This document shows positions 1 to 42,768 of a stretch of DNA of 42,768 nt, one piece after another. Positions within the stretch are counted from its first letter, which is position 1; each line of letters starts with the position of its first letter. Source of the stretch: Verrucomicrobiota bacterium (GTDB lineage: Bacteria > Verrucomicrobiota > Verrucomicrobiia > Chthoniobacterales > UBA10450). Both the position numbers and the translations under genes were made by a program. The notes under the pieces are model-generated. The model ran no database searches. It was not told the DNA's origin and saw nothing but the letters and a program-made list of their open reading frames with translations. The DNA is taken from assembly GCA_003220005.1 (NCBI GenBank), contig QHRD01000010.1, positions 1 to 42,768 on the forward strand. The letters run 5' to 3'.

Positions 1-16
1 GATCCGTCCCTACCAT

Positions 17-964
17 TTGGAAATGAGTCGAACGGTCGCAATCATTGGCGCGGGCGTGACTGGTCTGACCTGTGGTGTTGTTTTCGCCGAACGCGGGTAC
101 CGGACAGCGATCTTCGCGAAAGAAGTCGGGCAGCAAACAACCTCCGGTGCGGCTGCGGCGGTTTGGTTCCCCTACGACGCGGAACCCGCCCAGAAAGTGA
201 TCCCCTGGGCGCTCCAAACCTTTGACGTGCTTGCCAAACTTTCCCGCTTTCCGGCAACCGGGGTCTCAATGATCGAGCTGCGCCAATTTTCCCGGACTCA
301 AGAAACTCAAATCCCAGATTGGGCCATCTCGCTGGGCGCTTCTGCTGTAGCCACCGACCTGTGGCCGATATTCAAGAGTGGTTTCTCGCTTAATGTCCCC
401 CTCATGGACACGACCATTTATCTCGACTACCTCGCGGACCGATTTCAAAAGGCCGGCGGATCAATCACAGGAAATGTGCTGCTCGAAAAGCTCGAAGATA
501 TCGATCGCACGTTCGATCTCGTGATCAACTGCACAGGAATCGGCGCACGCGAACTTATGCAGGACGCCGATCTCGAGCCACACCGCGGCCAGGTCGCAAT
601 TGTGCCTAGAATCGAAAATCTCTCATGCGCGATCGTGTGCGATGACGCCCCGCTTATGTATGCGATCCCGCGCACGAACGATTGCGTCTTCGGTGGGACA
701 AACGACGTGAGCAGTGACCTCGCCGCCGATCCGGCAACCACAAATCAAATCGTCGCTGAATGCAGCCGCGTCCTCAGAATCGAGAAACCAAATGTTGTCG
801 CCGAGCGCGTCGGACTGCGCCCGTTCCGGAAATCAGGCGTGCGACTCGAACGCGATCAATTGCGCGATGGCCGCACCGTCATTCACAACTACGGACACGG
901 CGGCTCCGGCTTTACACTTTCCTGGGGGTGCGCGCGTGAAGTCCTCGACTTGGCCACGTTGTAG
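17..964 (+). CDS. FAD-dependent oxidoreductase, D-amino-acid oxidase (DAO) family
   Basis: ORF 315 aa; N-terminal VAIIGAGVTGLTCGVVFAERG dinucleotide-binding motif; C-terminal YGHGGSGFTLSWGCA typical of DAAO. Confidence 0.85.
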   Translation: MEMSRTVAIIGAGVTGLTCGVVFAERGYRTAIFAKEVGQQTTSGAAAAVWFPYDAEPAQKVIPWALQTFDVLAKLSRFPATGVSMIELRQFSRTQETQIPDWAISLGASAVATDLWPIFKSGFSLNVPLMDTTIYLDYLADRFQKAGGSITGNVLLEKLEDIDRTFDLVINCTGIGARELMQDADLEPHRGQVAIVPRIENLSCAIVCDDAPLMYAIPRTNDCVFGGTNDVSSDLAADPATTNQIVAECSRVLRIEKPNVVAERVGLRPFRKSGVRLERDQLRDGRTVIHNYGHGGSGFTLSWGCAREVLDLATL

Positions 965-1071
965 TGGCGCTTGTATCAAGCGCTAAGCGAACGAATTGCG
1001 GACGACAGCACGAGCACTATGGCAGCGGTGACGGACAACAACCTGACGCGGCTGGACATGATCTAACGAGA

Positions 1072-1095
1072 ATTAGACGAAAATTTTCGTCTAAT
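1072..1095. terminator. 24-bp perfect palindrome between convergent genes, candidate bidirectional terminator
   Basis: ATTAGACGAAAA|TTTTCGTCTAAT; lies between the + ORF ending at 964 and the - ORF ending at 1108. Confidence 0.5.
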
Positions 1096-1107
1096 CAGGA
1101 TCACGAT

Positions 1108-1506
1108 TTACGTCAGCGCGATGCACTGGAAAGAGCTGACGACGTCGTCGGGGCCTTTTTCGGCGAAGAAGCTTTCGTAGTAACCGGGGCCGAGGTCCCA
1201 GTACGGGCCTTTGTAATATTCGTCGCGATAAAAGCGCCACACCCCGCTGACTACGATGATGCAGCTCATCCGATCGTTCCAGTAATCGCCGACGTAATGA
1301 AAGCTTAGATTCGTGCGCGCGTAGGCGCCCTTGAATCCGACGTGATCGTAAAGAACAATTTCCGGTAGCCGGACCGCCTCGGTCACCATTGGCGCATCGG
1401 TTTTTCCCGCAGCAGAAGCGTGATAGCTCAGCGGCCCAAGTTTCCATTTCATGTCGATGATGCAGCCGTTTTCCGGTGCCAAATCAGTTTTAGATATTCG
1501 TGGCAT
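1108..1506 (-). CDS. beta/gamma-crystallin-fold domain protein
   Basis: ORF 132 aa; IVLYDHVGFKGAYARTNLSFHYVGDYWNDRMSCIIVVSGVWRFYRDEYYKGPYWDLGPGYY resembles two Greek-key crystallin motifs. Confidence 0.6.
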   Translation of the reverse strand: MPRISKTDLAPENGCIIDMKWKLGPLSYHASAAGKTDAPMVTEAVRLPEIVLYDHVGFKGAYARTNLSFHYVGDYWNDRMSCIIVVSGVWRFYRDEYYKGPYWDLGPGYYESFFAEKGPDDVVSSFQCIALT

Positions 1507-1606
1507 AAGCGTGTAAGCGAGTGGTTTCGTTAAGTTGATCAGATGAGAAGCGCTCTGTCGAGCAAAGAGATTTTGGTAACCGGTTTTTTGCTCAATTGGC
1601 TGTGGA

Positions 1607-1626
1607 GTCCGCTGTCCTCAGCGGAC
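1607..1626. repeat. palindromic hairpin GTCCGCTG-TCCT-CAGCGGAC
   Basis: perfect 8-bp stem, 4-nt loop, in the intergenic region downstream of sodC. Confidence 0.6.
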
Positions 1627-1734
1627 ATTGGCGCACTGCTAGCTCGATCTTAGGTGCGCTGAGGCCAGCGCACGCTACAGCAACTGCAGGGCGCGCGCAC
1701 AAGCACCGCCGCCCGAAGGCGAACTCCAAAGGAG

Positions 1735-2283
1735 TTACTGGTTTTTGGCTCGCCCGATGACGCCACAAGCAATGCGCGCGCCCGAGTCGCCGGCGGGCTG
1801 GGACTTCAGATCGTCCGCTTTCGCATGCACCACCACGGATCGCCCGATCACCGAGCTTTGATCATTTGTGAGCGAAATTTGATGGTCCAGATATTCCAAC
1901 TTCGCTTTGCCGGAAGCGTCTGCCTCCACATTTCCCATGTCGCCGACATGGCGCTCGGTGGCGTCTGGCCCGGCATGCGGTTTGTTGGTTGGATTAAAAT
2001 GAGCCCCCGCGGAACTCAAATCGGCCGCGCTGCAATCGCCAAATTCATGAACGTGAAAGCCATGATTGCCGGGAGTCAGGCCCGTTAGCTCTGCATTGAC
2101 CTGCACGCCATCGGCAACTTCGGTAAATGTAATGGTGCCGCTCACTTTGTTGCTCCCGGTTGGATGAAGCACCGCAACCGCCTTTAGCGGAGCCGACGAT
2201 TTTTCCTCCATCTGCGCGTACGCAGTGAAACCCGGCAACGATAAGAATGTCAGTGCAATTAACGAAGCTCGAAATGAATTCAT
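1735..2283 (-). CDS. sodC: Cu/Zn superoxide dismutase, exported
   Basis: signal peptide; HGFHVHEFGDC, GAHFNPTNKPHAGP, HVGDMGN, GDSGARIACGVIG motifs. Confidence 0.95.
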   Translation of the reverse strand: MNSFRASLIALTFLSLPGFTAYAQMEEKSSAPLKAVAVLHPTGSNKVSGTITFTEVADGVQVNAELTGLTPGNHGFHVHEFGDCSAADLSSAGAHFNPTNKPHAGPDATERHVGDMGNVEADASGKAKLEYLDHQISLTNDQSSVIGRSVVVHAKADDLKSQPAGDSGARIACGVIGRAKNQ

Positions 2284-2345
2284 ATTAAGATCTCTATTTC
2301 GTAACGCGCGATAAGTCCAGCCGCATCAAGTCCATCTTTGACGCT

Positions 2346-2372
2346 GTAGGGGAAGCTGTCAGCTTCCGCTAC
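2346..2372. repeat. palindromic element GTAGGGGAAGCTG-T-CAGCTTCCGCTAC
   Basis: 13-bp arms with one mismatch, intergenic. Confidence 0.6.
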
Positions 2373-2437
2373 AAAGGCACCGACCAGGGCAATTAGAGAT
2401 CGCGCAGGAAAGTGATACTTTTCCCGCGGAGGCGCGC

Positions 2438-2923
2438 ATGGAAATACCAAAACGACTCATCGATTGTTTAAATGAAAACAAAGTGACCTATGAGATTGTG
2501 CGCCATCCCGAGGCGGTGACAGCGCAGCGCATCGCTCAGGCGGAGCACGTCAAAGGCCGGCATCACGCCAAAGTGGTCATGATCAAGTCGGAAGCGAAGC
2601 ATTTAGTGATGGTGCTGCCAGCAGATCACCAAATCGATCTGGAAAAAGTCGAGAAGGCAATCGGTAAGTCCTGTTCACTCGACAGGGAACAGGAATTCAA
2701 GTCGCTCTTCGCCGACTGTGCGACCGGCGCGATGCCGCCGTTCGGCAATCTCTATGGTCTTCCTACCTACGTGGACAAGAGTCTGGTCGAGCAGGAGTAC
2801 ATCGTGTTCGAAGCGGGCACGCACACCGATGCGATCAAAATGAGCTACCACGATTACGAGAAAATCGTGAAGCCGAAAGTGGAAGACCTGGCTGTTAAAC
2901 TTCAACCGATGAAAGGAGCCTGA
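2438..2923 (+). CDS. YbaK/EbsC-family aminoacyl-tRNA deacylase domain protein
   Basis: ORF 161 aa; MIKSEAKHLVMVLPADHQIDLEKVEKAIG and GAMPPFGNLYGLPTYVDKSL typical of YbaK/ProX domains. Confidence 0.85.
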   Translation: MEIPKRLIDCLNENKVTYEIVRHPEAVTAQRIAQAEHVKGRHHAKVVMIKSEAKHLVMVLPADHQIDLEKVEKAIGKSCSLDREQEFKSLFADCATGAMPPFGNLYGLPTYVDKSLVEQEYIVFEAGTHTDAIKMSYHDYEKIVKPKVEDLAVKLQPMKGA

Positions 2924-2958
2924 GTATACGCGCCGCTCCTAAGCTCTTTAGTCGCACT

Positions 2959-3049
2959 GTCATGTTGAGCAAAGCGAAACATCTCTGTTTATTTGCGAAG
3001 GGATCGATCCAGAAATTGATCCAAGATTCTTTGCTCCGCTCAGAATGAT
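2959..3049. repeat. GTCAT...ATGA(C) dispersed element, copy 1
   Basis: GTCATGTTGAGCAAAGCGAAACATCT ... AGATTCTTTGCTCCGCTCAGAATGA; imperfect inverted ends. Confidence 0.65.
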
Positions 3050-4402
3050 ATGAGAAACCTTAGACAGTGTTGGAGAGGCGAGCGCCAGGTGACGCGCGCG
3101 AACATTCCGTCAGGAAATGCACTGCCAGCGCTATTGCTCTGGCTCGCCTGCGCAACAGCACCGGTCACGTTCGCGGCGGAGAAAGTTTCGCTTATCAAGA
3201 TCGATGGAGCGATTGGGCCTGCGACGGCTACCTACATTGCGCGCAGCATTGAAGAGGCCCGCTCACAAAATGCGCAATGCCTGATCATTCAGCTCAACAC
3301 GCCGGGCGGTCTGCTCGATTCGACGCAAAAGATCGTGCAAAGTTTCCTGGCGTCTCCGGTCCCAGTGGTCATTTACGTTGCTCCGACCGGTGCAACCGCG
3401 ACCAGCGCGGGTTGCTTTATCACCATTGCGGCAAGCGTTGCGGCCATGGCACCCGCCACTACCATCGGCGCGGCGCATCCGGTCTCAATCGGCGGTTTGC
3501 CGATGGGAGGCGAACCGAAGCAAGACGAAACGATGAAGAGCAAGATCGAGAACTTCGCGGTCAGCTACATCGAGGCGATCGCCGGCAAACGGCAACGCAA
3601 CGTGGAATGGGCGAAATCGGCCGTCAAAGAGAGCGTATCGATCAGCGCGGACAAGGCGTTGCAATTGAAGGTTGTCGATCTTATCGCAAACGACATGCCC
3701 GACTTGTTAAAGCAACTGAACGGGCGCGTCGTGGACGGCAAGCTGCTCAAGACCGCCGGGGCGGAAGCGTCAGAAATCGTGATGTCGCCGTCCGAGCGCG
3801 TGCTGCAAATGTTTTCGCATCCAGAAGTGATGCTGATTCTGATGTTGATCGCGTTTTACGGAATCATTGCTGAAGTCACCACGCCTGGCGCGATCCTCCC
3901 GGGCGTCGCCGGTGCGATCGCGCTGGTGCTGGCGCTTTATATGATGTCAATCCTCCCTGTGAATGTGACGGGGCTTGTCCTCATCGCACTGGCGTTGGCG
4001 CTGTTCATTTTCGACATCTATGCCCCCACGCACGGCGTGCTCACCGTGGGCGGGATCATCTCGTTCTTTCTCGGCCTGCTCTTGCTCTTCAACAGCGGTG
4101 ATCCGTTGTTTCGTTTGTCGCTTCGCTACATCATTCCAGCAACGCTCGTCACAGCCGCGTTTTTCATTTTCGTTATCGGGAAGGGTGTGCGGGCGCAATT
4201 TTTGCCGGTGAAAGTGGGCAAGGAAACCCTCATCGGAAAAACAGTGACTGCGCTGACTTCAATCGATTCACGCAGCGGCCGCATTTTCGTCGAAGGCGAA
4301 TACTGGAACGCGGTCAGCGACACGCCTATTGAAAAAGACGGTCAGGCTGAGATTGCAGCCGTGTTGGGGTTAACTGTAAAACTCAAACCTAAAGGAAAAT
4401 AA
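3050..4402 (+). CDS. NfeD-family membrane-bound ClpP-class serine protease
   Basis: ORF 450 aa; LNTPGGLLDSTQKIV, APTGATATSAGCFI, GAAHPV, C-terminal TM helices plus NfeD OB-fold; followed by slipin. Start may be downstream of 3050. Confidence 0.9.
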   Translation: MRNLRQCWRGERQVTRANIPSGNALPALLLWLACATAPVTFAAEKVSLIKIDGAIGPATATYIARSIEEARSQNAQCLIIQLNTPGGLLDSTQKIVQSFLASPVPVVIYVAPTGATATSAGCFITIAASVAAMAPATTIGAAHPVSIGGLPMGGEPKQDETMKSKIENFAVSYIEAIAGKRQRNVEWAKSAVKESVSISADKALQLKVVDLIANDMPDLLKQLNGRVVDGKLLKTAGAEASEIVMSPSERVLQMFSHPEVMLILMLIAFYGIIAEVTTPGAILPGVAGAIALVLALYMMSILPVNVTGLVLIALALALFIFDIYAPTHGVLTVGGIISFFLGLLLLFNSGDPLFRLSLRYIIPATLVTAAFFIFVIGKGVRAQFLPVKVGKETLIGKTVTALTSIDSRSGRIFVEGEYWNAVSDTPIEKDGQAEIAAVLGLTVKLKPKGK

Positions 4403-4406
4403 AGCT

Positions 4407-5189
4407 ATGCCACTAATCGAAGCGCTACCAAAATTAATCAGTTGGGCCATCCCCGTCATCATCCTCGCGGTCATCATTCTGCCGCAAGCCATCCGGATCC
4501 TGCGCGAATACGAGCGTGGCGTGATTTTTCGTCTTGGAAAATTACTCGGCGCGAAAGGTCCGGGATTGATTTTCCTCATTCCCATCGTCGATCGAATGGT
4601 GCGAATGGATTTACGCGTCGTCACCATCAGCGTCGAGAAGCAGGAGGTGATGACGCGTGACAACGTGCCGGTGACAGTCGATGCGGTTGTTTATTTTCGC
4701 GTCGTCGATCCGCAAGCCGCCGTCGTGAAAGTGGAGAACTTTCTCAAAGCCACTTCGCTGATGTCGCAGACGACGCTGCGCAGCGTACTCGGCCAGGCCC
4801 CTTTGGATGACCTGCTTTCGCAGCGCGAGTCGATCAACCAGAAGCTGCAGGAGATCATCGATCGGCAAACCGAACCGTGGGGCGTCAAAGTCACGGCGGT
4901 CGAGGTGAAGGATGTGGCGTTGCCCGACACCATGAAACGCGCAATGGCCAAGCAGGCCGAAGCCGAGCGAGAACGCCGCGCTAAGGTCGTCAACGCCGAG
5001 GGCGAATTTCAAGCGGCGGAAAAAATGGTGCAGGCCGCGGCGATGATGAGCAAGGAACCGATTGCGTTGCAACTGCGCTTCCTGCAAACGATGCGCGAAA
5101 TTTCCAGCGAGCATAATACCACGACCTTTTTCCCCCTTCCGATCGATCTCTTCACGCCGTTAATTAAAAAGAGCGAACCGCCGAAGTGA
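4407..5189 (+). CDS. slipin / SPFH (stomatin-like) protein
   Basis: ORF 260 aa; YERGVIFRLGKLLGAKGPGLIFLIPIVDRMVRMDLR; paired with NfeD. Confidence 0.93.
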   Translation: MPLIEALPKLISWAIPVIILAVIILPQAIRILREYERGVIFRLGKLLGAKGPGLIFLIPIVDRMVRMDLRVVTISVEKQEVMTRDNVPVTVDAVVYFRVVDPQAAVVKVENFLKATSLMSQTTLRSVLGQAPLDDLLSQRESINQKLQEIIDRQTEPWGVKVTAVEVKDVALPDTMKRAMAKQAEAERERRAKVVNAEGEFQAAEKMVQAAAMMSKEPIALQLRFLQTMREISSEHNTTTFFPLPIDLFTPLIKKSEPPK

Positions 5190-5218
5190 ACGGACCTAAG
5201 CGCCGTCGCCGAACTGAG

Positions 5219-5941
5219 CTAAATAGCTTGATCTCTCCGCGTCTTCAAAATCTCGGCGATTTGTGCGCGAAAGAGTCTAGCGCCGCCGGAGGCCGGATGG
5301 CGAACGTAATGCGCACCGACACCGAGTTCTTCGAGTTGTGCGGCTGCGATTTTTCCCAGCGCGACGACTTGTTCGAACTGAAATAGCTCGAGAAAAGCCT
5401 TGAGCACCGGAAGACCGGCAGCTGGCTCGGACTTGTTAGGCGTACGATTACTCAACAGGCCGCGGTACGGATCGAACGAATGCCACGGGAACGCATTCCA
5501 CAGTACGAATTGGTCTGGCCTCAAGCTAAGCCGAAAGAGCATGCCCCATACAATCGTTGCCGTCGGCTCGGAAAACCCGTCCGGGCATTTCTCAGGTTTG
5601 CTGGTGCGCCGCGGGTTGATGCCCAAGAAGATTTGCTCCGGATCAATCCCTGCTTCTCTCTTTTTGCCAAGCAGAATTCGCTCGGAGGTCATCGGAATTC
5701 CGCTGAAGTGACCGCCACGATAACCAACCGCCTCCCCGATGATTGCGACGTCTGCCGTGGCTAGCCTCTTGCTCAGATAAGCGCGTAACTGTTTTCGCCG
5801 GATCGCTGGCGCATTCCGGCCAATGTCGGTTTGGCGATCGAATTCCCACCACGGATTGAAGACGCCGTCCGCGGGTGATTTCTTTAGCAGCCGGATGAAC
5901 TCTTCAACTGGGTTGGCAGACATGGTTTCATGAAACTCCAA
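5219..5941 (-). CDS. uracil-DNA glycosylase superfamily protein
   Basis: ORF 240 aa; VAIIGEAVGYRGGHFSGIPMTSER, VLWNAFPWHS, VVALGKIAAAQL, YVRHPASGG. Confidence 0.75.
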   Translation of the reverse strand: MEFHETMSANPVEEFIRLLKKSPADGVFNPWWEFDRQTDIGRNAPAIRRKQLRAYLSKRLATADVAIIGEAVGYRGGHFSGIPMTSERILLGKKREAGIDPEQIFLGINPRRTSKPEKCPDGFSEPTATIVWGMLFRLSLRPDQFVLWNAFPWHSFDPYRGLLSNRTPNKSEPAAGLPVLKAFLELFQFEQVVALGKIAAAQLEELGVGAHYVRHPASGGARLFRAQIAEILKTRRDQAI

Positions 5942-6009
5942 ATTTCAACTCCGATAAATCGCGAGCAGGCACCAACATCCATTGAAGCTCCAAACTGCGA
6001 TAGCAGAAC

Positions 6010-6354
6010 GTGAGCATTCGGCTCAAACGCCTTTATGACAAGCCAGCGAAATCCGACGGTCGTCGCGTATTGGTTGATCGACTCTGGCCGCGCGGCGTGA
6101 AGAAAGATCAGGCGCGAATCGATCAATGGCTGAAGGACATCGCGCCTAGCACGAGCTTGCGAAAATGGTTCAAACACGATCCCAGGAAATGGAAGGAGTT
6201 TAAAAAGAAATACGCCGCGGAGCTCGAGGACCGCCATGAGCAAGTTGAGAAACTGGTACGTGAAGCAAGAAAGCGGACCGTGACGCTTCTTTTCAGCGCC
6301 AAAGATGCTCACCACAACAATGCGGTGGCGCTGAGGGAATATTTGACGAAGTGA
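6010..6354 (+). CDS. DUF488 domain protein
   Basis: ORF 114 aa; IRLKRLYDKPAKSDGRRVLVDRLWPRGVKKDQ ... WFKHDPRKWKEFKKKY. Confidence 0.9.
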   Translation: MSIRLKRLYDKPAKSDGRRVLVDRLWPRGVKKDQARIDQWLKDIAPSTSLRKWFKHDPRKWKEFKKKYAAELEDRHEQVEKLVREARKRTVTLLFSAKDAHHNNAVALREYLTK

Positions 6355-6416
6355 AGGAGACAATCCTGTCTGCGAGTATGTTTGAGTAGCAGACATGATT
6401 GTCTGCCCCCTGGGTT

Positions 6417-7235
6417 ATGCCAGAGCTTCCCGACGTCGAGACATTCAAACGATACCTCGACGCCACGTCATTGCATCAGCGCATCGTCGGAGTCGATGTG
6501 CGCAACGCCTATGTCCTGAAAGATGTTTCCGCACGTAAGCTGGCGCAACAACTGAAAGGCCGCCGCTTCGAATCAAGCCGCCGCCACGGCAAAAATCTCT
6601 TCGTGCGCGCCGACCATGCGATCTGGCTGCGGCTGCACTTCGGAATGACGGGTTTTCTGCGCTATTTCAAAAATGAAGAAAAGGCGCAACAACCCGCCTC
6701 CGCCAAGGCTACGGCGGGCAGGCATGCCCGCGTCGTATTTGTTTTTGAAAAAGATCATCGGCTTGCATTCGATGATCAGCGCATGTTCGGCGAGATCGGT
6801 TTAGTCAAGGATGTCGATCAGTTTTTGAAAAAACGTGGCCTCGGCCCGGATGCGCTCCATGTCGATCTTGCGCAATTCAAAAATATTCTCACAAAACATC
6901 GCGGACCGGTGAAATCGATTTTACTGAACCAGAAATTGATCGCCGGAATTGGCAATATTTACGCCGACGAAATTCTTTTCCGCGCCTGCATTCATCCGGC
7001 GACGCAAACTTCATTGCTGAAAGAGAAAGCAGTTGCGAAGCTATTTCCGGCCACGCGCTACATTTTGAAAAAAGCGATCGAGTCGAAAGCTGATGCCGAT
7101 CGAGTGCCGAAATCGTGGCTGCTGCCGCGTCGCGGCAGAGGCGGCAAATGCCCGCGTTGCGCCCGCGAATTGCAATCGGCAACGATCGGCGGCCGCACCA
7201 CCTGGTTTTGCCCTCACTGTCAGAAGCGACTCTGA
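6417..7235 (+). CDS. mutM: formamidopyrimidine-DNA glycosylase (Fpg/MutM family)
   Basis: starts MPELPDVE; GMTG, DDQRMFG, NQKLIAGIGNIYADEILF, C-x2-C...C-x2-C zinc finger. Start set to ATG 6417 rather than TTG 6399. Confidence 0.93.
   Translation: MPELPDVETFKRYLDATSLHQRIVGVDVRNAYVLKDVSARKLAQQLKGRRFESSRRHGKNLFVRADHAIWLRLHFGMTGFLRYFKNEEKAQQPASAKATAGRHARVVFVFEKDHRLAFDDQRMFGEIGLVKDVDQFLKKRGLGPDALHVDLAQFKNILTKHRGPVKSILLNQKLIAGIGNIYADEILFRACIHPATQTSLLKEKAVAKLFPATRYILKKAIESKADADRVPKSWLLPRRGRGGKCPRCARELQSATIGGRTTWFCPHCQKRL
6693..6723 (+). repeat. CCCGCC-TCCGCCAAGGCTAC-GGCGGG element, copy 1, inside mutM
   Basis: 31 bp, one mismatch to the copy at 10710; hairpin arms CCCGCC/GGCGGG; encodes PASAKATAGR. 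Confidence 0.85.
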
Positions 7236-7239
7236 TTAA

Positions 7240-7386
7240 CACCTGGCTTCAGCCAGGTGCTCAACCGCACTCAGAAAACCTGCGTTTCAACGGCTTCGCA
7301 TCCGGGACTTATCCGTTTGCGAACAAAAGGCGTTGAAACGGCTCGCGGACTCGCAGACTAGAAACACCGGTCTCAAGACCGGTGTT
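7240..7386. repeat. composite hairpin cluster downstream of mutM
   Basis: CACCTGGCT/AGCCAGGTG (7240-7259), CGTTTCAACG/CGTTGAAACG (7283-7292 with 7331-7340), AACACCGGTCT/AGACCGGTGTT (7363-7386). Confidence 0.7.
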
Positions 7387-7439
7387 AATGAGATCGGAAT
7401 CACGGGAAAGTTATCGCCTGGTGTTGGGTAATCGCTTTG

Positions 7440-8177
7440 TCAGCGCAACATTTCCAGAAGCGTAAGCGCGTTTCGGGGGGCGGCGCCTTCGGCGTCGTTA
7501 TCGAAGTAGACGTGCACGCCGCGATTCTCCTTGCGCCAGTGCCGGATGCGCGTCGCCCATTTTTTGAGCGCGGGCTTACTGTAGCTCGACGCGTATTTCC
7601 GGGTATGGCCGTGCAGGCGGATATAAACTAAGTCAGTCGTGACTTTCTCCCAAATCGGCCAGTCGGGCGCGTCAGACAGGCAGACCGCGACCGCGTGGTC
7701 GCTTAAGCATTCGGCGACTTCGTCATCGAACCACGATTTATGACGAAACTCGATCGCGTGCCGCGTGGTTTTCCAACGGCGCAGGATTTTCACAAATTTG
7801 CTCAGACGTTCGACGTTCCTCTTTGACGACGCGGGAAGCTGCCAGATCACGGCGGCGAGCCGATCGCCGAGTGACGACGCTGAGTCGCGACAACGGATTA
7901 CCGGTTCTTCTACATCGATCAGCTTTTTGTTGTGCGTGACGTAACGATGGCCTTTGATGGCGAACGGAAAATCTTCCGGTGTCTCGTCGCGCCATTTCTT
8001 GAACGTGCTTTTCTCTGGCAGTTTGTAGAACGTGCCGTTCACCTCGATGCTTGTGAAACGTTCGGCACAAAAACGAAGCCACTGTTTTTGCGGCGTATCG
8101 CCGTAGAAACCGTCCCGCCAGCTTCTGTAATTCCAGCCGCTGGTACCGACGTATGCTTTGCCAGGCATCACTCGCAA
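7440..8177 (-). CDS. DUF72 (YecE-like) family protein
   Basis: ORF 245 aa; YVGTSGWNYRSWRDGFY, RFTSIEVNGTFYKLP, AIEFRHKSWF, VYIRLHG. Confidence 0.92.
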   Translation of the reverse strand: MRVMPGKAYVGTSGWNYRSWRDGFYGDTPQKQWLRFCAERFTSIEVNGTFYKLPEKSTFKKWRDETPEDFPFAIKGHRYVTHNKKLIDVEEPVIRCRDSASSLGDRLAAVIWQLPASSKRNVERLSKFVKILRRWKTTRHAIEFRHKSWFDDEVAECLSDHAVAVCLSDAPDWPIWEKVTTDLVYIRLHGHTRKYASSYSKPALKKWATRIRHWRKENRGVHVYFDNDAEGAAPRNALTLLEMLR

Positions 8178-8227
8178 TTGATTGTTGAACTCCTCTTCAA
8201 TAATCGCATCTGCGGTTAGAGGTCTGT

Positions 8228-8677
8228 TTGAACTTTATCGACGTCTTGTTGGAAGTATTCTGCATGTATGATGCGGACCGGTGTTGCCTTTTGATCTCAA
8301 TTTTTCTCAGCGCCACTATCGCCAACACCTCGTTGAGCGAGCCGAATTGGGCGGGTGAGTACGCGAATAAGAAGTTCCTCAACAGCGAAGCGGTCTTGCA
8401 ATTCAGTATTGAGCAGTCAGCAAATGTTATCAAGATTGCCTTCGATGCCGCGTACAACGACGCGCATGGTGCCGCACCCGACGGCGAAGGTCAGGCAACA
8501 ATCACCGGAGAGAACACGCTGGAGTTCAAATGGGAAGATAGTTTTAAGAATTCGGGAACCGGCACAATCATGCGGACCGGTGGCGGCATCATCGTGTCGA
8601 TGAAGACCATGCGAATAGGGGATTCGCGTTGTCTCGCATTTTATGGGCGGAAGATGCAGCTCAAGCGCGTGAAGTAA
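8228..8677 (+). CDS. hypothetical secreted protein
   Basis: ORF 149 aa with hydrophobic N-terminus; no recognised family. Confidence 0.55.
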   Translation: MNFIDVLLEVFCMYDADRCCLLISIFLSATIANTSLSEPNWAGEYANKKFLNSEAVLQFSIEQSANVIKIAFDAAYNDAHGAAPDGEGQATITGENTLEFKWEDSFKNSGTGTIMRTGGGIIVSMKTMRIGDSRCLAFYGRKMQLKRVK

Positions 8678-8728
8678 GGTAGGAACATCGCGCTGCGATA
8701 ACCGGACGCCGCCGCGCGGCGTCCTACC
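8678..8728. repeat. cloverleaf-like palindromic element at a convergent gene junction
   Basis: outer GGTAGGA/TCCTACC, inner ATCGC-GCT-GCGAT and GGACGCCGC-CGC-GCGGCGTCC. Confidence 0.7.
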
Positions 8729-9705
8729 TACACCATCGGGCGAAAACGCCCCACGACTTCCTGCAAACGCTCCGTGATCTGGCCTAACGAACAGACCTCA
8801 GCCGCTTCTAGCAGAGCGGGGAAAACATTTTCACCACCATCAGCGGCTCCCGCTAGTTTATCTAGCGCGCGTTTCGCTTTCTCGGCATTTTTCTTTTTGA
8901 ATTTCACAAGGCGATCGACCTGCCACTGCCGTTTGCTCCGCGGGATGCGCGCAAGTTTCACGTCCGGAATGTCATCGTCGCCGTCGCGGTAGCGGTTCAA
9001 GCCTACGCTTGGGCGAATTCCATCGTAAATTTGCTGTTCGTAGCGATGGGCGGCGTTTTGGATCTGGCTACGCTGATAACGTTCTTCTACTGCTGCCAGC
9101 ACGCCGCCGAGCCGTTCGATCTCGCGGAATTCATCGAGAATCGCCGCTTCCACCGCGCGCTCGACAGCTTTCATCCCGGGCGAACCGCTTAGCATGTTCA
9201 TGGTGTGTTTAAAAATGCCGGACTCCTCGAGCAGGATTGCCTGTCCGTGCGCAGCAAGCCGGATCCATTCTTCACTCGGCGTGGTGAAAGGTTCGTCGGC
9301 GCTATTCGAATGACACGAATTCGTGGCATTCATGTAAGCCAGGATTAACTCGGTTGCCGTACGGGTAAGATTGTTTTTGAACTCGGCGGCAATCAGCGAG
9401 CGCCCGCTGGTTTGCGTATGTAATTTGTAAAGCTGCGCTTTTGGCCCCGCGCCGAACACGTCACGCATTCCGATCGCCCAGATCCGACGCGACACGCGCG
9501 CGAGCGCGATGTACTCAGCGTCCAGTCCGCAATCAAGAAAGAACGAAAGACGCGGTCCGAATTGATCGACGGGGATGCCGCGCCCGGCGAACATTTCTAC
9601 GTACGCGAATCCGTTGGACAACGTGTAAGCAGCTTGCTGCACCGGCGTCGAGCCGGCTTCGCCGATGTGGTAGCCGCTAATCGAGATCGGATACCAGCGC
9701 GGCAT
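8728..9705 (-). CDS. acyl-CoA mutase large (catalytic) domain, C-terminal part; frameshifted continuation of 9597..10511
   Basis: MPRWYPISISGYHIGEAGSTPVQQAAYTLSNGFAYVE is the conserved B12-mutase TIM-barrel segment; continues the upstream ORF in another frame. Confidence 0.85.
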   Translation of the reverse strand: MPRWYPISISGYHIGEAGSTPVQQAAYTLSNGFAYVEMFAGRGIPVDQFGPRLSFFLDCGLDAEYIALARVSRRIWAIGMRDVFGAGPKAQLYKLHTQTSGRSLIAAEFKNNLTRTATELILAYMNATNSCHSNSADEPFTTPSEEWIRLAAHGQAILLEESGIFKHTMNMLSGSPGMKAVERAVEAAILDEFREIERLGGVLAAVEERYQRSQIQNAAHRYEQQIYDGIRPSVGLNRYRDGDDDIPDVKLARIPRSKRQWQVDRLVKFKKKNAEKAKRALDKLAGAADGGENVFPALLEAAEVCSLGQITERLQEVVGRFRPMV

Positions 9706-9719
9706 TTCGCGCGTGGTAA

Positions 9720-10511
9720 GATCGTTTCGTTCTGCGCCTGGACTTCCTTGAAAATGTCGGCCTGAATTGTGCCCCGCAACTTCGGAACAACTCTCGGCCC
9801 GAACCGCCGTTTCGCAGCAGCGATGTACATCGCCATGATAATCGGCGCCGGGCCGCTAATCGTCATTGACGCAGAGAAATTCGTCGAGCCGAGATCGAAT
9901 CCATCGTATAGCCGTACCATGTCTTCGACAGTGTCGATCGCCACGCCGCCTTCGCCGATCTTTCCAAAGACACCGTCCGCATCGCTGTCGATCCCGTAGA
10001 GCGTCGGGCCATCGAACGCCGTGCTGAGACGGTGCGTGCGCTGGTGGCGTGTGAGATACTGAAAACGCTCGTTCGTGTCCTCAGCCAGCATCAAACCGGA
10101 GAACAATCGCGTGGGCTCTTCGACTTGCGGAATTTTCTCGCCACGGGACGAGTCCGTCCGACTGGCGGACTTGTCGAGTTTACCGCCGTTCTTCTCAAAG
10201 CTTTCAATCTCGCGAACCGGCTCGAGATACATCTCGCGATAGGTCGCGTTCAGATACGGAAATTCGCCGGGCAATCCTTCGCCGAAAAGATAACGCGCGA
10301 CCTCGCCGGGCTCGTCGATTTCCGGCAAAGCGAGTCGTGGCAAGGGCAAGCCGGTCGGGGTGCGAGTGGTCGGAATCTTTGCTTTGAAGTCGTTCCAGCG
10401 GCCACGCAGTTCGCCGCCGAATTTTTCATCCGTGCGCGCGCGTTTCACCTGATCGAGGACAAACTTGTTATAGGTCTCAACCGATTCGACGACTTGTCCG
10501 AGTTTGCTCAT
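9720..10511 (-). CDS. acyl-CoA mutase (IcmF/MCM-like) catalytic domain, N-terminal part
   Basis: VEEPTRLFSGLMLAEDTNERFQYL, STAFDGPTLYGIDSD, GGVAIDTVEDMVRLYDG, LRGTIQADIFKEVQAQNETIL; homology stops at about 9720. Confidence 0.85.
10147..10175. repeat. palindromic element GACGAGTCCG-TCCGACTGG-CGGACTTGTC inside the mutase ORF
   Basis: 10-bp arms, one wobble/mismatch; encodes DKSASRTDSSR in the mutase frame. Confidence 0.7.
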
Positions 10512-10529
10512 TTCTTTGGTTAACTTCCT

Positions 10530-10612
10530 GTCATTCCGAGCGGAGTCGAGGAATCTCTATCTAATTTTTCTCAGAGAAGATCCAGAGATGTCTCGACTTC
10601 GCTCGACATGAC
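10530..10612. repeat. GTCAT...ATGAC dispersed element, copy 2, between the two icmF halves
   Basis: GTCATTCCGAGCGGAGTCGAGGAATCTCT ... AGAGATGTCTCGACTTCGCTCGACATGAC, 83 bp with imperfect 29-bp inverted ends. Confidence 0.85.
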
Positions 10613-10619
10613 AAGTTGA

Positions 10620-11783
10620 TTATACGCGCCCACAAATTAAATCGAACAATCGGTCGACGCCAGGGTCGCGGTGACGTTTTGCGACAGTGTCGATCAGTTG
10701 CTGCGACCGCCCGCCTCCGCCAAGGCTACGACGGGCAGGCCGGTTTTGTTCCAGGCGTTGCTCGATTTCCGTGTGCGCGGTGCGCGCGCGCTGAAGATCG
10801 CTTTTGTTCACCACGATGATGTCCGCCAAATCAAGCATCACGATTTTTTGCAATTGCAACCGGCTGCCGTAATCCGGATTCATCACCAGCACTGTTTGAT
10901 CGACAATTCCATTTTTCTGAAACGGCATTGCCTCCTGGCCGGTACCGACGGTCTCGATAATGACGTAATTGAATTTCGATTGAGCGAGCAGCACCAGGCA
11001 ATCGTGCGTCGCGGGCGAAAGCCCGCCCGCTTGTCCGCGTGTGGCCATGCTGCGCATGAACACGCGATCGTCCTGCGAGTTGATCATTGTGGCACGATCG
11101 CCCAGCAACGCGCCTTCGCCGACCACGCTGGGATCATGGGACAAAATTGCAATCCTTCCTTTCGGATCTCGATTAAGAAAACGCAGCACGAGCTCGTCGA
11201 TCAATGTCGTTTTGCCCGCACCACCCGGCCCGGTGAAACCAATGACACGGCTTCGCCGTGAAGTCCGAATTTCGAATTTCGAATTTCGAATTTTCTTCCG
11301 GCCCGCGGCGGCATCTTCAATCTCCGTCAGCCTGTGTGCGAGTTCCTGATCGAATGATTTGGCCTGCGACCGTTTCGCTCGCGATTTGCCATAGCGTTGA
11401 TGGACAAATTTCACCATGTCCTCGAGCGACGTGCCGGCGAAAAAAACTTCCTCGACGCCTTTGCGTTTCATGATCGCGGCATCGTCATGTGTAATGGTGC
11501 CGCCGCCACCACCGAATACCTTGATGTCGTCTGCCCCTTTTTTGCGGAGAAGATTCACAACCTCAGCAAAAAACTCAATGTGTCCGCCGTTGTAACTGGA
11601 GATGCCAATCGCGCGCACGTCTTCCTGGATCGCCGCGCGCACGATGTCGCCCACCGAGCGATGATAACCGAGATAAATGACCTCAATGCCATGCCGAATG
11701 AATTCCAAATTGATTGTATTGATCGCGCTATCGTGCCCGTCGCAAATCGGAACCGCGGTCAAAATCCGGATGGGTGAAGCCAT
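10620..11783 (-). CDS. B12-binding domain fused to MeaB/ArgK-type GTPase (N-terminal half of an IcmF-like mutase)
   Basis: DGHDSAINTINLEFIRHGIEVIYLGYHRSVGDIVRAAIQEDVRAIGISSYNGGHIEFF (B12 domain); GFTGPGGAGKTTLIDEL, NKSD (GTPase). Confidence 0.9.
   Translation of the reverse strand: MASPIRILTAVPICDGHDSAINTINLEFIRHGIEVIYLGYHRSVGDIVRAAIQEDVRAIGISSYNGGHIEFFAEVVNLLRKKGADDIKVFGGGGGTITHDDAAIMKRKGVEEVFFAGTSLEDMVKFVHQRYGKSRAKRSQAKSFDQELAHRLTEIEDAAAGRKKIRNSKFEIRTSRRSRVIGFTGPGGAGKTTLIDELVLRFLNRDPKGRIAILSHDPSVVGEGALLGDRATMINSQDDRVFMRSMATRGQAGGLSPATHDCLVLLAQSKFNYVIIETVGTGQEAMPFQKNGIVDQTVLVMNPDYGSRLQLQKIVMLDLADIIVVNKSDLQRARTAHTEIEQRLEQNRPARRSLGGGGRSQQLIDTVAKRHRDPGVDRLFDLICGRV
10710..10740 (+). repeat. CCCGCC...GGGCAGGC element, copy 2, inside the GTPase ORF
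   Basis: CCCGCCTCCGCCAAGGCTACGACGGGCAGGC, one mismatch to the mutM copy; encodes PARRSLGGGG on the - strand. Confidence 0.85.
11266..11293. repeat. heptamer tandem repeat (CGAATTT)x4
   Basis: 28 bp = 4 exact 7-bp units, in the linker between B12 and GTPase domains. Confidence 0.9.
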
Positions 11784-11888
11784 GTCGTTGAAGAGATAAC
11801 AATAAATCTGGAAGCCAGGAAAACAGGAAAAACTAGCGCGAATCTAATTTCTTGGCTTCCTGGTTTCCTGATTAAACTTCTTCTCGAT

Positions 11889-12644
11889 ATGGCCGATCCG
11901 TTAAATTTCACCGACAAAGTTGTGCTGGTCACCGGCAGTTCGCGCGGGATCGGCGCAGAAATGATCAAGGCCTTCGGGAAACACGACGCACAGTGCGTGG
12001 TGAACTATGTCGAAGATGCTCAAGGGCAGAATAAGACCGACGCGATGACGGTCGCGAAAGAATTAAACGAGCCACTAGTGATCGAGTGCGACGTAACCCA
12101 GCCGGCGCAGGTCGAAGCCATGATAAAGCAAATACAGGATCGACATGGCGGCCTCGATATTCTCGTGAACAATTCCGGCATCATTAGCGATCGCACCATC
12201 AAGAAAATGTCGATGGATGAATTCGAGAGCGTCATTCGCGTAAATCTAATCGGCACATTCATCGTCACTCAAAAAGCAGGCGCGATTCTGCGCAACGGCG
12301 GCCGGATCATCAACATGTCCTCCGTGAGCGGCCAACTGGGCTTGTTCGGCCAAGCCAATTATTCGTCGAGCAAAGCGGGGATTATTTCGCTCACGAAAGT
12401 CTCTGCCCGCGAGTTTGCCCGGCAAAGCGTCACTGTGAATGCCATCGCTCCGGGTTTCATCGACGTCGGCATGAGCAAGGGTATGCCCGATGAAGTGACG
12501 CAGAATTTTATCAAACAAATTCCGCTCGGCCGCCTCGGTGACGTAAGTGAAATTGTAAACGCAGCGCTCTTCCTTGCGTCCCCAATGGCGTCATATATCA
12601 CGGGGCAAGTCTTGAACGTGAACGGCGGTTTTTACATGGGCTGA
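11889..12644 (+). CDS. short-chain dehydrogenase/reductase, 3-oxoacyl-ACP reductase-like
   Basis: VLVTGSSRGIGAEMIKAF, LVNNSGI, YSSSKAG, GQVLNVNGGFYMG. Confidence 0.92.
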   Translation: MADPLNFTDKVVLVTGSSRGIGAEMIKAFGKHDAQCVVNYVEDAQGQNKTDAMTVAKELNEPLVIECDVTQPAQVEAMIKQIQDRHGGLDILVNNSGIISDRTIKKMSMDEFESVIRVNLIGTFIVTQKAGAILRNGGRIINMSSVSGQLGLFGQANYSSSKAGIISLTKVSAREFARQSVTVNAIAPGFIDVGMSKGMPDEVTQNFIKQIPLGRLGDVSEIVNAALFLASPMASYITGQVLNVNGGFYMG

Positions 12645-12670
12645 CCCGCCTTCGCCGAGGCTAAGGCGGA
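12645..12670 (+). repeat. CCCGCC-type element, degenerate copy 3
   Basis: CCCGCCTTCGCCGAGGCTAAGGCGGA directly after the SDR stop codon. Confidence 0.7.
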
Positions 12671-12675
12671 GAGCA

Positions 12676-12891
12676 TCAGTCCAACTTCTGCACGAGCAAC
12701 CACACGAGCGCAGAGAGCATCGCTGCAAATGCCGACAACACGAAGGTCGCGCGTCTCGTCTGCCGAATCTTGAAGACAGGCTTTGGAATATCGTCGTGAA
12801 TATGGCTGGCCTCGAACAGTTTCATCAGTACAAAAGCCACGACGAAACCGACGGCACCCCATTTGAGGCATCCCAAAGTCGTATCAAGCAT
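12676..12891 (-). CDS. hypothetical small membrane protein
   Basis: ORF 71 aa with two hydrophobic segments. Confidence 0.45.
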   Translation of the reverse strand: MLDTTLGCLKWGAVGFVVAFVLMKLFEASHIHDDIPKPVFKIRQTRRATFVLSAFAAMLSALVWLLVQKLD

Positions 12892-13020
12892 CCCGCAAAG
12901 ACCCTAGCGCACGCAACCGCGGCGCTCAAGGGCGGTCTTGATCTGGGCGCTGCGCAGATCCACTGGGTGCGTCCATCAATTGAGGACGCAATTCCAGAAT
13001 CAGAGACTTTGAAGTTCCCT

Positions 13021-13245
13021 CTACGGTGTCGGCGCAGGAGAAGATCCTTCTGAAGGCGAGGGAGACTCCTCGGCTTTCTTCTTTTTCGCCGCGGTCTTCT
13101 TCTTCTTTGCCGGCGACGGAGTGGGCGAGACTTTGGCAGTTGCCGCCCCCCTAGTCGAAGATGCGGTGGTTCCCTGTTGTGTGCAGGAAACGATAAACGC
13201 TACGCCGATCAGGACGGTGATGAACGTTAATACAGATTTTTTCAT
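13021..13245 (-). CDS. hypothetical small lipoprotein with Lys/Pro/Ser-rich tail
   Basis: MKKSVLTFITVLIGVAFIVSC lipobox followed by AKKKKTAAKKKKAEESPSPSEGSSPAPTP; start set to ATG at 13245. Confidence 0.65.
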   Translation of the reverse strand: MKKSVLTFITVLIGVAFIVSCTQQGTTASSTRGAATAKVSPTPSPAKKKKTAAKKKKAEESPSPSEGSSPAPTP

Positions 13246-13342
13246 AGTTGCAGTTAGGTTCGAAGGTCGCAGAATGTTCGGTCGCTCGCCAAATGGCAAG
13301 CATAAACAACACTCCCAAGGAGATAACGCCCGAGGCGCGCCA

Positions 13343-13726
13343 TTAGGTCGAGGAAAAATCGGCGCCCGCCATACTTTGAAGCGCATCAGCCAGCGTCTGG
13401 AACGTCGCGATTTGGATTTCGGGTCCATAATGGAATTGCGAGAGAATATTGAGACCGATGTCCTTGTGCGGATCGGGAATCACTCGCGTCACAGAGGCGA
13501 CACCTTTTTCCGCAAGCGTATCCATGATTTCGGCGATGTGACGCGCCTCTGCCGAATCCATTGAGTCCAACCACCGGAAATCCGCCAGAACGCGGAAGCC
13601 GGACGCAACATCCTGCAAAACATCTCGTACGCGTTCCGCAGCCAGCTTTGCTTGCTCGGTCGTAACCCGTTGTGAAGCGCTGATCACCAGGAGACGTTTC
13701 GACTGATCGAGCTCAACGGCATACAT
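13343..13726 (-). CDS. hypothetical STAS-like/SpoIIAA-like protein
   Basis: ORF 127 aa; LLVISASQRVTTEQAKLAAERVRDVLQDVASGFRVLADFRWLDSMDSAEARHIAEIMDTLAEKG. Confidence 0.5.
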   Translation of the reverse strand: MYAVELDQSKRLLVISASQRVTTEQAKLAAERVRDVLQDVASGFRVLADFRWLDSMDSAEARHIAEIMDTLAEKGVASVTRVIPDPHKDIGLNILSQFHYGPEIQIATFQTLADALQSMAGADFSST

Positions 13727-13981
13727 TTTTGCTCACCCCGATGCGACCGACCTCGCAAGTTCAACGGCTAATTACCAAAAGCCACCAAAATGTTTTCATC
13801 CATAATCGCATCAGCCAGGACAACATCCGTAATCAGAACGGCAAAACTGTACCACTCCCGAAATTTCCTACCCCTGTCAGGCACGTCAAATTACGGCCGC
13901 TCTTTGCAGCTTGTGGCTTGAATCTGTCTTGAAAAAAGAAGAGTGATTTTGTTGGGTGATTGCTAACCTTTTCGCTTCTTT

Positions 13982-14206
13982 ATGCTTTCAGTGACATCGA
14001 CAGACATTACCGTTTGGATCATCTGTGCGCTTCTCGCGATCGGCGTCGGCTGGAGCAAGTATGCGAAATGGAAAACACGCGACAAACTGGTGCGCGAACT
14101 GGCAGCGATGGATCCAGAGCGCCGTGAAAAATTACTCAGTCGGATGAGGCCGGACTTCGCCATGGAAGCACGGCAAGAATTAATGCGGCGGTTCCACATA
14201 GGCTAA
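13982..14206 (+). CDS. hypothetical small membrane-anchored protein
   Basis: ORF 74 aa; N-terminal TM then basic helix. Confidence 0.5.
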   Translation: MLSVTSTDITVWIICALLAIGVGWSKYAKWKTRDKLVRELAAMDPERREKLLSRMRPDFAMEARQELMRRFHIG

Positions 14207-14247
14207 ACTGGCCGCTCGACGTCAAGCGTTGAACATGCCCTCTCCCG

Positions 14248-14646
14248 ATGTCCTCCACGACTTTCGAAATGACCGTTTCAGTTCTGCCGGATGACATCGA
14301 CGAGCAGAATCACGTGAACAACACGGTGTACCTGCGATGGGTGCAGGAGGTTGCCACTGCGCACTGGCGAGCCATTGCCAGCGTGGAAGCGCAGGAGACC
14401 ATCGGCTGGGTTGTTCTCCGGCACGAGATCGACTACAAAGCGCCCGCGGCGCATGGTGACCAAATCACGTTGCGAACGTGGGTCGGCAAAGCGACCCGGC
14501 TGACGTTTGAACGCTTCACCGAAATCCGGCGGGACAGCGATGGATTGCTATTGTCAAACGCTCGCACACTGTGGTGCCCGATCCATCCGCAAAGCGGCCG
14601 GCCCGCCCGCGTCCCACCGGAAGTGCGCGCACAATTTTCCATATGA
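14248..14646 (+). CDS. acyl-CoA thioesterase, 4HBT/YbgC-like hotdog fold
   Basis: DIDEQNHVNNTVYLRWVQEVATAHW, WVVLRHEIDYKAPA, RTLWCPI. Confidence 0.88.
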   Translation: MSSTTFEMTVSVLPDDIDEQNHVNNTVYLRWVQEVATAHWRAIASVEAQETIGWVVLRHEIDYKAPAAHGDQITLRTWVGKATRLTFERFTEIRRDSDGLLLSNARTLWCPIHPQSGRPARVPPEVRAQFSI

Positions 14647-14659
14647 GTTAGGTAGGTTT

Positions 14660-14713
14660 GGAGTTCCGTGTTTACGCGGCTGCCGGGAAAAAAACGCCTG
14701 AATGCGGAACTCC
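14660..14713. repeat. inverted-repeat element GGAGTTCCG...CGGAACTCC
   Basis: 9-bp perfect arms over 54 bp, intergenic. Confidence 0.7.
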
Positions 14714-14780
14714 GAACTAAGCGCTGGCAGCTTTTCAACGGCATGTCAGGAAACTGCGATTCCTGAAAGTTGAACATTCG

Positions 14781-14808
14781 GCGTTGAGCGTTGAGCGTTG
14801 GGCGTTGC
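14781..14808. repeat. heptamer tandem repeat (GCGTTGA)x4, last two units varied
   Basis: GCGTTGA GCGTTGA GCGTTGG GCGTTGC; overlaps the proposed 5-prime end of the GT ORF. Confidence 0.9.
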
Positions 14809-15968
14809 AAATCACATCTCCCGAGTCACGCCCGGTCATCGCTTGTTATTGCGCGACGTTTCTGAAACCGGAGATGTTGCATATCTATCGGCAGATCGGC
14901 GCGCTCGAGCGCGTTTTCCCTTTCGTCATTGCGCAGAAACGTGAGAACACGAGCCGTTTTCCATTCGATAAGATCGACATTGTGCCAAGACCGGCCCTGC
15001 ATTTTTTGCGGCGTTTCTGGTTTCGCCAATTGCGCGATAAGCCATGGCAAATCTGGCCGCGCGAATTGTGCGCCCTGACAAACGCCCTAAAAAAAAGGAA
15101 CGCGCGACTTTTGCACATTTACTTTGGCCAAATCGCTGTGCATCTCTTCCCGCTGATTCGCGCGTGGGAAAATCCGTCGATCGTTTCCTTTCATGGAGCC
15201 GATGTCACCGTGGACATGAACAAGCCGGCCTATCGCGAGGCCGCGCGAGAGATGCTCCAGGCAGTGAAACTGGTTTTGGTGCGCTCCGAATCACTGCGGC
15301 GCGCAGTTGCCGATCTTAGCTGCGACCCGGAAAAGATTGATATCCAGCGCACCGGAATTCCGTTGGAAGAATTTCCTTTCCGCGAACGAAGCCTGCCGAA
15401 AAACGGCGAATGGCGATTCGTACAGGCTGGCCGGTTGATCGAGAAGAAAGGTCTGCCGGTTACGCTTCGCGCTTTCGCAGTTTTCCTGGGGAAATACCCA
15501 AACGCGACGCTGACAATTGCGGGAGAAGGACCGATGCGCGACGAACTTCAGATGCTCGCGCGCGAACTCAACGTTGATGCACGCGTTTCATTCACGGGTT
15601 TCATTTCGCAGCAGCAATTGCGCGACATTTATTATCGGTCGCACATTTCCCTGCACCCGAGCCAAACGGGTCGCGACGGAAACCAGGAAGGCATTCCAAA
15701 TTCGATGCTCGAAGCGATGGCCAGCGGCTTGCCCGTCTTCGCAACCCAGCATGGCGGCATTCCTGAAGCGATCGAGAACGGCTTGAGCGGCCTCCTCGTG
15801 CCGGAGCGCGATCACGAAGCGTTAGCGCGGGCGTTGCTCAACACAGCAGAAGATCCCGGCTTGCTTTCGCAAATTGCGCACAGCGGCGCTGAAGTCGTCC
15901 GCAAAAATTTCGATCTCCGCGCGCAAGCACAGCGACTCGAAGAGATTTACCTCCGGATGATCGGATAG
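14784..15968 (+). CDS. glycosyltransferase family 4-like (group 1)
   Basis: GRLIEKKGLPVTLRAFAVFL, GEGPMRDEL, SLHPSQTGRDGNQEGIPNSMLEAMASGLPVFATQHGGIPEAIENG. True start probably downstream of the repeat. Confidence 0.88.
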   Translation: MSVERWALQITSPESRPVIACYCATFLKPEMLHIYRQIGALERVFPFVIAQKRENTSRFPFDKIDIVPRPALHFLRRFWFRQLRDKPWQIWPRELCALTNALKKRNARLLHIYFGQIAVHLFPLIRAWENPSIVSFHGADVTVDMNKPAYREAAREMLQAVKLVLVRSESLRRAVADLSCDPEKIDIQRTGIPLEEFPFRERSLPKNGEWRFVQAGRLIEKKGLPVTLRAFAVFLGKYPNATLTIAGEGPMRDELQMLARELNVDARVSFTGFISQQQLRDIYYRSHISLHPSQTGRDGNQEGIPNSMLEAMASGLPVFATQHGGIPEAIENGLSGLLVPERDHEALARALLNTAEDPGLLSQIAHSGAEVVRKNFDLRAQAQRLEEIYLRMIG

Positions 15969-15994
15969 GGACGATTGGCCTTATTCGCCAGCAT

Positions 15995-16384
15995 CTATTT
16001 TTTCGTCCACGGCTGCGTTACGTTCTGAATGCGTGGCTTGCAGATGTCACTGACCAACACAAACGCCAAAGTATTTGCGTTCGGCCGGCTAAACTTATAC
16101 AGGCCGGCTCCTTTGCACTGTTTGGGGGTGGCCGTTGCCCGGCGAGTCTCTTGAATGGTGATCATATCGGCGGTAACCGTATATTTGCCCCAGATCTCTG
16201 CCTTTGGTGTCGTAGCCATAACGTGAAATGTGCCGTCGGCATTAATTGTCCAGACGGTGCCGAGCGAGTTTGTCCACGTGCCAGCAAGGGCGGCTGGACC
16301 GGTTGGCGCCATCGTCGAGCAGGCACCGATAAGTGCAATCAAGGCGCATGCGAAAATAATTCGACGGGAGTGTTGTAGTTTCAT
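15995..16384 (-). CDS. hypothetical lipoprotein
   Basis: MKLQHSRRIIFACALIALIGACS lipobox; start placed at ATG 16384. Confidence 0.55.
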   Translation of the reverse strand: MKLQHSRRIIFACALIALIGACSTMAPTGPAALAGTWTNSLGTVWTINADGTFHVMATTPKAEIWGKYTVTADMITIQETRRATATPKQCKGAGLYKFSRPNANTLAFVLVSDICKPRIQNVTQPWTKK

Positions 16385-16483
16385 GGGCCGGCATCGTGCA
16401 CGGCAGTAACTGAACCCGTCAAGCTTAGATCGCAGCGAAGAGATCGGTTGCAAAAAGCTTCGCGTTCCAAGTAGAACAGCTCT

Positions 16484-16939
16484 GTGGAGCAGATACCGCC
16501 ACCAGTTTCTTCGGCGCCAGGACCGAACTGGTGGAGGCGAAACTGGAAATGGTTCGTTCCACTTGGCTGCTTCAGCACAGCCGTATTATTCGTCGTTTTC
16601 GTTGGCTCGGTGATGTTGATCGTATTCAGCGCGGTGAAATCGACCGACGTTTACAAAGATGCTTTCGCCCGGGCCAAGGCGCATCCAGCGGTCATCGAAC
16701 CTCTCGGTTCGCCGATCACGGAAGGATTTCTTGTTTCCGGAAACACAAACGTTAACGGTGCATCCGGAGAAGCTAATCTATCTATTCCGATCGTCGGCCC
16801 AAAGGGAAACGGAACGATTTATGTGGCAGCGAGGAAGTCTCTTGGGCAATGGAGCTATTCGGGACTCGTCGTCGAGATCGCAAAAACGCATCAACGGATC
16901 AATCTTCTCGAGAATCCGACCCCGGCGAATTCGCCCTGA
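16484..16939 (+). CDS. Coa1-like (cytochrome oxidase assembly factor 1 family) membrane protein
   Basis: WKWFVPLGCFSTAVLFVVFVG ... AFARAKAHPAVIEPLGSPITEGFLVSGN ... GEANLSIPIVGPKGNGTIYVAARKS. Confidence 0.6.
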   Translation: MEQIPPPVSSAPGPNWWRRNWKWFVPLGCFSTAVLFVVFVGSVMLIVFSAVKSTDVYKDAFARAKAHPAVIEPLGSPITEGFLVSGNTNVNGASGEANLSIPIVGPKGNGTIYVAARKSLGQWSYSGLVVEIAKTHQRINLLENPTPANSP

Positions 16940-16947
16940 TCATTCCC

Positions 16948-17691
16948 GTGAAAGCCGCCATAAATAAACTTTCCGTTGGCGCAATTCTTTTCGGAATTGT
17001 GGGAGGAGTCATCGGCATCGCTGTTGGACTATTTCTCGGCTTTGCTCTGGGCTCGGCCCTGGCCGCGGCATTTCATGTCCCATCGAGGGAAGGCGAAGCC
17101 GCTTACTTTACCGTTGCCATCGCGTTGATCGTGACTTGCGTTGTCGCGCCAGCCTCGATCCTTTTCACACTCTACTGGCGCGGAGTGAGAAGCATCTGGT
17201 TGTTCATCGGGTTGGTAATGGTTTGTGTCTCGATCGCAGGCATCGGAGCATCCGGTTTGGGAATTTGGTACGCAGCTCAACCGCATGTCCTCAACCTCAA
17301 CGGCCCGACACCGCTTCTCGAATTCGAAGTGAAACCGTTGGTCGGTCAGTCCCTCGAAACTCTCGCTGACGTTGAACCGGAGCTCGACACCGACCGTAAT
17401 ACGATGCCGGGTTATTGGCACACAGAGGCACCTGAAACTCCAGGCGTTCGCGCTGGCTACGTCGAGCTTTATTTTCGCACGTCGCAACGTCTTTTCGTCC
17501 TGAAATTTCCCGGCCGCGAAGACCGAGTTTTCAAGGTCCGTTTGCCCGCCAATGCCATGAAGGCGAAATACCGAGCGTGGTCTGAGTGGCAAAATCCGGA
17601 CTTCGTTGCGAAAACCGGCGAACAGCCATCTCGTTTCTCCGGCGGCAGCGACTACCAAGTTCGCTACAAACTGGACTATCAGGATCGCTGA
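16948..17691 (+). CDS. hypothetical membrane protein
   Basis: multiple N-terminal TM helices then a soluble domain; GTG start at 16948 preferred over 16849. Confidence 0.55.
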   Translation: MKAAINKLSVGAILFGIVGGVIGIAVGLFLGFALGSALAAAFHVPSREGEAAYFTVAIALIVTCVVAPASILFTLYWRGVRSIWLFIGLVMVCVSIAGIGASGLGIWYAAQPHVLNLNGPTPLLEFEVKPLVGQSLETLADVEPELDTDRNTMPGYWHTEAPETPGVRAGYVELYFRTSQRLFVLKFPGREDRVFKVRLPANAMKAKYRAWSEWQNPDFVAKTGEQPSRFSGGSDYQVRYKLDYQDR

Positions 17692-17720
17692 GCGTAGGTG
17701 GAACGCGTTTTCCCTCGGCA

Positions 17721-17743
17721 CGCCGTAGCCTTGGCGAAGGTGG
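17721..17743 (-). repeat. CCCGCC-type element, inverted copy 4, bracketed by AACGCGTT
   Basis: reverse complement CCACCTTCGCCAAGGCTACGGCG; AACGCGTT at 17702-17709 and 17747-17754. Confidence 0.65.
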
Positions 17744-17871
17744 CTCAACGCGTTGCCAAAACAAATGCGGCTTGGCCGCCTCATATTTGCGCCTTTGGCG
17801 ATGCCGCGGCCATCGTCTTCGGGAGAAACCGATCCACCTAGACCACCCGCGCCGCGCACGTAAGCTTCTCC

Positions 17872-18128
17872 ATGTCCATCTCAGACGAGCAAGTGACGGC
17901 TGCGTTGAAATCGGTGAAATATCCGGGCTTCACTCGCGACATCGTTTCATTCGGCTTGGTCAAATCGATCCAAGTCGACAATGGCGAGGTCAAGGTGCAG
18001 CTCGCGCTCGCGACAAATGATCCGAATATCCCCGCGGCAATCAAAAATGATGCGGAACGCGCACTGCGCGGGATCGAAGGAGTTCGCAGCGTGAAGGTCT
18101 TGATCGATATCCACGCACCGCCCGGAGG
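17872..18128 (+). CDS. Mrp N-terminal DUF59/MIP18 domain (5-prime part of an interrupted mrp)
   Basis: VTAALKSVKYPGFTRDIVSFGLVKSIQVDNGEVKVQLAL ... GIEGVRSVKVLIDIHAPPG; frame lost near 18125. Confidence 0.75.
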
Positions 18129-18860
18129 GTGGCAAGCGGCAAAGGCGGCGTGGGCAAATCGACGGTTGCGGCCAACCTTGCGGTGGCGTTGGAGCAAACC
18201 GGCGCGCGCGTCGGTCTGTGCGATTGCGACATCTATGGCCCGAGCATTTCGCAGATGTTCGGCACGCGCGAACGGCCAATGGCTACGGAAGAAAATAAGA
18301 TCGTTCCGATCGAGCAATACGGCTTGCGGCTCATGTCGATGGGATTCCTGCTTGACGATACTTCGCCGGCGATTTTGCGCGGGCCGATGGTAACACGCTA
18401 CACGCAACAATTTTTGCGGCAGGTCGAATGGGGTGAACTGGATTATCTGGTGCTCGATCTGCCGCCTGGTACCGGCGACATTCAACTCACCATTGTGCAG
18501 ACAGTCGCGCTTTCGGGGGCGATTGTGGTAACCACGCCCCAGGAAGTTGCGCTCATCGACGCTCGAAAGGCCGCCACAATGTTCGACAAGGTCAACGTGC
18601 CTGTGCTCGGTTTGATTGAGAACATGAGCTACTTCGTCTCTCCCTCCGACGGCAAACGCTACGATATCTTTGGAAGCGGCGGCGGTGAGCGCGAAGCGAA
18701 ACGGTTGCGGGTTCCGCTGCTTGGCCAGATCCCGATCGATATTGCCACGCGCGAGGCAGGCGATCGCGGAATTCCAATCGTGGGCGAAGATCGACGGTCG
18801 CCCGTGACGGCCGAGTTCAAAAAAATCGCAGAGCATCTGCGTAAGACATTGGCGCAGTGA
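18129..18860 (+). CDS. mrp: Mrp/ApbC-type Fe-S cluster carrier ATPase (3-prime part)
   Basis: VASGKGGVGKSTVAANLAVAL, CDCDIYGPSI, LDLPPGTGDIQLT, ENMSYF. Confidence 0.9.
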   Translation: MASGKGGVGKSTVAANLAVALEQTGARVGLCDCDIYGPSISQMFGTRERPMATEENKIVPIEQYGLRLMSMGFLLDDTSPAILRGPMVTRYTQQFLRQVEWGELDYLVLDLPPGTGDIQLTIVQTVALSGAIVVTTPQEVALIDARKAATMFDKVNVPVLGLIENMSYFVSPSDGKRYDIFGSGGGEREAKRLRVPLLGQIPIDIATREAGDRGIPIVGEDRRSPVTAEFKKIAEHLRKTLAQ

Positions 18861-18956
18861 TGCGTCCGGAACCGATAGCGCAAAGGAGCGTTAAATAATA
18901 GCGCGGCTGTCCCGTCGAATTCTGATACGCGATTTTGTTGACTCAACGCAAGTTTT

Positions 18957-19205
18957 ATGAAAGAAGAGAAACCCCAGATGCCATCTTCGGAAGAAGATCA
19001 AGCTCAATTCGTCAAAGATTCGGCACTCTACAAGGAGTTCCTCGCCGAGCGCGCGGAGATTTTGAAGCATAAATGGATTGAAAGCGAAAAAGCCGGCAAA
19101 GACATCGGCTTTGAGAGAGCTCTGCTCGATTGGATCGTAAAACATCGCTCCAACTGGCGAGAGCGACGAAGAAAGGAGGCGCGCACCGAAAAGTCCGCCT
19201 CCTAA
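18957..19205 (+). CDS. hypothetical small protein
   Basis: ORF 82 aa, charged, ahead of pyrR. Confidence 0.5.
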   Translation: MKEEKPQMPSSEEDQAQFVKDSALYKEFLAERAEILKHKWIESEKAGKDIGFERALLDWIVKHRSNWRERRRKEARTEKSAS

Positions 19206-19249
19206 TTTTTTTCTTTTAACGCGATCCCGCGAGGTCGCTAAGGAAACAC

Positions 19250-19813
19250 ATGAAGCAAGAAAAAGAGAATTCATCTGCCGCCGTCCCCATCATGGACGCG
19301 GAGGCAATTCGCCGGGCGCTTCGGCGGATTGCGCACGAAATCATTGAGGGAAATCCGCCGCTCGAAAAGGTGGTGCTGGCGGGAATTCCTTCGCGCGGGG
19401 TGGACATCGCGCAGCGAGTCGCCGCCTTCATTCGCGAGATTGAACAGATCGACATTGAGAGTGGAGTCATCGACGTGGCGATGCATCGCGACGACGTGGG
19501 AACGCGCCCGGAACTGCCTGTCGTGCACGCCTCGAAACTTCCGGTGCCACTTGAGGAGCGTACCGTCATCATTGTCGATGATGTTTTTTACACCGGGCGC
19601 ACTGCTCGCGCGGCGATGGACGCTATCAATTCGTTCGGGCGCCCCGCCCGCATCCAATTGGCGGTGCTGATCGATCGTGGCCATCGCGAGCTCCCAATTC
19701 GCCCCGATTACGTCGGAAAAAATTTGCCCACTGCGACGCGAGAACAAATTCGGGTTCGCCTGCAAGAAACCGATAACGAGACCGACGCAGTATGGCTGGA
19801 AAGGAAATCATGA
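19250..19813 (+). CDS. pyrR: PyrR bifunctional regulator/uracil phosphoribosyltransferase
   Basis: [67 protein letters not shown]. Confidence 0.95.
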
Positions 19814-20739
19814 GCACCCGCTGGACGCGAAAAGATCTGCTCGGCCTGCGTGAGTTGTCAGTCGATGAAATCAATTTCGTTCTCGAAACTGCGGACGCGT
19901 TCAAGGAAGTGGGCACTCGCCAGATCAAAAAAGTTCCGGCGCTGCGCGGCAAAACGCTGATGAACTTTTTTGTCGAACCGAGCACGCGGACGCGTACCTC
20001 ATTTGAGCTCGCCGCATTTCGCTTAAGCGCGGACGTGATCAATATTTCCGCGCCCTCCTCCAGCCTCACTAAGGGTGAAACACTCAAGGACACCGCGCGC
20101 AATCTCGAGGCGTTGCATGCCGATATTCTCGTCCTGCGCCACGGCTCCGCTGGCGCACCACAGTTTCTCGCAAATCGACTGAAAGCGAGCGTGATCAACG
20201 CCGGCGACGGCGCACACGAGCACCCCACACAGGCGCTTCTGGATCTTTACACGATCCGCGAACGCAGAGGGAAAATCGCGGGGCTAAACGTTGCGATCAT
20301 CGGCGACATTTTGTTCAGCCGCGTGGCACGCTCGAATATCTTCGGTCTGCTAAAGCTCGGCGCGCGCGTGACACTGGTCGGGCCGAGCACCCTCGTGCCG
20401 CGCGAGTTTGAAAAACTGGGCGTCGAAGTTTCACACAAGATCGATGAAGTACTGCCGAGAGCCGATCTGGTAAATCTTTTGCGGATTCAGCACGAACGTC
20501 AGCGCAGGGAATATTTTCCTGGGCTAGGTGAATACATCCGCTTGTTTGGCCTGACCAAAGAACGCGCAAAACTTTTGAAGCCGGATTGTCTGATTATGCA
20601 TCCCGGCCCCATTAACCGCGGCGTCGAAATCGACAGCGACGTCGCTGACGGACCGCAAAGCGTCATTCTCGACCAAGTCACCAACGGTCTCGCTGTTCGC
20701 ATGGCCGTTCTCTATCTGTGCGGGGGAATTTCGGTATGA
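19810..20739 (+). CDS. pyrB: aspartate carbamoyltransferase catalytic subunit
   Basis: [49 protein letters not shown] overlap with pyrR. Confidence 0.96.
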
Positions 20740-20783
20740 CCAGTCTGGCGCAAGCGGGTGGGGGGGGCACACTCATTCTGAGT

Positions 20784-20816
20784 GCTGGTGATCGCATCTT
20801 GCGATCACCAGCTTTT
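20784..20816 (+). terminator. strong hairpin + T-tract, rho-independent-terminator-like, between pyrB and pyrC
   Basis: GCTGGTGATCGC-ATCTT-GCGATCACCAGC-TTTT. Confidence 0.65.
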
Positions 20817-20863
20817 ACGTCAGCTCAAAAATCGGCCTTGGCGGCAAAGTCAGAGAAAAGTTC

Positions 20864-20903
20864 GTCGCCGCAGGATGCGGCGACCAGCACGCTGCAAGCG
20901 TGC
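20864..20903. repeat. two adjacent hairpins upstream of pyrC
   Basis: GTCGCCGCA-GGA-TGCGGCGAC (20864-20884) and GCACGCT-GCA-AGCGTGC (20887-20903). Confidence 0.7.
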
Positions 20904-20914
20904 GCTCCCCAGAC

Positions 20915-22201
20915 ATGAGCGCGACGATCATTCGCAACGGACGCGTGATCGATCCCGCAAACAAGCGAGATGAAATTGCTGACCTTTGCATCGCTGGCGG
21001 AAAAATCGTCGCCTCCAAATCCAAAATCCGAAATCAGAAATCCGAAAGCGAAGAGATCGACGCAAAAGGTCTGATCGTGGCGCCCGGTTTACTTGACATG
21101 CACGTGCACTTGCGGGAGCCGGGATTCAGTCATAAGGAAACGATCGAGTCAGGCGCGCACGCGGCTGCAGCCGGGGGATTTACCACGGTTGTTTGTATGC
21201 CGAACACTGCGCCAGTCGCGGATAATCCCAGTACCATCGCGTGGATCAGAGACCGAGCAGCGGCCGTCGCATGCGTAAACGTTTTGCCGACAGGCGCGAT
21301 TTCAAAAAATCTGGCCGGCGAAGAGCTCGCGCCGATCGGTTCACTCGCGCAGGCAGGCGTGATTGCGATCACGGACGACGGTCACTGCATTCAAAATCAC
21401 GAGCTGATGCGGCGCGCGGTCGAGTATGCGCGCATGGTCGATCTGCCCGTGCTCGATCATTGTCAGGATTACAATCTGGTCGGCAACGGCGTGGTGCACG
21501 AAGGCTATTGGAGCACACTGCTCGGTCTGCCGGGCTGGCCGGCAGCGGGCGAGGAAGTGATGGTGATGCGCAACATTTTACTCGCGGAACTTTGCAATCA
21601 TCACATTCATTGCCAGCACCTCACCACGGCGGGCAGTGTGCGCTTGTTGCGTGAAGCGCGGACGCGCGGGGTGAAGATCAGCGGCGAAGTTTGCCCGCAT
21701 CACATCGCGTTGACCGAGGAGGCGATCCAAAATTTCGACACGCACTACAAAATGAATCCGCCGCTGCGATCGCAGGAGGACGTTGATGCGCTGCTGGAAG
21801 GAATCGCCGACGGAACACTCTCGGTCCTATGCTCCGATCACGCGCCGCACGCCGATTTCGAAAAGGAAGTGGAATTCGATGCAGCGCCGTTTGGCATCAT
21901 CGGACTGGAGACCGAGCTCGGATTATTTATTGATCTGCTCGTGAACAAGCACGGCAAGATCGATATCGCCCGTTTGATCGAGATGTACACAGTCGAACCG
22001 GCGCGTTTGTTAAAGATTGATGCCGGTACGCTATCGGCCGGCGCGCGAGCTGACGTAACGCTGATCGATCCGGAACTGGAGTGGACAATCAGGATTGATC
22101 AGTTTCAATCTGCCTCGCGCAATTCACCATTCGACGGCTGGAAACTCAAAGGCCGCGCGGTGCGGACCATTGTCGGAGGAAAAACCGTTTGGAACTTGTA
22201 A
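20915..22201 (+). CDS. pyrC: dihydroorotase
   Basis: DMHVHLREPGFSHKETI, LDHCQD, CPHHIALTEE, CSDHAPH; ATG 20915. Confidence 0.95.
   Translation: MSATIIRNGRVIDPANKRDEIADLCIAGGKIVASKSKIRNQKSESEEIDAKGLIVAPGLLDMHVHLREPGFSHKETIESGAHAAAAGGFTTVVCMPNTAPVADNPSTIAWIRDRAAAVACVNVLPTGAISKNLAGEELAPIGSLAQAGVIAITDDGHCIQNHELMRRAVEYARMVDLPVLDHCQDYNLVGNGVVHEGYWSTLLGLPGWPAAGEEVMVMRNILLAELCNHHIHCQHLTTAGSVRLLREARTRGVKISGEVCPHHIALTEEAIQNFDTHYKMNPPLRSQEDVDALLEGIADGTLSVLCSDHAPHADFEKEVEFDAAPFGIIGLETELGLFIDLLVNKHGKIDIARLIEMYTVEPARLLKIDAGTLSAGARADVTLIDPELEWTIRIDQFQSASRNSPFDGWKLKGRAVRTIVGGKTVWNL
21017..21044. repeat. heptamer tandem repeat AAATCCA AAATCCG AAATCAG AAATCCG inside pyrC
   Basis: 4 x 7 bp; encodes part of SKSKIRNQKSES. 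Confidence 0.85.
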
Positions 22202-22204
22202 CCC

Positions 22205-22232
22205 GTCATTCCGAGCGAAGTCGAGGAATGAC
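22205..22232. repeat. GTCAT...ATGAC dispersed element, short form, between convergent pyrC and CBS gene
   Basis: GTCATTCC-GAGCGAAGTCGA-GGAATGAC. Confidence 0.8.
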
Positions 22233-22240
22233 AGAGGAAA

Positions 22241-22762
22241 TTATCCGAGATATCCGCCGTGGATGTAGCTTTCCAGATGGGCGATCGCGGCTTGCTGGCA
22301 GGAAATGACGTGCTTGACCAGGTCGCCGATGGAAATCACGCCCACAACCTTGTCGCCATCGAGCACTGGCAGATGTCGGATATGCTTGTCCGTCATGATA
22401 CGCAGACATTCATCGACGCCTTCGCGCGGATTTGTCGTGGACACGGTGGTTGACATGATCTCGGCCACCTTCGTTTCGCGAGAGCGCTTGCCTCGCAGGA
22501 CTATCTTGCGCGTGTAATCGCGTTCGGAAATGACGCCAACCAGCCGCTCCTCCTTGACTACCAACAGCGCACCGACATTCTTCGCGTCCATCAGTTGGAT
22601 TGCTTCGAAAACCGTTGCATCTGGCGAAATCGAGAAAACCTCGCGGCTCTTTTGATTCAGAATCGCGCGGATGCTGCCACTCACGTCCATAAGCGAGGTC
22701 TCAGGATAGACCCACACCGGGTAGCCACGCAAAGCAATTCTGGCGGTCAGCGGTCCAAGCAC
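22241..22762 (-). CDS. tandem CBS-domain protein
   Basis: VFEAIQLMDAKNVGALLVVKEERLVGVISERDYTRKI ... LRIMTDKHIRHLPVLDGDKVVGVISIGDLVK. Confidence 0.9.
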   Translation of the reverse strand: MLGPLTARIALRGYPVWVYPETSLMDVSGSIRAILNQKSREVFSISPDATVFEAIQLMDAKNVGALLVVKEERLVGVISERDYTRKIVLRGKRSRETKVAEIMSTTVSTTNPREGVDECLRIMTDKHIRHLPVLDGDKVVGVISIGDLVKHVISCQQAAIAHLESYIHGGYLG

Positions 22763-22837
22763 CCTCGCGATCGAAATTCGGCCAATCGTACCATCGCCAC
22801 ACTTGGGCGTCGATAGATCAGAAGTTCAAATTCGCAT

Positions 22838-23758
22838 TTGTTGCGTTTTGGGCAGGAGAGAGAGAATACTGAAAAGGTGCATTTGGCTTGGCGATTTAAA
22901 GAGCGCGCGGGCGGCGTTGGCAAAAAAAAGCGGCCTTCGACGAGGCATGCACAGCCCGATTTCATGTCCATCGGAGCCCACAAAAGTGGAACGACATGGC
23001 TTTATCAGCAGCTCGACGCCCATCCGGATTTCTGGATGCCGCCTGTAAAGGAACTGCATTATTTTGATCAACTGAGCAGGGTCCAACACTCGGCCCCTCC
23101 ACGCTTCCGAGACGAGCGCGATCTTCATTTCTTTGAAAACCTGAACGCCCTCAGTGCCAAAACGCATGTGGACCTCGAGAATTACGGCCTACTGTTCGAA
23201 CCCAAGGCATCGCTTCTCTCCGGTGACATTTCCCCAAACTACTCGACGCTGAGTAGCAAACTCATACGCCAAATCGTCGGATATTTCCCACACTTAAAGG
23301 TGATCTTCCTTGCGCGTGATCCAGTGCAGAGATTCTGGTCGCACTTATCGATGGAAGTATATTACCGACAGATTAAGCCCTTTGACGCGACCAATATCGA
23401 CGAAGTCCATCGGAATTTGCTCCGCCGAGGAATGCATTTGCGTTCGTACCCGAGCACGGTCGTCGCGCGGTGGAAATGGTACATTCATCCAGACCGGTTT
23501 CGCGTCTATTTCTTTGATGATCTGCAAAGAAATCCCACTGAACTGCGACGATCCATTCTCGACTTCCTCGGTGCGGATCCGGATAAGCCAATCGACGAGT
23601 TAAGAGCGAATTACAACAGCTGGGGCGGGATGGAAAAGCTGCCGCTGACCAGCCAGGTGCGGTCGCATCTGGCTCACTTTTTCAAAAAAGAACTGAAAGC
23701 ATGCGCAGCGCGTTTGGGTGGACCAGCCAAAGCATGGCCGGCGCGCTACGGTTTTTGA
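22838..23758 (+). CDS. sulfotransferase domain protein
   Basis: PDFMSIGAHKSGTTWLYQQLDAHP (PAPS 5-prime loop), KVIFLARDPVQRFWSHLSM, FFDDLQRNP; exact start uncertain. Confidence 0.85.
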   Translation: MLRFGQERENTEKVHLAWRFKERAGGVGKKKRPSTRHAQPDFMSIGAHKSGTTWLYQQLDAHPDFWMPPVKELHYFDQLSRVQHSAPPRFRDERDLHFFENLNALSAKTHVDLENYGLLFEPKASLLSGDISPNYSTLSSKLIRQIVGYFPHLKVIFLARDPVQRFWSHLSMEVYYRQIKPFDATNIDEVHRNLLRRGMHLRSYPSTVVARWKWYIHPDRFRVYFFDDLQRNPTELRRSILDFLGADPDKPIDELRANYNSWGGMEKLPLTSQVRSHLAHFFKKELKACAARLGGPAKAWPARYGF

Positions 23759-23771
23759 TTGCGCATTTCTC

Positions 23772-23824
23772 GTAGGTACGGACGGAGCGCTGCGCCGTCC
23801 GGACATCGCAGCGGGATGTCCCTA
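23772..23824. repeat. cloverleaf-like palindromic element at a convergent junction
   Basis: outer TAGG/CCTA, inner GGACGG/CCGTCC and GGACATC/GATGTCC. Confidence 0.65.
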
Positions 23825-24199
23825 GCCTTCTGCTGCTTGTTTCGCCCGGGCGCGATTCGCCTGAAGCTCAGCAAGATGCTTTTCCGACCAGCGACAAAGC
23901 GCGTGCAACGGCTCAATCAAGGTCCGGCCCAATCTCGTCAGTGAATATTCCACTTTCGGCGGCACGACTGGATGCACTTTACGTTGCACGAGGCCGTCGC
24001 GCTCGAGACTACGCAGAGTCTGCGTAAGCATTTTTTGCGAAATCCCACCGATCGCGCGTTGCAGTTCTGCATAACGCATCGTGCCCCGCGCAAGGATCTG
24101 AATCACAAGCGCCGTCCATTTGTCGGCAATCCGCTCGAGCACAAGTCGTGACGGGCATTGCGGTTCCAAGACTGATGGAGGAGAAGACGTTTTGGGCAT
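23822..24199 (-). CDS. HxlR-family transcriptional regulator
   Basis: CPSRLVLERIADKWTALVIQILARGTMRYAELQRAIGGISQKMLTQTLRSLERDGLVQRKVHPVVPPKVEYSLT; ATG at 24199. Confidence 0.9.
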   Translation of the reverse strand: MPKTSSPPSVLEPQCPSRLVLERIADKWTALVIQILARGTMRYAELQRAIGGISQKMLTQTLRSLERDGLVQRKVHPVVPPKVEYSLTRLGRTLIEPLHALCRWSEKHLAELQANRARAKQAAEG

Positions 24200-24396
24200 G
24201 CCTGCTTGTACTCCAAGCGCCAGCGGAGAGCAACATCCCAAATGATATGTATGGATCGGATTGGCCTGTAGTTGACGAATGGATTGGCAAGTTCGAAATT
24301 TCTCATCGTATGATGACAACGACAAATTTGGAACGGGCTGCGCGCCCAGAATTCTTGTTTGGCGAAGCAAATTCAGAGGGCCGCTCGGCTAATCAA

Positions 24397-25362
24397 ATGA
24401 CAACCCCGAAAGCTTTCGGGGCTGATGCGGCGCTTTTAGACGAATACTCGCGCGCAGTGGTCAGCGCGGTTGAGCGCGTCGCGCCTTCCGTGGTGAACAT
24501 CGAAGTCCAACAACGAGGCAAAAATCAGCGGCGCGACAACGGCGGAAACGGCTCGGGATTTATGATTACTCCCGATGGTTTCATTTTAACCAATAGCCAT
24601 GTCGTCCACGCGGCAACGCGCATCATCGTGAATCTCTCGGGCGGCCGCGATTATCCGGCACAGCTCATTGGCGATGATCCAGAAACCGATCTGGCAGTGA
24701 TCCGAATCGATGCGCCGCAGTTAGTTCACGTGCGCCTGGCCGATTCCGAAGGCTTGCGGGTTGGCCAGCTCGCGATCGCAATCGGCAATCCATTCGGCTT
24801 TCAAGCAAGCGTGACCGCCGGTGTGATCAGCGCGCTCGGGCGCTCAATGTATTCGCAATCGGGTCGTTTGATCGACAACATCATTCAGACCGACGCCGCA
24901 CTGAATCCGGGCAATTCCGGCGGGCCGCTGGTCAACTCCGCGGGCGAAGTAATCGGCGTGAACACGGCGATGATTCGCCCCGCCCAGGGCATCTGCTTTG
25001 CGATTGCGAGCAACACAGCCAGGCTTGTCGCTGGATGGCTAATCCGGGACGGAAGAATCCGACGCAGCTACATCGGTGTCGCCGGTCAAAATGTGCCGCT
25101 GCATCGGCGCGTGGTTCGGTTTTATAATTTACCGCTCGAAACAGGCGTGCTCGTTGTCTCCATTGAGAAGAACAGTCCGGCTGAACCCGCTGGATTGCGA
25201 GAGGGCGATCTCATTGTGGCGTTCAATGGCCAGCCGATTGGGAGCGTGCACGATCTGCACAAGATTTTGGTCGGCGAACAAATTGGCGTTAGCGCCAGTC
25301 TCACGGTCATTCGGCAGACTGAAAAACTGGAGCTAACCATTCTACCCGCTGAATCGCGCTAA
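24397..25362 (+). CDS. HtrA/DegP-like trypsin-PDZ serine protease
   Basis: GFILTNSHVVHA, DLAVIRID, NPGNSGGPLVNSAGEVIGVNTA, C-terminal PDZ; ORF is open from 24148, start uncertain (24310 or 24397). Confidence 0.88.
   Translation: MTTPKAFGADAALLDEYSRAVVSAVERVAPSVVNIEVQQRGKNQRRDNGGNGSGFMITPDGFILTNSHVVHAATRIIVNLSGGRDYPAQLIGDDPETDLAVIRIDAPQLVHVRLADSEGLRVGQLAIAIGNPFGFQASVTAGVISALGRSMYSQSGRLIDNIIQTDAALNPGNSGGPLVNSAGEVIGVNTAMIRPAQGICFAIASNTARLVAGWLIRDGRIRRSYIGVAGQNVPLHRRVVRFYNLPLETGVLVVSIEKNSPAEPAGLREGDLIVAFNGQPIGSVHDLHKILVGEQIGVSASLTVIRQTEKLELTILPAESR
24404..24421. repeat. 18-bp perfect palindrome CCCCGAAAG|CTTTCGGGG
   Basis: read directly; within or just before the start of the htrA-like gene. 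Confidence 0.85.
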
Positions 25363-25424
25363 CTGGGGCGAAATGCTGCAGCGTCCTCGACAGCGCGGCG
25401 TGATCTCCTTACCATTCATCCTTC

Positions 25425-26717
25425 TTGATGAAAATTCTGGTCATTGGCAGCGGCGGCCGTGAACACGCGCTCGCGTGGAAACTCCGACAATCTCCACATG
25501 CAGACCGGATTTTCTGCGCGCCGGGAAACGCCGGCACTGCCGACGTTGGTGAGAATGTCGCGATTCCCGTGAGTGATTTGGGGGCGCTCGTTCGGTTCGC
25601 CAAGGAAAATCATGTCGGTTTAACAGTGGTTGGTCCAGACGATCCGCTTGCTGCGGGAATTGTCGATCTGTTCACTGCTGAAAAATTGCGCGCGTTTGGT
25701 CCGACCAAATCGGCGGCACGCATCGAGGCGTCTAAAATTTTCGCGAAAGAGCTGATGCGCGCGCAGGAAATCCCCACTGCCGAAGCGCGCACATTTTCCG
25801 ATAGCGGCGAGGCGCTGCGTTATTGCGAGCAAGTTAAATTTCCCGTCGTGATCAAGGCGGACGGCCTCGCGCTTGGCAAAGGCGTAATCGTTGCAACCGA
25901 TCTTACTACAGTGCAATCCACGATCAATGAGATGATGAATGAACGCCGGTTCGGCGACGCAGGCCGGCGCATCGTCATCGAGGAATTTTTGTGCGGTACG
26001 GAATGTTCGCTGCACGCGCTAGTCGACGGAAAAAATTATCTTCTGTTGCAATCGGCCCGCGATCACAAGCGTGCGCTGGACGGCGATCAGGGTCCGAACA
26101 CGGGCGGGATGGGCGCCTTCAGCCCTGCCAATAATTGGGACAGCAAGTTGCAATCTCGGTTCGAGACGGAGATCATGCAGCCCCTGCTGCGTGGTTTCCT
26201 CCAACAGGGAATCCAATTTCGCGGACTTCTTTATCCGGGCTTGATCATCACCAGCGAAGGCGCGCGCGTACTGGAATTCAATTGTCGTTTCGGCGACCCG
26301 GAGACGCAGGCGCTTTTGCCCCGAATGAAATCGGATTTGCTGCCGCTCCTAGAAGCGACGATCGATGGAAGAATCGCGGCTTGTTCAATCGAATGGGATA
26401 CGCGCGCTGCGGTGACCGTCGTGCTCGCGTCTGGCGGTTATCCAGGCAAATACGAAACCGGAAAAACGATTTCTGGTCTCGAAGAGGCAGCAAAGCTCAG
26501 AGATGTTCAGATTTTTCACGCGGGAACCAAACGTGCCAATGGCGAAGTCAAGACTTCAGGCGGTCGCGTCCTCGCAATCACGGCGCTTGGGGAAACCATT
26601 GAAGACGCGCGCGAACGCGCCTACGAAGCCGCTGCGCGCATCCATTTCGAGAACTGTCATTACAGGCGCGACATTGCTCTGAGTGCTGTTGCGGCTAACA
26701 TCGACCAATTACCGTGA
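25425..26717 (+). CDS. purD: phosphoribosylamine-glycine ligase
   Basis: MKILVIGSGGREHALAWKLRQSP, IKADGLALGKGVIVA, QGPNTGGMGAFSP, EFNCRFGDPETQALLPRM. Confidence 0.97.
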   Translation: MMKILVIGSGGREHALAWKLRQSPHADRIFCAPGNAGTADVGENVAIPVSDLGALVRFAKENHVGLTVVGPDDPLAAGIVDLFTAEKLRAFGPTKSAARIEASKIFAKELMRAQEIPTAEARTFSDSGEALRYCEQVKFPVVIKADGLALGKGVIVATDLTTVQSTINEMMNERRFGDAGRRIVIEEFLCGTECSLHALVDGKNYLLLQSARDHKRALDGDQGPNTGGMGAFSPANNWDSKLQSRFETEIMQPLLRGFLQQGIQFRGLLYPGLIITSEGARVLEFNCRFGDPETQALLPRMKSDLLPLLEATIDGRIAACSIEWDTRAAVTVVLASGGYPGKYETGKTISGLEEAAKLRDVQIFHAGTKRANGEVKTSGGRVLAITALGETIEDARERAYEAAARIHFENCHYRRDIALSAVAANIDQLP

Positions 26718-27859
26718 TGTCTCGATTTCTACAGGCAATGTTTGCCATCTCACTTTTCGCTGTGAATCTCGGCGCGCAATCGCCGGCGCAATCGTCGCCT
26801 TCACCAGCGCCATCAGGAAAGATGCCGCCAACGCAGTCGAAATCGCCTGCAGCGCCAGCGGCTTCGCCGTCGGCCACGCCGACTACGGAAGATTTGGTCA
26901 ATTCGTTAGGTCCAGCCGATCTACAGGCGGTCATCACGCTGCTGAAAAGTAATTTCACGGATCCAGACGCAATCACCGACACGGAGCTGAATCGGGCAAC
27001 CGTCGAAGGACTGCTCGTGCGGCTGCCGCGCGGCGTAATGCTTTTGCCCGGCAAGGAAAACCCATCGCCCGGACCGCCAAGCGCTTTTTACAGCGAGGTC
27101 ATCGCAGGAAGTATCGGGTACCTGCGTCTTGGGTCGTTGAACAGCACGAATCTTCAAGCCTTTGACAAAACTCTCAGCAATTTCACCGGCAAAAAGATGA
27201 ACGCGCTTATCGTCGATCTTCGTGCCAGTCAGGCAACGGATGATTTGCCGTTGGCTGTGGAATTTGCGAAGCGCTTTTGCCCGAAAGGGAAAGCGATTTT
27301 AACTTTGCGCAAGCCAGCTGGACGTCAGGATCGCGTATTTAATTCTGATCGTGATCCGGTATTTCGCGGCCTGGTGATGGTGCTGGCCGATGGCGATACA
27401 GCCGGCGCGGCCGAAGCAATCGGCGCTGCACTGCGTTTTTACGACAAGGCGCTGGTCATGGGACAACCGACCGCGGGTCGCGCGGCGGAATACTCAGATT
27501 TACCATTGCCGAATGGCAAACTTCTGCGTCTTGCCGTGGCTGAAATGATTTCGCCTGATGGGCGTTCATTATTTCCGGAGGGAATAAAGCCGGACTTGCC
27601 TGTCGAAATGTCGTTGGCTGAGAAGCGGCAGATTTTTCAACTGAGCGGCGAAAAGGGAATGAGCCCGTTTGTTTACGAAGCGGGCCGACCGCATATGAAC
27701 GAAGCAGCGCTCCTGGCCGGAACCAATCCCGAGGTGGAAGCAGCGGAAGCAGCGCAGCAACGCCGTGGACGCGCGCCCGAAAAGCAGGCGCCGCACGATC
27801 CAGTCTTGCAACGCGCGCTGGATGTGATCACCTCGCTGGAGGTTTATCAAAAAAGATAG
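26714..27859 (+). CDS. exported S41 (CTP)-like domain protein, probably catalytically inactive
   Basis: MNALIVDLRASQATDDLPLAVEFAKRF, VMVLADGDTAGAAEAIGAALRFYDKALVMGQPTAGRA, LPLPNGKLLRLAVAEMISPDGRSLFPEGIKPDLPV. Confidence 0.75.
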   Translation: MMSRFLQAMFAISLFAVNLGAQSPAQSSPSPAPSGKMPPTQSKSPAAPAASPSATPTTEDLVNSLGPADLQAVITLLKSNFTDPDAITDTELNRATVEGLLVRLPRGVMLLPGKENPSPGPPSAFYSEVIAGSIGYLRLGSLNSTNLQAFDKTLSNFTGKKMNALIVDLRASQATDDLPLAVEFAKRFCPKGKAILTLRKPAGRQDRVFNSDRDPVFRGLVMVLADGDTAGAAEAIGAALRFYDKALVMGQPTAGRAAEYSDLPLPNGKLLRLAVAEMISPDGRSLFPEGIKPDLPVEMSLAEKRQIFQLSGEKGMSPFVYEAGRPHMNEAALLAGTNPEVEAAEAAQQRRGRAPEKQAPHDPVLQRALDVITSLEVYQKR

Positions 27860-27885
27860 GCTCGGGTTCGTTCATCTGAGTTGAC

Positions 27886-27913
27886 GAGATCCCTCGACTT
27901 TGCTCAAAATGAC
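27886..27913. repeat. GTCAT/ATGAC dispersed element, half copy
   Basis: GAGATCCCTCGACTTTGCTCAAAATGAC resembles the right end of the copies at 10530 and 35590. Confidence 0.6.
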
Positions 27914-27919
27914 GGGGAC

Positions 27920-28624
27920 GTGACACCGCTTGAAGAACGCATCGGTTACAAATTCCGCAATTCGCTATTGCTGGCTGAAGCGCTTACACACCCAAGCCTC
28001 GGTCACGAGGCGCAACGTTATCATTTCGATTATCAGCGCCTGGAATTTTTGGGAGACGCCGTTCTCCAACTCGTAATTACCGAATATTTGTTTCAACATT
28101 TTCGAATCGAAGCCGAAGGACAACTGACCAAATTGCGTTCGCGGCTGGTGTCTCGCGAAGCATTGAGGATGCATGCCGCCGCGCTCGGCCTCGGGCATTA
28201 CATTTTGATGGGACGCGGCGAAGAAGCCAGCGGTGGCCGGGAACGAACATCCACATTGGCTGATGCATTCGAAGCGCTAATCGGCGCGCTTTATCTCGAC
28301 GGCGGCCTCGAGGTGGCCAAGAATTTCATCTTGGCGCAGACCAGTGCTGATCTTGAGGAGCTTGCGGAAAAGCCGGTGGACATTAATCCCAAAGGCGATC
28401 TTCAGGAGTTGTTGCAAAGCATATCACCGCACAGTCCGGGATATGAGTTGGTCTCGCAGACTGGGCCGGAACATGAAAAGACGTTTGTCTCGCAGGTTGT
28501 CTGGGAGGGAATTGTTCTTGGCCAGGGCACTGGCCGCAGCAAAAAACAGGCAGAGACCGCGGCTGCCCTCGAAGCGCTGAAATTGAAACTCTGGGAAAAA
28601 GAACGCGAAAGAGAAAGCGCCTGA
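27920..28624 (+). CDS. rnc: ribonuclease III
   Basis: LEERIGYKFRNSLLLAEALTHPS, YQRLEFLGDAVLQLVI, LADAFEALIGALYLDGG, C-terminal dsRBD; GTG 27920 preferred (27881 start would translate a repeat). Confidence 0.95.
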   Translation: MTPLEERIGYKFRNSLLLAEALTHPSLGHEAQRYHFDYQRLEFLGDAVLQLVITEYLFQHFRIEAEGQLTKLRSRLVSREALRMHAAALGLGHYILMGRGEEASGGRERTSTLADAFEALIGALYLDGGLEVAKNFILAQTSADLEELAEKPVDINPKGDLQELLQSISPHSPGYELVSQTGPEHEKTFVSQVVWEGIVLGQGTGRSKKQAETAAALEALKLKLWEKERERESA

Positions 28625-28627
28625 GAT

Positions 28628-29569
28628 TCATGTAGCGGGGACGAACTGCGGAGCCGTCCGTGGTTCGGCCGTCGTTCGCGCCTCACCCATTCGAATGGAA
28701 TGCCTGAGCGCGTCGAGATTTTTGCCGGGAGGCAACGTCCACCGAAAGTGTTGCGAAATCGACTCAGTCACAAAATTCTTCGCCCGCGTAATCGCCTCTT
28801 CCAGCGACAGGCCGGACGCAATACCGGCGGTAATCGCCGCTGAATAGGTGCAACCAGTTCCGTGCGTTGCGACGCCGCGGACGAATGGCGCCGAGAACTC
28901 GATAACTTTTCCATCGATGAAAAGAAGATCGACGGCGTCCCTGCCTTGGAGATGACCCCCTTTGAGAAGGATTGCGGTTCCAAATTTTTTCTCCAGCTCG
29001 TTCCCGGCACGATGCATCGCTTGCCGATCTTTGATTTCCGTTCCGAGCAACCGCTCTGCTTCATTGAGATTTGGCGTAATCAAGCTGGCGAGCGGAAATA
29101 ACTTCTTCTCGTAAGCGTAGAGGGCCGCTGGTCCAAGAAGCATATCACCGCTCGTGGCGACAATGACCGGATCGATCACAATTGGAATGCGTTGCGCAGA
29201 CCTTCGGCCTTTGCCCCTTATCGCCTTCGCCACAGCAAAAATGATTTCCGCGGAGCACAGCAGGCCCGTCTTGATCGCGTCGATCGGGAAATTTCTAACC
29301 AGCACTTCGATTTGCTCGCCAATAATTTCCGCGCTCACCGGCTCAATCCCCGAAACTTTTCCTGGAATTTCCGCCACAACGCAGGTGACGGCGGTCAACC
29401 CATAAACATCGAGAGCGAAAAACGTCTTCAGGTCGGCCTGAATGCCAGCGCCAGCGCTGCTGTCCGAGCCTGCGATGGTTAGCGCGACAGGCGACGTTCG
29501 AAATTGGCCCTGGGTGTTCTTCTTTGAAACGGCACGCCTCCGGCGCGCCCGGCGGTCGCGCCCTACCAT
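28628..29569 (-). CDS. thiD: hydroxymethylpyrimidine/phosphomethylpyrimidine kinase
   Basis: ALTIAGSDSSAGAGIQADLKTF, DPVIVATSGDMLL, ITPNLNEAERLLG, GTGCTYSAAITAGIASG; N-terminal MVGRDRRARR is repeat-derived, start uncertain. Confidence 0.93.
   Translation of the reverse strand: MVGRDRRARRRRAVSKKNTQGQFRTSPVALTIAGSDSSAGAGIQADLKTFFALDVYGLTAVTCVVAEIPGKVSGIEPVSAEIIGEQIEVLVRNFPIDAIKTGLLCSAEIIFAVAKAIRGKGRRSAQRIPIVIDPVIVATSGDMLLGPAALYAYEKKLFPLASLITPNLNEAERLLGTEIKDRQAMHRAGNELEKKFGTAILLKGGHLQGRDAVDLLFIDGKVIEFSAPFVRGVATHGTGCTYSAAITAGIASGLSLEEAITRAKNFVTESISQHFRWTLPPGKNLDALRHSIRMGEARTTAEPRTAPQFVPAT
29541..29568. repeat. 28-bp repeat CGGCGCGCCCGGCGGTCGCGCCCTACCA, copy 1
   Basis: identical to 38633-38660. 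Confidence 0.9.
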
Positions 29570-29809
29570 TTACGCGCCGTTCCCGTCGTTGCCGATTGCT
29601 TCGACCGGACAGCCTTCCATCGCTTCTTTGCAGAGTCCTTCTTCGTCAGGCGTCTCTGGCTGTTTATAGACGTAGGAATGGCCGCCGTCATCGTTTCGCT
29701 TGAAATTGCCGGGTGCCGTTTCGCGACACAAATCGCAGTCGATGCATTGATCATCTACATAAAACTTGCCGGATACGTTCTCGGCGTATTTGTTTGCGGC
29801 ATCGGCCAT
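29570..29809 (-). CDS. ferredoxin, single 4Fe-4S type
   Basis: YVDDQCIDCDLCRETAPGNF ... CKEAMEGCPVEAIG. Confidence 0.9.
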   Translation of the reverse strand: MADAANKYAENVSGKFYVDDQCIDCDLCRETAPGNFKRNDDGGHSYVYKQPETPDEEGLCKEAMEGCPVEAIGNDGNGA

Positions 29810-30054
29810 GATCTTTTCCCGTAAAAAGTGAAGTGGAACGTTAGAAGGAAACGCTCGCTACGCAATCAATTTGGCCGCTGAGGAGCTTGCGCGCAACCCT
29901 CACGCCCAGTTGCCGCGTTAAGTCGCCTGCTCGCGAATCCGTTCGGAGTTGAAACCTCGCAGCCGAAAGCCCACTATCACTCGATTCTTGGTAGTCTTAA
30001 CCAATCTGCTGATTCCGCGATTTAAAGGTTCAATGCCCCACCTATCCCTGCCTG

Positions 30055-30297
30055 ATGAAAAAAGAAGCTGCTAAAAGTCTCCGGGTTTTCGCCATTGAAC
30101 TGGCCGTGTATTCGGTTCTGGTCATTTGCTATTTCTTCTTGGTTCTTAATCTCTTGGGGAACTGGCTGTATCGGCTCGAAGCGCAACATCGCTATACTTA
30201 TGCCGGCGTCGCCATTCTGCTCATCGCCGGCCAGGCCGTTGTCCTGGACACGGTGACGACGCTTTTGTTTCGCCTCCTCCGGGGCCGCTGGAAATAA
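30055..30297 (+). CDS. hypothetical small membrane protein
   Basis: ORF 80 aa, two TM helices, next to TauE-like gene. Confidence 0.6.
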   Translation: MKKEAAKSLRVFAIELAVYSVLVICYFFLVLNLLGNWLYRLEAQHRYTYAGVAILLIAGQAVVLDTVTTLLFRLLRGRWK

Positions 30298-30300
30298 CTA

Positions 30301-31224
30301 ATGTTTTTCCCAATCTCCCACGCGCACATCAACCCGATTTATCTCGCGGTTGTCGGATTTGTCATTGGCATCCTGGGCGGATTCTTTGGCGTCGGCGGAA
30401 GTTTCATTGCCGGCCCGGCGCTGCGCTTGATGGGAGTGGATTGGAATTACGCGGTTGGAACGGACCTGGCGCATATCGTTGGCAAATCGATAGTAGCGGC
30501 AAAGCAGCACCGCGCGCTGGGCAATGTCGATCTCAAACTGGGATTCATCATGGCATTTGGAACGATTGCCGGCGCCGAATGTGGCGCGCAGTTGATTCAG
30601 GCGCTAAAGCGCGCCGGCAACGTGAACATAGTAGTCAGCTATGTCGCGATCGTCGTCTATTTTGGCATCGCCGTATTCATGCTCTGGGAGAGCCGAAAAA
30701 CGCTGCGATCGGTCAGAGGCCGATCACAGCGCGGGCTGGTCAAAGGTGCAAAGTCAAAAAAAGACCACTCCGCATTCAGCCCTGTCACGCGGAATATTCA
30801 ACGGCTGAAAATTTGGCCGATGATCACACTGCCCACCTCAGGCATACGAATTTCGTTCTGGACCATTCTTGTGGTCGCCTTTGTTGGGGGCGTCTTCAGC
30901 GGTTTTCTTGGGGGCGGCGCAGGTTACATCCGTATGCCTTCGATGGTTTACGTGCTGGGAATACCCACCCATCTCGCAGTGGGAACAGATCTTTTCGAGA
31001 TCGTCATTTCCGCCAGTTATGGAACGATTAGCCACGCGATCAAAGGCAACGTGGATATTCTGATCGCGCTTGTAATGCACACAGGCGCGGCTATTGGCGC
31101 GCAAATTGGCGCAGTCGCGACACAATATTTTGCCGGCCCGAAAATCCGTCTTGCGTTTGTCCCCCTGCCATTGATCGGCGCGGCCATCGTGATTTACACG
31201 CTCTTGACCGGCCACAAACTTTAG
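30301..31224 (+). CDS. TauE/SafE-family membrane transporter
   Basis: GFVIGILGGFFGVGGSFIAGPALRLMGV and second half GGVFSGFLGGGAGYIRMPSMVYVLGIPTHLAVGTDL. Confidence 0.92.
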   Translation: MFFPISHAHINPIYLAVVGFVIGILGGFFGVGGSFIAGPALRLMGVDWNYAVGTDLAHIVGKSIVAAKQHRALGNVDLKLGFIMAFGTIAGAECGAQLIQALKRAGNVNIVVSYVAIVVYFGIAVFMLWESRKTLRSVRGRSQRGLVKGAKSKKDHSAFSPVTRNIQRLKIWPMITLPTSGIRISFWTILVVAFVGGVFSGFLGGGAGYIRMPSMVYVLGIPTHLAVGTDLFEIVISASYGTISHAIKGNVDILIALVMHTGAAIGAQIGAVATQYFAGPKIRLAFVPLPLIGAAIVIYTLLTGHKL

Positions 31225-31226
31225 CA

Positions 31227-32105
31227 ATGAAAATTTTAATTTGCAGCGATGGAACGGCATCGGCTGAGCGGGCTATCCACCTTGCAGGGTTATTGGCCGG
31301 TCCACTCAAGGCCCAGACCACGCTGCTTGGAGTTGCGGAAACATCGCAGAACGAAGGTCCCCTGCGGGAAACCCTTCAAGAGCAGGCGCACTCCCTCCAG
31401 GGACGCGGCGTATCGGTGGATATCATCGTGCAATCTGGCGAGCCGGTGCGTCAGATTACCGACCAAACCTCAAAAGCCGAGTATGATTTGGTCGTCATTG
31501 GTGCGCGCTGGACTGGAGCGACCGGGCATTACTGGCGCTCAGTAAAGACTTACGAAGTAATCAAATCTATCCAACCTCCGGTGCTGGTAGCCATTGGCGA
31601 ATCCAAAGAATTGACGCGTTTCCTAATTTGCACAGGCGGAAAAGAATTCATCGAGCAAGCCGTGCAATTCACCGGCAGGCTGGCCGCCGCCTTGAACGCT
31701 TCCATCACATTACTGCATGTAATGGCTGAGCCGCCCGCCATGTACGCCGACCTGGTCCGCATGGAAGAGAATGTCCATCAACTACTCGAATCGAAATCAG
31801 AGCTCGGAACAAATCTGCGCCGGCAAAGAAGAGAACTCGAACGCCTTGGTGTCTCCGCTGAAGTGCGGCTTCGGCACGGGATTGTGATCGATCAAGTTTT
31901 CGACGAAGTGCGCGAGGGCAATTACGATTTGATTGTGACCGGAACATCACAAGCGCGTGGACTGCTTCGCCACTACATCATGGGTGATTTGACTCGCAGT
32001 ATCTTGAATCGCGCCAGTGTGCCAGTGCTCGTCGCGCGCGCCGGCCGGGCCAAACCCGGTCGGACTATCTGGAAAGCATTCAAGGGATTATTCGGCGAAC
32101 GGTAA
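31227..32105 (+). CDS. tandem universal stress protein (UspA) domains
   Basis: two USP repeats: KILICSDGTASAERAIHLAG and FLICTGGKEFIEQAVQFTGRLA ... LIVTGTSQARGLLRHYIMGDLTRSILNRASVPVLVAR. Confidence 0.88.
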   Translation: MKILICSDGTASAERAIHLAGLLAGPLKAQTTLLGVAETSQNEGPLRETLQEQAHSLQGRGVSVDIIVQSGEPVRQITDQTSKAEYDLVVIGARWTGATGHYWRSVKTYEVIKSIQPPVLVAIGESKELTRFLICTGGKEFIEQAVQFTGRLAAALNASITLLHVMAEPPAMYADLVRMEENVHQLLESKSELGTNLRRQRRELERLGVSAEVRLRHGIVIDQVFDEVREGNYDLIVTGTSQARGLLRHYIMGDLTRSILNRASVPVLVARAGRAKPGRTIWKAFKGLFGER

Positions 32106-32153
32106 CACGCGCTCTGGGTCGCTGAAAACTCCAGAACGCCGTTAACTCCCTCG

Positions 32154-33080
32154 ATGGAAGCACCTGAGCAACCAACTCTGCGCAGCTCACGGGTGCGGCG
32201 CTGGCTCGGGCATCTTTTTCGCGAATGGACGATTGAAAGCTGGCGACCGATTGCTCCAGCTTTTGCCAAACCCGAGCCTTCAAAGTGGAACGATGCGCAG
32301 GTCACACTCGCCTGGCTTGGTCACGCGACAGTGCTTATCAACTTTTTCGGCATCAAAATTCTCACCGACCCAGCGCTCTTCCCGCGCATCGGAATTCGCC
32401 TGCCGGGATTCACCATCGGTCCGAAACGATTGACCGCGCCCGCGCTCGAGTTTCGTGAGCTGCCAAGGATCGATCTTGTCCTGCTTTCGCATGCGCACTT
32501 TGACCATTTCGATCTGCGAACGCTCCGTTGTTTTGACGAAAACACGAGTGTGATCAGTGCTCGTGCTACGAGCGATTTATTAAGACGAACGCGGTTCCGT
32601 GACGTCACTGAGCTCGATTGGGGCGAAGCGAAGATTTTCACGACTGCTGCCGGCAAGATCGATATTAGCGCCTTTCCTGTGAAACACTGGGGCGCACGCA
32701 AGCGGCATGACGACTATCGCGGCTACAATGGTTATCTGCTCGAGTCCCGCGGAGGCGGGAGGCGGCGGATCATTTTCGCCGGCGATACCGCATTGACAGA
32801 CAGCTTCGCCGAACTGCGGCGATACGGAGCAATCGATGTCGCGATCATGTCGATTGGCGCTTACAACCCTTGGATACGCTCACATTGCACGCCCGAGCAG
32901 GCAATCGAAATGGCAAGCGCGGCAGGCGCGCGCTTCATCATGCCAGTTCATCACCAAACATTCCGGCTCAGCTTCGAGCCATTGCGAGAACCAATTGAAC
33001 GCTTCACCGCCGCGTTGAGCAAAACTCCCGAGCGAATTGCGCTGCGTGAAATCGGCGACACATTTGTCCTGGCGCTGTAG
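32154..33080 (+). CDS. metallo-beta-lactamase-fold hydrolase (UlaG/NAPE-PLD-like)
   Basis: WLGHATVLINFFGIKILTDPALFPR, LLSHAHFDHFD, FAGDTALTD, MPVHHQTF. Confidence 0.9.
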   Translation: MEAPEQPTLRSSRVRRWLGHLFREWTIESWRPIAPAFAKPEPSKWNDAQVTLAWLGHATVLINFFGIKILTDPALFPRIGIRLPGFTIGPKRLTAPALEFRELPRIDLVLLSHAHFDHFDLRTLRCFDENTSVISARATSDLLRRTRFRDVTELDWGEAKIFTTAAGKIDISAFPVKHWGARKRHDDYRGYNGYLLESRGGGRRRIIFAGDTALTDSFAELRRYGAIDVAIMSIGAYNPWIRSHCTPEQAIEMASAAGARFIMPVHHQTFRLSFEPLREPIERFTAALSKTPERIALREIGDTFVLAL

Positions 33081-33128
33081 CAGCGCTTGTGCCCAGCGCC
33101 GGTGGATGCAATGTTTTGCCCGCTCCGC

Positions 33129-33201
33129 GCCGACGTAGCTCAGCTGGTAGAGCAGCGGTTTCGTAAACCGCAGGTCACGGGTTCGAATCCCGTCGTCGGC
33201 T
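33129..33201 (+). tRNA. tRNA-Thr (CGT)
   Basis: acceptor GCCGACG/CGTCGGC, AGCTCAGCTGGTAGAGC D-arm, anticodon loop TTCGTAA, T-arm GGTTCGAATCC; no encoded CCA. Confidence 0.95.
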
Positions 33202-33212
33202 CAGCCTTCGCA

Positions 33213-34001
33213 ATGACCAATTTGTCCAGACCACCCCACTCCGTCTCGATCATCGTTCCTACTTTGAACGAAGAGGAAAATATCGTGCCGCTGGTTGCGC
33301 AAATCACTGCGTGCGCTGTTCCTTTTCGGGAAATTTTGTTCGTCGATGATCATTCGACCGATGCCACTCGCGAGGAGATCCGGGCTCTGGAGAAGAGTCA
33401 ACCAATTCGCCTAGTCGAACAAGACGGCGCAGGACTCGGATTAGCCAGCGCGATTATGTCTGGCGCCCGCGCCGCCCGAGGGGAAATTCTTCTGGTGATG
33501 GATGCAGACCTGAGTCATCCACCTGAGCAGATCAAAGATTTATAGGCGCCACTGTTCGCTGGCAGCGCCGACCTGGTGGTTGGAAGCCGGTATGTGAAAG
33601 GCGGGTCCACACCTGGCTGGCCGATGTGGCGCCGGATCATGTCCCGAGCGGGCGCTGGGCTGGCTTATCCGCTTACCGGTCTGCACGATTCGATGTGCGG
33701 GTTTTTCGCTATCGGCCGTTCTCGGCTCCTGGAGTTGGCGCCACACACCAGCGGTTTTAAAATTGTCTTCGAGACGATTGTGCGCGGCGGCGACACGCTG
33801 CGCGTACAGGAAATTCCCATTGCTTTTCGCGACCGCGCACGCGGGAAATCGAAAATGTCATTCAGCGTCGCGCTGCGATTTTTTCTCCGCTGGCTGCGCG
33901 CGATGTTTCAGTACGTCGCGCGCGGCGCACGTCCCAGTGGAAACGCTGCAAAACTCGCCCGCACAACGGAGGCCTTACATCAAGAGGCCCCAGGAAAGTA
34001 G
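33213..34001 (+). pseudogene. GT2 glycosyltransferase (dolichol-phosphate mannosyltransferase/DPM1-like) with in-frame TAG at 33543-33545
   Basis: SVSIIVPTLNEEENIVPLV ... FVDDHSTDATREEI ... LVMDADLSHPPEQIKDL * APLFAGSADLVVGSRYVKGGSTPGWPMWRRIMSR; same frame on both sides of the stop. Confidence 0.8.
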
Positions 34002-35060
34002 GGCTGACGCGTCGCGCCAAACGCGGCTGGAGCTGTCGCCCAGCACAACAACGATCACATCTTTGCCGGGGCGCGTGCCGCTTGCGATCAGACATTTGCC
34101 CGCAGCATCGGTGTAACCAGTCTTCATCCCGTTACAGTACGGTACTCGTCTGAGAAGTTTGTTCGTGTTTTCAAGTTCGCGCGTCCGGCCATTGGCATAC
34201 CGAAAGATAAGCTGCGGAAGGCAAACGATCGACCGAATCGTGGGATTTGCATAAGCTGCACGCGCAATAATCGAGAGGTCTCGCGCCGTGGAGTACTGTC
34301 CGGGTATCGGCAAACCATTCGGATTTACAAAGTGAGAGTGCACAGCACCGAGTTGCTGGGCGCGTCTGTTCATGACCTCCGCAAACGCTTCGATGCTGCC
34401 TGCATTGTCCCGCGCCAGACATCGCGCGACGTCGTTGGGGCTTTTCACCAGCAGTGCTCGCAGAAGATCGATCCGCTGATATGTGTCGCCCGCTTTGATG
34501 TTCAATTTCACCGGCTCAGCCAGCGTATCCACCGGTTGAACCGTCACCGTCCGGTCCAGAAAACCGCTCTCGGCCACAATGAGCGCTGTGAGCAACTTTT
34601 GCGTGCTGGCTGGGACTCTTGTTTGGTCTGCATTTTTTTCGTACAATGTTTTGCCGCTGTTGGCGTCCACCACGATCACCGAGACTGCGCTGGTTTTCGG
34701 TATTCCTTCGGGAGTGTACTCAGTCGGCGCGGGGATTGATTCTTCGGTTTCTTTCGCCTTAGCGCGTTTCCGGTGCGATGCGGCATGAGTTGATTTGGAC
34801 GCCTTTGTCTTATGAGTGGGAATGGACTCGCTATCGTCATCTTCTGCGTCCTTCGCTGTGACCGCTTTCGCTTTCCGAACCGGGCCGGAGATCCCGCTCG
34901 GCCGTACGGTCTGTGAGTCAGCAGCGTCCTGACTCCACGCGCTCAGTGCGAACACTGAGAGCAACCCCAAAAGGAAAAAGACTCGCTTGCCCCACATCAT
35001 GGAGGAAGAATTAGCGATAAAACTTTTAGCTGCGCAAGCGTCCCGACGCATATCCGACAA
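33975..35060 (-). CDS. D-alanyl-D-alanine carboxypeptidase (S11, PBP5-like)
   Basis: STQK (SxxK), VKSPNDVA (SxN), CNGMKTGYTDAAG (KTG). Confidence 0.9.
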   Translation of the reverse strand: MSDMRRDACAAKSFIANSSSMMWGKRVFFLLGLLSVFALSAWSQDAADSQTVRPSGISGPVRKAKAVTAKDAEDDDSESIPTHKTKASKSTHAASHRKRAKAKETEESIPAPTEYTPEGIPKTSAVSVIVVDANSGKTLYEKNADQTRVPASTQKLLTALIVAESGFLDRTVTVQPVDTLAEPVKLNIKAGDTYQRIDLLRALLVKSPNDVARCLARDNAGSIEAFAEVMNRRAQQLGAVHSHFVNPNGLPIPGQYSTARDLSIIARAAYANPTIRSIVCLPQLIFRYANGRTRELENTNKLLRRVPYCNGMKTGYTDAAGKCLIASGTRPGKDVIVVVLGDSSSRVWRDASALLSWGLLM

Positions 35061-35068
35061 CGCAGCGA

Positions 35069-35452
35069 CTACGATTTCGGCGCGCGGTCGATCAATTCGA
35101 TCTCGTATCCTTCCGGCGCATCGATAAAGGCAATTTTTCCTGTGCCACTCGAATGCGGTCCGTCGGAAAGCGGATAACCTTTTGCCGCCGCCTCTTTCGC
35201 GAACTTTTCAAGGTCGTCGACTTCAAACGCGAGATGGGTGAGATCGGGACCGACCATTACGGGCCCGCTCTCGTCAAATTTGCAAATCTCAACTTCCTCG
35301 TCGCTGCCGGGCGCTTTTAAAAATACGAGCTGCGACCCGCGGCCGGAGGTTTGACGGCGAACCTCTTTAAGTCCGAGAACATCCCTGTAGAAAGAAACGG
35401 TTTTCTCCAAGTCGTGCACGCGGTAACGCGTGTGCAGTAGTTTCTTAACCAT
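35069..35452 (-). CDS. glyoxalase I-like (lactoylglutathione lyase) protein
   Basis: LHTRYRVHDLEKTVSFYRDVLGLKEVRR ... HLAFEVDDLEKF ... FIDAPEGYEIELID. Confidence 0.9.
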   Translation of the reverse strand: MVKKLLHTRYRVHDLEKTVSFYRDVLGLKEVRRQTSGRGSQLVFLKAPGSDEEVEICKFDESGPVMVGPDLTHLAFEVDDLEKFAKEAAAKGYPLSDGPHSSGTGKIAFIDAPEGYEIELIDRAPKS

Positions 35453-35502
35453 GCCTTACGGTACCGAGTGCGGATATCGATTCAAACTCGCTCTCTGGAC
35501 AA

Positions 35503-35558
35503 AGCCGTTCAAACGGCTCTATTGCCGCGCGTCGCAGTGATCACTGGACCGGTGTCCA
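35503..35558. repeat. hairpin pair AGCCGTT-CA-AACGGCT and TGGAC-CGGT-GTCCA
   Basis: motif content resembles the 7240-7386 cluster, including the following GTTAATGAGA. Confidence 0.55.
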
Positions 35559-35589
35559 ATGTTAATGAGAGTCAGTAGACTCGCTTTTT

Positions 35590-35692
35590 GTCATGTCGAG
35601 CGAAGTTTCCCGCAGTTGCGGGATTACTGATGTTTGAGACATCCAGAGATTTCTCGACTTCGGTCGCCGCTGCGACCTGCGCTCGAAATGAC
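35590..35692. repeat. GTCAT...ATGAC dispersed element, long copy
   Basis: GTCATGTCGAGCGAAG ... TGCGCTCGAAATGAC immediately upstream of the ATP-grasp gene. Confidence 0.75.
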
Positions 35693-35704
35693 AGCGAAAA
35701 AGTT

Positions 35705-36670
35705 ATGAAAAAAATCGGAATTCTTTTTGGACAGGAACACAGTTTCCCGCCGGCATTTGTCGAGCGCGTGAACCAGAAGACCGGCGGCAAGGATATCGCC
35801 GCTGAATTCGTCAGGATCGACAAGGTCATCCAGGGGGAACCGTGCGGTTACGACGTGGTGATCGATCGCATCTCGCAGGACGTGCCATTCTATCGAGCAT
35901 GGCTCAAGAATGCCGCACTCACCGGCACCGCCGTCGTCAACAATCCGTTCTGGTGGAGCGCCGACGACAAATTTTTCAATAATGCGCTGGCTACGAAGAT
36001 CGGCGTGGCAGTTCCGCGCACGGTGTTGCTCCCATCGCACCAGCTCCCTCCGGACACCAACGAAAAGTCCTTTCGGAATCTTGGTTATCCACTCGATTGG
36101 GAAGCGATTTTCAATTACGTCGGCTGGCCGGCGTTTTTCAAACCGTTCATCGGCGGGGGATGGAAGAACGTCTATCGATTGCACAATCGCGAAGAATTTT
36201 TCCGCGCTTACAACGACACTGGCCAACTGGTGATGATGCTGCAGGAGGAAATTAAGTTCGACATGTATTTCCGCTGCTACTCAATCGATCAGCGCCACGT
36301 CCGTATCATGCCGTATGAGCCGCGGCATCCATTTCATTTGCGTTATCAGACTGAATGGCACGCGCCAAAAGAGATTCTGCAAAAAGTCGAGGAGGGCGTG
36401 CTCCGATTGAATCAGTTTCTCGGCTACGACCTGAACACAGTAGAGTTCGCGATGCGGGACAGCGTGCCAGTGGCGATCGATTTTTGCAATCCTGCGCCCG
36501 ATTGCGAAGCGGCCTGGATTGGCCAAGCCAATTTCGAATGGGTCGTCGAAGCAATTTCAGAAATGGCCATTCGGAAAGCGCGTGAGCACGTGCCTGGCCG
36601 CGACAACCTGAGCTGGGGCAAGTTTTTGCAAGCCGCGGTAACAAAGTGTTCGCTGAGCGACCTGGCGTAG
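35705..36670 (+). CDS. ATP-grasp-like protein
   Basis: MKKIGILFGQEHSFPPAFVERVN ... WPAFFKPFIGGGWKNVYRLHNREEFFRAYNDTGQLVMMLQEEIKFDMYFRCY ... NTVEFAMRDSVPVAIDFCNPAPDCE; ATG 35705, upstream part of the ORF is repeat. Confidence 0.75.
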   Translation: MKKIGILFGQEHSFPPAFVERVNQKTGGKDIAAEFVRIDKVIQGEPCGYDVVIDRISQDVPFYRAWLKNAALTGTAVVNNPFWWSADDKFFNNALATKIGVAVPRTVLLPSHQLPPDTNEKSFRNLGYPLDWEAIFNYVGWPAFFKPFIGGGWKNVYRLHNREEFFRAYNDTGQLVMMLQEEIKFDMYFRCYSIDQRHVRIMPYEPRHPFHLRYQTEWHAPKEILQKVEEGVLRLNQFLGYDLNTVEFAMRDSVPVAIDFCNPAPDCEAAWIGQANFEWVVEAISEMAIRKAREHVPGRDNLSWGKFLQAAVTKCSLSDLA

Positions 36671-36690
36671 CACCGACAACCGGCAATCGT

Positions 36691-36775
36691 CCGCAGATTA
36701 CGCAGATTGTCGCAGAGTAAAGGCAGAAGCGCTTTGGGTTTGGAAATAATCTGTGTAAATCTGCGAAATCTGCGG
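36691..36775. repeat. inverted-repeat element CCGCAGATTACGCAGATT...AATCTGTGTAAATCTGCGAAATCTGCGG
   Basis: perfect outer CCGCAGATT/AATCTGCGG arms, between the ATP-grasp and GCS2 genes. Confidence 0.7.
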
Positions 36776-36795
36776 ATGTTTTTCTTCCGCTGTTC

Positions 36796-37911
36796 ATGAA
36801 GGAGCACACATTTACCCTCGGCATTGAAGAAGAATTCGCGATCGTCGATCCGGAGACGCGCGAGCTGCGGTCGCACATTCAGGAAATCCTCGAGGGCGGC
36901 AAGATCATGCTCAAAGAGCAGATCAAACCGGAGATGCACCAGTCCGTCGTCGAGCTCGGCACTGAGATTTGTGATTCCATCGAGCACGCGCGCACGCATG
37001 TGATTGATCTTCGCAGCAAACTGGCTGATCTCGCGGCCAAGGCTGGACTAAAAATCGCATCCGTCGGCACACATCCGTTTTCCCACTGGCGCGACCAGCA
37101 CATCACCGAAGGCGAACGTTACCAGCAGATCATTGAAGACATGCAGTTGCTGGCGCGTGCGAATCTCATTTTTGGTTTGCACGTGCACGTTGGCATCCCC
37201 AATCGCGAAATGGCAATCCACGTGATGAATCAGGCGCGCTATTTCTTACCGCATCTTTACGCGCTCTCGGTTAACTCGCCGTTTTGGGTCGGCGAACACA
37301 CCGGACTGAAAGGTTACCGACTGAAGGTGTTTGAGCGTTTTCCCCGCACAGGCATTCCCGACGCGTTCGAATCGCTTTCTGAGTACGAAGACTACTGCAA
37401 GCTGCTGGTGAAGACCGGCTGTATTGACAATCCGAAGAAAATCTGGTGGGACATACGGCTGCATCCGTTTTTCGACACATTGGAGGTGCGCGTGTGCGAC
37501 GCCCAAACCCGCGTGGACGACACACTCGCCATCGCAGCGTTGATTCAGGCTATCGTTGCGAAGCTCTTTAAGCTACATCATCAAAACATCACTTTCCGGA
37601 TTTACCGGCGCCGGCTTCTGGATGAGAACCGCTGGCGCGCGGCCCGGTATGGCATCGATGGAAAGCTAATCGATTTCGGCAGGGAAACGGAAGTGGAGGA
37701 ACGCAGCTTACTCAACGAACTGCTCGAGTTCGTGGCCAGTGAGGTGGACGAGTTCGGCACGCGGCGCGAGATGGCGCACATCGAGCGGATCATGAACGAA
37801 GGCACCGGAGCGGACCGACAACTGGCCGTCTGGGAACGCACGCAAGATATGACTGCTGTAGTCGATCACATCGTCGCGGAAACGTACGAAGGTTTAACGC
37901 CAGCGCAGTAA
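36796..37911 (+). CDS. carboxylate-amine ligase, YbdK-type (GCS2 family)
   Basis: FTLGIEEEFAIVDPETRELRSH, GTHPFSHWRDQHITEGERYQQI, FGLHVHVGIPNREMAI, WWDIRLHPFFDTLEVRVCDAQT. Confidence 0.93.
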   Translation: MKEHTFTLGIEEEFAIVDPETRELRSHIQEILEGGKIMLKEQIKPEMHQSVVELGTEICDSIEHARTHVIDLRSKLADLAAKAGLKIASVGTHPFSHWRDQHITEGERYQQIIEDMQLLARANLIFGLHVHVGIPNREMAIHVMNQARYFLPHLYALSVNSPFWVGEHTGLKGYRLKVFERFPRTGIPDAFESLSEYEDYCKLLVKTGCIDNPKKIWWDIRLHPFFDTLEVRVCDAQTRVDDTLAIAALIQAIVAKLFKLHHQNITFRIYRRRLLDENRWRAARYGIDGKLIDFGRETEVEERSLLNELLEFVASEVDEFGTRREMAHIERIMNEGTGADRQLAVWERTQDMTAVVDHIVAETYEGLTPAQ

Positions 37912-38001
37912 GCCCGGGACTGTATTTTTGCGTTAGGTTGTGACTGTGCGCACAACGGGTAAAATCAGGGAAATAGTTATCGGTTCAATGGTGACGAAGT
38001 C

Positions 38002-38631
38002 ATGATTGGTACAGGCATACTCAAAGGAATGGCTGTGACGGCACGGAACTTTGTCGGAAGTTATTTCGACAAGGAACGGCTGATTACGGTGCAGTATCCA
38101 GAGGAGCGCATTCCGCTGCCGGAGAATTACCGCAACTTTCCGATTCTAATTTACGATGGCGAGGATTCGCAAGCTGGCCTGCGCTGTGTGGCATGCAAAA
38201 TTTGCGAGAAAGAATGTCCGCCGCAGTGCATCTACATCGTCAAGAGCGACGACAAAAAGCCCGATTACATGGGCAAGCCGCAGTTTTATCCGAAGGTCTT
38301 CGATATTGATATCTCAGTTTGCATGAGCTGCCAGATTTGCGTCGAAGTTTGCCCGTTTGAAGCGATCAAGATGGACAAGGAATTTGAGCTAAGTAAGCGC
38401 GAACGCTTTAATCATCTGCTCTCGCGGAAGGAGGATTTGTCCAAGCCTAACGAGTATTACCACAAAATTCACCCTGTCGAAGCTGCAGCCGTGGACAAAA
38501 ATCTGGCTGACGCAGCGGCAGCGGCTGAAGCGAAGAAGAGAGCCGCAGCCGAAGCGGCGGCCAAGGCCGCGGCGGCAAAGGCAGCCGCAGCGGCATCAAC
38601 GCCCACGTCGGAATCGCCTTCAGCGAGTTGA
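38002..38631 (+). CDS. NuoI-like 2x[4Fe-4S] ferredoxin subunit with Ala-rich C-terminal tail
   Basis: CVACKICEKECPPQCIYI and CMSCQICVEVCPFEAIKM; tail AAAAAEAKKRAAAEAAAKAAAAKAAAAAS. Confidence 0.88.
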   Translation: MIGTGILKGMAVTARNFVGSYFDKERLITVQYPEERIPLPENYRNFPILIYDGEDSQAGLRCVACKICEKECPPQCIYIVKSDDKKPDYMGKPQFYPKVFDIDISVCMSCQICVEVCPFEAIKMDKEFELSKRERFNHLLSRKEDLSKPNEYYHKIHPVEAAAVDKNLADAAAAAEAKKRAAAEAAAKAAAAKAAAAASTPTSESPSAS

Positions 38632-38632
38632 T

Positions 38633-38660
38633 CGGCGCGCCCGGCGGTCGCGCCCTACCA
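38633..38660. repeat. 28-bp repeat CGGCGCGCCCGGCGGTCGCGCCCTACCA, copy 2
   Basis: identical to 29541-29568. Confidence 0.9.
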
Positions 38661-38681
38661 ACACAGGGCGTCTTGCAATCG

Positions 38682-38709
38682 CAAATCGCAAATCTAAAAT
38701 CAGAAATCC
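38682..38709. repeat. heptamer-period repeat CAAATCG CAAATCT AAAATCA GAAATCC
   Basis: 4 x 7 bp, directly upstream of tRNA-Leu. Confidence 0.8.
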
Positions 38710-38713
38710 GATT

Positions 38714-38795
38714 GCCAGGGTGGCGAAATCGGCAGACGCGCCAGATTTAGGATCTGGTGGAGAAATCCTTAGGGGTTCGAGTCCCCTCCCTGGCA
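38714..38795 (+). tRNA. tRNA-Leu (TAG)
   Basis: acceptor GCCAGGG/CCCTGGC, long variable arm, anticodon stem CCAGA-TTTAGGA-TCTGG, T-loop GGTTCGAGTCC. Confidence 0.95.
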
Positions 38796-38943
38796 TTTTT
38801 CGATAAGGCAAGCAACAGGCAGTCCTGTGCCATTCAAATACACAGTGCTGAAAGCTGAGCGTTGATCGGCACTCCCTGCGAAGGAACATGCTCAGCGAGC
38901 ACCGCGAATGTGAGACTAAAGTCCCATAGCCTTTTTCTATGTT

Positions 38944-39342
38944 TTGCCACAACCTTGTGCCGTGCGAAAGTGGAGCCCCTTTATTGTCTGCCTGCTTGAT
39001 GATGACCCTTCTGTGTTAAAGGGCTTGGCGCGTCTCTTCGAGTCAGCCGATTTGCATCTGGAAACGTTTAGCAATCCCGAGACGTTTCTTGGCTATGCGC
39101 GTACTCATCGCCCACAGGTTGCGTTGATTGATGTTTGCATGCCGCAGATGAGCGGGTTGGAAGTACAATCTCAGCTCCGGAAAATTTCGCCTTCCACGCG
39201 CGTTATCGTCTTCACCGGAAACGATGATCCACTCGTTCGTTCCACTGCCTTGAACGCCGGGGCTCTGGCTTTCCTCACCAAACCTTTTGATGATGAGGAA
39301 CTCCTTACCTCCGTGCGACTGGCGTTCGCTTCGGCGACATGA
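38944..39342 (+). CDS. stand-alone response-regulator receiver domain protein (FixJ-like)
   Basis: FIVCLLDDDPSVLKGLARLFESADLHLETFSNPETFL ... ALIDVCMPQMSG ... VIVFTGNDD ... GALAFLTKPFDDEELL. Confidence 0.88.
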   Translation: MPQPCAVRKWSPFIVCLLDDDPSVLKGLARLFESADLHLETFSNPETFLGYARTHRPQVALIDVCMPQMSGLEVQSQLRKISPSTRVIVFTGNDDPLVRSTALNAGALAFLTKPFDDEELLTSVRLAFASAT

Positions 39343-39500
39343 AATTATCAGGTGCAATCTGGTTTAGGCGCCTTGCTCACCCCTAAAACAACCGAATTAG
39401 CAGGTCTTGTAGGTCATCGTGCGACCAAACTCATCTACGGTCGTGGCAGGCAACGCACTCGACCTGACATAGGTCTAAAGTCCAATAGTCTGGACAACGT

Positions 39501-40493
39501 GTGCCGATTAAACTAGATCGTTTGCTGACCGCCATGCCACTCTCTTCGAGCGAATTGGCTGCGATAGAGCGGCCGCCGACTAATTGCAAGGTCTTTGCGC
39601 ACACGCGTTGGGACGCGATCCCGGTTGCCGTCGCTCTTTTACACTGTGTTTACTTTTTCGGGATGTTTTATCTTTTCCCGCGCCTGCCGCTTTGGGTGAT
39701 GCTCATTCTCGGTTTTATCTATTCGGTGAGCATCTCCTGGAATATCAACGGCATTTCCCATAACTTCATTCACAATCCCTATTTCCGTTCGGCGATGCTG
39801 AATCGCCTGTTCAGCATCGTGGAATCAGTCACGGTTTGCTTCGGACAGGTTTTTTACGAGTGCATTCACATGCAGCATCACAAGGGAAACGCCGACCGCC
39901 CGGACGAGCACGGCGAGACCGTCGATTGGATTTCCATTTACAAGCATGGCCACGATGGCGAAGCCGAGGGTGCATTCAAATATACGTTCTTGAGTTTTTT
40001 CCGTGAAGATCCCAAGACAGTCTTCAACGAGTTGAAGCGGAAGAATCCGCGCGAGGCGTTTTGGGGCGTGACTGAGCTCGCAATGTTTGTGAGCACATTT
40101 GTTATCCTCGGCATCCTTAACTGGCGTTACATCTGTTTTCTTTTGCCGTTTTGGTATTTCGGCCACTGCCTCTCTTATCTGAACGGTTATTACCGCCATT
40201 ACGGCGGCAAACCAGACGAGCCGATCGCATGGGGCGTGAGTACCTATGGGAAGCTCTATAACTGGAGTTGGTTCTACAACGGCTACCATGCGGAACATCA
40301 TTTCCGGCCGAAGGTGCATTGGACGCGAATACAGGCACTCCGCGATCAGATTTTGGACCGACAACGAGCGGCTGGTGTTCGGGTAATCAACGTTCCGCAC
40401 GCGCTCGGCTTTCTCGATGCCGATCTACCGTCCGTTCATCAACCACCAGAACGCAACCGACTCGAGTTGGAACCTGCTTCCCCGCGTTCTTGA
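39501..40493 (+). CDS. fatty acid desaturase family protein
   Basis: histidine boxes HNFIHNP, HMQHHKGN, NGYHAEHHFRPK and several TM helices. Confidence 0.9.
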   Translation: MPIKLDRLLTAMPLSSSELAAIERPPTNCKVFAHTRWDAIPVAVALLHCVYFFGMFYLFPRLPLWVMLILGFIYSVSISWNINGISHNFIHNPYFRSAMLNRLFSIVESVTVCFGQVFYECIHMQHHKGNADRPDEHGETVDWISIYKHGHDGEAEGAFKYTFLSFFREDPKTVFNELKRKNPREAFWGVTELAMFVSTFVILGILNWRYICFLLPFWYFGHCLSYLNGYYRHYGGKPDEPIAWGVSTYGKLYNWSWFYNGYHAEHHFRPKVHWTRIQALRDQILDRQRAAGVRVINVPHALGFLDADLPSVHQPPERNRLELEPASPRS

Positions 40494-40568
40494 TCGCATC
40501 GCTGCCTTGGCAAATAACGAATTCGTTCATTGCCCTAACACCAATCCAATACTAACCAGGAGAAAACT

Positions 40569-41018
40569 ATGACTAGGAAGACATTCATTGTAACTGCGGT
40601 CGCCACCTGCGCATGGATCGCGACCTCATTCGCCGCTACAGTCCCTGCTGGCACAACCTTGGTTGTGCGAACACTCAATACCATCCAGTCAACCGACCGA
40701 GTTGGCAGAACTTTCAGCGCGCAGCTTGATCAGGATGTCGCCGTGAATGGGAAAGTCGTGCTCCGAGCCGGGACAAAATTCGATGGCAAAATCGAGTCGT
40801 CGCAAGCGAATCCGTTCCGCTCGGGTCCGCTGGTTTTGAATCTGACCGATGTCTCAGTTAACGGGCGCATAGTCCCGATTAAAACAGTCAGCGGGTTTGA
40901 AGTGCAAAACCTGGCCATGCGCGGCGGAGCTCGGGCCCGGGGCATAACAGTTGGTCCCTTTGTAGCTCCGCACGGGCTAAGAATGCAGTTCCGCCTCGCG
41001 CAACCGGTGAAACTTTAA
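40569..41018 (+). CDS. hypothetical exported protein
   Basis: signal peptide, VPAGTTLVVRTLNTIQSTDRVGRTFSAQLDQDVAVNGKVVLRAGTKFDGKIE. Confidence 0.7.
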   Translation: MTRKTFIVTAVATCAWIATSFAATVPAGTTLVVRTLNTIQSTDRVGRTFSAQLDQDVAVNGKVVLRAGTKFDGKIESSQANPFRSGPLVLNLTDVSVNGRIVPIKTVSGFEVQNLAMRGGARARGITVGPFVAPHGLRMQFRLAQPVKL

Positions 41019-41095
41019 AGGCAGCTCGCTTGCAGTGTATCGGGTTGGTTCTTTCGTAGCTCTGCTCGCGGCCGGAAAAGTATAAAGACCAAGAA

Positions 41096-42538
41096 ATGGA
41101 ATCAAAACTAAAATATATCAGTTTATCTCTGCTGACTGGCGCCTTGGCGCTGGTCGCCGAAGTTACTCCGGCGCGGGCGGCGGATAACAAACCAAATATC
41201 GTTTACATTTTAGCCGATGATCTCGGGTGGAAAGACGTTGGCTTCCACGGCTCCGACATCAAGACGCCCAACATCGATAAGCTCGCCGCGACCGGGGCTC
41301 GGCTAGAGCAGTTTTACGCGCAGCCAATGTGCACGCCGACCCGCGCAGCGCTCATGACAGGGCGCTATCCGATCCGTTATGGGCTACAAACGTTTGTGAT
41401 TCCGTCGTCAGGCACGTACGGATTGGCAACGGATGAGTGGCTACTTCCGCAGGCCTTGAAGGATGCGGGCTACAAGACTGCAATCATCGGAAAATGGCAT
41501 CTCGGCCACGCCGATAAGAAGTATTGGCCCCGGCAGCGCGGATTCGATTACCAATACGGCCCGCTGATCGGCGAGCTCGATTACTTCACTCACGAGCAGC
41601 ACGGGGTGACGGACTGGTATCGCGACAACAAGTTAGTAAAGGAGAAAGGCTATACTACGACCTTGCTCGGCAATGACGCGGTAACATTCATCAACGAGAA
41701 CAACGCTGCCACGCCGTTCTTTCTTTATCTCGCCTTCAATGCGCCGCACACTCCTTATCAGGCGCCCCAGGAGTATCTCAACCAATACAAAAACATCGCC
41801 GATCCCAGCCGGCGCGCCTATGCGGCATCGATCACAGCTATGGACGACCAGGTTGGTCGCGTTGTCGATGCGCTCGACCAAAAGAAAATCCGCGACAACA
41901 CGGTCATTATCTTCCATAGCGACAACGGCGGTACCAAGAACACCATGTTCGCCGGCGAGCTCGACATGTCCAAGGTCAAGATCCCGTGCGACAACGGCCC
42001 TTATCGCGAGGGTAAAGGCACCCTTTACGAGGGCGGTACACGAGTTTGCGCGCTCGCCAACTGGCCCGGTCACATCAAACCCGGCAGTACCGTGGACGAG
42101 ATGATCCACGTCGTGGACATGTATCCAACGCTCGCCAAACTCGCCGAGGCGCCGACCAGCAAGAGCAAGCCGCTCGATGGGATGAATGTCTGGCAAACTA
42201 TCAGCGAAGGCAAGTCGTCGCCGCGCACCGAGATTGTTTATAACGTCGAGCCGTTCCGTGGCGCAGTCCGCCAAGGCGACTGGAAACTGATCTGGCGCAC
42301 GCCGCTACCTTCTTCAGTTGAGCTTTACAATATCACGCAGGATCCCTCGGAGACGACTAACCTCGTTGCCGCGAATCCGGACAAGGTCGTGGAGTTGCAG
42401 AAGCGGATCGAGGAATTGGCAAAGGGAAGCGCCAAGGCGCTGTGGCTTGAGGCGCAATTCAAGGCGATCCAGCCCGGCCTGCACGCGCCACCGGTAATGC
42501 CTAACGAGGACGCCTACTATAAGGTGGAAGAGCCGTAA
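41096..42538 (+). CDS. arylsulfatase (S1 formylglycine-dependent sulfatase)
   Basis: NIVYILADDLGWKDVGFHG, CTPTRAALMTGRYP signature, GKWHLGH, FHSDNGG. Confidence 0.95.
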   Translation: MESKLKYISLSLLTGALALVAEVTPARAADNKPNIVYILADDLGWKDVGFHGSDIKTPNIDKLAATGARLEQFYAQPMCTPTRAALMTGRYPIRYGLQTFVIPSSGTYGLATDEWLLPQALKDAGYKTAIIGKWHLGHADKKYWPRQRGFDYQYGPLIGELDYFTHEQHGVTDWYRDNKLVKEKGYTTTLLGNDAVTFINENNAATPFFLYLAFNAPHTPYQAPQEYLNQYKNIADPSRRAYAASITAMDDQVGRVVDALDQKKIRDNTVIIFHSDNGGTKNTMFAGELDMSKVKIPCDNGPYREGKGTLYEGGTRVCALANWPGHIKPGSTVDEMIHVVDMYPTLAKLAEAPTSKSKPLDGMNVWQTISEGKSSPRTEIVYNVEPFRGAVRQGDWKLIWRTPLPSSVELYNITQDPSETTNLVAANPDKVVELQKRIEELAKGSAKALWLEAQFKAIQPGLHAPPVMPNEDAYYKVEEP

Positions 42539-42569
42539 GCCGACAATAAATGACAACCAGAAAGAGACC

Positions 42570-42768
42570 ATGAAACGCACCACTGGAAAAACATCGAGTC
42601 TCGCAGCCATTATCGCCGTAATGACACTCATATCAACCGTTGACGCCGGCGAGATCGGTCACTTCAACGGTGGAGTGATGAACATCCGGGATTACGTCGT
42701 GCCGGACCCTGGCCTTTATGTCGCAATCTATAATTACTACTACACCACCGGACAGCTCAACAACTCGA
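42570..42768 (+). CDS. partial exported protein, possibly SphA/MetA-like outer membrane family (runs off the window)
   Basis: MKRTTGKTSSLAAIIAVMTLISTVDAGEIGHFNGGVMNIRDYVVPDPGLYVAIYNYYYTTGQLNNS; open to the window end. Confidence 0.5.
   Translation, partial: MKRTTGKTSSLAAIIAVMTLISTVDAGEIGHFNGGVMNIRDYVVPDPGLYVAIYNYYYTTGQLNNS

Follow-up and report, generated by a model that had tools for sequence, protein, structure and literature searches.

A very probable two-polypeptide IcmF-type mutase in Verrucomicrobiota and a REP-type repeat at its gene junction

The locus and its two subunits

The window, by which we mean the whole 42,768-nucleotide stretch of DNA analysed here, carries on its minus strand a cobalamin-binding GTPase gene followed by the gene of a mutase barrel, with a short palindromic repeat between the two. 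Its features are as follows (labels beginning with L denote the related loci to which it was compared):

11889..12644, plus strand: divergent short-chain dehydrogenase (SDR), a neighbour gene also present in L075, L101, L104, L107, L146 and the Phycisphaerales locus L136
10620..11783, minus strand: open reading frame (ORF) of subunit 1, cobalamin-binding and MeaB/IcmF-type G domain, 387 residues (Pfam and NCBIfam)
10529..10613, no strand assigned: REP doublet, head to head (TGTCATGTCGAGCG... / ...CGCTCGGAATGACA), within a 108-nt junction (repeat search, folding)
9707..10511, minus strand: N-terminal part of subunit 2, IcmF linker-like helices (about residues 1-56) and the start of the mutase TIM barrel, ending at a frameshift (PF01642 and IcmF matches; hhalign of intact relatives)
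9704..9720, minus strand: approximate site of a 46-bp deletion, the source of the frameshift (DNA alignment; reference L071, L074 and L075)
8728..9705, minus strand: C-terminal part of the subunit 2 barrel, in another frame (PF01642 195-512; IcmF 790-1110, 8e-77)

The mutase ATG lies at 10511, separated by 108 nt from the GTPase stop codon, and every coordinate that an earlier note had given for this anatomy (the B12-binding and GTPase ORF, a palindrome at 10530-10612 and a mutase from 10511) proved to be correct. Elsewhere in the window, a glycosyltransferase-like ORF (33087-34001) contains an in-frame TAG at 33543-33545, with a clear homologous reading on both sides.

Subunit 1 matches the Pfam families for B12 binding (PF02310, 2e-14) and the MeaB GTPase (PF03308, 1e-39), the cobalamin-binding domain spanning residues 4-130 and the G domain, of the MeaB/IcmF type, residues 175-387. 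The cobalamin histidine and the G-protein motifs are all kept in the family alignment, as DGHD, GPGGAGKTT, ETVGTGQ (ETVGxGQ) and NKSD (NKxD). Its best sequence match in the PDB is the fused isobutyryl-CoA mutase IcmF of Cupriavidus metallidurans (CmIcmF, 4xc6; 1.2e-63), and its AlphaFold2 model (pLDDT 76) matched IcmF over ~400 columns with a query TM-score of 0.84, versus about 0.34-0.46 for stand-alone MeaB/MMAA in the same fold search. The stand-alone MeaB/MMAA chaperones have the same G-domain family (PF03308, TIGR00750), but subunit 1 differs from them in carrying the cofactor domain in cis and in lacking the C-terminal end of the MeaB models, whose coverage stops at 230/273 and 233/300 with a score below the TIGR00750 cut-off.

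Short repeats occur within the subunit 1 coding region. The linker between the B12 and G domains contains in-frame ATTCGAA micro-repeats (IRNSKFEIRTS) at window positions ~11262-11295; relatives, L074 and L075 for example, have different micro-repeats in their place. Another palindrome (CCTGCCCGTCGTAGCCTTGGCGGAGGCGGG), distinct from that of the junction, is inserted in frame at 10710-10739, and L075 has an exact empty site for it. This repeat is also found at 6694-6719 (in an Fpg-like ORF) and 17718-17743, has ~19 copies in the genome versus 1 in the control, and recalls the in-frame palindromic elements of Rickettsia.

The mutase of the window is split over two frames, 10511..9597 and 9705..8728. 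The earlier note was right about its start but missed that the frame is broken by the deletion near 9705. The 46 bp found in L071, L074 and L075 between GATCTT/GATTTT and ACNACGC are missing here, so that ~15 barrel residues are gone and the frame is shifted; the gap between the two mutase pieces is 11 nt in the window versus 57 nt in most relatives. This lesion may be real, as in a pseudogene, or an assembly error of a metagenome-assembled genome (MAG), and this genome's copy may thus be inactive or misassembled.

One could read the whole locus as the decaying remnant of a pathway no longer used in this lineage, in which a build-up of elements is tolerated. Indeed, the frameshifting deletion affects the only copy of each part found in this genome (82% complete), deletions or frameshifts of the mutase also occur in L072, L124 and L148, and repeats sit in frame inside the coding regions. 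We nevertheless consider decay rather unlikely, given that nearly all relatives with complete sequence keep an intact mutase of about 583-620 residues, that the breaks are isolated and confined to draft MAGs, a likely setting for assembly errors, and that the GTPase ORF is intact with its motifs kept.

Kinship with IcmF and the arrangement in relatives

All three pieces encoded in the window, subunit 1 and the two parts of the mutase, find IcmF first among solved structures in sequence searches and have the IcmF model NF045497 as their best NCBIfam match, with scores of 294, 154 and 324 bits that are all far below the curated cut-off of 1500 bits. The model predicted for the mutase of L074, of moderate quality (pLDDT 67), also has IcmF as its best fold match, which makes IcmF the best match for both split parts in sequence and in fold. 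The domain order of the split pair is that of IcmF (B12, G domain, linker, barrel), with ~35-44% identity. When intact relatives were aligned to fused IcmF with hhalign, subunit 1 took up columns 18-409 and subunit 2 columns 440-1077, so subunit 2 starts inside the IcmF linker, to which the N-terminus of the split mutase is homologous. The split pair differs from IcmF, a single polypeptide, in its two chains, encoded by separate ORFs both here and in every relative that could be scored, and in lacking ~100 residues of the linker: in intact relatives the match to the IcmF profile runs to ~393-410 and resumes at ~512.

The barrel itself has a signature of its own. In the mutase family, positions such as the Tyr/Phe near the FPY motif and the motif Gln set the choice of substrate. 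The split mutases have an invariant Tyr beside the FPY motif, where IcmF has Phe (after FPYxxxx), whereas the Gln of QAQN/QGQN, also invariant, is retained as in IcmF.

On the mutase tree the split enzymes form a clade (support 95/92; 36 rows) beside a fused clade (100/100) of five rows from Pseudomonadota, Actinomycetota, Bacillota and Bacteroidota. That the split enzymes have a clade of their own beside the fused ones indicates that the two-protein form is old; the two clades are sisters, which is compatible with either the split or the fused form having come first.

Some 110 related loci in Verrucomicrobiota and Planctomycetota have two separate ORFs each. A fused copy was found neither in 80 loci (one genome per species) nor in ~45 further loci, and 195 Verrucomicrobiota genomes gave no match above the IcmF cut-off, although the control genomes likewise gave none above it. 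Two long open frames taken as candidate fusions, G236 (1109 residues) and G177 (1011 residues), turned out on closer reading to hold two ORFs each. In one scan, ~32 of some 72 scorable loci showed a 4-bp ATGA overlap of the GTPase stop with the mutase start, among them those of Chthoniobacter flavus (L146), Planctomycetaceae (L150) and distant Verrucomicrobiota. The remaining relatives have short spacers, with a GTPase-mutase distance of ~1-1.8 kb in a few (L073, L080, L129, L130, L148). Five loci have a GTPase ORF and no mutase match, L133 and L149 with ~4 kb of downstream sequence and L142, L143 and L105 with less; the pair is thus not always adjacent.

Individual relatives show further rearrangements. 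An acetyltransferase-like gene (identified by eye), intact or broken, lies between the GTPase and mutase genes of L080 (1392-2409) and L130 (5120-6318). In L073 (5274-6213), and also in L036, the GTPase gene and the complete mutase gene, ~0.9 kb apart, have between them a truncated mutase N-terminus with ~32 matching residues. The genome of L071 holds a second GTPase/mutase pair (L102, 388-1461) whose GTPase lacks ~32 residues around positions 246-277; it may be a paralogue, a contaminant or a misassembly.

The repeat at the junction

The junction repeat consists of two 30-nt arms (10529-10558 and 10584-10613) that are 83% complementary and fold at -41.8 kcal/mol (z -6.5), a stability equalled by 0 of 200 shuffles. 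The arm motif has four matches in the window, against 0.06 expected, and 70 in the 2.53-Mb draft genome, against none for the reversed control. Across the genome the arms, which start with TGTCAT, occur both as head-to-head doublets and singly, and single arms of this family also lie at window positions 22205-22225 and 27893-27913.

These properties resemble those of a superfamily of CGTC/TGTC-tagged REP dimers (PMC3733652): short palindromes, here tagged TGTC-AT, that form head-to-head heterodimers and singlets, reach high copy number, are occasionally intragenic and flank no dedicated transposase gene. The stem and loop appear to differ from those described there. By eye, each unit pairs ATTCC/GGAAT or ATGTC/GACAT with a bulged inner pairing, not identical to the listed REP families, for which an 8-9 bp stem, a 4-5 nt loop and a CCA tail are given; no CGTC repeats are listed for Verrucomicrobia (PMC3733652). 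A RAYT-borne REPIN was considered and set aside: Y1 transposase genes exist in the genome (four Y1_Tnp matches), but none is flanked by the junction repeat, and their surrounding loci of 2-2.8 kb contain no REP.

Among 60 relatives, the palindrome is present at the GTPase-mutase junction, as a doublet or a single arm, in 19 and absent from 41. Explaining this distribution takes 13 changes on the tree, of which the starred branches for absence force at least eight. The closest relatives, L071 and L072, whose subunit 1 is 96% identical, lack the palindrome and have the 4-bp overlap; in these two and in L074 the junction sequence is translated as the tail of the GTPase. L121 translates the palindrome itself, which there forms a GTPase C-terminal tail, VIPSAVEGS...FARNDG (identified by eye). 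The junction is hypervariable among relatives and offers no clean empty site, and no direct repeat of the kind expected from a target-site duplication flanks the element in the window. The palindrome is a REP-type repeat, ordinary for this genome, and a recurrent, polymorphic passenger at this junction.

Such a hairpin between cistrons might have a regulatory role, setting the subunit ratio by stabilising or processing the mRNA. Its stability and its repeated occurrence at this junction, which showed no terminator-like T run, fit such a role, and REPs have been hypothesised to affect termination or to stabilise mRNA (PMC3733652). However, the element is not required, since more than two-thirds of the relatives surveyed do without it and their junctions are very variable, and it is abundant elsewhere in the genome; a regulatory role of this kind seems improbable to us, while an effect of the REP on transcript stability is possible.

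The earlier note had offered two alternatives, a natural two-subunit IcmF lineage and an ancestral fused icmF cut in two by a small mobile palindrome, of which the former is supported, both ORFs aligning best to IcmF with linker homology present. To the latter we give virtually no credence: the element does lie exactly between two ORFs in IcmF order, but most relatives, among them palindrome-free genomes of Phycisphaerales, Planctomycetaceae and Chthoniobacter flavus, are split without it, many through ATGA overlaps in which the ORFs use different frames, and a polymorphic passenger of such a permissive region, which in L121 is even part of the translated GTPase, cannot have split the gene.

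Function and architecture

Next to the pair lies a divergent SDR in the window, in other Verrucomicrobia and in one genome of Phycisphaerales; some relatives have a thiolase, an acyl-CoA dehydrogenase, a carboxyltransferase or an AMP-binding ligase there. Such neighbours are consistent with a carbon-skeleton mutase that works in acyl-CoA catabolism, with acyl-CoA as the presumed class of substrate.

We consider it very probable that the pair, which occurs across a whole branch of soil bacteria, encodes a two-polypeptide, IcmF-type, adenosylcobalamin (AdoCbl)-dependent acyl-CoA mutase and that it predates the palindrome at its permissive junction. Chain 1 joins the cobalamin-binding domain to its own G-protein chaperone domain, and chain 2 carries a short segment of the IcmF linker with the substrate-binding barrel. 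Their cistrons are adjacent and in many relatives show the observed 4-bp stop-start overlap; by analogy with IcmF the two chains would form a single enzyme whose loading with AdoCbl is gated by GTP. The REP inserts between the last residue of the G domain and the mutase start codon, only loosening or replacing the overlap of the ORFs.

Known three-part systems (Ilyobacter, Sphingobium; Hcm/Icm type) likewise have a separate mutase subunit, the large one, and encode the same three functions together, but there the small B12 subunit and MeaB are separate genes that follow the mutase gene, whereas here they form one chain encoded before it. IcmF has been described as a notable exception to the stand-alone G-protein chaperones (PMC10481361), and our search of the open literature found no description of a split IcmF arrangement. 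Verrucomicrobiota and Planctomycetota may own a distinct and old class of AdoCbl mutases, a proposal we regard as plausible rather than probable, in which the chaperone is covalently tied to the cofactor domain and not to the barrel, the assembly does without the larger part of the IcmF linker and without the C-terminal end of MeaB, and the Tyr/Gln signature goes with an uncharacterised acyl-CoA substrate.

The locus also calls for caution in reading gene splits, as REP elements between, and even within, ORFs can here mimic the cause of a split. IcmF is the standard model for a G-protein chaperone covalently joined to its B12 mutase and MeaB/MCM the stand-alone model. A natural split between the G domain and the barrel that leaves cofactor and chaperone together on one chain gives an architecture intermediate between them, and could be used to test which tethers matter to cofactor gating.
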